From NCBI GenBank assembly GCA_005880985.1, contig VBIQ01000004.1, forward strand, positions 186,001-250,000: a DNA stretch of 64,000 nucleotides, read 5' to 3'. Positions 1 to 64,000 of the stretch are shown piece by piece. The notes below the pieces were generated by a model. The model ran no database searches, had not been told where the DNA came from, and saw only the letters and a program-made list of their open reading frames with translations. The stretch's first letter is position 1; each line of letters starts with the position of its first letter. A program made the translations under genes and the position numbers. The stretch comes from Chloroflexota bacterium (lineage in GTDB: Bacteria > Chloroflexota > Dormibacteria > Aeolococcales > Aeolococcaceae).

Positions 1-1
1 G

Positions 2-91
2 CTGCTGGTGGTCCTGGTGCTCGGATTCAACCTGGGGGCGCGCTTCCTCGGGCGCTCGCTGGTGCGCCGGCTGCAGGCCCTTCCATCATGA
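2..91 (+). CDS. pstA: C-terminal end of phosphate ABC transporter permease (PstA-like), truncated by window edge
   Basis: Frame from nt 2 reads LLVVLVLGFNLGARFLGRSLVRRLQALPS*; its stop overlaps an ATG (ATGA) that opens a PstB-like sequence. Confidence 0.55.
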   Translation: MLVVLVLGFNLGARFLGRSLVRRLQALPS

Positions 92-312
92 CAGCCGGGC
101 CGATCCGGTCCGCTTCCTCGCTCTGGCCGATGCCCCCGCGTCGGCCACCGAGCCGGTGCCGGCCGCCAAGCTGTCGACTCGCGGACTGCGCGCCTGGTAT
201 GGCGATTCCTGGCTCTCCGCGACGTGAATATCGCCGCGCCGCGGGGCAGGATCACCGCCATCGTCGGACCCAGTGGCTGCGGGAAGAGCACGCTGCGACT
301 CTGCCCCAGCCG
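88..312 (+). pseudogene. pstB: Truncated, frameshifted phosphate ABC transporter ATP-binding protein (PstB) remnant
   Basis: Spread over three frames: KLSTRGLRAWYGDS (frame of nt 171), then ALRDVNIAAPRGRITAIVGPSGCGKSTL with Walker A (frame of nt 212). No Walker B or signature motif follows. Confidence 0.65.
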
Positions 313-321
313 TCGATGGAA

Positions 322-356
322 GAAGGGCCCGGCCACACGACGCGACCGAGCCCTTC
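322..356. terminator. Hairpin between the pst remnant and the convergent nrdJ
   Basis: GAAGGGC-C-CGG ... CCG-A-GCCCTTC inverted repeat, 10 pairs with one mismatch; no clear T-tract. Confidence 0.35.
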
Positions 357-393
357 CGACCAGAGGGGGGTGAGAATTTCGGATGGGGTGGGT

Positions 394-3252
394 TTAGCTA
401 CATCCGCTGGTTGCACCGCAGTTGAGGCACTTGTAGCAGGCACCGCTGCGGACCATCAGGCTGCCGCAGTCGGAGCACGAGGGCGCGTCCTCCTGGTTGA
501 GGAATGCCGCCGGTGCAGAGCGGCTGACCACGGGAAGCTCGGTTGTCGTCGGCAGCGCTGGGGGCGCCGACGCGCTCAGACGGGTGTCACGTTGGGGCTC
601 TTCACCCGCCTCGGTGCCGTCGCGGCGGATGATCCCGAGCGCGTCGCGATCCTCCCAGGGAAGGAAGCGCGACGCCAGCCAGCGGAAGATGTAGTCCATG
701 ATCGACTTGGCGATCGGAACCTCCGGGTTGCCGGTGAAACCCGAGGGCTCGAAGCGGGCGTGCGAGAACTTGTCGACCAGCGCCTTCAGGGGAACGCCGT
801 ACTGCAGCGCCAGGGAGATCGCGGTGGCGAAGGAGTCCATCAGGCCGCTGATGGTCGATCCCTCCTTGGCCATCTTGAGGAAGATCTCCCCGGGTGTCCC
901 GTCCTGGTAGAGCCCGACGGTGATGTACCCCTCATGCCCCGAGATCTCGAACTTGTGGGTGACCGCCTGCCGCTCCGCCGGCAGCCGCTTGCGCAGCGGG
1001 CGTTCGACCAGCTGCGTCCTGGCGACCACGCCGGTCGTCTTGTCCATGGTGGTGGCCATCGGCTGGCTGCGCTTGCTGCCGTCGCGGTAGATGGCGAGCG
1101 CCTTGAGTCCCAGCTTCCAGCCGTCGATGTAGGCCTGCTCGACCTCGTCGACGCTGGCGTCGGGCGGCATGTTCACCGTCTTCGAGATGGCGCCGCTGAG
1201 GAACGGCTGCACCGCGCTCATCATCCGGATGTGCCCCTGCCAGGCGATGCTGCGCATACCGCTGGCGGGCTTGAAGGCGCAGTCGAAGACCGCCAGGTCG
1301 TCCTCCCGAAGATGGGGGGCGCCTTCGATGGTGTCGTTCGCGTCGATGTAGGCGACGATGTCGTTGACCGCCGCCTCGCCATATCCCAGCCGGTGTAGCG
1401 CCTGTGGCACGGTCTGGTTGACGATCTTGAGCATGCCACCGCCGACCAGCTTCTTGTACTTCACCAGGGCGATGTCGGGCTCGACCCCGGTGGTGTCGCA
1501 GTCGAGCATGAAGCCGATGGTCCCGGTGGGCGCGAGCACGGTCGCCTGGCCGTTGCGGTAGCCGTGGACCGCGCCGAGCTCGTGCGCCTCGTCCCACGCC
1601 CGCCGCGCCGCGGTGATCAGGTCGGCCTCGACGTTGTCGGTGCCGATCCGGTAGGCGGCCTCGCGGTGCTTGCCGATCACTCGAAGCATCGGCTGGCGGT
1701 TGACGGCGTATCCGTTGAAGGGTCCGATCTCTCGGGCCATCCGGGCTGACTGCGCGTAGGCCTCACCGGTCATGATCGCGGTGAGGCAGCTGGCCACGTC
1801 TCGCCCCTGTGGCGAGTCGTAGGGGACGCCCCGCGCCATCAGCAGGGCGCCGAGATTGGCGTAGCCCAGCCCCAGCGGCCGGAAGTCCTCGCTGTTCTTG
1901 GCGATCTTGGGCGTCGGGTAGGAGGCGTTGCTGACCAGGATCTCCTGGGCGGTGATGGTGATCTGCACCGCGTGCCGGAAGCCTTCGACGTCGACGCTGC
2001 CGTCCTCGCGCAGGAACTTCATCAGGTTGAGCGAGGCGAGGTTGCAGGCGGTGTCGTCGAGAAACACGAATTCGCTGCAAGGGTTGCTGGCGTTGATGCG
2101 ACCGCTGTTCGCCGAGGTGTGCCAGTCGTTGATGGTGGTGTCGTACTGGATCCCCGGATCCCCACACTGCCACGCCGACTCCGCCATGCTGCGCAGCAGC
2201 TGGCGCGCCGGCAGCGCCTTGAGCAGCCGGCTGCGGTCGGTGACCGCCCGCAGCTGCCACTCCTTGTCCTCGAGTACCGCCCGCATGAAGTCGTCGGTGA
2301 CCCGCACCGAGTTGTTGCTGTTCTGGAAGAAGATCGAGCCGTAGGCCTCACCGGTGAAGACGCCGTCGTAGCCGGCATCGATCAGCGCCCAGGCCTTCCG
2401 CTCCTCGGTCACCTTGCAGGTGATGAACTCCTCGACGTCGGGGTGATCGACGTTGAGGATCACCATCTTGGCGGCGCGCCGGGTGGTTCCTCCGCTCTTG
2501 ATCACCCCGGCGAAGGCGTCGAAGCCCTTCATGAACGACACCGGCCCGCTGGCGATGCCGCCGCCGGCGAGCGCCTCCATCGAGGAGCGGATGGGAGACA
2601 GATTGGTGCCTGTGCCACTGCCGTACTTGAAGAGCATGCCCTCGGTGTGGGCCAGCGTGAGGATCGAGTCCATCGTGTCCTCGACGCTGTTGATGAAGCA
2701 CGCCGAGGCCTGCGGGCGCGTGCCCGGCACGCCGACGTTGAACCACACCGGGCTGTTGAAGCTCATCATCTGGTGGAGCACCAGGTGGGTGAGCTCGTCC
2801 TGGAACGACTGGGCGTCGGCCTCGGTGGCGAAGTAGCCGCCCTCGCGGCCCCAGCGGGCCACGGTGTCGCAGACGCGGGAGATCACCTGACGGACGCTGG
2901 TCTCGCGTCGAGGCGATCCCAGCGGGCCGCGGAAGTACTTGCTGACCACCACGTTGGTCGCCATCTGCGACCAGGCGGTGGGCACCTCGCACTCGCGCTG
3001 CTCGAAGACGGTCTCGCCCTTCTCGTTGGCGATGGTGGCGCTGCGCGGTTCCCAGGTCACCTCGTCGAAGGGGTGCACCCCGGCCCGGGTGAAGCGGCGC
3101 TCGATGGGCAGGCCGCGGCCGGGGGCGGCCCGGCCGGGGACGCTGATCTGGCCGGCCGCGGCCCGCCGCCGGGATCGCTTGCCGTTGCCTCCGGCCGAGG
3201 CGGCGTCCGAGGGATCGTCCGTTGGAGACGTGAAGGGGACTGGACTATCCAC
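394..3252 (-). CDS. nrdJ: Vitamin B12-dependent (class II) ribonucleoside-diphosphate reductase
   Basis: 952 aa; HQMMSFNSPVWFNVG, ACFINSVEDTMDSI, KYGSGTGTNLSPIRS, NASNPCSEFVFLDDTACNLASLNL; C-terminal CxxC zinc-ribbon CSDCGSLM...CYKCLNCG. Confidence 0.95.
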   Translation of the reverse strand: MDSPVPFTSPTDDPSDAASAGGNGKRSRRRAAAGQISVPGRAAPGRGLPIERRFTRAGVHPFDEVTWEPRSATIANEKGETVFEQRECEVPTAWSQMATNVVVSKYFRGPLGSPRRETSVRQVISRVCDTVARWGREGGYFATEADAQSFQDELTHLVLHQMMSFNSPVWFNVGVPGTRPQASACFINSVEDTMDSILTLAHTEGMLFKYGSGTGTNLSPIRSSMEALAGGGIASGPVSFMKGFDAFAGVIKSGGTTRRAAKMVILNVDHPDVEEFITCKVTEERKAWALIDAGYDGVFTGEAYGSIFFQNSNNSVRVTDDFMRAVLEDKEWQLRAVTDRSRLLKALPARQLLRSMAESAWQCGDPGIQYDTTINDWHTSANSGRINASNPCSEFVFLDDTACNLASLNLMKFLREDGSVDVEGFRHAVQITITAQEILVSNASYPTPKIAKNSEDFRPLGLGYANLGALLMARGVPYDSPQGRDVASCLTAIMTGEAYAQSARMAREIGPFNGYAVNRQPMLRVIGKHREAAYRIGTDNVEADLITAARRAWDEAHELGAVHGYRNGQATVLAPTGTIGFMLDCDTTGVEPDIALVKYKKLVGGGMLKIVNQTVPQALHRLGYGEAAVNDIVAYIDANDTIEGAPHLREDDLAVFDCAFKPASGMRSIAWQGHIRMMSAVQPFLSGAISKTVNMPPDASVDEVEQAYIDGWKLGLKALAIYRDGSKRSQPMATTMDKTTGVVARTQLVERPLRKRLPAERQAVTHKFEISGHEGYITVGLYQDGTPGEIFLKMAKEGSTISGLMDSFATAISLALQYGVPLKALVDKFSHARFEPSGFTGNPEVPIAKSIMDYIFRWLASRFLPWEDRDALGIIRRDGTEAGEEPQRDTRLSASAPPALPTTTELPVVSRSAPAAFLNQEDAPSCSDCGSLMVRSGACYKCLNCGATSGCS

Positions 3253-3333
3253 AGGTGGGCCTCACTCCGCAGAGAGTGGGTGACGGGCGGCGTCGATCTC
3301 CGCCCCCCGGCCATCCACAGGATTTTCCCCATT

Positions 3334-3381
3334 TTCCCACATCTTGGGGTGCTCGGGGCCTGAAGCCCCTACATCTTGGGA
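3334..3381 (-). promoter_or_regulatory. Tandem NrdR boxes upstream of nrdJ
   Basis: TTCCCACATCTTGGGG (3334-3349) and CCCCTACATCTTGGGA (3366-3381), 32 bp apart. Both keep the core C-A-AT-T-G positions of the NrdR-box consensus acaCwAtATaTwGtgt. Confidence 0.75.
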
Positions 3382-3522
3382 CCGGACCCAGCCCTCGTCA
3401 AGGGCCTCTGCCCAGACGTGTGCGGCCCGGTCCGGCCGAGGGGGGCGAGCGCTCGCCCTCCGCCGCCGCACCCGACGCGGGGACCGCCGACGTTCGAGAT
3501 GAACGCGGCCGCCCGGCCGGGA

Positions 3523-4158
3523 TCAGGCTTGGCGGGCGGGGGTCTCGGTGCGGCGGGCCGGCTCGCCGGCCGGGGTGCCGCGGAGGGCTCGCTGCTCGGC
3601 CGGTGCCGCCGCCACAGGGCGCCGGTCGACCACCGCCGCGCGGCGCACCAGTGCCATGCCCATCACGATGCCGCCGAAGGCGGTCAGCAGCAGCCCCGGA
3701 CCAAGGCTGTAGCCGGCGACGTGGGCGAGCCGCATCAGCGGCGACGCGGAGTCGACGGTGGTGGTGCCCCGCAGCGCGTCCCAGGCAGCCGCCCCCAGCA
3801 CCAGCCAGGCACCCGCGGCGACCATCACCACGGAGGCCGCCAGCAGCACCAGACGGGCGCCGACGCCCTCGCGCCGCCAGCCGAGCCCGATGAGCATGAC
3901 CACCAGCCCGGCGACGGCGGCGGCGCAGCCGGGGAGCAGGCCGAGGAAGGCGCTCCGGTCGGTCCAGTGCCAGGACGCCGAATCGATGAACCCGAAGCCG
4001 AAGGACGGCCCCGCGTAGGCGACCACCGCGGCCCAGGCGCCGATCAGCAGCGCCGCTGCTCCGATGATCACCGCCATGGTCCGGCGGACGGCGCCGGCGG
4101 GCGGGATGATGAAGTCCGGTTGTCCGCGAACGACCCGGGTGGGAACTGCCTCGACCAT
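3523..4158 (-). CDS. Hypothetical multi-pass membrane protein
   Basis: ORF with about 4 hydrophobic segments; likely start MVEAVPTRVV at 4158 preceded by GGAGAG. Confidence 0.6.
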   Translation of the reverse strand: MVEAVPTRVVRGQPDFIIPPAGAVRRTMAVIIGAAALLIGAWAAVVAYAGPSFGFGFIDSASWHWTDRSAFLGLLPGCAAAVAGLVVMLIGLGWRREGVGARLVLLAASVVMVAAGAWLVLGAAAWDALRGTTTVDSASPLMRLAHVAGYSLGPGLLLTAFGGIVMGMALVRRAAVVDRRPVAAAPAEQRALRGTPAGEPARRTETPARQA

Positions 4159-4289
4159 GGCTTGCTCTCCCTTCCAGTTGATGCCGTCCCTTGACTCTAT
4201 TGGTATAGCGATGCGTACCGGTCCCGTCAATCCGGCCACTGCCCTGGGGCGGGGTCGCCGGCGCCACCCGGGTGCGTCATGCTGTGCCC

Positions 4290-4475
4290 ATGAAGGCCCC
4301 GGTGCTGTGCCTCGACTGCTGCCAGCAGTACATGGAGCTCGACCTGCTGGCCGACCATCAGCACCTGGCCTGCCCCGGGTGCGAGCGGGTGTGGTGCGCC
4401 GTCTGCATCGCTCGCATCGAGGTGCCGATCAGCGAGGAGTGGCGGCGCCGCCGGCGGGTGGCGCACCTCAACTGA
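4290..4475 (+). CDS. Small Cys-rich (zinc-ribbon-like) protein
   Basis: MKAPVLCLDCCQQY...LACPGCERVWCAVC: paired CxxC motifs. Confidence 0.5.
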   Translation: MKAPVLCLDCCQQYMELDLLADHQHLACPGCERVWCAVCIARIEVPISEEWRRRRRVAHLN

Positions 4476-4524
4476 CCGCCGCGCGGCTGCCCTGGGTCGC
4501 GCCGGTGGTGCGACCATTAGAAGC

Positions 4525-7500
4525 GTGAGCCCGGCCCCCGCGGACACCGTCACCGTCACCCTGCCGGAGATGGGGGAGTCGGTGACGGAGGGGATCGTCG
4601 TCGAGTGGCGCAAGCGCGCCGGCGACCGGGTCGCCGCCGGCGAGGTGATCGCCGAGGTCAGCACCGACAAGGTCGACGTCGAGGTCACCGCACCCGCCGC
4701 CGGGACCCTCTCGCGCATCGCCGTCGAGGCCGGGCAGACCGCCGGGGTCGGCGCCGTCCTGGCGGAGATCACTCCCGGACCACCCCCGGAAGACGGGTCC
4801 GGCCGCGCTGGCGAGACCACCGCGGACGCGCCCCCCGCGGCGCCCCCCACCCGGGCTGCGCCGCCCGTCCAGCCCGAGACACCCGTCACCGCTCGCACGC
4901 CGCCCGCCGCCCCCACCCCGGCGGCGGAGTCGCCGCCGGCCGCGCCCGCGCCCGCGGCCGCCCCGCCGGCGCGGCCCGAGGTGGCTGCGTCGCCGCTGGC
5001 CCGTCGCGCCGCCGCGCTCAGCGGGGTGGACCTGGCGACGGTGCGCGGGACCGGCCCCGGGGGGATGGTCACCCGGGCAGACGTCCTGGCGGCGGCGGCC
5101 TCGGGCAACGGCCGCGCCCAGGCCCGCGTTCCGCCGGCGCCGCCCGCCGCCGAGGCGGGCCGGCCGGCCGTGGTGAACCGCCCTCCGGCGGCGCCCCCGG
5201 CCGAGGGCACCACTCCGCTGCGCGGCCCGGCGGCGGCGCTGGCGGCGGCGATGGAGCAGAGCCGGGAGATCCCGACGGCGACCTCGTTCCGCACCGTCGA
5301 GGTCGACAGCCTCGCCGACCGGCGGCGGCAGCTCAACGACGCGCTGCGGCGCGCCGGCAGTCCCGAAAAGGTGTCGTTCACCCACCTGATCGGCTACGCG
5401 ATCGTCCGCGCCGCTCTCGACGTTCCCAGCATGTCGGCACACTTCGAGCGCGACGCCGACGGCAAGCCGGCGCGGGCGCAGCCGGGCATCCACCTCGGAC
5501 TGGCGGTCGACATCACCCGCAAGGACGGCAGCCGCTTCCTGGTGGTCCCGGTCATCCGCAACGCCGCCGAGCTCGACTTCGCCGCGTTCCGCAACGAGTA
5601 CGAGCGGCTGGTGGCCAAGGCACGCAACAACACGCTCACCGTCGACGAGCTGCGCGGTGCCAGCATCACCCTGACCAACCCCGGCGGTCTCGGCACGGTG
5701 GCCTCGGTGCCGCGGTTGATGCCGGGCCAGGGAACCATCGTCGCGGTCGGATCGATCGACTATCCGCCCGGACTCCGTTCGGTCGGTGAGGCACGCCTGC
5801 GCGACATGGGTGCGGCGCGGGTGATGACCATGACCAGCACCTACGACCACCGCGTCATCCAGGGGGCCGAGTCGGGCGAGTTCCTGGGCCGAATCGAGCA
5901 GCTGCTCGGGGGCGCCGACGGCTTCTACAGCTCCGTCTTCGAGTCGCTGGGACTGCCTGCCCCCAGCGGCGCCGCGCCGGTGCCGCAGCTGACCGGCGAG
6001 GCGGCGGCCCGGGTGCGTGACGCCGCTGCCGCAACGGGAGCGGCATCGCACGAGCTGCTCGCCGCCGTCGGTGCCGGCATGTCGCTGGTCAAGGCGCATC
6101 GCACCCACGGTCATCTGGGCGCTCATCTCGACCCGCTCGGAGCACCGCCGATCGGCGACCCGGCAATGGAGCCCTCGACGGTCGGCCTGACCCCAGCATT
6201 GATGGAGGCGGTTCCCGCCGACGTGCTTCGCGTCTACGTGTCTGGCCGCAACCTCGCCGAGGTGCTCCCCAACCTGCGGGCGACCTACTGCGGCACCATC
6301 GCCTACGAGCTCGAGCACCTCTCCAGCCACGAGCAGCGCGTCTGGCTGCGCGAGCACATCGAGTCCGGCGCCCACAGCACTCCCCTGTCGCCCGAGCGGC
6401 GTCTGGTGCTGCTGCAGCGGTTGACCAAGGTCGAGGCGATGGAGCGCTACCTGCGGCGCACGTTCCTGGGGCAGAAGACCTTCTCCATCGAAGGCCTCGA
6501 CGCGATGGTGCCGATGCTCGAGGAGCTGCTCTCCCTGGTTGCCGACGACGGCATCGACTCGGTGGTGATGGGCATGGCCCATCGCGGGCGGTTGGCGATT
6601 GTCGCCCATGTCGTCAACCGGCCCTATGAGTCCATCCTCGTCGCCTTCGAGCAGGGGGAACAGAAACGCCAACTGGGCGAGGGCGCCGACGACCCCACCG
6701 GTGACGTCAAGTACCACCTCGGCGCCACCGGCACCTACGTCACCGAGGCCGGCAGGCCGGTCACCGTGCGTCTGCTCAACAACCCCAGCCACCTCGAGGC
6801 CATCGACCCGGTGGTCGAGGGCTGGACCCGGGCCGAGCAGACACGCCGCAGCGCCGCCGAGCTGCACGTCGATCCCAAGGCGGCGATGCCGGTGCTCATC
6901 CACGGGGACGCCGCCTTTCCCGGCCAGGGCATCGTCGCCGAGGTGCTCAATCTGCAGGCGCTGCAGGGCTACAGCACCGGCGGCACCGTGCACATCATCG
7001 CCAACAACCAGGTCGGCTTCACCACCGAGGCGTGGGAGGCGCGCTCGACCCGCTACGCCAGCGACCTGGCGAAGGGTTTCGACAGCCCGATCATCCACGT
7101 CAACGCGGACGACATCGAGGCCTGCATCCACGCCATGCGGCTGGCCTACGACTACCGCCGCACCTACCATCGCGACGTCGTCGTCGACCTGGTCGGCTAC
7201 CGGCGCTTCGGCCACAACGAGACCGACGAGCCCGCGTACACCCAGCCCTTGATGTACGCCAAGATCCGCGAGCACCCGACTGCGCGGGACCTCTTCGCCG
7301 CCAAGCTGGTCACCGAGGGGCTGCTCAGCCGGGAGCAGGCCGACCGCCGCGCCCAGGAGGCGTTCGACCGCGTCGGCCAGGCGCATCAGCGGGTCAAGGC
7401 GTCGCTGGCCGCCGTCCCCAGCGAGCCGGGTGAACAGCAGATCCTGCTGCACGACATCGACGTGCGCACCGAGGTGGCGGCGGAGACCCTGGTCACCCTC

Positions 7501-8688
7501 AACGAGCAGCTGCTCAGCGTCCCCGAGGACTTCCACCTCAACCCCAAGCTGGGCCGGCAGATGGAGCGCCGCCGTGAGGCGGTGAAGGGTGGCGAGATCG
7601 ACTGGTCGACGGCGGAGTCGCTGGCGTTCGCCTCGCTGCTGCTGCAGGGGAGGCCGATCCGGCTGACCGGCCAGGACACCGAGCGCGGCACCTTCAGCCA
7701 GCGCCATCTCACCTTCCACGACGTCGAGAACGGCCGGGGCTACACTCCGATGCAGCACCTGGTGGGCGCCGCCGCCGCCTTCGAGCTGCACAACAGCCCG
7801 CTGAGCGAGGCGGGGGCGTTGGGTTTCGAGTACGGCTACAGCACCGCGACTCCCGAGACCCTGGTGCTGTGGGAGGCGCAGTACGGCGACTTCGTCAACA
7901 ACGCCGAGGTCGTCGTCGACCAGTTCATCGCCTCGGGTCAGGCGAAATGGGGGGTCCGTTCACGGCTGACGCTGCTGCTCCCTCACGGCTTCGAGGGCTC
8001 GGGGCCCGAGCATTCCAGCGCGCGCCTGGAGCGCTTCCTGCAGCTCTCCGCCCAGGGCAACATGCGGGTCGCCAACCCCTCGACCGCGGCCCAGTACTTC
8101 CATCTGCTGCGTCAGCAGGCGCTGGTCAACGAGGCCCGGCCGCTGGTGATCATGACCCCCAAGAGCATGCTGCGGTCGCGCGATGCCGCCTCGCCGATGA
8201 GCGACCTGGCCGGTGGGCGCTTCCAGCCGGTGATCGACGACCCGGTCGCGGGGCGCGAGCGCAAGGCGATCACCACCATGCTGCTCTGCAGCGGCAAGAT
8301 CTACTACGAGCTGCAGAACCACTCGCTGCGCAAGGAGCTCGACAACCTGGCCATCGCCCGGATCGAGTGCCTCGATCCCATCCCCATCGAGCCGGTGCTC
8401 AACCTGATCAAGAGCTACCCGAACCTGCGCCAGGTTTTCTGGGTGCAGGAGGAGCCCAAGAACATGGGCGCCTGGCCGCACCTGGCGCGGCCGATCGGCA
8501 AGCGCCGGCCATACGAGATCCACTGGGACTACGTCGGCCGGCCGCGCCGGGCCAGTCCCAGTGAAGGCTTCCGCGGCGCCCACCTGGTCGAGCAGGAGCG
8601 GATCATCACCACCGCGCTGACCATCGCCAAGGCGGGCAGCGACGCCATCGCCGACGCGCTGGTGGCCAGCCTCAGCAAATCGCTGTGA
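4525..8688 (+). CDS. kgd: Multifunctional 2-oxoglutarate dehydrogenase: lipoyl domain + peripheral-subunit-binding domain + E2 succinyltransferase + E1 (KGD/OdhA-type fusion)
   Basis: Lipoyl motif EVSTDKVDVEV; PSBD ASPLARRAAALSGVDLATVRGTGPGGMVTRADVL; E2 motif TSTYDHRVIQGAESGEFLG; E1 motifs GMAHRGRLAIVAHV, NNQVGFTT, RRFGHNETDEPAYTQP, FEYGYS. Confidence 0.95.
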   Translation: MSPAPADTVTVTLPEMGESVTEGIVVEWRKRAGDRVAAGEVIAEVSTDKVDVEVTAPAAGTLSRIAVEAGQTAGVGAVLAEITPGPPPEDGSGRAGETTADAPPAAPPTRAAPPVQPETPVTARTPPAAPTPAAESPPAAPAPAAAPPARPEVAASPLARRAAALSGVDLATVRGTGPGGMVTRADVLAAAASGNGRAQARVPPAPPAAEAGRPAVVNRPPAAPPAEGTTPLRGPAAALAAAMEQSREIPTATSFRTVEVDSLADRRRQLNDALRRAGSPEKVSFTHLIGYAIVRAALDVPSMSAHFERDADGKPARAQPGIHLGLAVDITRKDGSRFLVVPVIRNAAELDFAAFRNEYERLVAKARNNTLTVDELRGASITLTNPGGLGTVASVPRLMPGQGTIVAVGSIDYPPGLRSVGEARLRDMGAARVMTMTSTYDHRVIQGAESGEFLGRIEQLLGGADGFYSSVFESLGLPAPSGAAPVPQLTGEAAARVRDAAAATGAASHELLAAVGAGMSLVKAHRTHGHLGAHLDPLGAPPIGDPAMEPSTVGLTPALMEAVPADVLRVYVSGRNLAEVLPNLRATYCGTIAYELEHLSSHEQRVWLREHIESGAHSTPLSPERRLVLLQRLTKVEAMERYLRRTFLGQKTFSIEGLDAMVPMLEELLSLVADDGIDSVVMGMAHRGRLAIVAHVVNRPYESILVAFEQGEQKRQLGEGADDPTGDVKYHLGATGTYVTEAGRPVTVRLLNNPSHLEAIDPVVEGWTRAEQTRRSAAELHVDPKAAMPVLIHGDAAFPGQGIVAEVLNLQALQGYSTGGTVHIIANNQVGFTTEAWEARSTRYASDLAKGFDSPIIHVNADDIEACIHAMRLAYDYRRTYHRDVVVDLVGYRRFGHNETDEPAYTQPLMYAKIREHPTARDLFAAKLVTEGLLSREQADRRAQEAFDRVGQAHQRVKASLAAVPSEPGEQQILLHDIDVRTEVAAETLVTLNEQLLSVPEDFHLNPKLGRQMERRREAVKGGEIDWSTAESLAFASLLLQGRPIRLTGQDTERGTFSQRHLTFHDVENGRGYTPMQHLVGAAAAFELHNSPLSEAGALGFEYGYSTATPETLVLWEAQYGDFVNNAEVVVDQFIASGQAKWGVRSRLTLLLPHGFEGSGPEHSSARLERFLQLSAQGNMRVANPSTAAQYFHLLRQQALVNEARPLVIMTPKSMLRSRDAASPMSDLAGGRFQPVIDDPVAGRERKAITTMLLCSGKIYYELQNHSLRKELDNLAIARIECLDPIPIEPVLNLIKSYPNLRQVFWVQEEPKNMGAWPHLARPIGKRRPYEIHWDYVGRPRRASPSEGFRGAHLVEQERIITTALTIAKAGSDAIADALVASLSKSL

Positions 8689-10085
8689 GCGAGGCTCAGG
8701 CGGACGGCGCGTCCTCGCGGCCCAGGGTGGTGGTGCTCGGCGGCGGTCCCGCCGGGGATGTCGCCGCCCTGCGCGGGGCGCAGCTGGGCGCCCGGGTCAC
8801 CCTGATCGAGCGCGCCGAGCTCGGCGGCACCTGTCTCAACTGGGGATGCATCCCCACCAAATCGCTGCTCGCCGCCGCCGACCTGCTGCGCAGGATCAAG
8901 CTGAGCGACGAGTTCGGGATCGAGGTCGGGGAGGTGAAGGTCAATTTCCCGCGCATGATGGAGCGCAAGGAGGAGGTGGTCCTCGCCATGCGGCGCGGCG
9001 TCGAGGCCGCCTGCAAGCGCAAGAAGGTCGAGGTGCTCAGGGAGCACGGCGTCATCGAAGATGGCGCGGTGGTCGCCGGCGGTCGCAGCCTTGCCTACGA
9101 CCATCTGGTGGTCTGCGTCGGCACCGAGGCGTACGGGCTCCCCGGCGTCGACATGGACCACCCCAGCGTGGTCACCTCCAACGGCATCCTCCGGCTGGAG
9201 CGCATCCCCGAGCGGCTGCTGATCATCGGTGGTGGCGTCATCGGCTGCGAGTTCGCCAGCCTCTTTGCTCCGCTGGGGACGCGGACCACGGTGGTGGAGG
9301 TGCTGCCGCAGATCCTCGCCGGGGTCGACTCCCGCATCGTCGCCCAGTTCCGCAAGCTGATGGAGGCGCAGGGCATCACCTTCCTCACCGGCCGCACGCT
9401 GGCGAAGGTCACCGAGTACCGTGCCGACGACCTCAGCGTCGAGCTCGACGACGGCACCGCGATCGACTGCGACGTGATGCTGATCAGCATCGGCCGCCAG
9501 GCGCAGACCCGTGGCATCGGACTGGAGTCGATCGGGGTGGAGCTCACCGAGCAGGGGCACATCGTGGTCGACGACATGCTGCAGACCGCAAACCCGCGGA
9601 TCTGGGCGGCCGGCGACTGTATCGGCGGGCACCAGCTCGCCCATCTCGCCAGCAAGGAGGCGGAACGCGCGGTCGAGAACGCGCTCGGACATCACCCCCG
9701 GGCCATCGACCGGACGGTGGTGCCGTCGTGCATCTACACCCACCCGGAAATTGCCATGGTCGGCCTCAACAGCGAGACCGCGAAGCAGGTCGCCGGCGAG
9801 GTCAAGACCGGGCAGGCGCGCTTCCTCGGCAACGGCAAGGCGCTCGGTGAGGGGGAGCCCGACGGGGTGGCCCTGCTGGTGGCCGACAAGCAGACCGATC
9901 AGCTGCTCGGCGCGACCATCATGGGAGCGCACGCGGTGGAGATCATCCACGAGATCGGCGTCGCCATCTCCGACGGGCTGACCATGGCCGAGCTGGGCGA
10001 CATCATCCACGCCCACCCCACCGTCAGCGAGCTGGTGATGGACGCCAACCAGCAGGGCGAAGGCATCGCCCCGTATCTGTCGTAG
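8685..10085 (+). CDS. lpdA: Dihydrolipoyl dehydrogenase (E3)
   Basis: VLGGGPAGDVAALRGAQLGARVTLIERAELGGTCLNWGCIPTKSLL; C-terminal HAHPTVSE. GTGA overlap with the E2-E1 gene. Confidence 0.95.
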   Translation: MSEAQADGASSRPRVVVLGGGPAGDVAALRGAQLGARVTLIERAELGGTCLNWGCIPTKSLLAAADLLRRIKLSDEFGIEVGEVKVNFPRMMERKEEVVLAMRRGVEAACKRKKVEVLREHGVIEDGAVVAGGRSLAYDHLVVCVGTEAYGLPGVDMDHPSVVTSNGILRLERIPERLLIIGGGVIGCEFASLFAPLGTRTTVVEVLPQILAGVDSRIVAQFRKLMEAQGITFLTGRTLAKVTEYRADDLSVELDDGTAIDCDVMLISIGRQAQTRGIGLESIGVELTEQGHIVVDDMLQTANPRIWAAGDCIGGHQLAHLASKEAERAVENALGHHPRAIDRTVVPSCIYTHPEIAMVGLNSETAKQVAGEVKTGQARFLGNGKALGEGEPDGVALLVADKQTDQLLGATIMGAHAVEIIHEIGVAISDGLTMAELGDIIHAHPTVSELVMDANQQGEGIAPYLS

Positions 10086-10100
10086 CGGCTGACCCCGCCC

Positions 10101-10568
10101 TCAGCTCGGGATCTGGCGGAGGCGGTCCTGGGCCCGGCGGCGGCGGCGGGCGGTGACCATGCGCCGGGCGATCCGTACCTCGCGGATGGTGAACACCGCG
10201 ATCACCAAGGCCAGGCCGAGCAGGACTCCCCCCACCCAGCGTGGGGTGAGCACGGCGCTGGTGGTGCCGGCGGTCACCAGCACGGTGACGGCGGCACCCA
10301 GCACCACCACCTCGAAGAGGCGGAGCATCACCAGTGCCACCTCGGTGGGCCCGGCCAGCCGGGCGCGGACGGCAGCACGCACCTGGTCGGCGGCGGCCCC
10401 CGGCGAGGACGGGGGTGCCGACGCCGGGCCTGTCCCCGGCGTCCGCCAGGGAGGCGGCGCGCCCGGGGTGGTGCGCCGGCGCAGGGCACCAAGCGCGCCG
10501 AGCATGAGCAGGCGCGTCAGCAACCGGGCGAGGACTCCGAAGGGCATCGCCCCACCATCTTCGCGCAA
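10101..10568 (-). CDS. Hypothetical membrane protein
   Basis: 155-aa ORF with two hydrophobic helices and a basic C-terminus. Confidence 0.5.
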   Translation of the reverse strand: MREDGGAMPFGVLARLLTRLLMLGALGALRRRTTPGAPPPWRTPGTGPASAPPSSPGAAADQVRAAVRARLAGPTEVALVMLRLFEVVVLGAAVTVLVTAGTTSAVLTPRWVGGVLLGLALVIAVFTIREVRIARRMVTARRRRRAQDRLRQIPS

Positions 10569-10807
10569 AGCCCCGAACCGGGCACGTCGCGCATCTCGCT
10601 CAGCCGGAGCTGGACACCAGAGCGGGCGAACCGTTGCCGGTCCGCCCGCCAGGAAGGGGTGAAAAGCAAGGGGGTGCGGCCGGGCTGGGCCGCGGCGCTG
10701 TCTCCCGCGCCGGGAGAAGCGTTATCCCTATTCTGCACCATCGCCCGGAAACGGCCGCCGCCAGGTGTTACAGTCCGGCCGCGTCGAGGGCTCAAGGAGA
10801 GGACAGA

Positions 10808-11035
10808 GTGCGTGCGTACATCCTCATCAGCGCGTCCGCCGGCAAGGCGATGGACGTGGCCTCGCACCTCAAGGGTCAGCGCGGCGTGATCCAGGCAGAC
10901 GCCATCACCGGTGAGTACGACGTCATCGCCCAGGTGGAGGCGGATGACATCGCCGGCATCGGCAGTCTCATCGTCGAGAAGGTGCAGCGCCTCGACGGCG
11001 TCTTCAAGACGATCACCTGCCTCGCCGTCGAGTAG
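10808..11035 (+). CDS. Stand-alone Lrp/AsnC ligand-binding (RAM) domain protein
   Basis: VRAYILISASAGKAMDVASHLKGQRGVIQADAITGEYDVIAQVEADD...; AAGGAG upstream of the GTG. Confidence 0.8.
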   Translation: MRAYILISASAGKAMDVASHLKGQRGVIQADAITGEYDVIAQVEADDIAGIGSLIVEKVQRLDGVFKTITCLAVE

Positions 11036-11048
11036 CTCGAGCCCGCCG

Positions 11049-11927
11049 ATGTCCGGCGGCGGACCCGGACCTGTCTACGTCGAGGGCAGGATCGGCTTGC
11101 GCGGCCTCGCCGGTCTGTACGCGGAGGCGTTCGGGCGGCTGCGCCGGAGCGCCCACCTGCGCGCGTCGTACCTCTTCTGGATCGCCCTGGGCCTGGTCCT
11201 CACCGAGGCCTTCAGCGTCTCGGTTGCGCATCTGCAGTCGACCGACACGGAACGCTGGGCCGCCGCCGCGGCGCTGGGATGGTGGCTGTTCCCGAGCCTG
11301 GTGCTCGCCGGTGGCGCGGCCCTGCTGGTCACGCCCGCGGGCGAGCGCATCGACTACATCGGTGTTCCCAACGGCCTCACCGCGCTTCGCGCGTACAGCT
11401 GCCTTCCGCTGCTGCTCACCGCGACGCTGAGCACTCCCGGACGAAGCGGTTTCGTCATCTGGTCGACGACCGGCGGGCTGATCGGCCTGCTCGACTTCGC
11501 CGACGGCTTCATCGCCCGCCGGGTGGGCCCGCTCACCGAGCTGGGGCGCGCCCTCGATCCCGCCATGGACTCGCTCTTCTTCGGCACCGCGGCGATCGGC
11601 AACGTGCTGCTGGGCATCATCCCGCGCTGGCTGATGGCGCTGCTGCTGTTCCGCTACCTGGCTCCGCTACTGGCCACACCGGTCGTCTTTCTCGCCGGCC
11701 GGCGTCCGGAGCTTGTCTACACGGTGTGGGGCCGCCGCAACACCGCGTTCACCGGAGTTGTCCTCTTCGTCCTGATGCTGGTGCGCGCCTTCTATGGACC
11801 GGTGGACGCGGTGGCCATCGCCATCGGCGTGCCGCTGCTCGGCACCACCACGGTGCTGCATTTCATCGCCCTGGCGGAGCGCACCTACCACGCCCCGGTG
11901 GTTCGCGAGAGGCGGCGCCCGGACTAG
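11049..11927 (+). CDS. CDP-alcohol phosphatidyltransferase family protein
   Basis: Signature D-x2-DG-x2-AR-x8-G-x3-D-x3-D found as DFADGFIARRVGPLTELGRALDPAMD. Confidence 0.85.
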   Translation: MSGGGPGPVYVEGRIGLRGLAGLYAEAFGRLRRSAHLRASYLFWIALGLVLTEAFSVSVAHLQSTDTERWAAAAALGWWLFPSLVLAGGAALLVTPAGERIDYIGVPNGLTALRAYSCLPLLLTATLSTPGRSGFVIWSTTGGLIGLLDFADGFIARRVGPLTELGRALDPAMDSLFFGTAAIGNVLLGIIPRWLMALLLFRYLAPLLATPVVFLAGRRPELVYTVWGRRNTAFTGVVLFVLMLVRAFYGPVDAVAIAIGVPLLGTTTVLHFIALAERTYHAPVVRERRRPD

Positions 11928-11998
11928 ACGCTGCATTGGCGTGTCACGCCGCGCACACGGCACCGGGAGCTTCGCCGCACCGAGCGCATAATCGATGC

Positions 11999-13036
11999 GT
12001 GCATGCCGTCATCAAGTCGACTCCCGGGCCCGGCTTCATCGTCGCCGACGTGGCCGAGCCCACCCCGGCTCCGGGCGAGGTGGTTCTCGAGGTGGAGGCG
12101 GCCTCGGTCTGTGGTACCGACGTGCACCTCTACGACTGGAACCGCTGGGCGGCGGAGCGGGTGCATCCCCCGCGGGTGGTGGGGCACGAGATGTGCGGAC
12201 GCGTCGCCGCGCTCGGCCCCGATGTCGACGGCGTGCAGATCGGCGACCGGGTCGCGGTCGAGACCCACCTCGTCTGCGGGCACTGTCCGGAATGCCTCCG
12301 CGGCGACTTCCACGTCTGCGCCAACACGCGCATCCTCGGTGTCGACGTCGACGGCGCGTTCGCCGAGTACGTCGCCGTACCCCGGCGCAACCTGTGGCCC
12401 GTGGTGCCCGGTCTGGCTCCCGAGCTGGCGGCGCTGATGGAGCCCTTCGGCAACGCGGTGCATGCTTGCTCCGCCGGACGCCTGCGCGGTCAGGTCGTCG
12501 CCGTCTTCGGATGCGGCCCCATCGGATGCGCCGCGGTGGCCATCGCCCGCGCCGAGAACGCCGCGCGCGTCGTCGCCGTCGACCCCAATCGGTACCGCCT
12601 CGAGCTGGCCGAGCGCATGGGTGCCGACGCGCTGGTTGCTGCCGGCGACGACCTCGAGCCGGCGGTGACCCGCGCCGCCGGCGGACCGCTCGACTGCGCC
12701 TTGGAGATGAGTGGAGCGCCGCCTGCGGTCGTCGCTTCGGTGCGACTGGTGCGGCCCGGGGGCTGGATCAGCGTGCTCGGCATCGGCGACGCCGCGACCA
12801 CTCTCGACGTCGGCCGCGACGTGGTGATGAAGGGACTCACCCTGTTCGGCGTCGTCGGACGCAGGATGTTCTCCACCTGGGAGCAGACCACCGCCTATCT
12901 CTCGGGACCGATCGACCCGGCACCACTGCTCACCCACCGCTTCGCCCTGGACGAGGTGGACGGGGCGATGGAGCTGATCAAGTCGGGCCGCTGCGGCAAG
13001 GTGGTGTTGCTTCCCGACGGCCGCGCCGGACATTGA
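11999..13036 (+). CDS. tdh: L-threonine 3-dehydrogenase / zinc-dependent alcohol dehydrogenase family
   Basis: CGTDVHLYDWNRWA, GHEMCGRV, CGHCPECLRGDFHVC; immediately upstream of a kbl-like gene. Confidence 0.85.
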   Translation: MHAVIKSTPGPGFIVADVAEPTPAPGEVVLEVEAASVCGTDVHLYDWNRWAAERVHPPRVVGHEMCGRVAALGPDVDGVQIGDRVAVETHLVCGHCPECLRGDFHVCANTRILGVDVDGAFAEYVAVPRRNLWPVVPGLAPELAALMEPFGNAVHACSAGRLRGQVVAVFGCGPIGCAAVAIARAENAARVVAVDPNRYRLELAERMGADALVAAGDDLEPAVTRAAGGPLDCALEMSGAPPAVVASVRLVRPGGWISVLGIGDAATTLDVGRDVVMKGLTLFGVVGRRMFSTWEQTTAYLSGPIDPAPLLTHRFALDEVDGAMELIKSGRCGKVVLLPDGRAGH

Positions 13037-13049
13037 TGACGGAGACGGC

Positions 13050-14273
<1,224 letters not shown>

Positions 14274-14375
14274 GCTGACGGGTGATGCAGCGGTCCCGGC
14301 AACGGCAGTCGATCAGGCGCGCCCATCCGGCCACTCGTAACGTCCCGGCCGGGATGGACTTTCCCTCGGTGGGTC

Positions 14376-14993
14376 GTGCCCGACCCAGGCTCGGCTGAGA
14401 TGCCACATCGTGGCGAGGCCGAGCTGGAGGCCGAGCGCGAGCTGATCGTCGCCGCGCAGCGCAACCGAGCGGACTTCGCCCCGCTCTACGAACGCTACGT
14501 GGACCAGATCTTCGCCTACGCCTACACCCTGACCGGGGACCGGGAGCTCGCCCAGGACGTGACCGCCGCCACCTTCGCCAAGGCCATCGAGGAGCTGCCG
14601 CGCTTCCAGTGGCGTGGCGTGCCCTACTCCGCCTGGCTCTACCGCGTCGCCGGCAACCTGGTGGCGCGGCATCGCCGCCGGCCCGGCTGGCTGGAGCTCC
14701 AACCGAACCTGATCGACGAGGGCATCGGCCCCGAGGACGCGGCGATCGCCTCGGACCGCCACGCCGAGGTGCGGCGCGCCGTCGCCGAGCTGCCGGTGGA
14801 CCAGCGCCAGGCGATCGTGCTCCGCTTCTCGGGCCAGCTCGCCAACCGCGAGATCGCCGCGCTGATGGGCCGCAGTGAGGGGGCGGTCAAGCTGCTGACC
14901 TTCCGCGCCCTGACCCGACTGCGCCGGCGCCTGGGAGCGCCGCTTCCGGCCGAGCGGCTGGCGGCGGCCGCCGGAGACGAGCATGCCGGCTGA
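14376..14993 (+). CDS. ECF-type RNA polymerase sigma factor
   Basis: YVDQIFAYAYTLTGDRELAQDVTAATFAKAIEEL (region 2) and LPVDQRQAIVLRFSGQLANREIAALMGRSEGAVKLLTFRALTRLR (region 4). A start at 14400 is also possible. Confidence 0.85.
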   Translation: MPDPGSAEMPHRGEAELEAERELIVAAQRNRADFAPLYERYVDQIFAYAYTLTGDRELAQDVTAATFAKAIEELPRFQWRGVPYSAWLYRVAGNLVARHRRRPGWLELQPNLIDEGIGPEDAAIASDRHAEVRRAVAELPVDQRQAIVLRFSGQLANREIAALMGRSEGAVKLLTFRALTRLRRRLGAPLPAERLAAAAGDEHAG

Positions 14994-15345
14994 TCGCGGC
15001 CTCTTCGACTCGCCGCCGCCGGCGCTGACCGACGAGCTCGACACCGTCCTCGAGAGCGGCGCCGCGGCGGCGCGCACCCGGTCCGAGCTGCTGCTCCCGC
15101 TGCTGGAAACGGCGTGGGAGCTCAGCGAGGTGCTCACCCTTCCCTGGTTGGACGAGGCGGAACGGCGCCGGCTGTACAGCCGCAGCCTGGAGCTGGCGGC
15201 GGGCTGGCCGCGCCGCACCCTGCGTCGCCTCCGCCTCGACCGGCCGGCGGTGGTCGGCGCGGCCGCCGGCGGCGCGCTGGTCACCGTGGCGGCGGCGGTG
15301 ATGGTGGCGCGCCACGGGCGATCGCGGGCACCTCTGCCTGCCTGA
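14983..15345 (+). CDS. Small single-TM protein, candidate anti-sigma partner
   Basis: 120 aa; overlaps the sigma-factor 3' end; one C-terminal hydrophobic helix. Confidence 0.55.
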   Translation: MPADRGLFDSPPPALTDELDTVLESGAAAARTRSELLLPLLETAWELSEVLTLPWLDEAERRRLYSRSLELAAGWPRRTLRRLRLDRPAVVGAAAGGALVTVAAAVMVARHGRSRAPLPA

Positions 15346-15370
15346 CGCGGGTCGGGGCTACCCTGGGGTG

Positions 15371-15565
15371 ATGATCCCGCCCTCCGACCAGCGACCCGAG
15401 GACGGCGCCGAGCTCACTCCCCGCGAGCGCGCCCACCTGCGCTCTCGCGACCGCAAGCGGGTCACCAGGATGGTGATGGACAACGCCGCGGTCCGCCGGT
15501 TGGTGCTCCTGCGCGGGCAGAAGAAGGCTGCGCCGCCTCGCGACGAGGACGCTGGCCGGCGCTGA
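15371..15565 (+). CDS. Small charged hypothetical protein
   Basis: MIPPSDQRPEDGAELTPRERAHLRSRDRKRVTRMVMDNAAVRRLVLLRGQKK. Confidence 0.4.
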   Translation: MIPPSDQRPEDGAELTPRERAHLRSRDRKRVTRMVMDNAAVRRLVLLRGQKKAAPPRDEDAGRR

Positions 15566-15646
15566 ACGGCCGCCGCCGGCCCGGCTCGGTGACGGGATCG
15601 GCACGGCGGATCGATGGTCCGGAAGCTGGGGTCACAATGGCCCGCG

Positions 15647-16756
15647 ATGGACAGCGCCGATCCGCCGCCGCCCTCCTGGCAACCCGGTCCGCCGCCACCT
15701 CCCGGCGCGTGGGTGCCGCCGCCGGCGGCACCGCCGCAATGGAATCCCTGGGGTGCTCCGCCGCCCCCCGCGGGCGGGGGGCCAGGTGCCCCGGGTGCCA
15801 TCCCCGGCTGGGATCCGCGGCCCGTCCGCGCGCCCACTGCCGTCGGCAGCGGCAGCTTCCGGGCTCGCGGCGTCGGCGAGCTCCTGGACGGGGCCTTCAC
15901 CCTCTATCGCCGCAACTTCCTGCTGATCGTCGCCATCGCTGCGGCGGTCCAGGTTCCCTTCGCCCTGATCCAGCTCGCCCTCTACCGCGCCGCGGACCTG
16001 AGCGGACACCTCAGCTCGATCAACACCACCCTGCAGCAGATCAACGCTCGCACCCAGAGCGGTCTCTACGCCAGCAGCGACCAGATCGACACGCTCAAGG
16101 GTGACGCCGGTGCGCTGATCGGCACCTTCGTTCTCGTCTTCGCCATCCAGTACCTGGTGGTGCGCCCGCTCGCCGAAGCCGCCACCACCAGGGCGGTCAG
16201 TGATCGCTACCTCGACCGCCCGTCGTCGGTGGGCAGCTCGTACGGCGCCGCCCTGCGGCGACTCCCCGCGCTGATCGCGATGACGCTGCTGCTGACCCTC
16301 GGTGCGACCGCGCTGGCCGCGGTGGTGATCGTGGCAGCCGTGGTCGCGGGGGCAGGGGGTGCGGTGCTGGTCGGCCTGCTGGCACTGGTGGCGATGGCCG
16401 TCGGCTACGTGCGGGTTCGGGTTGCGGCGCAGGCGATCGTCCTCGAGGGTGTTTCCGGAGTGCGCGGTCTGCGCCGCAGCTGGTCACTGCTTCGCGGCGC
16501 CTTCTGGCGAACCTTCGGCATCCTCGGGCTGCTGGCGCTGATCGAGCTGATCGTCAGCGGCATCGTCACCCTCCCGGTCACCGCCGCCACCAGCGGCCTG
16601 GACAGCGGCTCGCGCCAGCTGCTGCAGACCGCGCTGGGTGCGGTGGCGACCGTCTTCGTCGCTCCCATCACCCTGATCACCCTGACGCTCTACTACTACG
16701 ACGCCCGCATCCGCCGAGAGGCGTTCGACATCGAGATGCTCGCCGCCTCGCTGTGA
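15647..16756 (+). CDS. Membrane protein with Pro-rich cytoplasmic N-terminus (glycerophosphoryl diester phosphodiesterase membrane-domain-like)
   Basis: MDSADPPPPSWQPGPPPPPGAW... then FRARGVGELLDGAFTLYRRNFLLIV and several TM helices. Confidence 0.65.
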   Translation: MDSADPPPPSWQPGPPPPPGAWVPPPAAPPQWNPWGAPPPPAGGGPGAPGAIPGWDPRPVRAPTAVGSGSFRARGVGELLDGAFTLYRRNFLLIVAIAAAVQVPFALIQLALYRAADLSGHLSSINTTLQQINARTQSGLYASSDQIDTLKGDAGALIGTFVLVFAIQYLVVRPLAEAATTRAVSDRYLDRPSSVGSSYGAALRRLPALIAMTLLLTLGATALAAVVIVAAVVAGAGGAVLVGLLALVAMAVGYVRVRVAAQAIVLEGVSGVRGLRRSWSLLRGAFWRTFGILGLLALIELIVSGIVTLPVTAATSGLDSGSRQLLQTALGAVATVFVAPITLITLTLYYYDARIRREAFDIEMLAASL

Positions 16757-17448
16757 GCTCCTGCTCAGCCTGGCGACGGTGGGCGGCGATCGCTGTCTTG
16801 CCGGCGGCGGTGGCGGCACCGGTGGTCGCGCGGGCAGAGACCATCCTCCCCGCCGGCAGCGGCGCCAGAGACAGCCTGCAGCGCGTCTACCAGTCGCCGG
16901 CATTCCGCGACCTCGACCGCTCCCCGGACCGCGGGCCGCTCGCCGCCCTCGGCGACGCCATCCTCCGGCTGCTCCGCGCCGTGCTCGACACCCTCGGGGC
17001 TCCGGTGTCGCTGCTGCTCGGCGCGCTGGTGCTGGCGGTGGCGATCGCCCTGGCCGTCCTCCGCCTTCGCGGCGTGCTCGGCGGCCGCCAGCTCCACGTC
17101 GAGGACGAGCCGGCGGCGGCGGGGGATGATCCCGATCAGGAGTGGGACGCCGCCGAGAAGGCGGCGGCGGTGGGCGACTTTCGCGAGGCGGTTCGCCGCG
17201 CCTTCCGCAGCGCGCTGCTCAGCATCGGTCTGCGCGGCCGGCTTCCGCTGCAGGCCAGCTGGACAACCCGCGACCTGCTCCGCCACGCCGCCGGTGACGC
17301 CGACCTGCTGGCGGCGCTGGCCCCGGCCGCCGAGGCCTTCGACCGCGCCTGGTACGGAGGCATGCCGGTGGACGCGGCCGACTGGTCGGTGGCCCGGGGA
17401 CGCTGCCAGGCGGTGCGGCGGCTCGCCGGACGCCGGGTGACCGCATGA
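16753..17448 (+). CDS. DUF4129 domain-containing membrane protein
   Basis: Signal/TM N-terminus; AVGDFREAVRRAFRSALLSIGLRGRL...TTRDLLRHAA...FDRAWYGG. Confidence 0.7.
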   Translation: MSSCSAWRRWAAIAVLPAAVAAPVVARAETILPAGSGARDSLQRVYQSPAFRDLDRSPDRGPLAALGDAILRLLRAVLDTLGAPVSLLLGALVLAVAIALAVLRLRGVLGGRQLHVEDEPAAAGDDPDQEWDAAEKAAAVGDFREAVRRAFRSALLSIGLRGRLPLQASWTTRDLLRHAAGDADLLAALAPAAEAFDRAWYGGMPVDAADWSVARGRCQAVRRLAGRRVTA

Positions 17449-18623
17449 GCAACCGCTCGCTCCGCCCAGCCGCGATCGCGGTGGTGGCCCTGGCGCTGGT
17501 CGGCGTCATCGCGGTGCTCTCGTCCACTCCGGCGGTCGAGAGCACCGATCCCTCGTCGCGCAGCGCCGGCCGAGCCGGCACCCTGGCGCTCTACACCTGG
17601 CTCGACCGGCTGGGACTGCCCGTCCACCGCGTCAGCGGCAGCTTCGACGTCGACGGCAGCGATGTGCTCTTCATGGTGCAGCCCGAGCGCGGCTTCAGCG
17701 CCGACGAGCAGGTGGCGCTCGTCGATCATCTCCGCGGCGGCGGCGAGGCGGTGCTCGCCGTCGATCCCGCCGGCCTGTCCTCCGCCGCCGGACTGCTCGC
17801 CTCGGTCGGAGTCGTGCCGACCGGGGTGACCAGCGACGGCACCGCGTTTCCGGCCGAGCCATCGCTGGCCCGGGGCCGGCTGCGCCGCGTGCCGCTCGGT
17901 CCCGCCACGCTCACCCTGCGGACCACCGGCGCCGGTGCCGGCACCGTCCTCGACGACGGCGGGGGGCGGACCGTGGCGGTGATGCAGCCCGTCGGCGCCG
18001 GGCGCATCTACGTCATCGGCTCGCCTCATCCACTCAGCAACGAGGGCCTGCAGCCGCGGTTGGGCGACTCCTGGGGGCTGGTGCTGGCGGTGCTCGAGCG
18101 CTCCCGCGGTGGCCGGATCGCCTTCGACGAGGTCCATCACGGCGAGACCGGGGCCTCGGGGGCGGCCGGCGTCATCGCCTGGCCGGTGTGGCTGGGCGGG
18201 GTCCTGGCGGGACTGGTCGGGCTGGGCTATCTGACCCTCTCGGGGCGGCGCCTGGGGCGGCCGCTGCCCTCCGGCGAGGCGACGGCGGTGCCGAGCGCGA
18301 CCGCGCTGGTCGGCGCCGTGGCCCAGCTGGTCGAGCGCTCCCGCCGCCGTGGCGCCGTCGCCGAGCGCTACGCCGAGGAGCTCAAGCAGCGGCTGAGCGC
18401 CGCCACCGGAATCGACCCCGGCGTCGATGACGCCACCTTCGTGGCGCGGCTTGCGGGCTTCGGCGCGGGCGTGGCAGACGAGACGGCGGAGGTCCTGCGG
18501 CAGGCCCGGGCGCTGTCCGCCGCCGATCCCTCCGAGACCGCGCTGGTGGCGCTGGCCGGCCGGGTCGACGCGCTGGAGCGCTCGCTGGGGGCGGGAGCGC
18601 CGACGGCCGGGGTCCCGCGGTGA
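17445..18623 (+). CDS. DUF4350 domain-containing protein
   Basis: SSRSAGRAGTLALYTWLDRLGLPVHRV...GRIYVIGSPHPLSNEGL; between DUF4129 and MoxR genes. Confidence 0.7.
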   Translation: MSNRSLRPAAIAVVALALVGVIAVLSSTPAVESTDPSSRSAGRAGTLALYTWLDRLGLPVHRVSGSFDVDGSDVLFMVQPERGFSADEQVALVDHLRGGGEAVLAVDPAGLSSAAGLLASVGVVPTGVTSDGTAFPAEPSLARGRLRRVPLGPATLTLRTTGAGAGTVLDDGGGRTVAVMQPVGAGRIYVIGSPHPLSNEGLQPRLGDSWGLVLAVLERSRGGRIAFDEVHHGETGASGAAGVIAWPVWLGGVLAGLVGLGYLTLSGRRLGRPLPSGEATAVPSATALVGAVAQLVERSRRRGAVAERYAEELKQRLSAATGIDPGVDDATFVARLAGFGAGVADETAEVLRQARALSAADPSETALVALAGRVDALERSLGAGAPTAGVPR

Positions 18624-18645
18624 AGCGCGACGGGCGACCGGCAGA

Positions 18646-19605
18646 ATGGCGCCCGTGACCCGGGCCGCCGAGCTGCGCACCGCCCTGAACCAGACGCTCC
18701 GCCGGGTGATCGTCGGCCAGGAGGCGGTGCTCGACGGTCTGCTCCTGGCGCTGCTGGTCGGCGGTCACGTCCTCCTCGAGGGCGTGCCGGGCACCGCCAA
18801 GACGCTGATGGCACGGGCCCTGGCGGCGGCCACCGAGGGACGCTTCCGCCGCATCCAGTTCACTCCCGACCTGCTTCCCTCCGACATCCTCGGCACCAGC
18901 GTCTGGCGCGCCGAAGCCGGCGTCTTCGAATTCCGCGAAGGGCCGATCTTCACCGACATGCTGCTCGCCGACGAGATCAATCGCGCCCCCGCCAAGACGC
19001 AGGCGGCGCTGCTCGAGGCGATGGAGGAGCGGCAGGTGACCAGCGACGGCGTCCGCCGTCCGCTCGGTGACCGCTTCCTGGTGCTGGCAACCCAGAACCC
19101 GGTGGAGTACGAGGGGACGTATCCGCTTCCCGAGGCGCAGCTCGACCGCTTCCTGCTCAAGCTCGAGGTGCCGCTGCCGGCGCCACCGGCCGAGGGTGAG
19201 CTGCTGCGGCGCGTCGACCGCGGTTTCGACCATCTCGACCTCGCCGGCGCCGGTGTGGTGGCCGTGGTCGACGCCGCCGGGTTGCACGCGGCACGAGAGG
19301 AGGTGCGCGCGGTGCGCGTCGCCGACGCGGTGGTCGACTACATCACCGCCATCGTCGCCACCACCCGCAGCTCGCCGGATCTCTCGCTGGGGGCCAGCCC
19401 GCGGGGGTCGATCGCCCTGCTGATGGGAGCCAAGGCGGCGGCCGCCATCAGCGGCCGCGACTACGTCGTTCCCGACGACGTCAAAGACCTGTGCGTTCCG
19501 GCGCTTCGCCACCGCATGGTGCGGCGTCCCGAGGCCGAGATCCAGGGGGTGAGCGAGGCCGCAGCCGTCGAGCGTGCCGTCGCCAAGGTGCCGGTGCCTC
19601 GGTGA
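18646..19605 (+). CDS. moxR: MoxR-family AAA+ ATPase
   Basis: VIVGQEAVLDGLLLALLVGGHVLLEGVPGTAKTLMARALA, RIQFTPDLLPSDILG, LLADEINRAPAKTQAALLEAMEERQVT. Confidence 0.93.
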   Translation: MAPVTRAAELRTALNQTLRRVIVGQEAVLDGLLLALLVGGHVLLEGVPGTAKTLMARALAAATEGRFRRIQFTPDLLPSDILGTSVWRAEAGVFEFREGPIFTDMLLADEINRAPAKTQAALLEAMEERQVTSDGVRRPLGDRFLVLATQNPVEYEGTYPLPEAQLDRFLLKLEVPLPAPPAEGELLRRVDRGFDHLDLAGAGVVAVVDAAGLHAAREEVRAVRVADAVVDYITAIVATTRSSPDLSLGASPRGSIALLMGAKAAAAISGRDYVVPDDVKDLCVPALRHRMVRRPEAEIQGVSEAAAVERAVAKVPVPR

Positions 19606-20891
19606 CCCGGCGCGGGGCGGTGCTGCTGCTGGCGCCGCTGCCGCTGGTGGGGTTGGGCGCCGCCTTCTCTCCCCTGCTGGTACTGGGACTGGCGCTCGAG
19701 GGCCTTGGCGTTGTCGCCATCATCGTCGATTACTCGCGCGCCCCCGGTCGCTCCCGGCTGCGGGTGGTTCGGAGCCACGACGACGTGCTCGCCGCCGGCC
19801 GTGCCAACCTCATCCAGCTGCAGGTCTCGGTCGATGGGGGGCCGCTCGGCGCCGTCATCCGCGACGAGTATCCGCCAGTCATGGCAGCATCAGCGACGCT
19901 GCTGCGAGCCCGCCTGCCCGCCTCGGTCGCGTACGCGCTGACGCCGCCGGCGCGCGGCACCTGGCGGTTCGGGGGAACGGTGGTGCGGGTCGCCGGTCCC
20001 TGGCGGCTGGCGGAGCGGCAGACGCGCCTCCCCACCGAAGCCGAGGTGCGCGTCGACCCCGACCTCTCGGCGGTGCGGGTCTACGAGGCGCTGTCGCGGC
20101 GGGGCCAGCTGGCCGAGCTGGGGGTTCGAGCCCTCCGCCGTGCCGGAGAGGGCACCGAGTTCGAGCGCGTCCGCGACGCAGTTCCCGACGACCCGCTCCG
20201 CTCCATCAACTGGCGGGCCACCGCCCGCACCGGCCGGCTGATGGCCACCGAGCTGATCCCCGAGCGCGCCCAGCCGGTGATCGTCTGCCTCGACCACGGC
20301 CGGCTGATGGGCGTGGGCGCCGGCGCGCTCACCAAGCTCGACCACGCCATCACCGCCGCCCTGCTGCTGGTCCACGTGGCACTTCGCTCCGGCGACCGCG
20401 CCGGCCTGCTCAGCTTCGACGACCACGTCACCTCGCTGGTGCGGCCGCGTCCGGGACGCGCCCAGCTGCGCGTGGTGCTCGACGCGATGGCGCCACTGCG
20501 GGCCGGCGAGACCGAGGCCGACTACGGCGCCGCCCTGGGACAGCTGTCGACCTGGCAGCGCCGGCGCGCGCTGCTGGCGATCTTCACCGACGTGCTCGAT
20601 CCCGACCAGGGCGCCGAGCTGGTGCGCCAGTGCGCCCGCCTGCGGCGACGCCACCTCCCCCTGGTGGTGACGGTGCGCGATCCCGGGCTGGACGATGTCA
20701 GCCGTCAGCCACCGGTCGATCCTGCCGCGACCTATGCCCGCGCCGTCGCCGGGCGCCTGCTGCGCGAGCGCGAGGACACCCTGCGGGTGCTGCGCCGCAG
20801 CGGCGTGGAGACCATCGACGCCGACGCGCGCACCCTCTCGCCCCGGCTGGTGAACCGCTACCTCGAGCTCAAGCGACGCGCCGTGTTGTGA
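19602..20891 (+). CDS. DUF58 domain-containing protein
   Basis: GTEFERVRDAVPDDPLRSINWRATARTGRLMATEL; GTG start overlaps the moxR stop. Confidence 0.88.
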   Translation: MTRRGAVLLLAPLPLVGLGAAFSPLLVLGLALEGLGVVAIIVDYSRAPGRSRLRVVRSHDDVLAAGRANLIQLQVSVDGGPLGAVIRDEYPPVMAASATLLRARLPASVAYALTPPARGTWRFGGTVVRVAGPWRLAERQTRLPTEAEVRVDPDLSAVRVYEALSRRGQLAELGVRALRRAGEGTEFERVRDAVPDDPLRSINWRATARTGRLMATELIPERAQPVIVCLDHGRLMGVGAGALTKLDHAITAALLLVHVALRSGDRAGLLSFDDHVTSLVRPRPGRAQLRVVLDAMAPLRAGETEADYGAALGQLSTWQRRRALLAIFTDVLDPDQGAELVRQCARLRRRHLPLVVTVRDPGLDDVSRQPPVDPAATYARAVAGRLLREREDTLRVLRRSGVETIDADARTLSPRLVNRYLELKRRAVL

Positions 20892-20901
20892 GGGCGGCGG
20901 G

Positions 20902-21459
20902 CTACAGCTCGCGCACCACCAGGGTGTTCGCCAGCCGGTCGTGAATCCCCTGCTTGCGCTGGTCGATCGCGGTGCTGACGGCGATGAGCAGTGCCACCAC
21001 CAGCCCGATGAGAGGCAGCAGGATGACGGCAAACGGCAGGAATCGCACCAGCGCCGTGCTGGCATCGATGGGCTGTCCCGTGTCGACGCGAACGACGCGC
21101 AGCCGCAGCAGCATCATTCCCGGCGTCTGTCCGCGCGCCGCCCAGAAGCCGACGAAGTAGGCGGCGTGGATCAGCAGGCTGACGACCGTGACCCAGGCCC
21201 GCGCCGCGCCCCATTCGTTGGCCCCCTGACCGAAGAACACCGCTGAGCCGATGGCGGCGCCGACCACGGCCTCCGGGATGAGCAGGAAGAGGCCGTCGAT
21301 GATGTAGGCGACGAGGCGCACCCAGAAGCCGCCATAGGCGACACCGGGAGCCGGTCCCTGATGGGCGTACCAGGGACCACCCTGCCATGTCGGCGGTGGC
21401 GGCGCCTGCGGCGCACCCGCGGCGGGGGGCGGGTCGGGCGGACGGGGCGGTGTCTCCAC
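20902..21459 (-). CDS. RDD family membrane protein
   Basis: GFWVRLVAYIIDGLFLLIPE...GQTPGMMLLRLRVVR; Pro-rich N-terminus. Confidence 0.8.
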   Translation of the reverse strand: METPPRPPDPPPAAGAPQAPPPPTWQGGPWYAHQGPAPGVAYGGFWVRLVAYIIDGLFLLIPEAVVGAAIGSAVFFGQGANEWGAARAWVTVVSLLIHAAYFVGFWAARGQTPGMMLLRLRVVRVDTGQPIDASTALVRFLPFAVILLPLIGLVVALLIAVSTAIDQRKQGIHDRLANTLVVREL

Positions 21460-21552
21460 TGCGGTGGCCTCCTGCAGGGCCGAGGTGAGGGCATCCGCGA
21501 GGCCGCGAGTGTAGCCGCGCCGTCGTGGCTCCCGAGGACGCGCCCGGCGGCG

Positions 21553-22443
21553 TCAGCCCGTGGCCGCGGTTGCCTCCGCCGGGATGGCCTCGATGGCCGC
21601 GATCACCGCCCGGGTGATCTGTGTCGGCGTCGACGCCCCCGCGGTCACGCCCACCCTGCGCATCCCCACGAACCAATTGGGGTTGAGCTCGCCGGGGTTG
21701 TCCACCAGGAACCCCGGCTTGCCGCCGAGCTGCTCGACGACCTGGACCAGCCGCTGACTGTTGCTGCTGCGCTGGCTGCCGACCACCACCACGCAGTCGA
21801 CGTCCTTGGCGGCGAGCACCGCCGCCTCCTGCCGTTCCTGGGTGGCGCGGCAGATCTCGTTGTGGGCCTCGATCGCCGGGAACCGCTGGATCAGCCGCTC
21901 GATGATCGCCGCCGTGTCCCACATGCTCAGCGTGGTCTGGCAGGTCACCGCGAGCTTGGTTCCCTGCGGATAGTCGAGCTCGTCGACCTCGTCGATCGTC
22001 TCGATCAGCCGTACGTGGCCGGGGGCGACGCCGAGCACTCCCGCCGGCTCGGGATGACCGCGCTTGCCGATGTAGACGACCTCGTAGCCGTCGTCGATCA
22101 GCCGGCGCACCAGGTCATGGGTGCGGGTGACGTCGCTGCAGGTCGCGTCGACCACGTCGAGACCACGTCGCCGTGCCTCGTCGACCACCTGCGGCGACAC
22201 GCCGTGCGCGGTGAAGATCACCGTGCCGGCGTCGACCTGTTCGAGCCCCACCAGCCGGTCGGCGGTGGGAACCAGCCGCACCCCGCTCTCCTCGAGCTCT
22301 CGGGTGACGTGCTCGTTGTGAACCAGGTAGCCCAGCATTGTCACCGGCCGGCCGTGCCGTTCGCGGCCCACCTGCTTGGCCATGCGGATGGCCTCGACCA
22401 CGCCGTGGCAGTAGCCGCGCGGGGTGATCCGTACGACTTCCAT
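21553..22443 (-). CDS. ispH: 4-hydroxy-3-methylbut-2-enyl diphosphate reductase
   Basis: ITPRGYCHGVVEAIRMA, GYLVHNEHVTRELEESGV, FTAHGVSP, DATCSDVT, QTTLS, GSQRSSNSQRL, ITAGAST-type end. Confidence 0.93.
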   Translation of the reverse strand: MEVVRITPRGYCHGVVEAIRMAKQVGRERHGRPVTMLGYLVHNEHVTRELEESGVRLVPTADRLVGLEQVDAGTVIFTAHGVSPQVVDEARRRGLDVVDATCSDVTRTHDLVRRLIDDGYEVVYIGKRGHPEPAGVLGVAPGHVRLIETIDEVDELDYPQGTKLAVTCQTTLSMWDTAAIIERLIQRFPAIEAHNEICRATQERQEAAVLAAKDVDCVVVVGSQRSSNSQRLVQVVEQLGGKPGFLVDNPGELNPNWFVGMRRVGVTAGASTPTQITRAVIAAIEAIPAEATAATG

Positions 22444-22453
22444 CCGCCCCAGT

Positions 22454-23452
22454 CTAACTGCCGGCCGGCAATCGCTCAGACGCGTCGAGCCGGAGCCTGG
22501 CTCGCGGTCGGGGCTTCCGCCCGGACAGCAGCAGCCAGGAGTAGAGCAGGACCCCGGTCCCAACGGCCACCGCGTACTTGCCGACGTCGGGCATGGCGCT
22601 CGGGGTGACGAAGGCCTCGATACAGCCGGCGATGATCAGCAGCGCCGCGATGCCGGAGGCGATGACCGCCGCCGTGCGCGCCGCCTCGACGAGCGCGTCG
22701 CTCCGCCGTCGCAGCCCGGGGCGGAGAATCGCGTCGCCGATCATCAGCCCGGTCCCGCCGGCGATGACGATGACGCTGAGCTCGAGCACTCCGTGGGGAA
22801 CGATCAGCGCCCAGAAGGCGCCGTCGTCACCGCCGGCGTGCACCGCGGCGCCCAGCATGCCCAGGGTCCAGCCGTTGAGAAAGAGAATGGCAGCGGTGGG
22901 GATGCCGAGCAGGATGCCGCCGGCGAAGCACACCAGGGCGACGCGGACGTTGTTCTGGATGATGAACGAGGCCAGCAGCGGGGCCGCCTGGATACTGGCG
23001 TGCACACCCTCGCGGTTGAGCCGGTTGGAGAAGCCGGCCGGAAGCAGCGCGTCTCCCAGGTCGGGCCGGTGGGCGATGGTGATCCATCCGGCGAGCGCCC
23101 CCACCAGCAGGAAGGCGGCACTGGCGAGCATGTAGGGCGCGGCGCCGCGCACCGCGCGCGGCAGTCCGGTGGCGAAGAATCCGCCCAGCGACCACAGCCG
23201 CATCGGCGCGCCGCGATACAGCAGCGGATGGGCTCGGGCGCAGAGCGCGTTGAGGTACTCGGTCACCCCCTGGCCGGGGAAGTCGCGCAGCGCGATCGCC
23301 AGGTCGCTGGAGGCGCGCCGGTAGAGCAACGCGAACCGCTCGATATCGGAGGCGGCGAGGCGGCGCAGCGATCCCCGGCGGGCAGAGCGGACGCACGCCT
23401 CGAGCTCGCGCCAGCTCTCCTGCCGGGTGGCGGCGAAGCTCTCGGGAGTCAC
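22454..23452 (-). CDS. Stage II sporulation protein M (SpoIIM)-family membrane protein
   Basis: N-terminal helical region, then multiple TMs with FIIQNNVRVALVCFAGGILLGIPT...VPHGVLELSVIVIAGG. Confidence 0.8.
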   Translation of the reverse strand: MTPESFAATRQESWRELEACVRSARRGSLRRLAASDIERFALLYRRASSDLAIALRDFPGQGVTEYLNALCARAHPLLYRGAPMRLWSLGGFFATGLPRAVRGAAPYMLASAAFLLVGALAGWITIAHRPDLGDALLPAGFSNRLNREGVHASIQAAPLLASFIIQNNVRVALVCFAGGILLGIPTAAILFLNGWTLGMLGAAVHAGGDDGAFWALIVPHGVLELSVIVIAGGTGLMIGDAILRPGLRRRSDALVEAARTAAVIASGIAALLIIAGCIEAFVTPSAMPDVGKYAVAVGTGVLLYSWLLLSGRKPRPRARLRLDASERLPAGS

Positions 23453-24222
23453 TCGCCCTGGAGCCGATCGCTCAACTGGAGGTAGAGCCGCTCGAGGAAC
23501 AGCTCCGGCGGCCACTGCCGCTCGGGTGCGTCGGGTGCGAGTTGCAGCCGGTCCTGCAGCCGGCGGCTGATGTCGGCAGCCAGACCGGTCCGCAGACGTG
23601 GCTCCATCCCCGACCGCGTCAGGAATGTCCGCACCACCACCAGCTCGTTGGCGCCGAGCCGGTCGAGGCCGTCGACCTCGGGACCGGCGTCGGGGGTGCG
23701 CCTGATCACCGGGGCGACAACCTGTTGCAGTGCCGTCGCCGAGGTGCGCTCGCGCACCACCATCGTCCCCGCGGCGATGTCGCCAAGACGTCGCGAGCGG
23801 GAGTTGGCAAACATCACGAACAGCCCGACTCCCAGCACGAACACGTCCACGATGCGCAGCAGGTTGCGCACCAACGCGTCCGACAGGGTGGGAGCCGAAC
23901 CATCGATCCGGATGACGCGCAGGCCGAGCGCTCGCTTGCCCGGCGTCCGACCAGCCGTGGTCGCCTCGGCGATGGTGAAGTAGCCGAAGAAGGCGAGCAG
24001 CGCGACCAGGGCGAAGATGATGAGCCCGGCCGCCTGCACGGCGCCGCCGGTGAACCCTCCCGCCGAGGTCAGCGCCAGCCAGGCAAGGGCGGCGAAGAAC
24101 ACCACCATCCCGCTGAGCAGCAGGTCGATGAGGAAGGCCAGCAGCCGGGTGGCGATGCCGGCCACCTCGTAGCCGAGGCCGACGTTCTCGGCAGTGCGGA
24201 CGCGGACGGTGTCGTACTGCAC
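23449..24222 (-). CDS. RDD family membrane protein
   Basis: AGIATRLLAFLIDLLLSG...GRTPGKRALGLRVIRIDG; 4-bp overlap with the SpoIIM-family gene. Confidence 0.83.
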   Translation of the reverse strand: MQYDTVRVRTAENVGLGYEVAGIATRLLAFLIDLLLSGMVVFFAALAWLALTSAGGFTGGAVQAAGLIIFALVALLAFFGYFTIAEATTAGRTPGKRALGLRVIRIDGSAPTLSDALVRNLLRIVDVFVLGVGLFVMFANSRSRRLGDIAAGTMVVRERTSATALQQVVAPVIRRTPDAGPEVDGLDRLGANELVVVRTFLTRSGMEPRLRTGLAADISRRLQDRLQLAPDAPERQWPPELFLERLYLQLSDRLQGE

Positions 24223-24273
24223 CCTGCCATCCTGCCACCGACGGCCGCGGGTGACCGCCGTGTGATGCCCCTG

Positions 24274-24486
24274 CTACTCGACGATGGCGACCGTCTGGCC
24301 CTCCTGGACCACGTCCCCCTCCTTGACCAGGATCTCCTTGACGGTGCCGTTGACCGGGCTGGTCACCGGGATCTCCATCTTCATCGACTCGAGGATCATC
24401 AGCGTGTCGTCCTCCTCCACCTGCTGGCCGACCACGGTCACGATCTTCCACAGGTTGCCGACAAGTTCCGCCTTGACCTCGGTCAT
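24274..24486 (-). CDS. Stand-alone biotin carboxyl carrier (biotinyl) domain protein
   Basis: 70 aa; ESMKMEIP biotinylation motif. Confidence 0.9.
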   Translation of the reverse strand: MTEVKAELVGNLWKIVTVVGQQVEEDDTLMILESMKMEIPVTSPVNGTVKEILVKEGDVVQEGQTVAIVE

Positions 24487-24504
24487 GCGCCTCCTCCTCC
24501 GGCC

Positions 24505-26181
24505 TCAGACGGGGCTGACCCCGTGCTTGCGCCACGGCCGCTGGAGTTGCTTGCTGTCCGCCGCCTCCAGCGCGTCGATGATCACCCGCCGGGTGTCGGC
24601 GGGATCGATCACGTCGTCGACCATGGCCCACGACGCCGCCACGTAGGGGTCGATGGTGGCACGGATCGTCTCCACGTACTTGGCCCGTTCCGCCTCCGGG
24701 TCCTCGGCGGCAGCGATCTGCTTGTTGAAGATGATGTTGACCGCTCCCTCGGGCCCCATCACCGAGATCTCCGCGGTCGGCCAGGCGACCAGGGTGTCGG
24801 GCTGGTAGCCGCGGCCGCACATCACGAAATATCCAGCGCCGTACGCCTTGCGCATTACCACCGTCACCTTGGGCACGGTGGCCTCGCTGACGGCGTAGAG
24901 CATCTTGGCGCCGTGGCGGATGATCCCCTGTCTCTCCACCTCGGTGCCGACGATGAAGCCCGGCACGTCCTGCAGAAACAGCAGGGGGACGTTGAAGGCG
25001 TCGCAGAAGGTGATGAAGCGAGCCGCCTTGTCGGCGGCGTCGACGTCGAGGGCGCCTCCCTTGACCATCGGCTGGCTGGCGACCATGCCGCATGAACGAC
25101 CGCCCAGGTGGCCGAAGCCGGTGACCAGGTTGCGGGCCCAGGTCGGTTTGATCTCGAACCAGTGGCCGTCGTCGACCAACCGCTTGATCACCTTGCGCAT
25201 GTCGTAGGCGGCCCGCGGGTTGGCGGGGACGATCTTGGCGATATCGTCGATGCGGCGGTCGCGGGGGTCCTCGGTGGGGCGGAGCGGCGGCTTCTCGCTG
25301 TTGTTGAGCGGGATGTAGGAGAGGAAATCGCGCACCGACCGCAGGCAAGCCTCGTCATCCTCGACCTCGAGGTCGCCGACGCCCGAGACGTAGCAGTGGA
25401 TCTGGCTGCCACCCATCTCGTGGTCGGTGGTGTCCTCGCCGGTGGCAGCCTTGACCAGGCGGGCACCGCCCAGTGACATGCTGCTGGTGCCCTTCACCAT
25501 GGGAACGAAGTCGGCCAGTCCGGGGATGTACGCCGTGCCCGCGGCGCATGGTCCCATCATTGCCGCGATTTGCGGCACCACCCCGCTCATCAGCACCTGC
25601 TCGTAGAAGAGAGCACCACTTCCCGCGAAGGTGCTCCCCGCCGCCTCCTGGATGCGCGCTCCGGCGGAGTCCAGCAGCCAGATCATCGGCCGGCGATTGA
25701 GCAACGCCTTGTGACGCAGGCGGGCGACCTTCTGCTCACCGATCATCCCCATCGACCCGGCCATCACGGTGAAGTCGTACGCGGCGCAGTAGACGCGCCG
25801 GCCGTCGATCAACCCCTCACCCGTGATCACGCCGTCGGCGGGCGTGCGATCCGGTTGGGTCTCGGCGACATGCAGCGAGTGCTGATGCGCCAGTAGGCCG
25901 AACTCGAGAAAACTGCCGGGATCGAAGAGGCGTTCGATCCGCTCGCGGGCGGTGAGCTTGCTCCGCGAGTGCTGCTTGGCGATCGGCTCCTCACCGCCCA
26001 TGGCGAGGTACTTCTCTCGCCGCCGTTGCAACTGCTCGGTGAGCTCGGGCAGGGTGGTGCTGCTCGCGGCGGGCGGCGCTCCGGCGGCCGCGGTCCCGGG
26101 GCTGTAGGTCGCCGCCGGCTTGGCCCCTGACGGCGGCGCCTGGGGCGCCGCCGGCGGGTGCGTGGAGCTGTCGTCGGCCAT
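24505..26181 (-). CDS. Acyl-CoA carboxylase carboxyltransferase subunit (PccB/MccB-like)
   Basis: LTARERIERLFDPGSFLE, DSAGARIQEAA, QDVPGFIVG, AYGAGYFVMCGRG, MGPEGAVNIIF. Confidence 0.93.
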   Translation of the reverse strand: MADDSSTHPPAAPQAPPSGAKPAATYSPGTAAAGAPPAASSTTLPELTEQLQRRREKYLAMGGEEPIAKQHSRSKLTARERIERLFDPGSFLEFGLLAHQHSLHVAETQPDRTPADGVITGEGLIDGRRVYCAAYDFTVMAGSMGMIGEQKVARLRHKALLNRRPMIWLLDSAGARIQEAAGSTFAGSGALFYEQVLMSGVVPQIAAMMGPCAAGTAYIPGLADFVPMVKGTSSMSLGGARLVKAATGEDTTDHEMGGSQIHCYVSGVGDLEVEDDEACLRSVRDFLSYIPLNNSEKPPLRPTEDPRDRRIDDIAKIVPANPRAAYDMRKVIKRLVDDGHWFEIKPTWARNLVTGFGHLGGRSCGMVASQPMVKGGALDVDAADKAARFITFCDAFNVPLLFLQDVPGFIVGTEVERQGIIRHGAKMLYAVSEATVPKVTVVMRKAYGAGYFVMCGRGYQPDTLVAWPTAEISVMGPEGAVNIIFNKQIAAAEDPEAERAKYVETIRATIDPYVAASWAMVDDVIDPADTRRVIIDALEAADSKQLQRPWRKHGVSPV

Positions 26182-26185
26182 CGGG

Positions 26186-26977
26186 TCACCGTCCTTTGAA
26201 GTGAGGGTCGCGCTTCTGGAGGAAGGCCGTCACGCCCTCGACCGCGTCCTCGGTCAGGGTCACCAGGGTGAGCTGCGTCTGCAGGTAACGCAAGGCCGTC
26301 TCGTACCCGAGGGAGTCGATGGCGAAGAAGGCATCGCGTCCCAGACGTGTGATCAGCGGGCTCTTGGTGGTGAGCGTACGCGCCAGGGCCTGCGCCGTCG
26401 CGCGCACCTCGTCCTGCGGCACCACCCGGTTGACCAGTCCCCAGGCGTGGGCGGTGTCGGCGTCGATGCGATCGCCGAGGAGCATCAGCTCCATCGCCCG
26501 TTTGCGCGAGAGGTTGCGGGTGATCAGGGCCATGATCATCATCGGCCACAACCCGACGTTGATCTCCGGGGTGCCGAAGGTCGCGTTCTCGGCGGCCACC
26601 AGCAGATCGCAGGCGAGGGCCAGCCCGAAGCCCCCGGCGAGGGCATGGCCGTTGACGCACCCCACCACCGGTTTGCCCAGCCGCTGGATGGCGAGGAACA
26701 TGTCGACGAACCCGCCGCGCCCGAGGTGCTTCTCCACCTCGGTGGCCTCGCCGCCGAAGCCGCCGAGGTCGGCACCGGCGCAGAACGCCTTGTCGCCGGC
26801 ACCGGTGATCACCGCCACCCGCACCGCGTCGTCGGCCCGGGCCGTCTCCAACCCGGCGAGAATGCCGCGGAGCATGTCAGCGCTGAGCGGGTTGCGTTGC
26901 TCGGGCCGGTTGAGGGTGATCCAGGCCACCTGCTCGCGCACCTCGTAGAGCGCGTGGGCCGGTTGCTGGTCGCTCAT
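26186..26977 (-). CDS. Enoyl-CoA hydratase/isomerase family protein
   Basis: ITLNRPEQRNPLS, AFCAGADL, GHALAGGFGLALACDLLVAAENATFGTPEINVGLWP. Confidence 0.92.
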   Translation of the reverse strand: MSDQQPAHALYEVREQVAWITLNRPEQRNPLSADMLRGILAGLETARADDAVRVAVITGAGDKAFCAGADLGGFGGEATEVEKHLGRGGFVDMFLAIQRLGKPVVGCVNGHALAGGFGLALACDLLVAAENATFGTPEINVGLWPMMIMALITRNLSRKRAMELMLLGDRIDADTAHAWGLVNRVVPQDEVRATAQALARTLTTKSPLITRLGRDAFFAIDSLGYETALRYLQTQLTLVTLTEDAVEGVTAFLQKRDPHFKGR

Positions 26978-28344
26978 GCGCTCGTCGCTTGCTGGGCGCG
27001 TGGGGGCGGCCCGATCTCCGCCAGGAGTGCGGTGGTGTACTCGCCGCTGGTGAACGGCTCCGAGGCGAGCACGTGGCGGTGCAGCGTCAGGTTGGTCTTC
27101 ACGCCCTCGATGCGGAAGCCGTCGAGCGCCGCCAGGGCGCGGCCGATGGCGGTGGGCCGGTCCGATCCGTGCACCACCAGCTTGGCGAGCAGCGGGTCGT
27201 AGAAGTGGGGCACGGCGCTGCCGGCAGCCACCCCCGCGTCGACGCGAACGCCTTCGCCCTCGGGCTCCTGGTATTCGGTGATCGTCCCCGGCGACGGGAG
27301 CATCCGCACCGGGTCCTCGGCGTAGATACGCATCTCGATGGCATGTCCGCGGCTGATGACGTCGCGCTGCTCCATGTCGAGGGGTTGACCGGCGGCGATC
27401 CGCAGCTGCTGCCGGACCAGATCGACACCGGTGCAGAGCTCGGTGATCGGATGCTCCACCTGGAGGCGGGTGTTCATCTCCAGGAAATAGAAGTTGCGCC
27501 TCGCATCGACGATGAACTCCACTGTGCCGGCACTGATGTAGCCGATCGACCGCGCCGCCAGCACCGCGGCGGCGGTCATCCGCCGCCGCAGGATGGCATC
27601 GAGTGCGCAGGAAGGCGTCTCCTCGAGCAGCTTCTGGTGGCGGCGTTGCACGCTGCACTCGCGCTCGCCGAGGTGGATCACCGAGCCGTCGGAGTCGGCG
27701 AGCACCTGCACCTCGACGTGCCGCGGACCGTCGAGAAAGCGCTCCAGGAAGACGGTGCCATCACCGAAGGCGGCCTGGGCGCGCTGGCGAGCGGTGGCCA
27801 CCGCTGTCCGCAACGTCTCGGGGTCGTCGACGCGCTGCATGCCGATGCCGCCGCCGCCGGCACTGGCCTTGACCATCAGCGGGAAGCCGAGCGCCTCCCC
27901 CTCGGCCACCGAGTCGCCGTCATCGGCGAGCGGACCGTCGGTGCCGGGGACCACCGGGACGCCGAGCTCCGCCATCATCGTCCGCGCGCTCAGCTTGCTG
28001 CCCATCGCCTCGATGACATCGGAGGGAGGGCCGATCCAGGCCAATCCCTCTTCCTCCACGGCGCGGGCGAAGGCTGCGTTCTCGGAGAGAAACCCGTAGC
28101 CGGGATGGAGGGAGTCGGCACCACTGTCACGCGCCGCCTGCAACAGTGCCTCGACGCTGAGGTACGAGTCCGCCGCCGGCCCCGGGCCGATCAGCAGCGC
28201 CGTGTCGGCTTCGGCGACGAACGGGGCGGCTGCGTCGACGTCGGAATGGACCGCGATGGCTTCAATGCCCTCGTCGTGACACGCGCGGATCACCCTCCGA
28301 GCGATCTCACCGCGGTTCGCCACCAGCACACGGCGCAGCGGCAT
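26974..28344 (-). CDS. Acyl-CoA carboxylase biotin carboxylase subunit
   Basis: VLVANRGEIARRVIRACHDEGIEAIAVHSDVD, HPGYGFLSENAAFA, LGERECSVQRRHQKLLEETPS, FLEMNTRLQVEHPITE. Confidence 0.95.
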   Translation of the reverse strand: MPLRRVLVANRGEIARRVIRACHDEGIEAIAVHSDVDAAAPFVAEADTALLIGPGPAADSYLSVEALLQAARDSGADSLHPGYGFLSENAAFARAVEEEGLAWIGPPSDVIEAMGSKLSARTMMAELGVPVVPGTDGPLADDGDSVAEGEALGFPLMVKASAGGGGIGMQRVDDPETLRTAVATARQRAQAAFGDGTVFLERFLDGPRHVEVQVLADSDGSVIHLGERECSVQRRHQKLLEETPSCALDAILRRRMTAAAVLAARSIGYISAGTVEFIVDARRNFYFLEMNTRLQVEHPITELCTGVDLVRQQLRIAAGQPLDMEQRDVISRGHAIEMRIYAEDPVRMLPSPGTITEYQEPEGEGVRVDAGVAAGSAVPHFYDPLLAKLVVHGSDRPTAIGRALAALDGFRIEGVKTNLTLHRHVLASEPFTSGEYTTALLAEIGPPPRAQQATSA

Positions 28345-28353
28345 ACGACGCGG

Positions 28354-29790
28354 CTACGCGATCGGTGGCCGGCGGTCGGCCCAGGGGCGCGCCTCCTCCA
28401 GTTGCGCGCAGAGGCGGTAGAGGATGCTCTCGCCGGCAGGACGGCCGATTGCCTGCACTCCGATCGGCAGTCCGTCGTGCCAGCTGAGCGGCAACGACGC
28501 GGCCGGCTGACCGCTGACGTTGATCTGCGCGGTGAAGGGGGTGAACACCCCCGCCATCGTCATCGGCGCCATGGGGTCGGCCTCGGAACCCTGGAACATC
28601 CATCCCAGCGGCACCGGCGGCAGGGCAAGAGTCGGGGTGAGGATGACGTCGTAGGTCTCCCAGCTCGTCAGGATCTGCCGCACGAACAGCTGCAGCTTGG
28701 CGATGGCCAGCCCGAGGCTGGTGGCGGGGAGCGCCCTGCCCTGCTCCCACAGCGCCCGGTTGTGGGGCTCGGCCAGGGACGGGTCGCCACCCAGCGAGGC
28801 CCAGAACTCGACGTCGGTGCCGACCAGCGACGCCCACACCTGCATGAACAGCGGCAGCAGCTCGTCGTTGCGCCACGCCGGGGTGTGCTCCTCCACCTGG
28901 TGACCGAGCGACTCGCACAGCGCGGCCGCGTCGCGCACCGCCGCGCCGCAGGCGGGATCGATGGGGACGTCGATGGGAGCGACGTCCGTCCAGCCGATCC
29001 GCAGCCGTCCGGACGACGCGCCGACCTCATCGACGAAGGGACGCTGCGGTGGCGGCGCCCAGTAGGGGTCACCGAGGGCAGGGCCGGAGACGACGTCCAT
29101 GAGCAGCGCGTTGTCGCGCACCGTGCGGGTGAGGAAACCGTCGATGACGAAGCCCGCCGGGTCGTTGCCGGGCAGCGGGCCGCGGGAGACGCGTCCCCGC
29201 GACGGCTTGATCGAGAAGACGCCGCAGCAGGACGCCGGAATGCGCAGACTGCCGCCCCCGTCGTTGCCGTGCGCCGCCGGAGCCAGGCCCGCGGCCACCG
29301 CCGCCGCGGCGCCGCCACTCGAGCCCCCGGGCGTGCGTGAGAGGTCCCAGGGGTTGTGCGCGGCACCGAAGCGGTCGCCCTCGGTGCTGGGAATGGTGCC
29401 GAACTCGGGGAGGTTGGTCTTGCCGGTGAACACCGCCCCGGCGTTGCGCAGCCGGGCCACCAACTCGGTGTCCATCGGCGCCGGCATGTCGGGCGCCATC
29501 CGCGAGCCCTCGAACATCGGCACTCCCGCCAGCAGGACGTTGTCCTTGATGGGGATGGGCACGCCCTCGAGCGGGCGCGCCGCGCCGCGCTGGATCCGGC
29601 CCTCGCTCTCCCGCGCCTGGGCGCGCGCCTGCTCGGCGAGCACCGCCACGAAGGCATTGAGCTTGGGGTTGAGCTCCTCGGTCCGCTCCAGGTAGTGGTC
29701 GACGACCTCGACCGGGGAGATCTCCTTCTCCCGAATTGCGGCGGCGAGGTCGGTCACCGAGATGGAGGTCAGGTCCTTGGTGATCTGCAC
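28354..29790 (-). CDS. Amidase (amidase signature family)
   Basis: GVPIPIKDN, TPGGSSGGAAAAVAAGLAPAAHGNDGGGSLRIPASCCGVFSIKPSRGRVS. Confidence 0.92.
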   Translation of the reverse strand: MQITKDLTSISVTDLAAAIREKEISPVEVVDHYLERTEELNPKLNAFVAVLAEQARAQARESEGRIQRGAARPLEGVPIPIKDNVLLAGVPMFEGSRMAPDMPAPMDTELVARLRNAGAVFTGKTNLPEFGTIPSTEGDRFGAAHNPWDLSRTPGGSSGGAAAAVAAGLAPAAHGNDGGGSLRIPASCCGVFSIKPSRGRVSRGPLPGNDPAGFVIDGFLTRTVRDNALLMDVVSGPALGDPYWAPPPQRPFVDEVGASSGRLRIGWTDVAPIDVPIDPACGAAVRDAAALCESLGHQVEEHTPAWRNDELLPLFMQVWASLVGTDVEFWASLGGDPSLAEPHNRALWEQGRALPATSLGLAIAKLQLFVRQILTSWETYDVILTPTLALPPVPLGWMFQGSEADPMAPMTMAGVFTPFTAQINVSGQPAASLPLSWHDGLPIGVQAIGRPAGESILYRLCAQLEEARPWADRRPPIA

Positions 29791-29908
29791 GGCGGTTCTC
29801 CGGGTGGGGGGAGGCGCGGATGGAGCGGCGCCCCCGTATGGTGAGCGGTTCGTGGTCCCTCGCGCTTCGGGCGAGCGGACGGGCGCCCGGCTCCGGCATG
29901 GTTGGGGA

Positions 29909-30325
29909 GTGGCCGCCCCGACCGTCGACGAGGTGCTCGGCTTCGCCCGCGAGCACAAGCTGGCCGTTCTCGCCACCCACCGCGGCGACGGCGGTGTCCA
30001 GATGTCCCCGGTGATGGTCGGCGTCGACGATGGCGCCCTGGTGATCAGCTCGCGCGAGACGGCCTACAAGACCCACAACCTGCGCCGCGACCCGAGGGGC
30101 TGGGTGTGCCTGATAACCCGGGGCTTCTTCGGGGAGTGGCACCAGGCCGAGGGGCGGGTCACCATCGAGTCGCTCCCTGAGGCGATGGACGCCCTGGTGC
30201 GGTACTACCGCGCCGTGTCCGGCGAGCACCCCGACTGGGAGGACTACCGCGCCGCCATGCTGCGCGAGCAGCGCGTGATCCTGCGGATGGCCATCGAGCG
30301 CGTCGGCCCCACCCGGCAGGGCTGA
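29909..30325 (+). CDS. PPOX-class FMN/F420-dependent oxidoreductase
   Basis: HKLAVLATHRGDGGVQMSPVMVGVDDGALVISSRETAYKTHNLRRDPRGWVCLI. Confidence 0.75.
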   Translation: MAAPTVDEVLGFAREHKLAVLATHRGDGGVQMSPVMVGVDDGALVISSRETAYKTHNLRRDPRGWVCLITRGFFGEWHQAEGRVTIESLPEAMDALVRYYRAVSGEHPDWEDYRAAMLREQRVILRMAIERVGPTRQG

Positions 30326-30329
30326 AGGA

Positions 30330-31571
30330 CTACGACCAGGACACGCCGCCGTCGTGGGTGAAGACGGCGCCCGTGGGAGTCGGTGGGGCGGGTCCACTCC
30401 CACTGCCGGCCCCCGGTCCAGCGAGTCCCGACACGCTCACGCAGTCGCTCGGCGTCCAGCACGACACGGCGTCGAGCTCGACCAGTGAACCCGGCACCGC
30501 GGCCTGCAACCAGGAGGCCCCGCCGTCCGCGCTGAACAGCGCCATCCCGACGCCGCTCGCGCTCCCGACGACCACGCAGCGGCTGGCCGAAGGACACGAC
30601 ACCGCGTCGAGTTGGGCGGCGAGACCGCTCGGCAACGTGGTCTCTCCCCACGATGCGCCACCATCGGTGCTGTACAGCAGCAGGGTCTTGGGCCGGCTCC
30701 CGAGACTCGACGAGCCGCCGGCGGCGACGCAGCGACTGGTCGTGGGGCAGGAGATGCTGCTGACGATGAGCTCATTTGGCCTGCTGCCGGGAAGGGCGCC
30801 GGTGGCCCATGAGTCATCGGAGTCGTTGTCGGGCTCCGCGTCGCCGGGGAGCGCCGTCGCCGACCAGGAGTGTCCACCGTCGGTGGTCAACAGGGTCTTC
30901 TGAGCTCGCAGTCCGAGATCGATGGCGATGGTCACGCAGCGGCTCGACGACGGGCACGACAGAGCGATCAGCTCGCCGCTCGTCGGCAGGCTGCCCCGGG
31001 ACCACGTTGATCCGCCGTCCTCGGTGAAGACCGCCGCTCCGATCGAGAATTGGGGGTGGAGGAAGAAACCGATGGCGACGCAGCTGGTCGGCGTCGCGCA
31101 CGTCACGTTGCCCAGACCGGTCACCCCCTCGGGCAAGGCGCCGCCGGACCAGGTGGAACCCCCGTCGTTGCTCACGATCGCTTCAGGGTGTTGGTTGCCT
31201 CCAGCCTGCCACGCGTAGCCGACCGCGACGCAATGACGAGCCGTGGGGCAGGACACGGCAGAGAGCGGAAGCAGGCCGGTCGGCAACGTGGCCGGGGACC
31301 ACCCCGTACCGCCATTCGTGGTCAGGAACGCAACCGCCGCACCAACGGCGCCACCGACGGCCACGCACTCGGTCGCGGTGGGACAGGACACGCCTTGGAT
31401 GGGGCCCAGCTCGCGTGACAGCAGACCGGGTGTCGGAGTGGGAGCGGGCGTCGGCGTCGGCACGACCGCAGTGCCAGTCGGTGTCGAGGCGACCTTCGGA
31501 GACGCGGTCCCACATGCGGTCACGCCTGCCGACAGGGTGATCGCCCCGGCAAGTAGCAGCAGTCTTCCCAT
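30330..31571 (-). CDS. Lipoprotein with seven BNR/sialidase-like Cys-pair repeats (predicted beta-propeller)
   Basis: Lipobox LSAGVTAC; seven units of [IV]SCP-x4-CVAVG ... TDGG-x-SWS. Confidence 0.75.
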   Translation of the reverse strand: MGRLLLLAGAITLSAGVTACGTASPKVASTPTGTAVVPTPTPAPTPTPGLLSRELGPIQGVSCPTATECVAVGGAVGAAVAFLTTNGGTGWSPATLPTGLLPLSAVSCPTARHCVAVGYAWQAGGNQHPEAIVSNDGGSTWSGGALPEGVTGLGNVTCATPTSCVAIGFFLHPQFSIGAAVFTEDGGSTWSRGSLPTSGELIALSCPSSSRCVTIAIDLGLRAQKTLLTTDGGHSWSATALPGDAEPDNDSDDSWATGALPGSRPNELIVSSISCPTTSRCVAAGGSSSLGSRPKTLLLYSTDGGASWGETTLPSGLAAQLDAVSCPSASRCVVVGSASGVGMALFSADGGASWLQAAVPGSLVELDAVSCWTPSDCVSVSGLAGPGAGSGSGPAPPTPTGAVFTHDGGVSWS

Positions 31572-31617
31572 CGTCCAGGTTCCCGAGATGCGCAGACCGC
31601 GCCGTCCTTCCTCGGTC

Positions 31618-32397
31618 CTAGTCGACGCCCGCGAACGCGGTCGGCAGCCAGGCGGGATGGGCGAGCACCAGCACCGCCCACGACAGCAGCACGACCCCGA
31701 CCACCGGCACGGCGCGGTCGCCGCTGTGGCCGGTCTTCTCGTACACCATCACCGCGGTGAGCGCCGCCATCCACCAGAGGTTGGCGACGCCGGCGGCGAA
31801 CATCACCAGCATCAGCGCCCAGCAGCAGCCGACGCAGAACAGGCCGTGTCCGCGCCCCAGGCGGAAGGCTCCCGCGACGCCGCTGCGGTAGTGGTGAGCC
31901 AGATAGAGGCCGGGGAGCCGGCATTTGCGCAGGCAGCGGTCCTTGAGATCGGAGAACTGGAAGGCGCCAGCCAGCGCCAGCACCCCGCCCGAGATCAGCC
32001 AGGGACGCGCGCTGAGCCAGGGCGTCCGGTCGACGGTGTGATGCAGGGCGTCGTCGCCGAGAAAACCGGCGACGCCGAAGATGGTCCAGATGAGCGCATA
32101 ACCGCCGAGGAACGCGGCGATGAGAGTGCGCTGCCTCGGCTGCGACACCGACACCACCAGGTAGTTCCGCAGCAAGGGGATGACGGTCGGCAGCATCATC
32201 GCCGCCACCATCGCCTGCCAGGCGACGATGAACAGGCCGAGGGCGACCCACAGCGGTGGGCCGCCCTCCAGCAGCGCGTCGTGATGCAGTGCCCGGCCGC
32301 GGCCGCTCGCCTGGGCCAGCACGGCCAGCAGCCAGGCGGCGGCGATCGCCGCCGGGATCACCGCGGGAATGCGGGCCCGGCGGACGGCGGTGGTCAC
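31618..32397 (-). CDS. DUF2182-like integral membrane protein with Cys/His clusters
   Basis: WQAMVAAMMLPTVIPLL, LKDRCLRKCRLP, GLFCVGCCWALMLVMFAAGVANLWWM; paired with a DUF1326 gene. Confidence 0.8.
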   Translation of the reverse strand: MTTAVRRARIPAVIPAAIAAAWLLAVLAQASGRGRALHHDALLEGGPPLWVALGLFIVAWQAMVAAMMLPTVIPLLRNYLVVSVSQPRQRTLIAAFLGGYALIWTIFGVAGFLGDDALHHTVDRTPWLSARPWLISGGVLALAGAFQFSDLKDRCLRKCRLPGLYLAHHYRSGVAGAFRLGRGHGLFCVGCCWALMLVMFAAGVANLWWMAALTAVMVYEKTGHSGDRAVPVVGVVLLSWAVLVLAHPAWLPTAFAGVD

Positions 32398-33041
32398 CCG
32401 GTGTGTTTCATGTCGTAGACGCCCTGGATGGCGTTGCGGCCGTCGAACGACCACTCGAAGCCGTACTTCGACAGCTTCACCGTGGTGTTGTCCGCTTTGG
32501 AGACCCACGCGGGCGAGCCGGGAATGGTCGAGAAGACAGAGTTGACCAGCAGCGTGGTGCTGCCGTCCGGGCCGCGGTAGGGCTCCATGGTCGAGCTGAT
32601 CAGGCCGTCGCCGACGCGCAGCGTCCCCTTACCCTCGTGGAGCTCGTGGACGATGGGCGCCCGCTCCACCGCCACCACCTCACCGATCAGCTTGGCCAGG
32701 TCCTCGAGCGGTCCGCCGAGCTTGCCGGTGTAGGCGTCGAGAAGGGCGTTCACCTGATCATCGGAGGCCTTCTCGTCGATGAACATGACCATGCGCCAGT
32801 TGCCGGCCAGAACGTTGCCGGGAATGAAGGCGGCGGCCGCCATGTCCACGCCGCTCACGTCGACGCCCCGGATCTCACCCTTGTCGAAGTGGTAGGCGAT
32901 CACCGCCGAGCAGGTGCCCAGGTCGGGATCCTCGCCGATCCAGCAGGGACAGAGGGTGCCGCACGAGCAGGCCTCCAGCAGGGTTCCCTGCAGGTGGTAG
33001 ACGACGTCCGCTTTTGCCGGTGTCTCTTGCGCCAATACCAT
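32394..33041 (-). CDS. DUF1326 domain-containing protein
   Basis: LQGTLLEACSCGTLCPCWIGEDPDLGTCSAVIAYHFDKGEIRGVDVSG. Confidence 0.85.
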   Translation of the reverse strand: MVLAQETPAKADVVYHLQGTLLEACSCGTLCPCWIGEDPDLGTCSAVIAYHFDKGEIRGVDVSGVDMAAAAFIPGNVLAGNWRMVMFIDEKASDDQVNALLDAYTGKLGGPLEDLAKLIGEVVAVERAPIVHELHEGKGTLRVGDGLISSTMEPYRGPDGSTTLLVNSVFSTIPGSPAWVSKADNTTVKLSKYGFEWSFDGRNAIQGVYDMKHTG

Positions 33042-33188
33042 CGCCAGTCCCCCAAGTCCGCCTCTCTGACGTGCTGCTGCGAGGGCGGACCGGCAGGCGG
33101 TCCCGGCAATCCCCCTCGTCGCTCAGGTGCGCTACCGCACCAGGCGGGATAAGGGTGCATCCGCCCGGCTGAGCGGGCTAGAGAGAGC

Positions 33189-33228
33189 AGTAACGTTGCC
33201 GTCACATAATGGTGACGGTTTAGTAACG
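33189..33228. promoter_or_regulatory. Palindrome flanked by direct repeats upstream of the DUF1326 gene
   Basis: AGTAACG (33189-33195), CCGTCAC-ATAATG-GTGACGG (33199-33218), AGTAACG (33222-33228). Confidence 0.45.
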
Positions 33229-33239
33229 AGAGAGGGTTC

Positions 33240-33977
33240 CTAGAACTCGCGGTGGACCAGCGTCGCCGAGGCCTGGTCACGGGGCCGGACCACGATCTCG
33301 TCGACGTTGACGTGCGGCGGCCGGGTGACCGCCCAGAGGATGCAGTCGGCGACGTCCGCCGCGGTCAGCGGGGTCATCCCGGCGTAGACCTGGGCGGCGC
33401 GGGTGGCGTCTCCCGCGAACCTCACCGTGCTGAACTCGGTCTCGACCAGGCCGGGGTTGACCTCGGTGACCCGCACCGGCCGTCCCAGCAGCTCGAGGCG
33501 GAGGGTCCTGGTCACCGCCCGGGCGGCGTGCTTGGCGGCGGTGTACCCGGCTCCGCTGGGATAGACCTCGAACCCGGCGATGGAGCCGACGTCGACGATG
33601 TGGCCCTTGCCTCCCCGTTCGAGCAGGGGCAGCACCGCGCGGGTCATCCGCATCAGGCCGAGCACATTGCTCTGGTACATCGAGAGCCACTGCTCATCAT
33701 CGGCGTCGCTCACCGGCTCGAAGCCCAGCGCACCACCGGCGTTGTTGACGATAATGGCACATTCATCGAGGCCGTGCACGAAGGCGCTGACGCTGCCCGG
33801 ATCGGTGACGTCGAGCCTCGCCCAGCTGGCGCCGACCGCCTCGCACACCTCGCGCAGCCGGTCCTCGCGACGCGCTCCGCCGATCACCCGGAAGCCGGCG
33901 CCGGCGAGGGCGCGGACGGTGGCGGCGCCGATGCCACTGCTGGCTCCGGTGACGACGGCGGCGCGATCCTCGCTCAT
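33240..33977 (-). CDS. Short-chain dehydrogenase/reductase
   Basis: VVTGASSGIGAATVRALAGAGFRV, NNAGG, YTAAKHA. Confidence 0.9.
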   Translation of the reverse strand: MSEDRAAVVTGASSGIGAATVRALAGAGFRVIGGARREDRLREVCEAVGASWARLDVTDPGSVSAFVHGLDECAIIVNNAGGALGFEPVSDADDEQWLSMYQSNVLGLMRMTRAVLPLLERGGKGHIVDVGSIAGFEVYPSGAGYTAAKHAARAVTRTLRLELLGRPVRVTEVNPGLVETEFSTVRFAGDATRAAQVYAGMTPLTAADVADCILWAVTRPPHVNVDEIVVRPRDQASATLVHREF

Positions 33978-33993
33978 GCGGCCAGTCCCTCGG

Positions 33994-35835
33994 TCAACCC
34001 GCCAGAGGTTCGGGTTCGTGAGTCGCGGGGGGATCGGTGCGGAACTGGCGCCGGTACAATGCCGAGTACAGTCCCCCCTGGGCGAGCAGCGACGGGTGGG
34101 TGCCTCGCTCGACGATCCGACCGGCATCGAGCACCAGGATCTCGTCGGCCCGCAGCACGGTCGACAGCCGGTGGGCGATCACCAGCGAGGTGCGACCACG
34201 CATCAGCGTCGCCAGCGCGTCCTGGACCAGCCGCTCCGACTCGCTGTCGAGCGAGGAGGTGGCCTCGTCGAGCACCAGGATGCGGGGATCCTTGAGGATC
34301 ACCCGGGCGATGGCGAGGCGCTGCTTCTCGCCTCCCGACAGACGGTAGCCGCGCTCGCCCACGATGCTGTCATAACCCTCGGGAAGCCGGACGATGACCT
34401 CGTGGATGTTGGCGGCGCGGCAGGCCTGCTCGAGCTGGAGATCGGTGGCGTCCTCCCGCGCGTAGCGGAGGTTGGCGGCGACGCTGGTGTGGAAGAGGAA
34501 GTTCTCCTGGGTGACCATGCCGATGTGCGCGCCCAGTACCTTGGGATCGAGGTCGCGCACGTCGACGCCGTCGATCAGGATGCGGCCCACCTGCGGGTCG
34601 TAGAGGCGTGGCAGCAGGTAGGTGATCGTCGTCTTGCCGGCACCGCTCGGTCCCACCAGCGCCATCAGACGGCCGGACTCGACCTCGAAGGAGATGTCGC
34701 GCAGCGCCCAGCGTGACGGCGCCGGCCGGGGAGAGCCGGGCGGATCGTAGCGGCCGGGGAGATAGGCGAAGGAGACGCCCTCGAAGGTCACTCTGCCGTC
34801 CAGCCGCGAGGTCGGCGCCGGCTCGGCGGGGGCGCTGATCTCCGGCTCGAGCTCGAGGTACTCGAAGAGCCGGGCGAAGAGCGCCAGCGAGCCCTGCACG
34901 GTGACGTGGGTGCTGGCGAGCTGAGTGACCGGCTGATAGAGCCGGGTCAGGTAGGTGGCGAAGGCGACGATGATGCCCAGCGACAGCTGGTGACGGATCA
35001 CCAGGGTGCCGCCGACGAAGTACAGCAGGGCCGGCCCAGCCCCGGTGACCAGGCCGACGAGCATGAAGAACCAGCGGCCGATCATCGCGCTGCGCACCTG
35101 CAGGTCCATCACCCGGCGGCTGCCCTCGGCGAAACGGCGGCCCTCGCGGTCCTCGGTCTGGAAGGTCTTCACCAGCAGCACGCCGCTGATCTGCAGCGTC
35201 TCCTGCATGTGCGCCGCCAGCGCGCCCATCTGCTCCTGCAGCCGCTGCCGCACCCGGTAGGTCGCGAGGCCGACCCGACGCGTCGGCAGGATGAAGAGCG
35301 GCACCAGCGCCACCGACAACGTCGCCAGCTGCCAGGAGAGCAGGTACATCACCACCAGCGTCAGCACCACCGTGATGAGGTTGCTCACCAGCGAGACGAA
35401 GGTGTCGGTGACCACCGCCTGGACGCCGCCGACATCGCTGGTCAGTCGCGACATCACCTCCCCGGTCTGGGTGCCGGTAAACCATCGCAGCGGCATCGAC
35501 AGCAGCCGTGCGTAGAGCCGTCTGCGCAGCTCGAACATGACCCGCTGCCCGACCAGGGTGGTGAGATAGGTCTGCAACACCGACACCAGGCCACTGGCGA
35601 CCAGGGCTCCCAGCATCCCCAGGACCAGCAGCTTGAGCAGACCGCTGTCACCGTGCGGCAGGGCCTGGTCGATCACCTCCTTGACCAGGAGCGGCGGCAC
35701 CAGGCCAAGGGCGCTGCCGACGCCGACGCAGAGCAGCGCCGCCGCGATCAGCCGGTGGTGCGGCCGGAAGAGCCGCGCCACCTTGCGCAGCGGCGCGCGC
35801 GGCGCCTCGGCCAGCGAATCGGGGTCGAACTGCAT
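33994..35835 (-). CDS. ABC transporter ATP-binding/permease protein (exporter half-transporter)
   Basis: N-terminal TM domain; ALVGPSGAGKTTITYLLPRLYDP, YRLSGGEKQRLAIARVILKDPRILVLDEATSSLDSESE. Confidence 0.93.
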   Translation of the reverse strand: MQFDPDSLAEAPRAPLRKVARLFRPHHRLIAAALLCVGVGSALGLVPPLLVKEVIDQALPHGDSGLLKLLVLGMLGALVASGLVSVLQTYLTTLVGQRVMFELRRRLYARLLSMPLRWFTGTQTGEVMSRLTSDVGGVQAVVTDTFVSLVSNLITVVLTLVVMYLLSWQLATLSVALVPLFILPTRRVGLATYRVRQRLQEQMGALAAHMQETLQISGVLLVKTFQTEDREGRRFAEGSRRVMDLQVRSAMIGRWFFMLVGLVTGAGPALLYFVGGTLVIRHQLSLGIIVAFATYLTRLYQPVTQLASTHVTVQGSLALFARLFEYLELEPEISAPAEPAPTSRLDGRVTFEGVSFAYLPGRYDPPGSPRPAPSRWALRDISFEVESGRLMALVGPSGAGKTTITYLLPRLYDPQVGRILIDGVDVRDLDPKVLGAHIGMVTQENFLFHTSVAANLRYAREDATDLQLEQACRAANIHEVIVRLPEGYDSIVGERGYRLSGGEKQRLAIARVILKDPRILVLDEATSSLDSESERLVQDALATLMRGRTSLVIAHRLSTVLRADEILVLDAGRIVERGTHPSLLAQGGLYSALYRRQFRTDPPATHEPEPLAG

Positions 35836-35866
35836 GAAGCGGTGAAGCACGGCCTTTGATGATAGA

Positions 35867-35998
35867 AGGGGGCACAACACGTGCCCCCTGATGAGGGGGG
35901 AGCTTCCCCCCTGCGCCACTCCGCTTCGCGCAGCAGCGCACCCCCCTTCCGGCGCGACTCCGCGCCGGGCGCCGCTTTGCGGCGCTAACGGCGCTAAC
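35867..35998. repeat. Array of five successive hairpins plus a 9-bp tandem duplication
   Basis: AGGGGGCAC/GTGCCCCCT (35867-35889); AGGGGGGA/TCCCCCCT (35894-35912); CTGCGC/GCGCAG (35911-35933); CCGGCGCG/CGCGCCGG (35949-35968); GCGCCGC/GCGGCGC (35969-35985); GGCGCTAAC x2 (35981-35998). Confidence 0.8.
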
Positions 35999-36003
35999 GA
36001 CCC

Positions 36004-37437
36004 TCAGCTGGGGAGGTGGGCGCGGGCTCGGCGCAGCCGTGGCAGCGTGGCCTCGGCGCCGAGAAACCGCATGGCGTCGAACACCGGCACCCCCGCCGGC
36101 GCGCCGAGCACCGCGACATAGAGCACCCGGAAGCCGTCGCGCGCCTTGAGGCCGCGTTGCTCCAGCATCGCGGTCAGCTGTTCGCGCAACGCGGTGATGT
36201 CCTCGAGGCCGCCGGCCTCGACCGCGGCGGCGCAGGCATCGAGCAGGTCGGCCGCGGTGGCGGCGTCGACCTTGCGAGGCGGGAACTCGACGGTCTCGTC
36301 CCACGCGACCTCGCCGAGAAGCGGCGCCGCCAGCGTGGTGGCATCGGAGAGCCGGGTGATTCGCTCCTGCAGCAGCGGCGCCAGGGAGAGTCGCTGCTCG
36401 TCGCTCGCCGCCGGCAACCACGGGGCGAGCAGCTCCGCCAGGCGCGTCAGCGGCAACATGCGGATGTGCAGCCCGTTCAGCTTGTCGAGACGCTGCTCAT
36501 CGAAGACCGCCGGCGACGGCTGCACCCGGTCGAGGCTGAACCGGGCCACGATCTGGTCCGGCGCGAGCACCTCCTCGCCGTCGGGTGACGACCATCCCAG
36601 CAGCGCCATCGCGTTGACCAGCGCCACGGGGAGGTAGCCGAGGTCGCGGTACTCGAGCACGGACCGGGCGCCGCGACGCTTGCTGAGCTTCTGGCGGTCC
36701 TCGGAGAGCACCACCGGCACATGGGCGAAGCGCGGCGGTGCCCATCCGAGGGCGGCGTAGAGAGCGAGGTGCTTGGGAGTCGATGGAATCCATTCGTCTG
36801 CCCGCACCACGTCGGTGATCTCCATCAGGTGGTCGTCGACGACGTTGGCGAGGTGATAGGTGGGGAAGCCGTCACTCTTGAGCAGCACCTGGTCGTCGAG
36901 CTCGGCGTTGTCGAAGGCCACGGGGCCGCGGATCGCGTCGACCCACTCCGTCCGCCCCTCGGGGATGCGCTGGCGCAGCACCGCCGGCGTGCCCCCGGCG
37001 CGCTCGCGGGCGACCTCCTCCGGCCGGCCCAGGCAGCGCCGGTCGTAGCGGCTGGGCTGGTGGGCCGCTCGCTGCGCCGCCCGCATCTGCGCCAGCCGCT
37101 CGGCGGTGCAGGTGCACCAGTAGGCGGCGCCGCTCGCGACCAGCTCCTCGGCGACGCCGCGATAGGTCTCGACCCGCAGCGACTGGACGTACGGCGCATG
37201 GGGACCCCCCACCTCCGGCCCCTCGTCCCATTCGAGCCCGAGCCATCGGAGCGACTCGAGGATCTGGACCTCGCTGCCCTCGACGTGGCGGCCCTGGTCG
37301 GTGTCCTCGATTCGCAGGATGAAGGCGCCGGCGCCGGAGCGGGCCAGTAGCCAGTTGAAGAGCGCTGTCCGGATGGAGCCGACGTGAAGCGCCCCGGTCG
37401 GGGAGGGGGCGAACCGAACCCGGGGCGGCGCCCTCAC
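36004..37437 (-). CDS. gltX: Glutamate--tRNA ligase
   Basis: VRFAPSPTGALHVGSIRTALFNWLLAR, RIEDTDQGR, EDRQKLSKRRGARSV. Start inferred as GTG at 37437. Confidence 0.93.
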   Translation of the reverse strand: MRAPPRVRFAPSPTGALHVGSIRTALFNWLLARSGAGAFILRIEDTDQGRHVEGSEVQILESLRWLGLEWDEGPEVGGPHAPYVQSLRVETYRGVAEELVASGAAYWCTCTAERLAQMRAAQRAAHQPSRYDRRCLGRPEEVARERAGGTPAVLRQRIPEGRTEWVDAIRGPVAFDNAELDDQVLLKSDGFPTYHLANVVDDHLMEITDVVRADEWIPSTPKHLALYAALGWAPPRFAHVPVVLSEDRQKLSKRRGARSVLEYRDLGYLPVALVNAMALLGWSSPDGEEVLAPDQIVARFSLDRVQPSPAVFDEQRLDKLNGLHIRMLPLTRLAELLAPWLPAASDEQRLSLAPLLQERITRLSDATTLAAPLLGEVAWDETVEFPPRKVDAATAADLLDACAAAVEAGGLEDITALREQLTAMLEQRGLKARDGFRVLYVAVLGAPAGVPVFDAMRFLGAEATLPRLRRARAHLPS

Positions 37438-37609
37438 CGGCGGCTCAGACAAGCGGGCGGGGCGAACGTTGCAGGTCCGCGCAAGTTTCCAAGCAGGGCG
37501 AACGTTCCACAGCTGCAGCAGCCCACGGGGGCAAGAGTGTGCGTCACCGGCCCGGCACGACGCCCCCAGTTCGCGCCCGGGTTGGTGGCCTTTGGCGGGA
37601 GAGGAGCAC

Positions 37610-39463
37610 GTGAAAGGTTCGCGGGTACTGACGGCCGCCGGGATCCTCGGCATCACCGGCCTGGCACTTCTCCCAGCCACCTCGAGGGCGTCCGGCGAGA
37701 CTCCCCACGGCAGCGCCACCGCGGCCACCCTCAAGCTGGCGGTCGCGGCCCGCGCCCTGCTCTCGACCACCAACGGTGCGCTCGCGCAGCTGAGCAGCGT
37801 CCCCGGTGTCGGTGGCGCGCTCGACCAGGTGACCAGCGACGTCGTCGTCCAGCTCGACCGCGCCAGCGCCAGCGGGGCGCTGACCCAGGGAGCCACCGAC
37901 ATCGCCTCCGGTGAGGCGATGTCGACGCCGCTGTCGATCGACTACCGGCCGATCAACGGCGTGCTCGCCGCGCTGCAGCAGGACCTGAAGGCGCTGAGCG
38001 CGCCGGCCCTGAGCAGCCTTCCCGCCACGGTCACCGGGCAGCTCAGCCAGCTGACATCGGTGACGCAGCAGCTGGCCGGGCTCAACTCCCAGCTCGCCAA
38101 CCTGATGAGCGGCCTGGCCCTCAACCTCTCCGACAGCTCGATCGCTCAACTGCACATCCCCGGCAAGCCCGACATCCCGTATCAGGCGAAGAGCGGGATC
38201 ACGGTTCCCCAGGGTCAGCTCGCCGGGATCGGCACCCAGCTCAGCCTGGCGCCCTTCACCGCCACCGCCGTCGACGCCGCCCACGCCCTCGCGTATCAAC
38301 TCAGCGCGCCCACCGTCGAGGCCGCCAACACCACCGAGGCGCTCAGCGTCGGCCCGCAGCTCAACCTTGCCGCGCTCAACGGTCTCGATCAGGCGCTGCA
38401 GTCCCTGATGGGTCAGCTGACCTCGATCCTCGCCACCCTGCAGCAGGCGCTGTCGCCGGCGGGCGCGGCGTCGGCACCGAGCCTCTCCGCGGTCACCGGC
38501 GCGCTCCAGGCCAACCCGCTCACGGCACCGCTCGCGGGCGCCCTGTCGGCCGCCGCCGGGGCCACGGGCAGTGGTTCCGGCCTGCCCGCAGCCGACCTCT
38601 CCGGCCTGCAGGCGCTGGCGGGACAGGTGCAGGGCGCGATCAATGCGCTGACCGGGCTGGCCGGCCTCAACAAGGTGCTCGGCCAGATCGGTCTCAGCGA
38701 GATCCTGAGCACCAGCGGCGTCACCGCCACCGCGCGTCTCCATCCCACCGGCAACGGCGGCTCCGAGGCGCTGGCGACCGCGCAGTTCGTCGATGCCAAG
38801 GTGCTGTCGCTCGGATCGCAGGTGGCTTCGCAGCTTGGCGTCGCCGCCAACACCGCGCTGCTCGACGTCAAGGGCGTGCAGTCGAGCTCGCAGGCGGCAT
38901 TCGGCAACGGCGCCGGCGATCCGGTCGCCAGCAGCAAGCTGGCCGAGATCGATGTTCTCGGCAAGCCCGTTCTCAACGCCGACGACGTGGTGTCCAAGCT
39001 CGGAATCGGCCAGGAATTCCGCCAGCCGGTGAGCACTCCGCTCGGCACGCTGACGCTGGCGGTGACCCGCGGCGCCCCACACGTCATCTCCAACACCCCC
39101 ACCAACAAGTCGGTGGAGATCGCCGCGCTCGACATCCAGCTGATCAACGGCGCCGCCGCCAACGGCGCCAACCCGTTGAACCTGCCCGCGCTCGGAAGCG
39201 GCAGCGGCCCCGCCGGCGACCACATCGCCGCCCTCGGCGGCACCGGCGGCACGCTCGTCGACCTCGCCCTCGCTCCCACCGCCGCCGACGTCACCACCAA
39301 CCCCGGACCTACCGCTGCACCGACCTCGTGCACCGGCCAGGCCTGCCTGCCGCAGACCGGGATGTTCGGAGCACCGGTGCTCACCGCCGCCGCTTTGCTC
39401 GGTGGCGTCGGTGTCGCGCTCCGGGTGATCGGCGGCCGCCGGCGGCGGGCCGGCCAGCGTTAG
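37610..39463 (+). CDS. Secreted surface protein with C-terminal LPQTG sortase-anchoring signal
   Basis: N-terminal signal peptide; C-terminus CLPQTGMFGAPVLTAAALLGGVGVALRVIGGRRRRAGQR (LPxTG, hydrophobic span, basic tail). Confidence 0.8.
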   Translation: MKGSRVLTAAGILGITGLALLPATSRASGETPHGSATAATLKLAVAARALLSTTNGALAQLSSVPGVGGALDQVTSDVVVQLDRASASGALTQGATDIASGEAMSTPLSIDYRPINGVLAALQQDLKALSAPALSSLPATVTGQLSQLTSVTQQLAGLNSQLANLMSGLALNLSDSSIAQLHIPGKPDIPYQAKSGITVPQGQLAGIGTQLSLAPFTATAVDAAHALAYQLSAPTVEAANTTEALSVGPQLNLAALNGLDQALQSLMGQLTSILATLQQALSPAGAASAPSLSAVTGALQANPLTAPLAGALSAAAGATGSGSGLPAADLSGLQALAGQVQGAINALTGLAGLNKVLGQIGLSEILSTSGVTATARLHPTGNGGSEALATAQFVDAKVLSLGSQVASQLGVAANTALLDVKGVQSSSQAAFGNGAGDPVASSKLAEIDVLGKPVLNADDVVSKLGIGQEFRQPVSTPLGTLTLAVTRGAPHVISNTPTNKSVEIAALDIQLINGAAANGANPLNLPALGSGSGPAGDHIAALGGTGGTLVDLALAPTAADVTTNPGPTAAPTSCTGQACLPQTGMFGAPVLTAAALLGGVGVALRVIGGRRRRAGQR

Positions 39464-39475
39464 CAGGCGGATCCG

Positions 39476-40180
39476 GTGATCCGAGTCGACCCGGGCCCGA
39501 CGACCGCGGCGCCCGGGCCGCTCGATCACGGGCGCGCGCCACGCTCGAGTCTGTCCGGCGCCACCCGGCGCCGCCTGCGCCGGGCCAGTTGGGCGCTGAT
39601 GAGCGTCGCGGTGGTGCTGGTCGGCTACGTCGGACTGCTGATCGCCTACGAGGGCTACCAGCAGCACCGCCTGTCATCAGACTGGGATCGCGCTCATCCC
39701 GCCGGCAGCATCGTCGACCGGACGCAGGCACCGGGCGCCGACCTGACCTCGCAGCGTCCCCATCTCGCCGACGGCCAGCCGCTGGCGCGGCTGCGTCTGT
39801 CCAGTGTCGGCTTCGACGCCATCGTCACCGAAGGCTCCGAGAGCGGCATTCTCAGCAGCGGTCCCGGTCACGAGGATCACACCGCCTATCCCGGTGAAGG
39901 CGGCCTGGTGCTCTTCAGCAACCACAACGGCTTCTCGCTGAGCTGGGGCGACCTGAGGGTCGGTGACGCGGTGGTGGTGGAGATGTCGTACGGCCGCTAC
40001 CGCTACACCATCACCGACCGCAGCATCGTCAGCGGCGGCGACTCGTCGATCCTGCACCGGTCCCACAACGGTGATGTCCTGTACCTGTCGACCTGCTGGC
40101 CGCTCTGGCAGGGAGCGCTCGCTCGCGACCGGCTGGTGTTCCAGGCTGTTCCCGCGGCCGCGCCGGGAGCGAAGGCATGA
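39476..40180 (+). CDS. Sortase
   Basis: N-terminal TM; GPGHEDHTAYPGEGGLVLFSNHNGF (catalytic His), DVLYLSTCWP (catalytic Cys), ALARDRLVF (Arg). Confidence 0.85.
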   Translation: MIRVDPGPTTAAPGPLDHGRAPRSSLSGATRRRLRRASWALMSVAVVLVGYVGLLIAYEGYQQHRLSSDWDRAHPAGSIVDRTQAPGADLTSQRPHLADGQPLARLRLSSVGFDAIVTEGSESGILSSGPGHEDHTAYPGEGGLVLFSNHNGFSLSWGDLRVGDAVVVEMSYGRYRYTITDRSIVSGGDSSILHRSHNGDVLYLSTCWPLWQGALARDRLVFQAVPAAAPGAKA

Positions 40181-42291
40181 AGCGCGCCTGGCAGGTGATG
40201 CTCGCTGCCGCGCTGGCAGCGGCTCCACTGATCGGCATCGGTCAGTTCCACCGAGTCGAGGGTTCCTCGCAGTTGTGTCCGCAACCCGGCATTGGCTCGG
40301 TCTCGCCGCAGGTTGCATCGGTGGGGTCCACGGTCACGCTCGGAGGGTCGGGTTTCAGCACCGGCGGGGCAGGCAAGTGCCAGGTGGCGGTGAGCATCGC
40401 CGGCGTTGGGCAGCAGGCGGTCCAGGTCGCCGGCGACAGCACCCTGAGCTTTCAGGTCACCAGCAGCAGCCCCGGGGCTCCGATCTACGGGCCGGTGGTG
40501 GTGACCTCGACCGACGCGCTGGGGAACACCAACAGCAGCAGCAGCGGAGACGATCCCGAGTTCATCACCGCTCCCACTCTCGGCAACGCCCCCGCCGCAC
40601 CTGCGGAGCGACAGGGGTTCACTCTCTCCGGTACGGGTCTGCTCGCCGGTGGCCTGCTGAGTGGGACGACGGTCTCGTACTCCACGGCGCGGGGAAGTTG
40701 CCCTGCCTCGTATCAGCTGAGCAGCGCGGCGATGAGCGACGACGCGGTGCACGTCGCCGGCATCCCCGAGTGGTGCGACGGATCACTCTCCCTTGCGCTC
40801 GCCGTCTTCGCCGACTCGCAGCGCCGCAGCACCATGGTCGTCGGCCTGGGCCCGGTTCCCGTCGACGTGGCGTTGGTAACCAGCGGCGGACCGCCGGCCG
40901 CGGTGCCGGCCGGGTCTCCGGCGGTCGTGCTCCGTGGCAGCGGTTTCGGCACTCCCGACCCGAACACCGGTGGCGACTTCGGCGTCGCGTCGTGGAGCGA
41001 CAGCGCGATCAGCGTTGCCGTTCCCGATTCGGCCGTCTCCGGAACGCTCAGCCTCCGCCGCGCCGATGGTTCGGTGCTGGTGTCGCAACCGTTGCAGGTG
41101 CAGGCGCGGATCACCGGTGTCTCACCGACCAGCGCCGGCACCGGCGATGCCGTGACCATCTCCGGCACCGGATTCGGGCCGAGCGGCGGCCGGGTGTCGC
41201 TGGGATCGACCACGCTCCCGGTCCGGTCGTGGTCACCGACCACCGTGGTGGTGACCATCGCGGACGGCGCCGTCAGCGGAGCTCTGTCGGTGGCTCCCGG
41301 CGCATTCAACCTGGCTCCCGCCGCCACACCGGCGATCACCGTGCTGCCGCGGGTGACCGCAGTCAATCCCACCCACGCGGGCCCGGGGGCTGTGGTGGAG
41401 GTGGTGGGCACCGGTTTCGGCAGCCAGCCGGGTGCGGTGCGCATCGGTGGCAAGCCGGCACAGATCACGCTCTGGGGAGAGCATCAGATCGTGGTCGGCG
41501 TGCCCGCGGGCGCAGCGCCTGGTGCGACCACGCTGACGGTGTCGGTCCCCGGCGCACCCGGGCCCGTCTCGATCGTCCTGGTTGTCGACGCGGCCCCGGC
41601 GGCCACCTCGGGGCCACAGCCCGGTCACGGCCTCATCCCACCGAGCCCCGGCGGCCCGGTGATCACCACCAAGCCGGTCCCCTTCTCCAAGCCCCCCAAG
41701 CCGGCGAGCCCGGTCGACCTCGGCTTGAGCGCCAACCGAGCCACCGCGGACCCGGGGAGCGAGGTGCCGGTCACCATCACCCTCACCGCCTTTGGCAAGC
41801 CGGTCGCCGGCTCGGCGGTGACGCTGCTGATGGTGGTCGAGCCGGGGAGCGACGCCAGCATCACGCCGGACCATGGCGTCACCGACGACCATGGCCAGCT
41901 TCACGGTGTGCTCCGCCTCAGCCGCCGCGCCGGCGACCACATCGTCCTCGCCCGCTCGGGCATCTATTCCGATGAGATCCGCGTCGTCGGCCGCGCGACC
42001 ACCGTGGCCAGCCTGGTGCATGACAATCCCGCGAGCGGCAGCGGCCTGGGCGGACTGCCACGCAATCTGATCCTTTTCCTGCTGTACAGCGTCGCCGTGC
42101 TGTTCGGATTGGGCTTCGCGATGAACCTGGCGACCCTTCGGCATGCCGCCGGCACCGGCTCGGTGTCCGGCACGAGCGTCTCCAACCGGGGCTCCGGACC
42201 GCTGCAGGCGTTGGCCGCGATCACCCAGTTCGCGGCAGCCGTCCTGGTGATCGTCGCCGGCCAGCTGGTTGCCCGCCTGCGCCGGCGCTGA
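40177..42291 (+). CDS. IPT/TIG-repeat and Ig-like extracellular protein with C-terminal TM helices
   Basis: Repeats such as ITGVSPTSAGTGDAVTISGTGFGPSGG and VTAVNPTHAGPGAVVEVVGTGFGSQPG; Ig-like DLGLSANRATADPGSEVPVTITLTAFGKPV; two C-terminal TMs. ATGA overlap with the sortase gene. Confidence 0.8.
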   Translation: MKRAWQVMLAAALAAAPLIGIGQFHRVEGSSQLCPQPGIGSVSPQVASVGSTVTLGGSGFSTGGAGKCQVAVSIAGVGQQAVQVAGDSTLSFQVTSSSPGAPIYGPVVVTSTDALGNTNSSSSGDDPEFITAPTLGNAPAAPAERQGFTLSGTGLLAGGLLSGTTVSYSTARGSCPASYQLSSAAMSDDAVHVAGIPEWCDGSLSLALAVFADSQRRSTMVVGLGPVPVDVALVTSGGPPAAVPAGSPAVVLRGSGFGTPDPNTGGDFGVASWSDSAISVAVPDSAVSGTLSLRRADGSVLVSQPLQVQARITGVSPTSAGTGDAVTISGTGFGPSGGRVSLGSTTLPVRSWSPTTVVVTIADGAVSGALSVAPGAFNLAPAATPAITVLPRVTAVNPTHAGPGAVVEVVGTGFGSQPGAVRIGGKPAQITLWGEHQIVVGVPAGAAPGATTLTVSVPGAPGPVSIVLVVDAAPAATSGPQPGHGLIPPSPGGPVITTKPVPFSKPPKPASPVDLGLSANRATADPGSEVPVTITLTAFGKPVAGSAVTLLMVVEPGSDASITPDHGVTDDHGQLHGVLRLSRRAGDHIVLARSGIYSDEIRVVGRATTVASLVHDNPASGSGLGGLPRNLILFLLYSVAVLFGLGFAMNLATLRHAAGTGSVSGTSVSNRGSGPLQALAAITQFAAAVLVIVAGQLVARLRRR

Positions 42292-42306
42292 GCTGGGTCC
42301 GTCGGG

Positions 42307-42771
42307 TCAGCGCGGCGCCAGCCAGATCAGGAAGACGATCGTCCACACCACCAGAGCGCCGATCAAGAGCGGCGCGTCGATGTTGTTGACGGCAACGCTC
42401 ATCACCCTCGGCCCGCCGCCCCCGCGCGGCCTGGCCTCGGGCTCGCCGACGCGGACCACACCGCCGCGATCCGGCCGGCCGACGTCCGCCATCCCCCACG
42501 GCGGAGGCGGCGCGTACGGCCCCGGGCGCGGGGTGACGTGGATCTGCTCCTCCCGTTCCTGCAACCGCGCGTCGGCGATGATGCCGAAGACCAGCAGCCC
42601 GCCGACCCCGCCGATCCCGACGCCGAGCACGATGAGGAAGAGGGCCAGCCAGAACTGGACGTAGTCGTTGTAGGCGTGGGGGTAGATCAGCAGGAGGATC
42701 CCGCCGATCACCGACGTCGCGGCGGTCAGACCGAAGCCGACGGACTTGGCGATGATCTCGCGGAGAGGCAT
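42307..42771 (-). CDS. Hypothetical membrane protein
   Basis: 154-aa ORF from MPLREIIAKSVGFGL with about 3 TM helices. Confidence 0.6.
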   Translation of the reverse strand: MPLREIIAKSVGFGLTAATSVIGGILLLIYPHAYNDYVQFWLALFLIVLGVGIGGVGGLLVFGIIADARLQEREEQIHVTPRPGPYAPPPPWGMADVGRPDRGGVVRVGEPEARPRGGGGPRVMSVAVNNIDAPLLIGALVVWTIVFLIWLAPR

Positions 42772-42868
42772 GAGGGCTGTCTCTTCGTGGAGGAGGCGGC
42801 GACCGGGCGAGTATAGCGGCGAGCACCGCGATCCTCTGATGCGGGCGGCGCCGTAGCATCCGCGGTGC

Positions 42869-42940
42869 GCCCGCATCGTCTAGCGGTCAGGACTCCACCC
42901 TTTCAAGGTGGCAACCGGGGTTCGACTCCCCGTGCGGGTA
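42869..42940 (+). tRNA. tRNA-Glu (anticodon TTC)
   Basis: GCCCGCA/TGCGGGT acceptor stem; CCACC-CTTTCAA-GGTGG anticodon arm; CGGGG-TTCGACT-CCCCG T-arm; no encoded CCA. Confidence 0.97.
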
Positions 42941-43023
42941 GTTCTTGTCAGAACCCGAACCCGTCGAGGCCGCACCACGCACCCGGGTCGGGGTCACCAC
43001 GCATGAGAAGAGGAGAGGAGGCG

Positions 43024-43443
43024 ATGGCGGATAGCCAGCCCCGGTTGCGCACCGGCAAGCTCTGCCACGTCGAGATGCCTGCCATCGACGTCGCTCGCTC
43101 CGCAGAGTTCTACCGGCGGGTCTTCGGTTGGGCAGTCCGTCACCGTGGAGACGGATCGGTGTCGTTTGACGACTCCGTCGGTGAGGTGAGCGGCGCCTTC
43201 GTCACCGGCCGCGCACCTGCCGGCGACCCCGGCTTCCTCGTCTACGTCATGGTGGCGGACGCCACCACCGCGTTGGATGCCGTGGTCGCCGCAGGTGGGG
43301 AGGTCGTGCGACCGGTGGGCCCGTCGGGTGGTGAGATATTCGCCTGGTTCAAGGATCCGACGGGCAACGTCCTGGGCGTCTACCAGCAGCCCGGCCTGGC
43401 GCAGATGGAGCAGCTCGACGAGACGGCAGCCCACCGTGGCTGA
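43024..43443 (+). CDS. VOC/glyoxalase family protein
   Basis: HVEMPAIDVARSAEFYRRVFGWAV...IFAWFKDPTGNVLGVYQ. Confidence 0.85.
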   Translation: MADSQPRLRTGKLCHVEMPAIDVARSAEFYRRVFGWAVRHRGDGSVSFDDSVGEVSGAFVTGRAPAGDPGFLVYVMVADATTALDAVVAAGGEVVRPVGPSGGEIFAWFKDPTGNVLGVYQQPGLAQMEQLDETAAHRG

Positions 43444-44074
43444 GCATTCCGGAGAGGGCGGCGACGGCCTCCCCGGTCCATGGCGCCCACCGCGGACCGA
43501 AGAGTTTGACGCCATGTACGCGGCGACTCCGCCGTGGGACATCGGACGACCGCAGCCGGCATTCCTCGAACTGGCCGAGGCGGGCACACTCCGCGGCCGC
43601 GTCCTGGACGTCGGCTGTGGGACCGGCGAGCACGTCCTCATGTGTGCCGGACTGGGCCTGGAGGTGACGGGGGTCGACGCCGCCCCCGCGGCCATCGCCA
43701 GGGCCGAAGCCAAGGCCCGCGATCGGGGACTGACCGCCCGCTTCCTGGTGTGGGATGCCCTGCAGCTGGCGTCCCTCGATGACCGGTTCGATACCGTGTT
43801 GGACTGTGGCCTGTTTCACATCTTCGCGGACGATGACCGTCCGCGGTTCGTCGAGAGCCTCCGAACGGTGATCCCGCCGGGCGGTCGCTACCACATGCTG
43901 TGCTTCAGCGACCGACAGCCTGGCGACTGGGGTCCGAGGCGGGTGACGCAGGGCGAAATCAGGGCCAGCTTCGGGCCGGGGTGGCGAGTCGACTCCATCG
44001 AAGCAGCCAGACTCGACATCACCATCGACCCGAACGGCGCCCTGGCCTGGCGGACGGCCCTCACCCGAGTCTGA
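43436..44074 (+). CDS. SAM-dependent class I methyltransferase
   Basis: VLDVGCGTGEHVLMCAGLGLEVTGVDAAPAAI. Confidence 0.87.
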   Translation: MAEHSGEGGDGLPGPWRPPRTEEFDAMYAATPPWDIGRPQPAFLELAEAGTLRGRVLDVGCGTGEHVLMCAGLGLEVTGVDAAPAAIARAEAKARDRGLTARFLVWDALQLASLDDRFDTVLDCGLFHIFADDDRPRFVESLRTVIPPGGRYHMLCFSDRQPGDWGPRRVTQGEIRASFGPGWRVDSIEAARLDITIDPNGALAWRTALTRV

Positions 44075-44148
44075 CCGCGACCCGGCGAGGGATCCGCGCA
44101 CGCTGACGGACGTTGCGGCCTGTCGTGTACGTTGATCCAGCCTGAGCT

Positions 44149-45192
44149 GTGATCGATTTCTCGCTGACCGACGACATCGGGGCACTGGAGGCGGAGCTGC
44201 TGCGCTTTGCCTCGAACCAGTTGAGAGATCGCGCACGCGGCTTCGAGGCAGGTGGCGGGTGGGACGCGGCGACGCTGAAGACCTTTCGCGCCTTCGGGGT
44301 GGCCGGAGTTGACGCGCCGGAGAGCTGGGGTGGAGTCGACCTCGGGGCGCTGGCCAAGGTGGTCGCGCTCGAGGCGATCTCCCGTGGCGACGCCGGCGGG
44401 ATCGTCGCCGCCGACACAGCCGGTCCGGCGACTGCCGCCGCTCTCGTCTGCCCTGACCAGACCCTGGCGGCACGAGTTGTGACCGCCGCGCTGGCCGGCG
44501 AGAACCGGGCAGCGCTGGTCCTCGCCGACCAGGCGGACGAGGCGTGGATGCCCGGGTCCACGGCTCCCGCCTGGACCTGGACCAGCCATTCCGGCGGACT
44601 CCGGCTGCTCGACACCGCGGGCTGCGCCGCGACGTTGGCGGATGCCGGCGCCCTGCACGCCTCGGGCGGAGTCGCCGTGGACCTGAGCGGCGCCGAGACG
44701 GTCGCTGAATGGACCCTGGACCCGGAGACCGTCGCGCTGTTGCGCGGGCGCGCCCGCCTCTGGCCGGCCGCGGTGCTGCTCGGTGTCGCCACGGCGTCGC
44801 TCGACTACGGCATGGCATACGCCCGCGAGCGGGTGGTCATGGGCATCCCCGTCGCCCACCATCAGGGCAACGCCTTCGCCATCGCCGAGGCGGCGGGGAT
44901 GATCGAGGCGGCACGCGCCTCGGTCCGGGCCGCCGCGGTTCGCATCGACCAGGCAATGTCGTGGGCCGGGGTCTGGGCGACGCTGGCCTACCTCGATGCC
45001 GTCGACGCGGCGCTCCATGCGACCGACCTCGGCGTCCAGTTGCTCGGCGGCCACGGCTACGTCGAGGACCATCCCGCGGAGAAGTGGTTTCGCGAGGCGC
45101 GCGCCCTGACGCAACTGCTCGGTGGCCGTCAGTCAGCCATCGCCGACGCCGCAGAGTACGTGCTCGACCTTCCCGATCCACTCCTGGCATGA
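44149..45192 (+). CDS. Acyl-CoA dehydrogenase-like protein with degenerate middle domain
   Basis: YARERVVMGIPVAHHQGNAFAIAEAAGMIEAAR and LLGGHGYVEDHPAEKWFREARALTQLLGG present; no recognisable TEPGAGSD-type middle-domain motif. Confidence 0.8.
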   Translation: MIDFSLTDDIGALEAELLRFASNQLRDRARGFEAGGGWDAATLKTFRAFGVAGVDAPESWGGVDLGALAKVVALEAISRGDAGGIVAADTAGPATAAALVCPDQTLAARVVTAALAGENRAALVLADQADEAWMPGSTAPAWTWTSHSGGLRLLDTAGCAATLADAGALHASGGVAVDLSGAETVAEWTLDPETVALLRGRARLWPAAVLLGVATASLDYGMAYARERVVMGIPVAHHQGNAFAIAEAAGMIEAARASVRAAAVRIDQAMSWAGVWATLAYLDAVDAALHATDLGVQLLGGHGYVEDHPAEKWFREARALTQLLGGRQSAIADAAEYVLDLPDPLLA

Positions 45193-46400
45193 AGACCATC
45201 GAGTCCACCCTGGAGCTCGACCAGCGCACCCGCGCGGTGCTCGAGCAGGTCCGCAATCTCGGCGCATCGCATCTGCGCCCTCTCGGTCTGCAGGCCGACC
45301 GCGCCGGGGCGCCGCTGCCTCCGGATCATCCGTTCTTCGAGATGGTCTGGCGCTCCGGTCTGGCGGGCGGGGCGCTGGCGGCGCCGGAGGAGGAAGAGGG
45401 CGGCGACGGCGCCCCCAACTATCGCCATGTCCGCGGGTGCGTTCTCGCCGAAGAGGCGTCGTACTGGGACCGCGGGGTGGCGGTGTCGCTGCCCGGCCCC
45501 GGTCTCGGCGGACCTCCGGTGCAGCTGATGGGCACTCCCGCGCAGCGCGAGCAATTCCTCAGCATCTTCCGCGATCGGACCGGTCCGCCCCTCTGGGCCG
45601 CGTTCGCCATGACCGAGCCGGGCGCGGGCAGCGACGTGGCCCGCATCGAGACGCGCTGCACCAAGGATGGCGACCACTGGGTGCTCAATGGCACCAAGAT
45701 GTTCTCCTCCAACTCCAAGCGCGCCCGCTGGGTCGCGGTGTTCGCCACCGCCGATCGTGCCCAGGGCAGGGCCGGCCACCGCGCCTTCGTGGTCGAGTCC
45801 GGCACCCCCGGATTCGAGGTGATCCGGGTCGAGAAGAAGATGGGGGTGCGCGCCTATGAGACGTGCACCTTCGTCCTTCAGGACTGTCGCGTCCCCGCCG
45901 GCAACCTTCTCGGCGGCGAGGAGTACTACGGCGAGCGCCGTGGCTTCAAGGGGGCGATGGCGTCGTTCAACGCGACCCGTCCGGTGATCGCCGCCAACGC
46001 CGTGGGGATCGCGCGCGCGGCCGCCGACATCGCCCGGGACTTCATCCACGACGAATATCCCCGGACCGGGACGCGCCGAGCTCTGGCGCTCGAGCGGATG
46101 GTCGACATGCGACGGGCGATCGAGCGGTCGCGGTTGCTGTGCCTGCGGGCGGCGTGGCGTCTCGACCGGGGCGAACCCAACGCCCTCGAGTCATCGCTGG
46201 CGAAGATGCACGCGCCGCCGGTGGCGCTCCGTGCCGTGTCGATGGCGTTCGACATCCTCGGCGAGGCGGGAATCCGGCGCGATCGTCTGCTCGAGAAGCT
46301 CTATCGTGACGTCAAGGTGCTCGACATCGTCGAGGGGACGCAGCAGGTGCAGCGCCTGATCGTGGCGCGGCGCCTGGTGGGTCTTCCCAGCCAGGGCTGA
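45189..46400 (+). CDS. Acyl-CoA dehydrogenase
   Basis: WAAFAMTEPGAGSDVARIETRCTKDGDHWVLNGTKMFSSN; KVLDIVEGTQQVQRLIVARRL. Confidence 0.93.
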   Translation: MKTIESTLELDQRTRAVLEQVRNLGASHLRPLGLQADRAGAPLPPDHPFFEMVWRSGLAGGALAAPEEEEGGDGAPNYRHVRGCVLAEEASYWDRGVAVSLPGPGLGGPPVQLMGTPAQREQFLSIFRDRTGPPLWAAFAMTEPGAGSDVARIETRCTKDGDHWVLNGTKMFSSNSKRARWVAVFATADRAQGRAGHRAFVVESGTPGFEVIRVEKKMGVRAYETCTFVLQDCRVPAGNLLGGEEYYGERRGFKGAMASFNATRPVIAANAVGIARAAADIARDFIHDEYPRTGTRRALALERMVDMRRAIERSRLLCLRAAWRLDRGEPNALESSLAKMHAPPVALRAVSMAFDILGEAGIRRDRLLEKLYRDVKVLDIVEGTQQVQRLIVARRLVGLPSQG

Positions 46401-46405
46401 AAGGC

Positions 46406-47173
46406 TCAGACCCCGGTCTGCCGAGTGGCGAGGATGAGCACCGTCTGATAGTGGTGGGCCATCTCCCCGCCGAGCGAGTCGATGGCCGCACCGACGCCCT
46501 CGAGCAGTGCTGATCGCCGCCCGCCGGCCAGCTGGACGTGATCGCTGTGGGTTGCCAGGTAGGCGAGCCACGCATCGCGCGTGTATGTGTGGTCCCAGGC
46601 ATACGAGCGCAGCTCCACCGAGCTGAAGCCGCCGGTCGACATCAGCTGCTCGACGCGGTTTGCGTCCCGCCCGTCGCGATACCCGAGGGCGTTGGTCGTC
46701 TCGGCGATCTCCGGGGCCAGCCGCCGGTAGACCGACTCGAGCGCCGTCCGTACGGCCGGCTCGTGGACACCCAGGTTCCAGAACGCGGCCAGGCGGCCAC
46801 CGGGCCGGAGCACCGAGACCGCCTTCGGTCCACCGACCGCGGGATCGACCCAGTGCCACGCCTGGCCGGAGATCAGCAGATCGAAGGTCCTCGCCTTCGC
46901 ATCCCACGTCTCGAAGCTCGAGACCTCGACCACCACGCCGTGCTCCCGCGCAACCTCGGCCATGCGGGCATCGGCCTCGACACCGAGAACATCGCAGCCC
47001 CGCATCAGGAACAGCCGTGCAGCCTTGCCGGTGCCGGTGCCGACGTCGAGGATGTCTCGGGGCGCAAACCCAATGAGGTCGTCGACCAACGCATCCGGAT
47101 ATGAGGGGCGAGCCCGGTCGTAGAGGTCGGCGACCGAACCGAATGACAGCGCTCGCTCCAGGTCTTCGTGCAC
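46406..47173 (-). CDS. SAM-dependent class I methyltransferase
   Basis: ILDVGTGTGKAARLFLMRGCDVLGVEADARM; GQAWHWVDP. Confidence 0.88.
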   Translation of the reverse strand: MHEDLERALSFGSVADLYDRARPSYPDALVDDLIGFAPRDILDVGTGTGKAARLFLMRGCDVLGVEADARMAEVAREHGVVVEVSSFETWDAKARTFDLLISGQAWHWVDPAVGGPKAVSVLRPGGRLAAFWNLGVHEPAVRTALESVYRRLAPEIAETTNALGYRDGRDANRVEQLMSTGGFSSVELRSYAWDHTYTRDAWLAYLATHSDHVQLAGGRRSALLEGVGAAIDSLGGEMAHHYQTVLILATRQTGV

Positions 47174-47482
47174 GTCGGGTCAGTCCAGGTGGGCCGGTGG
47201 TCGCCGAACGATAGCCAAGATGACGACGCACACCGTCGGTTCGGTGACCTGCACAGCTGCCGCTTGGCGGGGAAGCGTGGCGGTAGCTACAGCCGCGGGC
47301 CGACGCAAACCGTCCGCGCGGCTGTCTTCCTCGATGTCGGCGTCAACCGGGCGGCTTGGACACCGTGTGAGTGCAGCCGGAGGCGTGGGGCTCTCTCGCA
47401 GTGGCCTGGGAGCCGTGGCGGTGGTGGCGCTGGCGCTCGCGGCGGTTGCGCTGACCGCCCGAGGCTGTGGCGCGACCGGGGC

Positions 47483-47512
47483 TTGCCTATATAAACAGGC
47501 TGGCCTTACTAT
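47483..47512 (+). promoter_or_regulatory. Candidate sigma70-type promoter upstream of SDR-queA-regulator operon
   Basis: TTGCCT, 18-bp spacer, TACTAT in a locally AT-rich segment, 50 bp before the SDR start. Confidence 0.45.
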
Positions 47513-47561
47513 AAGTTCCTGACCCTGACCAGCCGGGGGGCAGCCCCGGGGAGGAGCATCG

Positions 47562-48254
47562 ATGCCGGTCGCGCTGATCACCGGGGCCTCGCGAGGCCTG
47601 GGCCTCGCTCTCGCCCGGGCCCTGGCGGAGCGCGGTTGGCGCCTGGTGATCGACGCCCGCGGGGGCGACGCCCTGGCCGCTGCGGATCGGGAACTCTCGG
47701 GGCGAACCGCGACTGCCGCCCTCGCCGGCGACGTCGCCGACCCGAGGCACCGCGAGGCCCTGGTCGCTGCCGCCGGAGATCTCGGTGGGCTCGACGTTCT
47801 GGTCAACAATGCCAGCATCCTGGGACCAAGCCCGCAGCCGGCGCTGCGCGACTACCCGCTCGATGTGCTCGCTGAGGTGTTCCGCGTCAACGTGCTGGCA
47901 CCGCTCGCTCTCATCCAGCATGCGCTGCCGCTGCTCGAGGCGTCGCGCGGCCGCATCCTCAACATCACCTCGGACGCGGGCGTTGAGGGATACGAGGGAT
48001 GGGGCGGGTACGGCGCGTCGAAGGCGGCGCTCGAGCAGCTGAGCCGGGTGCTCGCCGTGGAGCATCCCCAGCTGCCGGTCTACTGGGTCGATCCCGGCGA
48101 CATGAACACGCAGATGCACCAGGAGGCGTACCCGGGCGAGGACATCTCTGACCGCCCGTCACCTGAGGTCAGCGTTCCCGGGTTGCTCGAGCTGGTCACC
48201 GGTGACCGGCCCAGCGGCCGCTATGCCGCGCGCGACCTGGTTCCGGCGCGATGA
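47562..48254 (+). CDS. Short-chain dehydrogenase/reductase
   Basis: ALITGASRGLGLALARALAERGW, NNASI, YGASKAALEQLSRV. Confidence 0.9.
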   Translation: MPVALITGASRGLGLALARALAERGWRLVIDARGGDALAAADRELSGRTATAALAGDVADPRHREALVAAAGDLGGLDVLVNNASILGPSPQPALRDYPLDVLAEVFRVNVLAPLALIQHALPLLEASRGRILNITSDAGVEGYEGWGGYGASKAALEQLSRVLAVEHPQLPVYWVDPGDMNTQMHQEAYPGEDISDRPSPEVSVPGLLELVTGDRPSGRYAARDLVPAR

Positions 48255-49297
48255 CCGCCGTCGACGCTGCGCCTGCCGTGGATCTGCCGGTCGGCGTCGA
48301 GGCACGCCAGCCACCCGAAGCCCGCGGGCTGCGCCGCGACGGCGTCCGGCTCCTGGTGTCCCGCCCCGGGGTCGCGCCGGTTCACGCGCGGTTCGTCGAC
48401 CTTCCCCGCTTCCTCGACCCCGGCGACCTGCTGGTGATCAACACCTCGGCGACCTTGCCGGCGGCGGTCGACGCCCAGGCGGACGATGGCCGGTCGCTGC
48501 GCGTCCACCTCTCGACCCCGCTTCCCGCCGACCTCTGGCTGGTGGAGGCGCGCGAGCCCGCGGGGGCAGCCAGCACCCCGTTCGCCGGCGATCTTCGCGG
48601 CACCACCCTGCACCTCCCCGCGGGTGGCACCGTCGACTTCCTGCACCGCTATCCGCGGTCGCTGCGCCTGTGGCTGGCGGCGCTGCAGCTGCCCAGCCCG
48701 GTGGGCGACTACCTCGCCCGTTGGGGGCAGCCCATCCGCTACTCGTACGTCGAGCGCGACTGGCCGATCGACGCCTATCAGACCGTCTACGCGACCGAGG
48801 CGGGCAGCGCCGAGATGCCGAGTGCCGGGCGCCCGTTCAGCGCCGAGGTGATCACCTCGCTGGTGGCGCACGGCGTCGGGATGGCCCCGCTGCTGCTGCA
48901 CACCGGCGTGTCGTCGCTGGAGGGCGAGGAGGAGCCGTACCCGGAGCCCTTCTCGGTGCCAGCCGACACCGCGCGACAGATCAACGAGGCTCGGGCTGCC
49001 GGCCGGCGCGTCGTCGCCGTCGGCACCACCGTGGTGCGGACTCTCGAGTCGGTGGTCGACTCCGCCGGCGCGGTGCATCCCGGAGGTGGATGGACCGACC
49101 TGGTGATCACCCCCGAACGCGGCGTGACCGCCATCGACGGGCTGCTCACGGGCTTTCACGCGCCGACCGCATCCCACCTCTGGATGATCGCCGCCGTCGC
49201 CAGCCCGCAGCTGCTCGAGGCCGCCTATGCCGCGGCGCGCGAGCGTGGCTACCTGTGGCACGAGTTCGGCGACTCACACCTCATCCTTCGGCGATGA
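48251..49297 (+). CDS. S-adenosylmethionine:tRNA ribosyltransferase-isomerase (QueA)-like protein, divergent
   Basis: GDLLVINTSATLPAAV, LHLPAGGTVDFLHR, PIRYSYVERDWPIDAYQTVYATEAGSAEMPSAGRPFSAEVI, TDLVITP. Confidence 0.82.
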   Translation: MTAVDAAPAVDLPVGVEARQPPEARGLRRDGVRLLVSRPGVAPVHARFVDLPRFLDPGDLLVINTSATLPAAVDAQADDGRSLRVHLSTPLPADLWLVEAREPAGAASTPFAGDLRGTTLHLPAGGTVDFLHRYPRSLRLWLAALQLPSPVGDYLARWGQPIRYSYVERDWPIDAYQTVYATEAGSAEMPSAGRPFSAEVITSLVAHGVGMAPLLLHTGVSSLEGEEEPYPEPFSVPADTARQINEARAAGRRVVAVGTTVVRTLESVVDSAGAVHPGGGWTDLVITPERGVTAIDGLLTGFHAPTASHLWMIAAVASPQLLEAAYAAARERGYLWHEFGDSHLILRR

Positions 49298-49950
49298 CCG
49301 AGCCCACCGCGACGGCACCCGCGGTCGCCAGGCTTCCGGTCAAGCGACGCGAGCTGCTGGTCACCCTCAAGCGGCTGGGCAAGGCTCGCGCCGAGGACCT
49401 GGCCGTCGAGCTCGACGTCACCGTCAGCGCGGTCCGTCAGGTGCTGGGCGCGCTCGAGGGTCAGGGACTGGTCACCCACACCGAGGTGCGGCGCGAGCGC
49501 GGCCGGCCAAAGCACGTCTTCCAGCTGACCGACTCCGGCGACAGCCTCTTCCCCCGCCGCTACGGGGATCTCACCGTCGAGGTGCTGTCCTACATCTCGG
49601 ATCGCGATCCGGAACTGTTCGCCGACGTCTTCGAGCAGCGGCGGCGGCGCCGTGTCGAGAACGCCAAGGCGCGGCTCACCGGCGGCTTCGCCGACCGCGT
49701 CGCCGAGCTGGCCCGCATCCTCGACGAGGACGGCTACCTCGCCGACTTCGAGGCGCAGCAGGACGGCTCGTACCTCGTCACCGAGCACAACTGCGCCATC
49801 CTCGACGTCGCTCGCCGGTACGGGCATGCCTGCTCTTCGGAGATCTCCTTCCTGCGCGAGGCGATGCCCGATGCCCAGATCGACCGTGTTCTGCACATCG
49901 TCGAGGGTGCGCACGTCTGCGCCTACGTGATCCGTCGCAGCGAGCCTTGA
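49294..49950 (+). CDS. ArsR/DeoR-type winged-helix regulator with conserved Cys (SufR-like)
   Basis: LGKARAEDLAVELDVTVSAVRQVLGALEGQGLVTHTEVRRERGRPKHVFQLT; Cys at EHNCAI, HACSSE and HVCAYVI. Confidence 0.78.
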   Translation: MTEPTATAPAVARLPVKRRELLVTLKRLGKARAEDLAVELDVTVSAVRQVLGALEGQGLVTHTEVRRERGRPKHVFQLTDSGDSLFPRRYGDLTVEVLSYISDRDPELFADVFEQRRRRRVENAKARLTGGFADRVAELARILDEDGYLADFEAQQDGSYLVTEHNCAILDVARRYGHACSSEISFLREAMPDAQIDRVLHIVEGAHVCAYVIRRSEP

Positions 49951-50005
49951 GAAGGATCCTGGGGTTTCGAGGGCGCGGGCGGCGCCAGGTCGGTGGGCTG
50001 AGCGC

Positions 50006-51562
50006 TCAGTCGCCTTCAGAGGCGCTGGGGATGGTGACGATGAACGTCGCCCCCAGGCCAGGAGTGCTCTCCACCCAGATGCGACCGTGGTGCGCCTCCA
50101 CGAACGACTTGGAGATGTAGAGGCCCAGGCCCGTCCCGGGGATTCCGTCCTCGGTCGCGCGGCGCAGACGCGTGAAGCGCTGAAAGAGCTTGGGCTGATC
50201 CTCGGGTTCGATGCCGGGGCCATGGTCCTGCACCTGGATGCGGACGTCCGGCCCGTCCCGGCGGATGCCCACCTCGACCGGCGATCCGTCGGGCGAGAAC
50301 TTGAGCGCGTTCGAGAGCAGGTTGAGCAGCACCTGAGAGAGGCGTTGCTCGTCCGCCAGTGCCAGTGGCACGTCGGGCCTGGCGTCGACGTCCACCCGTC
50401 CGGAGTTGACGGCGTTGCCGAGGTGTCCGGCGGCCGCCGTGACGAGGGCCGCCACGTCCACCGGCGCGAAGTTGAAGTCGATGCGGCCGGATTCTATGCG
50501 GGCGACCTCGAGCACGTCGTCGACCAGGGCGGACAGCATCAGCGTCCCCCTGAAGATCCGTTCCAGGCACTCCTGCTTTCGCTCCTCGGACAGCCGGTCG
50601 GCACTCCCCAGGAGGAGGTCGGCGTAGCCGGCGATCACGCTGAGAGGTGAGCGCAGGTCATGGGCGACGATGGCGACGAAGTCCGTCTTCAGGCGATCGA
50701 GCTCGCGCAGCTGCTCGGTGGTCTCCCGCTCGCGCTCGAGCACGCCGCGCAGCGCGTCCTCTGCGAGCTTGCGCTCGGTGAGATCCTGGGTGATCTTGCC
50801 GAAGCCGCGCAGGCTCCCGTCGGCTCCACGCAACGCGGTGATCACAACGTTGGCCCAGAACCGCGTCCCGTCCTTGCGGACCCGCCAGCCCTCGTGCTCG
50901 ATCCGGCCTTTTTGAGTGGCGATCTCGAGCTCGCGGTGCGGCTTGCCGTCGCGGACCTCGTCGGGCGGATAGAAGCGGGAGAAATGCTGGCCGATGATCT
51001 CGTCGGCGCGGTACCCCTTCAAGCGTTCGGCGCCCTCGCTCCAGCTGGCGACTCGCCCTTCGGGGTCGAGCATGTAGATCGCGTAGCCGGGGGCGTTGAC
51101 CAGCAGCCGGAACCGCTCCTCGCTCTCGCGCAGCTGGTCCTCGGCTCGCTGCCGGTCGGTGAGGTCGCGGGTAACCTTGCCGAATCCGATCAACCGGCCG
51201 TCCTCACCACGGAGGGCGGTGACGACCTCGTTGGCCCAGTAGCGACTGCCGTCCATCCGCACGCGCCAGCCTTCATCCTCGAAACGCCCGGTCGCCGCCG
51301 CCACCGCCAGCTCCTGATCGGGCTTGCCTCGCTCGACGTCCTCGGGCGGATAGAAGCACTCGAAGTGGCGTCCGAGGATCTGCTCGGCGCGGTACCCCTT
51401 GACCTGCTCGGCGCCCCGATTCCACGTCTGGACCCGGCCATCGATGTCCAGCATGTAGACGGCGAGCTCGTCGATGGTGTCGAAGAGGAGCAGCAGGTGC
51501 TCGGCGGTGGTCGTCCGGTCGAGGAGCCAGGCAACCTCCGCCAACCGCTCCTTCGGCTTCAT
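50006..51562 (-). CDS. Sensor histidine kinase with two tandem PAS domains
   Basis: Two highly similar PAS units (KGYRA-x2-I-x-G-x-HF-x2-FYPP); HDLRSPLSVIAGYADLLL, VLLNLLSNALKFSPDG, GTGLGLYISKSFVEAHHGRI. Confidence 0.92.
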   Translation of the reverse strand: MKPKERLAEVAWLLDRTTTAEHLLLLFDTIDELAVYMLDIDGRVQTWNRGAEQVKGYRAEQILGRHFECFYPPEDVERGKPDQELAVAAATGRFEDEGWRVRMDGSRYWANEVVTALRGEDGRLIGFGKVTRDLTDRQRAEDQLRESEERFRLLVNAPGYAIYMLDPEGRVASWSEGAERLKGYRADEIIGQHFSRFYPPDEVRDGKPHRELEIATQKGRIEHEGWRVRKDGTRFWANVVITALRGADGSLRGFGKITQDLTERKLAEDALRGVLERERETTEQLRELDRLKTDFVAIVAHDLRSPLSVIAGYADLLLGSADRLSEERKQECLERIFRGTLMLSALVDDVLEVARIESGRIDFNFAPVDVAALVTAAAGHLGNAVNSGRVDVDARPDVPLALADEQRLSQVLLNLLSNALKFSPDGSPVEVGIRRDGPDVRIQVQDHGPGIEPEDQPKLFQRFTRLRRATEDGIPGTGLGLYISKSFVEAHHGRIWVESTPGLGATFIVTIPSASEGD

Positions 51563-51767
51563 CCTCCCGCCCTCCCTGCGAGCTGTCCGCGGGCGACGCA
51601 ACTGCGATGGGTTCGACGTTGGCCTGGCGGATCCTTGCGACCGGAGGGGCGCCGGCTGGCGGTCTGGGGCCGAGCGCTGCGTCGGCGCACGGGTCCGTCC
51701 AAGCGGTGTGTTCGGTTGGCTTGTGAGCTTATACCAGCGCGTGGAGAAGTGCGAGAGGAGGCGGGGC

Positions 51768-52850
51768 TCAGGCCGCGCCGGCGGCGATGGTCTCCTCCAC
51801 CTGGGCCCGGCGCTCGCTGTCGAAGGTCTCGGCGATGTTCTCGTCGTCGGCCATCACCCGATCGAGCTCGACGTCGGCGAAGCCCAGCACCCCCATGTCG
51901 GCGAAGGCGGCGCGGATCCGGTCGCCGAAGATGCCCACGTCCTTGAGGGTGGGGACGATCCGGGTGAAGAGCATGCTGCGGAAGAGCTTGTGGGATTCGC
52001 TGTTCTGCACGAACTCGATCGCCTCGTCGTAGTCGACGTAGTCCTCGAGGTTGTGCCACATCTCCTCGGCGAGGAAGCGGTCGCGCATCAGATAGCAGGC
52101 CTCGACGCAGAACTCCTCGCGCTCGTCACGCTCCTTCTGGGTCAGCTCCGGGTAGTAGTCGCGCAGCGCCAGCCGTCCGAAGGCGACGTGCCGGGACTCG
52201 TCCTGCATGACGTAGGCGTTGATGGCCCGTCCCAGGGGATCCTGGGCGATGTCGCGGATCATCCCGAAGGCGGCCAGGGCGAGCCCTTCGATCAGGACCT
52301 GCATGCCCAGGTAGGTCATGTCCCAGCGCGAATCGGCGATGACGTCGTCGAGCAGTGCCTTCAGGTGGGGATTGATGGGATACGCGAGCTGGATCTTCTC
52401 GTGCAGGTAGCGTGAATAGGCCTCGACGTGCCGGGCCTCGTCCATCACCTGGGTGGCGGCGTAGAACTTGCTGTCGATGTCGGGAACGGTCTGGACGATC
52501 TTGCTGGCGCAGATCAGTGCGCCCTGCTCGCCGTGGAGGAACTGGGAGAACTGCCAGGCGACGCCGTGGCGACGCATCACCCCGCGCGCCTTCTCGTCCA
52601 TTCGCTCCCAGCTGCGCGACCCATAGATGGGTACGTATTCCTCCGGCCCCTTGAGTGGGTCCTCGAGGTCGATCTCGTGCGACCAGTCGATGCGCTCGGT
52701 GGCGTTCCACTGGCGCGTCTTGCCCTTCTCGTAGAGGTTGAGCAGCTTGTCCCGCCCCTCGTCGTACTCCCAGTTGAAGACGGTCGTGTTGCCGCCGGCA
52801 ACCTCCCATTTGGTCTGCTCGACGGGCAATGCGTAGGCGCGGGTGCTCAC
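51768..52850 (-). CDS. Ferritin-like diiron protein (RNR R2-like fold)
   Basis: HGEQGALICASKIV, VMDEARHVEAYSRYLHEK, VLIEGLALAAFGMIRD, VMQDESRHVAFGRLAL: two DE-x-RH motifs plus additional Glu ligands. Confidence 0.82.
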   Translation of the reverse strand: MSTRAYALPVEQTKWEVAGGNTTVFNWEYDEGRDKLLNLYEKGKTRQWNATERIDWSHEIDLEDPLKGPEEYVPIYGSRSWERMDEKARGVMRRHGVAWQFSQFLHGEQGALICASKIVQTVPDIDSKFYAATQVMDEARHVEAYSRYLHEKIQLAYPINPHLKALLDDVIADSRWDMTYLGMQVLIEGLALAAFGMIRDIAQDPLGRAINAYVMQDESRHVAFGRLALRDYYPELTQKERDEREEFCVEACYLMRDRFLAEEMWHNLEDYVDYDEAIEFVQNSESHKLFRSMLFTRIVPTLKDVGIFGDRIRAAFADMGVLGFADVELDRVMADDENIAETFDSERRAQVEETIAAGAA

Positions 52851-52872
52851 GAGTGATCCTCTCCTTGTGGTC

Positions 52873-53619
52873 TCACGCGGGTATTGCGGGTACTGGTTGT
52901 TCCTGTTGGTCGGTCATGGCCACCTCATCGGTCGCCGAGCGACCCTCGAGGGCACGGGTGATGTCGCGCTGCAGGGCCCGCTGATGCAGCAGCACGAAGA
53001 GCTCGTTGGCGAGCGGCAGTCCGACGCGGATGAGGTCGCGCAGGGTCTCCGGCCGGTGCCGGCCCAGGGCCGGCTCGATGATGCGCACCGCCTCGTCCTG
53101 CACCAGGCGCTCGACGGCGTCGCGGTAGAGGGCGAGGTTGTCGATGTTGAAGCCGGCCTGCTCGGTGAAACCGGCGGCCCGCATCGCTGCCACCAGCTCC
53201 AGGACGCGCACCTCCGAGGAGGTTGGATGGTCGGGGTCAGCGATCAGCTCCAGCGCCTGCAGCGCCGCGAGATCGTGGGGCCCGAGACGCTCGCGCACCC
53301 GCGCCAGCTCGTCGGCCGACGCGGCCGGATCGGGTTCCTCGAGCAGGCTGCCCAGCGCCTGGAGGGAGCGGATCTCGTCGAGGGGCAGCTGTCCCCAGCG
53401 GTTGAGGACCCAGCGGATGGTGCGCAGCGGCAGGTGCAGCTCGGCCTGTAGCGATCGGATCCAGAGGATCCGCTCGACGGTCCCGGCGCGATAGAGGGCC
53501 TGGTTGCTGGCGGTCTTGCGGGGTCGGGGGAGGAGGCCTTGCTGGGTGTAGAAGTGGATGGTGGGGGCCGGCGTCCCGCTGAGACGCACCAGATCGCGCA
53601 TCCGGTGGGGGTGGGTCAC
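52873..53619 (-). CDS. MerR-family transcriptional regulator
   Basis: MRDLVRLSGTPAPTIHFYTQQGLLPRPRKTASNQALYRAGTVERILWIRSLQAELHLPLRTIRWVL. Confidence 0.83.
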   Translation of the reverse strand: MTHPHRMRDLVRLSGTPAPTIHFYTQQGLLPRPRKTASNQALYRAGTVERILWIRSLQAELHLPLRTIRWVLNRWGQLPLDEIRSLQALGSLLEEPDPAASADELARVRERLGPHDLAALQALELIADPDHPTSSEVRVLELVAAMRAAGFTEQAGFNIDNLALYRDAVERLVQDEAVRIIEPALGRHRPETLRDLIRVGLPLANELFVLLHQRALQRDITRALEGRSATDEVAMTDQQEQPVPAIPA

Positions 53620-53650
53620 AGCCGGCCCATGGTCGGACAGCAGGCCGCAA

Positions 53651-53733
53651 GTGTCAAGTAGCGCTTGATGTCCCCTCGCCGAAACCGCTGTGCTGTGGCA
53701 AAACTTGACACCGCCGTTGTGCCCTCGTACGCT
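53651..53733. promoter_or_regulatory. Divergent promoter region with perfect 9-bp inverted repeat
   Basis: GTGTCAAGT (53651-53659) and ACTTGACAC (53703-53711); each contains TTGACA on its respective strand; TACGCT 17 bp after the + strand TTGACA. Confidence 0.6.
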
Positions 53734-53763
53734 CGTCGATGGCCGGGGGGACGGGATCAGGGG

Positions 53764-54027
53764 GTGGGCAGCAGCGAGGAATTGGGTCTGCGAGGGACAG
53801 AGGTGGTCGTGATCGGCCCTGAGCCGGTTGCCTCAGCCAAGGGTGCCGCGGCGGTCGAGGTCGTCGACGCTCGCCAGGACCTCAACCTCATCGGGAGGCG
53901 TGCCGCCTTCCGCCGGCGGCGGCGGATGGACGCCCTGCGCCGGGCCCTTCTGGTGGCGCTGGTGATGGTGGTCGGCCTCTGGCTGGTCGCCGCGGCGGTC
54001 CTGGGCCTGCTCTCACACTCCGCCTAG
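53764..54027 (+). CDS. Small single-TM hypothetical protein
   Basis: VGSSEELGLRG... with C-terminal ALLVALVMVVGLWLVAAAVLGLL. Confidence 0.5.
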   Translation: MGSSEELGLRGTEVVVIGPEPVASAKGAAAVEVVDARQDLNLIGRRAAFRRRRRMDALRRALLVALVMVVGLWLVAAAVLGLLSHSA

Positions 54028-54674
54028 CCGAGCCACTCCACGTCGCCGAAGTGACCCTTCGGCTTCGGATGGCGGACGTAGTCGGCGTACTGGCCGCGGC
54101 TCGTTCCAATGGTGGTGTTGGCGCCGTGCCCCGGCATGACCACGGTGTCGTCGGGAAGTGGATGGAGCCGCCCGACGATCGAATCGACGATGGTCTCGAG
54201 GTCGCCGGCGGCGAACGTCTTGCCCGGCCCGCCGTCGAAGAGGGTGTCGCCGGAGACCACCGCCCGCCCGACCCGCAGGCAGATGCTGCCCGGCGTGTGC
54301 CCCGGGGTGTGGAGCACGGTGATGCGGATGCCGCCGACGCGAAGCTCCTGGCCGTCGGCCAGGCGGCCGTCGATGCGCTCCTCCGGGATCCTGATCTCCC
54401 GATGGCCGACCAGGACCGGGGCGCCGGTGGCCGCCCGCACCGCCTCGTAGGTCATCCAGTGGTCGGGGTGCCAGTGGGTCGCGACGACGGTGCCGACCCC
54501 GCCCTCGGCGGCGATGGCGTCCAGCAGCAGCCGCTCCTCCAGGGGCATGTCGACCAGCAGGGCCTGGTTGCGCGCGAGGTCGCGGACCACGTACGCGTTG
54601 TTGCCGTAGGGGCCCATCGGACCCACCTTGACGATGCGGCTGTCGCCGTCCTCGAAGACCTCGACCGGGCTCAC
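54024..54674 (-). CDS. MBL-fold metallo-hydrolase
   Basis: VVATHWHPDHWMTYEAV, VLHTPGHTPGSICL, VVSGDTLFDGGPGKT, VVMPGHGANTTIG. Confidence 0.92.
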   Translation of the reverse strand: MSPVEVFEDGDSRIVKVGPMGPYGNNAYVVRDLARNQALLVDMPLEERLLLDAIAAEGGVGTVVATHWHPDHWMTYEAVRAATGAPVLVGHREIRIPEERIDGRLADGQELRVGGIRITVLHTPGHTPGSICLRVGRAVVSGDTLFDGGPGKTFAAGDLETIVDSIVGRLHPLPDDTVVMPGHGANTTIGTSRGQYADYVRHPKPKGHFGDVEWLG

Positions 54675-55294
54675 CGGCGCCTCGCCTGACGGCGTGGGAG
54701 CAGTCCCTGGGCGCGGAGCTCCGCCTTGTGGGCCCGCTTGGCGGTCTGATACGCGGCCAGCTCCTCGGGGGTGGTCACATCGGCCAGCGTCGGATGGCTG
54801 GCGATCGCGGACTCCCATCCGCGCGGGCGAATCCCGAACTGTTTGGCGAGCACACTCACCACGCTGGTCACCTTCTGCGCACCGAACCCGGGAAGTTCGG
54901 TCAGGCGCCGCCGCAGCTCGGCAGCGTCGGCGACATCGCGCCAGATCGCCGAGGCATCCCCGCTGTACTTCTCGCTGAGCACCGCGCACAAACGCTGCAC
55001 GCGCTCGGCCATCGAGCGCGGGTAGCGATGCACCGCGGGCGGCTTGGCGAAGGCGGCGGCGACCCGCTCCGACTCCATCCGCGCCAGCGCGTTGGGATCG
55101 AGTGTCCCCAGCCGCTGGCGGATGATCAGCGGTCCCAGGAACGCCTGCTGCACGGTGATCTGCTGGTCGAGCACGAAGCCGATGAGCAGCGCGTTCGGAT
55201 CGGTGGCGATGAGGCGGTCCGCCTCGTCGTCGCCGCTCCAGGGGAGGAGTTTCGGGGCGGCGGGCGCGCTTCGCTTCGGAGCTGTCGTCGCCAT
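54671..55294 (-). CDS. HhH-GPD family base-excision DNA repair protein
   Basis: FVLDQQITVQQAFLGP, LTELPGFGAQKVTSVVSVLAKQFG. Confidence 0.8.
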   Translation of the reverse strand: MATTAPKRSAPAAPKLLPWSGDDEADRLIATDPNALLIGFVLDQQITVQQAFLGPLIIRQRLGTLDPNALARMESERVAAAFAKPPAVHRYPRSMAERVQRLCAVLSEKYSGDASAIWRDVADAAELRRRLTELPGFGAQKVTSVVSVLAKQFGIRPRGWESAIASHPTLADVTTPEELAAYQTAKRAHKAELRAQGLLPRRQARRR

Positions 55295-55306
55295 CGTCAC
55301 GCAAGC

Positions 55307-55384
55307 GTATCGGTCGCCCCGGGGGTCGGTCCACCACCATCTCGATCCCGCTGGCGTGGCGTCTCGCCCCCGGCCAGCCGATAC
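55307..55384. promoter_or_regulatory. Inverted CCGATAC motifs immediately upstream of divergent start codons
   Basis: GTATCGG (55307-55313) and CCGATAC (55378-55384), 12 and 9 nt from the two start codons. Confidence 0.4.
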
Positions 55385-55393
55385 ACTGGCCGC

Positions 55394-55699
55394 ATGTCGT
55401 GGCTGGGACGGCTCTTCGGCCGCCGCGCCGACGCTCCCGCTCCCGCGGATACCTTCACCGTCGCCATCCCGGAGGATGTCGCCGCCGCCCTCACCGCCGA
55501 TGGCAGCGACCTCGGCGACGCCGTGGTCGGGATCCTGCGAGGCCATCTCGAGTCCATCGCCGAGGCGGTGGACCGCGGCGACATCGAGCGCATCCCCTTC
55601 TGGCTGGCACGCGAGCGTGGCGCCGACGCCGGCATCGAGGAAGCGCTGCGCGACCGTGTCGCCCAGCGTCGTGCGGAAGAGGGGGACACGCGCCCCTGA
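55394..55699 (+). CDS. Small hypothetical protein coupled to the K+ channel gene
   Basis: MSWLGRLFGRRADAPAPADTFTVAIPEDVAAALTADGSDLGDAVVGILRGHLES... Confidence 0.55.
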   Translation: MSWLGRLFGRRADAPAPADTFTVAIPEDVAAALTADGSDLGDAVVGILRGHLESIAEAVDRGDIERIPFWLARERGADAGIEEALRDRVAQRRAEEGDTRP

Positions 55700-56703
55700 T
55701 CCCCGGCCGGCGGCCGCGCCACCCCCTTCGCGGCCTAGCGGTACCCCTCCTTCTTCTCTTGCTGGCGATCACCTACGGCGTGGTGGGCTTCGTGGTCATC
55801 GAGCGCTTCTCCTTCATCGATGCCCTGTTCACCACGGTGAGCACCATCACCACCGTCGGCTACGGATTCCCCAACGCCATCGGCACCGGCGGCAAGGCGT
55901 TCACCATGAGCTTGATCGTCTTCGGCGTCATCGGCTTTCTCTATACGTTCGGCGTCCTGGTCGAGGGCCTGACCACCGGACGCTGGCAGGCATATCGGAG
56001 GTACCGTCGCATGGATGCGCAGCTACGAGCCCTGCGTGACCACGTCATCGTCTGCGGCTACGGGCGCACCGGCAAGCAGGTGGTGTCGGAGCTCGACCAG
56101 GCGCAGCAGCCCTACGTCGTGGTGGAGATGAATCCGCAGCCGCTGGAGGATGTTCGCAACGATCACCGCCTCCACGTGGTCGGCGATGCTGCCAACGACG
56201 AGGTCCTCACCCTCTCGGGCATCGACCGGGCCCAGGCCCTGGTCAGCGCCGTCGACAGCGACGAGCGCAACGTCTACATCGTGCTCACCGCACGCTCGCT
56301 CAACCCTCGTCTCTTCATCGTCGCCCGCTCTTCGTACGCGTATTCGGTGCCCAAACTCGAGCGCGCCGGCGCCAACCGGGTGGTGAGCCCGTACACTCTG
56401 TCGGGACACCGCATGGCGGCGCTGGCCCTGCAGCCGGCGGTGGTCGACGTGCTCGACATCGTGATGACCGGCGGGGCCGAGACCATGGCCATCGAGGAGC
56501 TGCTCGTGCCCGACGGGGCGCAGCCGCGTCTGACCGCCGGCTCGCTGCGGCCGTACGGCGCGGTGCTGCTGGCGGCGCGAGCCGGCGGTGCGCTGACCGT
56601 CGGACCCGACGACGCCCACCCGCTCGGTGCCGGCGACCTGGTGGTGGCGATGGGGACTCGCGACCAGCTCAACGCTCTCGCCTCGGCGCTGCGTCCCGCC
56701 TGA
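55696..56703 (+). CDS. Potassium channel / TrkA-N (RCK) domain protein
   Basis: Two TMs around TTVSTITTVGYGFPNA selectivity filter; DHVIVCGYGRTGKQVVSEL Rossmann motif. Start may be CTG at 55696. Confidence 0.9.
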   Translation: MIPGRRPRHPLRGLAVPLLLLLLAITYGVVGFVVIERFSFIDALFTTVSTITTVGYGFPNAIGTGGKAFTMSLIVFGVIGFLYTFGVLVEGLTTGRWQAYRRYRRMDAQLRALRDHVIVCGYGRTGKQVVSELDQAQQPYVVVEMNPQPLEDVRNDHRLHVVGDAANDEVLTLSGIDRAQALVSAVDSDERNVYIVLTARSLNPRLFIVARSSYAYSVPKLERAGANRVVSPYTLSGHRMAALALQPAVVDVLDIVMTGGAETMAIEELLVPDGAQPRLTAGSLRPYGAVLLAARAGGALTVGPDDAHPLGAGDLVVAMGTRDQLNALASALRPA

Positions 56704-56761
56704 GGCGGCGGCGCCGCGCTACAGTGCTGCGAGCGATGGGCGGTTTGCCGGAGAGATCGCG

Positions 56762-57805
56762 ATGCGGGCGGTGACATTCCAGGACGTCGGCAAGCTCACC
56801 ATGGAGGACGTCCCCAAGCCGAGCATCAGCGAGCCGACCGATGCGCTGCTCCGAGTCACCACCACCGCCATCTGTGGTAGCGATCTGCACGTCCTCCACG
56901 GACGTATCCCCGGGATGCTTCCCGGCAGCGTGCTGGGCCATGAGTTCATCGGCGTCATCGAGGAGGCCGGCCCCGAGGTGCGCAGGGTCCGCGAGGGTGA
57001 CCGCACCCTGGCGTCGTTCATGATCCCCTGCGGCAAGTGCTGGTTCTGCAGCCAGGGACTCTTCAACCGCTGCGCCGACACCCGGGTCTTCGGATATGGC
57101 GCCTTCCTCGGTGACCTCAACGGCGGTCAGGCGGAATATGTGCGCATTCCCAACGCGGACATGTGCCTGCATCCTCTCGACGGCGCTCTCAGCGACGAGC
57201 AGGCGCTCTTCGCCGGCGACATCTTCACCACCGGCTTCGATTGCGCGGTCGAGGGCCAGATCAAGGACGGCGACACCGTGGTGGTTCAGGGTTGCGGCCC
57301 GGTGGGACTCTTCGCCATCCAGGCCGCGAAGACCTTCCGCCCCTCGGCGGTGTACGCGGTCGACACCGTCGACCAGCGGTTGGAGATGGCGCAGTCCTTC
57401 GGCGCGACGCCGATCGACGGCAAGCGCGTCCACGTCGCCACCGCGGTGCAGGAGGCGACCGGGGGTCGCGGCGCCGACGTGGTGCTGGAGTGCGTCGGAG
57501 CGCTGCCCGCGTTCAGCCAGGCGCTCGACACCGTGCGCGCTGGGGGACGGATCAGCGTCATCGGGGTGTATGCGGAACCGGAGTACGAGCTGCCGATGAG
57601 CCTGGTGTTCACCAAGGGCATCGACATCAAGTTCTGCGGCACCGCCAACGTGGTGGGGCGCTGGGAAGAGGTGTTGCGGCTGATCCGCGAAGGCGCCGTC
57701 GATCCCACCGCGATCATCTCGCACCGCATGAAGCTCGACGACGCGCTGCGCGGTTACCAGCTGTTCGAGGCCCGCGAGGCCCTCAAGGTGGTGCTCACCC
57801 CATAG
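56762..57805 (+). CDS. Zinc-dependent alcohol dehydrogenase family protein
   Basis: AICGSDLHVLHGRIPGMLPGSVLGHEFIGVI, CGKCWFCSQGLFNRC, VQGCGPVGLFAIQAA. Confidence 0.92.
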   Translation: MRAVTFQDVGKLTMEDVPKPSISEPTDALLRVTTTAICGSDLHVLHGRIPGMLPGSVLGHEFIGVIEEAGPEVRRVREGDRTLASFMIPCGKCWFCSQGLFNRCADTRVFGYGAFLGDLNGGQAEYVRIPNADMCLHPLDGALSDEQALFAGDIFTTGFDCAVEGQIKDGDTVVVQGCGPVGLFAIQAAKTFRPSAVYAVDTVDQRLEMAQSFGATPIDGKRVHVATAVQEATGGRGADVVLECVGALPAFSQALDTVRAGGRISVIGVYAEPEYELPMSLVFTKGIDIKFCGTANVVGRWEEVLRLIREGAVDPTAIISHRMKLDDALRGYQLFEAREALKVVLTP

Positions 57806-57829
57806 CGCAGGCGCGACCTCGGGGCGGGC

Positions 57830-59023
57830 TCAGCCGAAGACGCGGCCGCGGCGCTCCAGGTTGCGGTAGAGGCCGGCCTGGATGGTGTCGCGCACCCGGT
57901 CGGCGAGCTGCATCACCAGCGCCGCGTCGTCGGCGGCGCCCGGCCCCATGCCGCGGGTCGGAATCGGCTGGTGGAACTCGATGACCCAGGAGTTGGGCAG
58001 CGGAAGCATGCCGAGTGGACCCAGCCAGGGGAAGGTCGGGGTCAGCGGGAAGTACGGCAGTCCCAGCATGCGGCCGAGGGCAGGAAGGTCGGCGAGCATC
58101 GGGTGGATCTCCTCGCCGCCGACGACGCTGACCGGGACGATCGGGCTGCCGGTGCGCAGCGCCAGCTGGGCAAAACCACCGCGGCCGAAGCGTCGCAGCC
58201 GGTAGCGGTCGCGGTAGGGCTTGCCGGTGCCCTTGGCACCCTCGGGGAAGACGAGCACCAGCTCGTCACGTTCGAGGAGTCTCTGCGTGTCGTCAGGATG
58301 CCCCAGGGTGTTGCCGGAGCGGCGGAGGAACCACGACGCCATCGGGATGCCGAAGAAGGCGTTGAGGATCAGCGCCCGCGCGTGCCGCGGCGACGGATGG
58401 TCGGCGTAGATCGCGGTGCGGATCATCGCCCCGTCGTAGGGCAGCACGCCGGAGTGGTTGGACACCAGCAGGGCGCGCCCTCGGCCGGGCACGTTCTCGA
58501 GACCGATCGGCCTCACTCGCCAGTAGTGCCGGTACAGCCAGGTGAAGAAGGGCACCAGGGTCTCGGTCCACTCGGGATCGAAGCCGAACTCGTCGACCTG
58601 GTCGTCGCCGCGGCGGCGGCGCGCGGCGAGCGCCGCCTGCGAGCGAGCGAAGGTGGCGACCCCCGCGCTCGCCTGGCGAAGCGCCTGCGGAGTCCTGAGC
58701 ATCGCGCCCAGTCCGCGCGGCCATTGCGATGCCAGTCGAGGAATCTCGCGGCTGATCGAGCTCAGCCTCTCGATCGGGACCGGCGCCGCGTCGGCCGGCT
58801 CGAGGCTGGCGCCACTGCGCCGCGCCAGCTCTTCCTCGGCGGTCCGCTGCAGCTGCAGCAGTTGCGCCCGCAGTGCATCCTCCTCGCGGGCGCTCTCGCT
58901 GACGGCGCTGCGCTTGGGGCGCAGGGCCACTGCCCCGTCGAGCTCCTCGCTCATGCGACGCACGTCGAGGCTGACATCGCGTTTGTCGGCGGCACGACGC
59001 GCTCGTATCGTTGACTGTCGCAC
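57830..59023 (-). CDS. Lysophospholipid/1-acylglycerol-3-phosphate acyltransferase family protein
   Basis: ALLVSNHSGVLPYDGAMI, VFPEGAKGTGKPYRDRYRL, GSPIVPVSVVGGEEI. Confidence 0.85.
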   Translation of the reverse strand: MRQSTIRARRAADKRDVSLDVRRMSEELDGAVALRPKRSAVSESAREEDALRAQLLQLQRTAEEELARRSGASLEPADAAPVPIERLSSISREIPRLASQWPRGLGAMLRTPQALRQASAGVATFARSQAALAARRRRGDDQVDEFGFDPEWTETLVPFFTWLYRHYWRVRPIGLENVPGRGRALLVSNHSGVLPYDGAMIRTAIYADHPSPRHARALILNAFFGIPMASWFLRRSGNTLGHPDDTQRLLERDELVLVFPEGAKGTGKPYRDRYRLRRFGRGGFAQLALRTGSPIVPVSVVGGEEIHPMLADLPALGRMLGLPYFPLTPTFPWLGPLGMLPLPNSWVIEFHQPIPTRGMGPGAADDAALVMQLADRVRDTIQAGLYRNLERRGRVFG

Positions 59024-59097
59024 GGACCCACTCCCGGTGGCGGCCGGCGGCCGCCGCGCCGCCATCCTATCAGTGGTCCTCGGTCGCGGGTGGCGGC

Positions 59098-59652
59098 TCA
59101 CCCCCGCGCCGGTGGCAGCTCGTCCCGCCGTGCCGGGTCGCGCAGGAACACCTCGACGGTTGCCAGCAGATCCTCGGGGCGCCCGGCCATCGAGTCGGCG
59201 AAGAAGCCGCCGTCGAAGGGTCGCTGAGCTGCCCGCAGCAGGGCCGCCGCCGGTTGCCGCCGAGGCGGCGGGACGCCGGTCATCAGCCGGTATCCGAGGA
59301 TCACCCGGTTGCCGGCGCGGGTGATGCCGAAGTGGTCGACGTTCTCCCACCGGGTGAGCGACGAGAACGGGTACTGGCGCTGCACCAGTCCCTCACGGCA
59401 GAGCTCGAGGGTGGGGCGGAAGAGGACTCCGGTGGCGAGCAGCGCCAGGACCGGGGCGGCGCACACCGCCCAACCGATGGGGACGCCGGTGACGACGAAG
59501 ACGGCGCCGGTGATCTCGGTCGCGGCGGCCAGTGGCAGCACCAGCGCGGCCGGGCGACGGGCCGGGAAGACGATCCGGCCCCGGCGCACGCGCACCGCCG
59601 CCGGCAGGCCGCGGACGTCCACCGCTGTCGAGCTGTTCACGGTGCGTGCCAT
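59098..59652 (-). CDS. Hypothetical membrane-associated protein
   Basis: 184-aa ORF with two hydrophobic helices. Confidence 0.5.
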   Translation of the reverse strand: MARTVNSSTAVDVRGLPAAVRVRRGRIVFPARRPAALVLPLAAATEITGAVFVVTGVPIGWAVCAAPVLALLATGVLFRPTLELCREGLVQRQYPFSSLTRWENVDHFGITRAGNRVILGYRLMTGVPPPRRQPAAALLRAAQRPFDGGFFADSMAGRPEDLLATVEVFLRDPARRDELPPARG

Positions 59653-59655
59653 CGT

Positions 59656-59922
59656 ATGTCGATGCTCGCGGACCCCGTTCTCGGTATCACCGCGGTGGGG
59701 GCGCTGCTCGCCGTCGTCCTCGGCCTGTTCGGGTTCGGGCTGGTGATCGCGGTGTGTGTCGGCGTCCTCGCCGCCATCCAGGCGGTGCTGCCGGCGACCG
59801 ACCGTGGGGCGGACGAGGTCGAGCGAGCCCAGGCCGTCGCAGCGGACCGCGACGATGCGGCCGAGCCGGATGCCCCGGTGGGAGAGGGCACCGCCGGCTC
59901 GGACCCGGCCGGGGACGGCTGA
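59656..59922 (+). CDS. Small hypothetical membrane protein with acidic tail
   Basis: MSMLADPVLGITAVGALLAVVLGLFGFGLVIAVCVGVLAAIQAV + acidic C-terminus. Confidence 0.45.
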   Translation: MSMLADPVLGITAVGALLAVVLGLFGFGLVIAVCVGVLAAIQAVLPATDRGADEVERAQAVAADRDDAAEPDAPVGEGTAGSDPAGDG

Positions 59923-59965
59923 GGCGGCCGGCCGCCGCCGGAGGTATCGCTGGCGCGGTGGGCGG

Positions 59966-60026
59966 TTGCGCTTCCCGGCTCCGGCCCGCTACGATGCATA
60001 AAGATCCCTTTATCAAAGAATCCTTT
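59966..60026 (+). promoter_or_regulatory. Promoter with two tandem palindromic ArsR-type operator half-sites
   Basis: TTGCGC (59966-59971), 18-bp spacer, TACGAT (59990-59995); ATAAAG-ATCC-CTTTAT (59998-60013) and AAAG-AATC-CTTT (60015-60026). Confidence 0.7.
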
Positions 60027-60410
60027 ATGGAATCGCGCCTCCCTCATCCCGTTCGCGCCCGCTCCCCGAGGAGCGCCCTGGTTCCCGCCGCCCTCATGGA
60101 GCTCAGCACCCACTTCGAGGGCCTGGCGAACCCGACCCGGATCAAGATCGTCGAGCGGCTGGCCGCCGCCGCCGAGGTCCGCGTGTCGGAGCTCGCCGAC
60201 CTCTGCAAGGTGAGCCAGCCGCGGATGAGCTGGCACCTGCGTATCCTGCGGCGCTCGCAGGTGATTCGAACCCGGCGCGAGGGCCGGGAGGTCTTCTGCA
60301 GGCTGGACCGCGACGCCATCGCCGCCCACCTGCGCAGTTTCGCCCGCCTGCTCACCCCGGGCGGCGAGATCTTCGACATGCAACCGGTCAGCAGCGAGGT
60401 GGCACAGTGA
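60027..60410 (+). CDS. ArsR-family transcriptional regulator
   Basis: [65 protein letters not shown]. Confidence 0.88.
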
Positions 60411-61543
60411 GCGACAAGGTGAGGGTGGCGATCGTCGGCGTAGGCAACTGCGCGTCGTCGTTGCTCCAAGGGGTGGAGTACTACAAGAACGCGGATCCGG
60501 CCGACTTCGTCCCCGGCCTGATGCACGTGGACCTCGCCGGCTACCACGTGCGTGACATCGAGTTCTCCGCGGCCTTTGACATCGACAAGGACAAGGTCGG
60601 GCTCGACCTCGGCGAGGCGATCTTCGCCGGCCCCAACAACACGGTGAAGTTCGCCGACGTCCCTCGCACGGGAGTCTCCGTCGCTCGCGGCATGACCCAC
60701 GACGGGCTCGGCAAGTACCTCTCCGAGATCATCACCAAGGCGCCCGGTTCGACCGCGGACATCGTCGGCATCCTCAAGGACTCCGGCACCGACGTCGTCG
60801 TCAACTACCTGCCGGTGGGCAGCGAGGAGGCGACCAAGTGGTACACAGAGCAGATCCTCAGCGCCGGCTGTGCCATGGTCAACTGCATGCCGGTCTTCAT
60901 CGCCCGCGAGGAGTACTGGCGCAAGCGGTTCGAACAGCGCGGCCTTCCCATCATCGGTGACGACATCAAGTCGCAGGTCGGCGCCACCATCATCCACCGC
61001 GTGCTCACTCGGCTGTTCCGCGAGCGCGGCGTCAAGCTGGAGAGCACCTACCAGCTCAACTTCGGGGGCAACACCGACTTCCTCAATATGCTCGAGCGCG
61101 AACGCCTGCTCAGCAAGAAGATCAGCAAGACCAACTCGGTCATTTCCCAGCTCGACTACGAGATCGACAAGAACAGCGTGCACATCGGCCCATCCGACTA
61201 TGTCCCATGGCTCAACGACCGCAAGTGGGCCTACATCCGCCTGGAGGGCCGCTCCTTCGGCGATGTTCCGCTCAACGTCGAGCTCAAGCTGGAGGTGCAC
61301 GATTCCCCCAACTCCGCCGGCATCGTGATCGACGCCGTGCGCTGCTGCAAGCTGGCGATCGACCGCGGCATCGGCGGCGCTCTGGACGGGCCGTCGTCGT
61401 ACTTCATGAAGTCGCCGCCCACCCAGGTTTCCGACGCGGCAGCGCGCATCGCGACAGAGGAATTCATTGCGGCAAGTGCCAGCAACGGCCACGTCACGGG
61501 TAGGGCCGCGACCCCTCAGGCCGCCGAGCCGGCATCGCGCTGA
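60407..61543 (+). CDS. ino1: Inositol-3-phosphate synthase (MIPS)
   Basis: [93 protein letters not shown]. Confidence 0.95.
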
Positions 61544-61565
61544 CGGGCCGCGGCGGAAGCGGACG

Positions 61566-62603
61566 GTGATCGAGGGCCGGCGCCTTCCCACCCCGCCGCC
61601 CCCGCCGCCGGCGACCGCGGACGTGGAGGGGCCCGCGACCGCCGGCGGGGCGGCCATCTCCCGGCCGGCGCGGGCGCGGTACCGGCGGGGAATGCTGCCG
61701 TACTACGGCTACCGGGTGGCCGAGACCCTCGTCCGGGTGACCCCACCGCGGGTCGTGCGTGCTCTCGGCGCCGCCACCGCCGACACGCTGTTGACCCTGC
61801 GGCCGCGCAGTTTCGACGGCCTTCGCTCCAACCTCCAGCATGTTCTCCCCGACGCCGATCGTCGCCAGCTGCGCCGGGTGATGCGGGCCAACATTCGCAA
61901 CCTCATCCGCAGCTGGATCGAGGTGATGGAGATGCCCTACCGCGCCGACAGCCTCAGCCGGAGCGTGCAGCCGGTGAACATCGAGTACATGCTGCAGCCG
62001 CTGGAGCGGGGTCGCGGCGTGGTGGTGGTCTCGCTGCACCTGGGCTCCTGGGAGGTGGGGCTCGCCGGCTACAACCACCGCCTCGGCCGCATGGCGTTGC
62101 TCGCCGAGGTGCTGCAACCTGCGCAGCTCTTCGAGCGGGTGGTGGCCGCGCGCGCGCGCATGGGTGTGCAGGTGATCCCCATCGACATCGGGGCGATGCG
62201 CGGTGGCGACGAGGCCACGGCGCGGCGACTGGGAGCGGCAGCCCTGCGCGACGTCTGGCGTGTGCTCCGCAACAATGGCCTGGTGGCGATGGCCATTGAC
62301 CGCGACATGCTGGGGACGGGCGAGCCCATCGAGTTCTTCGGTGAGCCCGCCCGCATCCCGACCGGGGTGGTCGAGATCGCCATCCGCAGCGGGGCCGCCC
62401 TGGTGCCGATCGTGCTCCTCCGGGTGGGCAGCCAGGTTGTCGGCCGGTGCTATCCCGAGGTCACCTACGACCCCGACGCCGACCGCGACACCGAGGTGCG
62501 GCGGGTGACCCGCGCCTGCCTCGAGGTGCTCGAGGGGGTGATCCGCGAGTACCCGGAGCAGTGGCACGTCCTCGATCCCGTGTGGCCGTCGCTGGCGCCA
62601 TGA
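61566..62603 (+). CDS. LpxL/HtrB-type lauroyl acyltransferase family protein (phosphatidylinositol mannoside acyltransferase-like)
   Basis: RGVVVVSLHLGSWEVGLAGYN (HX4E-type), VAMAIDRDMLGTGEPIEFFGEPARIPTGVVEIAIRSGAALVPI. Confidence 0.85.
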   Translation: MIEGRRLPTPPPPPPATADVEGPATAGGAAISRPARARYRRGMLPYYGYRVAETLVRVTPPRVVRALGAATADTLLTLRPRSFDGLRSNLQHVLPDADRRQLRRVMRANIRNLIRSWIEVMEMPYRADSLSRSVQPVNIEYMLQPLERGRGVVVVSLHLGSWEVGLAGYNHRLGRMALLAEVLQPAQLFERVVAARARMGVQVIPIDIGAMRGGDEATARRLGAAALRDVWRVLRNNGLVAMAIDRDMLGTGEPIEFFGEPARIPTGVVEIAIRSGAALVPIVLLRVGSQVVGRCYPEVTYDPDADRDTEVRRVTRACLEVLEGVIREYPEQWHVLDPVWPSLAP

Positions 62604-63772
62604 AGATCTGTCTGGTCTCGCCGTACGACTACACCCATCCGGGTGGCGTCAGCGAGCATGTGCGGCACCTGGCCGAGCAGCTGAGAGAGCGTGACCATCA
62701 GGTGCTGGTGCTCGCGCCGAGCAGCGAGATGGACGACCAGGACTACCTGCCCGGCTACGTCCGCATCGGCCGCAGTGTCCCCGTTCCCGGCAACGGCTCG
62801 GTGGCTCGCATCGGACTCTCCTTCCATCTGGTGCGTCGCGTGCGGGCGCTGCTCGACGAGGAGGCCTTCGACGTCGTCCACTACCAGGAACCGCTGATGC
62901 CGTCACTACCGATCACCGTGCTCCGGTTCCAGAAGGACGGCGCCAACGTCGGGACCTTCCACGCTTTTGCCCGGCGCAATCTCGGCTACTACTACGGGCG
63001 GCCGTTCCTCAAGCGATACTTCAAGCGGCTGCACTGCTGCATCGCGGTCAGCCGCCCCGCCCGCGACTTCGTCAACCGCTATTTCTCGGGCGACTACCGT
63101 ATCGTCCCCAATGGCATCGACACCTCGCGGTTCTATCCGGGCACCACGCCGCTGCCCGAGCTGCGCACCGCGGGGCAGCGCACCATCCTCTTCGTCGGCA
63201 GGCTGGAACAGCGCAAGGGCTTGCCCACCCTGCTTGACGCCTATGCCCAGCTGCGGCGGCGGCGCTCTGACGTGCGCCTGGTGGTGGTCGGCGAGGGCGC
63301 CATGCGCTGGGGCTATGAGCGCTACATCGAGAGCGAGGGCATCCCCGATGTGCACTTCACCGGTCACGTCGATGCCCGGCTGCTCCCCCGCTGCTATGGG
63401 TCCGCCGATCTCTTCTGCGCCCCGGCGATCGGCAAGGAGAGCTTCGGCATCGTTCTGCTCGAGGCGATGGCCAGCGGCGTGCCGGTGCTGGCCTCGAGGA
63501 TTCCCGGGTTCGCCCAGGTGGTGACCCCCGACCGTGACGGCCTGCTTCTTCCGCCCGGTCAGCCGGAGCCCTGGGGCGAGGCGCTGGAGGTCCTGCTCGA
63601 CGACGACGGGCGGCGCCGTGCCCTGGCCGAGGCGGGCCGGCGCACCGCACTGACCTATGACTGGAGTCGCATCACCGAGACGGTGCTCGACGTCTACGCC
63701 GAAGCGCGGATGCGGGCGCGCATGCACATGGTGGCTGCTGGTGTTCACGACCAGGTTCCAGGACTGGGTTAG
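62600..63772 (+). CDS. GT4-family glycosyltransferase (PimA-like)
   Basis: KICLVSPYDYTHPGGVSEHVRHLAEQLRERDH, VPNGIDTSRFYP, ILFVGRLEQRKGLPTLLDAY, CAPAIGKESFGIVLLEAMASGVPVLAS. Confidence 0.88.
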   Translation: MKICLVSPYDYTHPGGVSEHVRHLAEQLRERDHQVLVLAPSSEMDDQDYLPGYVRIGRSVPVPGNGSVARIGLSFHLVRRVRALLDEEAFDVVHYQEPLMPSLPITVLRFQKDGANVGTFHAFARRNLGYYYGRPFLKRYFKRLHCCIAVSRPARDFVNRYFSGDYRIVPNGIDTSRFYPGTTPLPELRTAGQRTILFVGRLEQRKGLPTLLDAYAQLRRRRSDVRLVVVGEGAMRWGYERYIESEGIPDVHFTGHVDARLLPRCYGSADLFCAPAIGKESFGIVLLEAMASGVPVLASRIPGFAQVVTPDRDGLLLPPGQPEPWGEALEVLLDDDGRRRALAEAGRRTALTYDWSRITETVLDVYAEARMRARMHMVAAGVHDQVPGLG

Positions 63773-64000
63773 AGCCAGGGCCCGGCAGCTGGTCCCGCTG
63801 CTGCGCCTGCTGCGCGTGACCCCGAACATGCTGACCCTCGTGGGCCTGGTCATCAGTGCCGGCGCCGGCCTGCTGGTGGCGGTTGGGCAGCTCGTGCCCG
63901 GCGGCGTGGTGCTGCTGCTGGCGGGCGCCTTCGACATCCTCGACGGCGCCGTGGCCCGGGTCACCGGCAAGGTGTATCGCTACGGCGCCTTCCTCGACTC
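63741..64000 (+). CDS. CDP-alcohol phosphatidyltransferase (phosphatidylinositol phosphate synthase-like), truncated by window end
   Basis: VFTTRFQDWVRARARQLVPLLRLLRVTPNMLTLVGLVISAG...AGAFDILDGAVARVTGKVYRYGAFLD. Confidence 0.8.
   Translation, partial: MFTTRFQDWVRARARQLVPLLRLLRVTPNMLTLVGLVISAGAGLLVAVGQLVPGGVVLLLAGAFDILDGAVARVTGKVYRYGAFLD

What the first reader, a model, noticed from the sequence alone, without database searches (positions are those of the whole stretch)
4525..8688. Single polypeptide with lipoyl domain + PSBD + E2 + 2-oxoglutarate dehydrogenase E1
The known actinobacterial KGD/OdhA fusions join an E2 catalytic domain to E1 but lack a lipoyl domain and depend on a separate lipoylated E2. 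Here the ORF starts with a complete lipoyl domain (EVSTDKVDVEV). An Ala/Pro linker, a PSBD, the E2 core with DHRVIQG and a full E1 follow in one 1387-aa frame. The lipoyl swinging arm, E2 and E1 active sites would sit on one chain, which suggests a self-contained or differently assembled complex.
Basis: partly seen in the sequence, partly recalled or inferred. Interest (0 to 1): 0.75.

Follow-up and report, generated by a model that had tools for sequence, protein, structure and literature searches.

The report
Self-armed fused 2-oxoglutarate dehydrogenase
A soil bacterium's key citric-acid-cycle enzyme carries its own chemical swinging arm on the same chain as two catalytic parts, unlike the well-studied tuberculosis-family version that must borrow the arm from another enzyme; this layout proves to be a widespread but apparently undescribed branch of that enzyme family.

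Summary
Window 4525-8688 (+) encodes one 1387-aa chain: lipoyl domain, peripheral subunit-binding domain (PSBD), E2 succinyltransferase, complete 2-oxoglutarate dehydrogenase E1. The E3 gene (8685-10085) overlaps it by 4 nt, so two genes encode a whole complex. It is not an artefact or a one-off: 62 fetched fusions have the same plan with one or two lipoyl domains, in Dormibacterota, Eremiobacterota and Thermoleophilia, including cultured Solirubrobacter and Conexibacter. In 10 of 10 such genomes tested it is the only such E1. These fusions form one clade apart from lipoyl-less OdhA/KGD (one long-branch row left out), and their lipoyl-PSBD modules are also one clade. They share with OdhA the E2 insertion helix that joins its hexamer, but lack the SucA N-terminal helical peptide that non-lipoyl fusions carry. 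Best reading: an OdhA-type enzyme whose N-terminal docking peptide was replaced by a lipoyl-PSBD module, restoring an arm and E3 docking in cis. Assembly, lipoylation and activity are untested. I found no description in the papers available. New variant of a known kind.

The parts
4525..8688 (+). lipoyl-PSBD-E2o-E1o fusion, 1387 aa, the 2-oxoglutarate dehydrogenase
   Evidence: single ORF; Pfam and NCBIfam domains
4552..4770 (+). lipoyl domain (residues 10-82), lipoyl lysine K49 at 4669-4671
   Evidence: Biotin_lipoyl 2.2e-20; DK motif in all lipoyl domains of the related fusions
4771..4980 (+). Ala/Pro-rich flexible linker (residues 83-152)
   Evidence: sequence composition; lies between the two Pfam domains
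4981..5088 (+). peripheral subunit-binding domain (residues 153-188), predicted E3 docking site
   Evidence: E3_binding 4.5e-12
5203..5907 (+). E2 succinyltransferase catalytic domain (residues 227-461), catalytic H442, succinate-binding positions S254 and Y440 conserved
   Evidence: 2-oxoacid_dh 6e-47; alignment with MsKGD; E2 alignment
5764..5808 (+). OdhA-type E2 insertion helix (about residues 414-428; L417 and M428 at the positions of OdhA Phe291 and Leu302)
   Evidence: shared with Actinomycetes/Acidobacteria fusions, absent from most Gemmatimonadota/Chloroflexota fusions and from standalone E2s; helix at 422-427 in the predicted model
6055..8619 (+). E1 2-oxoglutarate dehydrogenase part (residues 511-1365), ThDP enzyme
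   Evidence: E1_dh, Transket_pyr, OxoGdeHyase_C; TIGR00239 and NF006914 above cut-off; model matches MsKGD SucA domain, TMt 0.91
8685..10085 (+). lpd, dihydrolipoyl dehydrogenase (E3), 466 aa, overlaps the fusion gene by 4 nt (GTGA)
   Evidence: TIGR01350 470 bits, cut-off 408.8; overlap read directly; adjacency conserved in 20 of 58 lipoyl loci

Best explanation
This is the cell's only 2-oxoglutarate dehydrogenase: an OdhA/KGD-type E2o-E1o fusion whose N-terminal SucA-type docking peptide has been replaced by a lipoyl-PSBD module. E1 decarboxylates 2-oxoglutarate on ThDP and succinylates the lipoyl group on K49 of the same (or a neighbouring) chain. The arm, on a roughly 70-residue Ala/Pro linker, carries the succinyl group to the E2 domain, which makes succinyl-CoA. 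The dihydrolipoyl group is re-oxidised by the co-encoded E3, held by the PSBD. Because the OdhA-specific E2 insertion helix is kept, the core is probably an OdhA-like hexamer (two E2 trimers, three E1 dimers) bearing six arms, independent of the other E2 of the cell. Shown by sequence: domains, active-site residues, operon, single clade, exclusivity of lipoyl-PSBD versus SucA-N peptide, two separate E3 genes in the genome. Inferred: lipoylation, E3 binding by the PSBD, hexamer, independence from the other E2.
For: Domains in one frame. All lipoyl domains of the fusions keep the DK motif. Own genome has lipA, only one other E2, and two lpd genes above cut-off: one in an E1-E2-lipA operon, one overlapping this gene. 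One OxoGdeHyase_C per genome in 10 of 10 lipoyl-type genomes and in the window's own genome. lpd immediately downstream in 20 of 58 lipoyl loci versus 0 of 31 non-lipoyl fusions (Fisher p 8e-5, rows not independent). Lipoyl fusions one side of a branch, 95/90; lipoyl+PSBD one clade, 97/94. SucA-N peptide in nearly all non-lipoyl fusions and standalone SucA, in none of the lipoyl fusions; the matching human E1o region is reported to bind E2o and E3 (PMC8146983) and the OdhA/KGD N-terminal hairpin is proposed to bind partners (PMC10415282). Insertion helix shared with OdhA. Model's best PDB matches are OdhA and KGD.
Against: No biochemical data. In Dormibacteria family f2, Eremiobacterota and most Solirubrobacterales lpd is not adjacent. 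Superposition of the E2-E1 model on OdhA is poor (rmsd about 27 A, TM 0.66; E1 alone about 3.3 A), so the interdomain arrangement is not confirmed. OdhA F291 and L302 are L417 and M428 here, and Solirubrobacteraceae have a shortened insertion. The E1-only tree puts classical actinobacterial E1 with proteobacterial SucA, so the history of E1 is unresolved. The window genome also encodes a second lipoyl-bearing E2 that could still serve in trans.
Confidence: 0.75

Rival explanations
1. The lipoyl domain is an accessory: the enzyme still works in a mixed PDH(BCKDH)/ODH supercomplex and takes most of its lipoyl groups from the other E2, as OdhA does with AceF.
For: The genome keeps a second, lipoyl-bearing E2; described OdhA enzymes work this way.
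Against: Lipoyl lysine and PSBD are kept in all intact lipoyl fusions across several phyla, a second lipoyl domain is present in many, each complex in the window genome has its own E3, and the N-terminal peptide thought to dock partners is gone.
Confidence: 0.15
2. The fusion makes a canonical cubic 24-mer E2 core with E1 attached in cis, a self-contained classical ODH rather than an OdhA-like hexamer.
For: The N-terminal half has the classical E2 layout lipoyl-PSBD-E2.
Against: E1 is fused where the E2 C-terminal helix would make trimer-trimer contacts, and the OdhA-specific insertion helix is present; OdhA with the same features is a hexamer (PMC10415282).
Confidence: 0.07
3. The complex acts on another 2-oxoacid (for example 2-oxoadipate) rather than 2-oxoglutarate.
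For: E1o-family enzymes can accept 2-oxoadipate in other organisms (general knowledge).
Against: It is the only OxoGdeHyase_C protein in each genome tested, scores above cut-off for 2-oxoglutarate dehydrogenase equivalogs, and keeps the OdhA succinate-binding Ser and Tyr positions.
Confidence: 0.03
4. On the origin: the lipoyl form is the ancestral fusion (whole SucB joined to SucA) and the lipoyl-less OdhA forms lost the arm, rather than the lipoyl form being derived. This does not compete with the mechanism above, only with the history.
For: Standalone SucB has lipoyl-PSBD-E2, so a simple gene fusion would give this order; the root of the E2 tree lies on a long branch.
Against: Non-lipoyl fusions keep the SucA N-terminal peptide at their own N-terminus, which a SucB-SucA end-to-end fusion would have lost; the rooted E2 tree puts the lipoyl clade inside non-lipoyl groups; the lipoyl-PSBD modules group, weakly, with PDH/BCKDH-type rather than SucB-type E2s (86/73).
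Confidence: 0.25

Closest known systems
OdhA of Corynebacterium glutamicum / KGD of Mycobacterium smegmatis (E2o-E1o two-in-one enzyme)
   Same: Fused E2o-E1o order, OdhA-specific E2 insertion helix, conserved E1 and E2 active-site blocks, about 40% identity, best PDB matches by sequence and fold
   Different: Carries its own lipoyl domain and PSBD, lacks the SucA-type N-terminal helical peptide, E3 gene overlapping
Lipoyl-less fusions of Gemmatimonadota and Chloroflexota
   Same: Fused E2o-E1o, close in the E1 and E2+E1 trees
   Different: No lipoyl or PSBD; most have the SucA-N peptide and no insertion helix
Classical SucA + SucB + Lpd (E. coli, Bacillus)
   Same: All reaction modules present: lipoyl, PSBD, E2o, E1o, E3
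   Different: There E1 and E2 are separate genes, E2 forms a cubic core, and SucA keeps its N-terminal peptide

Membership tests
OdhA/KGD two-in-one 2-oxoglutarate dehydrogenase | E2 succinyltransferase and E1o on one chain, E2 first | tested here: met
   NF008907 1442 bits, cut-off 878
OdhA/KGD two-in-one 2-oxoglutarate dehydrogenase | OdhA-specific insertion helix in E2 | tested here: met
   ungapped alignment with MsKGD in this region
OdhA/KGD two-in-one 2-oxoglutarate dehydrogenase | no lipoyl domain; lipoyl groups supplied in trans by E2p | tested here: not met
   Biotin_lipoyl 10-82 with K49
OdhA/KGD two-in-one 2-oxoglutarate dehydrogenase | N-terminal SucA-type helical hairpin | tested here: not met
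   no hit in any lipoyl fusion, the window's included
OdhA/KGD two-in-one 2-oxoglutarate dehydrogenase | homohexamer of about 0.8 MDa | not testable with these tools
   single-chain model only; interdomain arrangement not reproduced
OdhA/KGD two-in-one 2-oxoglutarate dehydrogenase | acetyl-CoA activation and inhibition by OdhI/GarA | not tested
   residues and FHA partner were not examined
OdhA/KGD two-in-one 2-oxoglutarate dehydrogenase | co-occurs with an E2p carrying a Phe-containing three-residue C-terminal insertion | tested here: inconclusive
   the C6 E2 C-terminus aligns without a gap to canonical E2s and has no Phe there, but the segment is short
Self-contained 2-oxoacid dehydrogenase complex | lipoyl domain, PSBD, E2, E1 and a dedicated E3 encoded together | tested here: met
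Self-contained 2-oxoacid dehydrogenase complex | lipoylation and E3 binding in cis, activity without another E2 | not testable with these tools
   needs protein

The most novel reading that the evidence does not exclude
A third architecture of 2-oxoglutarate dehydrogenase: an OdhA-type hexamer that regained its own swinging arms by swapping the SucA docking peptide for a lipoyl-PSBD module, making a two-gene, E2p-independent ODH that is the standard form in Thermoleophilia, Dormibacterota and Eremiobacterota.
Probability: 0.55. Interest if true: 0.65.

Novelty: new variant of a known kind. Interest (0 to 1): 0.52.

Why it matters
OdhA/KGD is the textbook exception among 2-oxoacid dehydrogenases: it needs another complex's lipoyl groups, and how E2p arms reach its sites is stated to be an open question (PMC10415282). 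A natural OdhA-type core with arms attached in cis lets that question be tested directly: compare cis-arm and trans-arm enzymes, and ask whether the hexamer alone is compatible with channelling. The swap of SucA-N peptide for PSBD also gives a natural test of the idea that the E1o N-terminal segment is an E3/E2 docking device (PMC8146983). It also widens the view that fused OdhA-like enzymes are a signature of class Actinobacteria with borrowed lipoyl groups.

Tried and rejected
Assembly or reading-frame artefact: rejected, same one-frame architecture in dozens of independent contigs. Rarity: rejected. The Biotin_lipoyl hit at window 24283-24453 as another lipoyl carrier: rejected, it has ESMKME and sits beside carboxyltransferase and biotin carboxylase genes, so it is a biotin carrier. 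E1-only tree as guide to history: not used for the root, because long branches meet and the outgroup is split. First concatenated tree needed two changes because of the long row L057; without that row one change. Structure model as proof of OdhA-like domain arrangement: not supported. Protein-query searches of whole genomes failed with machine errors, so Pfam-family queries were used. The PNAS 2021 paper on actinobacterial E2p is not in the held library. Literature searches for a lipoyl-bearing OdhA gave nothing.
Full report
WHAT IS THERE. The frame 4525-8688 (+) is a single gene of 1387 codons with a GTG start. Pfam finds, in order and each above its curated cut-off, Biotin_lipoyl (10-82), E3_binding (153-188), 2-oxoacid_dh (227-461), E1_dh, Transket_pyr and OxoGdeHyase_C (to 1365). 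NCBI's equivalog for the known fused enzyme (NF008907) scores 1442 bits against a cut-off of 878 but begins at residue 114, so the lipoyl domain is not part of the described family model. The closest solved proteins are KGD and OdhA, aligned from about residue 200-240 onward. The stop codon of the fusion overlaps the GTG of an lpd (E3) gene (CTGTGAGC), which scores above cut-off for dihydrolipoyl dehydrogenase. Two genes therefore encode every part of a 2-oxoglutarate dehydrogenase complex.

THE GENOME. The window lies in a 3.3 Mb, 93% complete assembly. Its nearest named relatives are Dormiibacterota and 'Chloroflexi' soil MAGs, so it is most likely a member of Dormibacterota (inference). Two E2 proteins were found: this one and a 483-aa lipoyl-bearing E2 behind E1 alpha/beta-type genes on contig C6. 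That second operon has its own lpd upstream and lipA downstream. Only two lpd genes pass the cut-off, one per complex. The window genome has one OxoGdeHyase_C protein.

HOW COMMON. A scan of one genome per species gave 80 relatives, the maximum returned out of 593 confirmed. Domain models built here show two kinds: fusions with one or two lipoyl domains plus PSBD, and fusions with neither. The lipoyl kind occurs in Dormibacterota, Eremiobacterota and Thermoleophilia (Solirubrobacterales, Miltoncostaea and relatives), including cultured Solirubrobacter deserti and Conexibacter sp. S30A1. The non-lipoyl kind occurs in Actinomycetes, Acidobacteriota, Gemmatimonadota, other Chloroflexota and a planctomycete. 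In the window's own class, 35 of 61 genomes have the E1 C-terminal domain; of 20 more loci fetched, 19 are lipoyl fusions and one is cut at a contig end just at its PSBD. In all, 62 fetched fusions have lipoyl domains (36 with two, 26 with one) and 35 have none, a few of these being contig-end fragments. In 10 of 10 lipoyl-type genomes the fusion is the only 2-oxoglutarate dehydrogenase E1. All lipoyl domains in the fusions keep the DK motif (the one hit without it belongs to an unrelated neighbouring biotin protein).

WHAT SETS THE LIPOYL FORM APART. (a) Non-lipoyl fusions, like standalone SucA, begin with a peptide of the form NxWLVEEMYxxFxxDPxSVDxxW. A model of it hits nearly all non-lipoyl fusions and standalone SucAs with E of about 1e-6 or better and no lipoyl fusion (the model was built from the non-lipoyl set, so the positive half is by construction and the negative half is the test). 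A few Chloroflexota fusions have neither module. In human E1o the corresponding segment (YVEEM...LENPKSVHKSWDIF) is reported to bind both E2o and E3 (PMC8146983), and the N-terminal helical hairpin of KGD/OdhA is proposed to contact other components (PMC10415282). So the lipoyl-PSBD module stands where another docking device stood. (b) lpd lies immediately downstream in 20 of 58 lipoyl loci with enough flank, and in 0 of 31 non-lipoyl fusions (Fisher p 8e-5; related rows, so only indicative). (c) The E2 insertion that forms the OdhA hexamer contact helix is present in the lipoyl clade and in Actinomycetes/Acidobacteriota, and absent from standalone E2s and from nearly all Gemmatimonadota/Chloroflexota fusions (33 versus 47 residues in the spanned motif; 43 in Solirubrobacteraceae; L047 is an exception with 47). 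The model puts a helix there.

HISTORY. On E2+E1 together, the lipoyl fusions are one side of a branch (95/90) when the very long row L057 is left out; with it, a quick tree needed two changes. The E2 tree, rooted on standalone E2s, places them inside non-lipoyl groups, sister to the Actinomycetes/Acidobacteriota fusions (support 91-94). The lipoyl+PSBD segments themselves form one clade (97/94), L057 included, nearer PDH/BCKDH-type than SucB-type E2s but weakly (86/73). Together with the SucA-N argument this favours one replacement event: an OdhA-type enzyme that depended on arms in trans gained its own. The reverse, an ancestral lipoyl fusion with later losses, is not excluded because the root lies on a long branch. 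The E1 tree groups classical actinobacterial E1 with proteobacterial SucA; I could not explain this.

MECHANISM. Shown: the modules, their order, conserved catalytic blocks, E2 residues equivalent to OdhA Ser129, Tyr314 and His316 (S254, Y440, H442; and residue numbers in PMC10415282; the match of Ser129 to the PTATS serine rests on my own count), and the co-encoded E3. Inferred: lipoylation of K49, shuttling of the arm between E1 and E2 over the Ala/Pro linker, E3 docking at the PSBD, and a hexameric core. The AlphaFold model of residues 222-1387 (mean pLDDT 84) finds OdhA and KGD first in the PDB, with the E1 part within about 3.3 A, but the E2-E1 arrangement does not superpose (rmsd about 27 A), so hexamer architecture is not demonstrated.

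KNOWN OR NEW. Described OdhA/KGD enzymes depend on lipoyl groups from E2p (PMC10415282, PMC10581250, PMC8146983). Six full-text searches found no account of a lipoyl-bearing fusion, but the held library lacks most subscription papers, including the 2021 PNAS survey. The sequences are public, so the novelty is in recognition, distribution and the module swap, not in an unseen protein. Verdict: real, widespread, a new variant of a known kind.

Noticed in passing
L007, L010, L013-L016, L020-L030, L034-L041, L044, L046, L063, L065, L168-L175: Most Thermoleophilia and one Dormibacterota family carry two tandem lipoyl domains in the fusion, a stronger version of the finding than the window's own.
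   Followed up: partly
E1 tree, L069-L077, L125, L182, L183: The E1 domain of classical Actinomycetes/Acidobacteriota fusions groups with proteobacterial SucA, in conflict with the E2 tree; possible fission, replacement or long-branch effect.
   Followed up: no
L055-L060, L064: Some Chloroflexota fusions seem to have neither lipoyl-PSBD nor the SucA-N peptide.
   Followed up: no
L022, L030, L050, L024, L060, L018: Public MAG records titled Bifidobacterium breve, Chlamydiae, Cellulomonas and Acidobacteria carry fusions that cluster with Thermoleophilia or Chloroflexota; titles are probably wrong or the contigs are contaminants.
   Followed up: no
L045:8203-8205: An in-frame stop lies inside the E1 part of the lipoyl fusion in one Thermoleophilaceae MAG; sequencing error or pseudogene.
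   Followed up: no
window 24274-24486 (-), with 24505-26181 and 26974-28344: A 70-aa stand-alone biotin carrier with carboxyltransferase and biotin carboxylase genes: probably a three-gene acyl-CoA carboxylase.
   Followed up: partly
window 394-3252 (-): Class II (B12-dependent) ribonucleotide reductase with C-terminal TSCPD domain.
   Followed up: no
window 51768-53619 (-): AurF-like diiron N-oxygenase family protein next to a MerR regulator.
   Followed up: no
G000:C6:66137-74557 (L123, L214, L216): Second 2-oxoacid dehydrogenase operon of the genome: lpd, E1 alpha/beta type, E2, with lipA downstream.
   Followed up: partly
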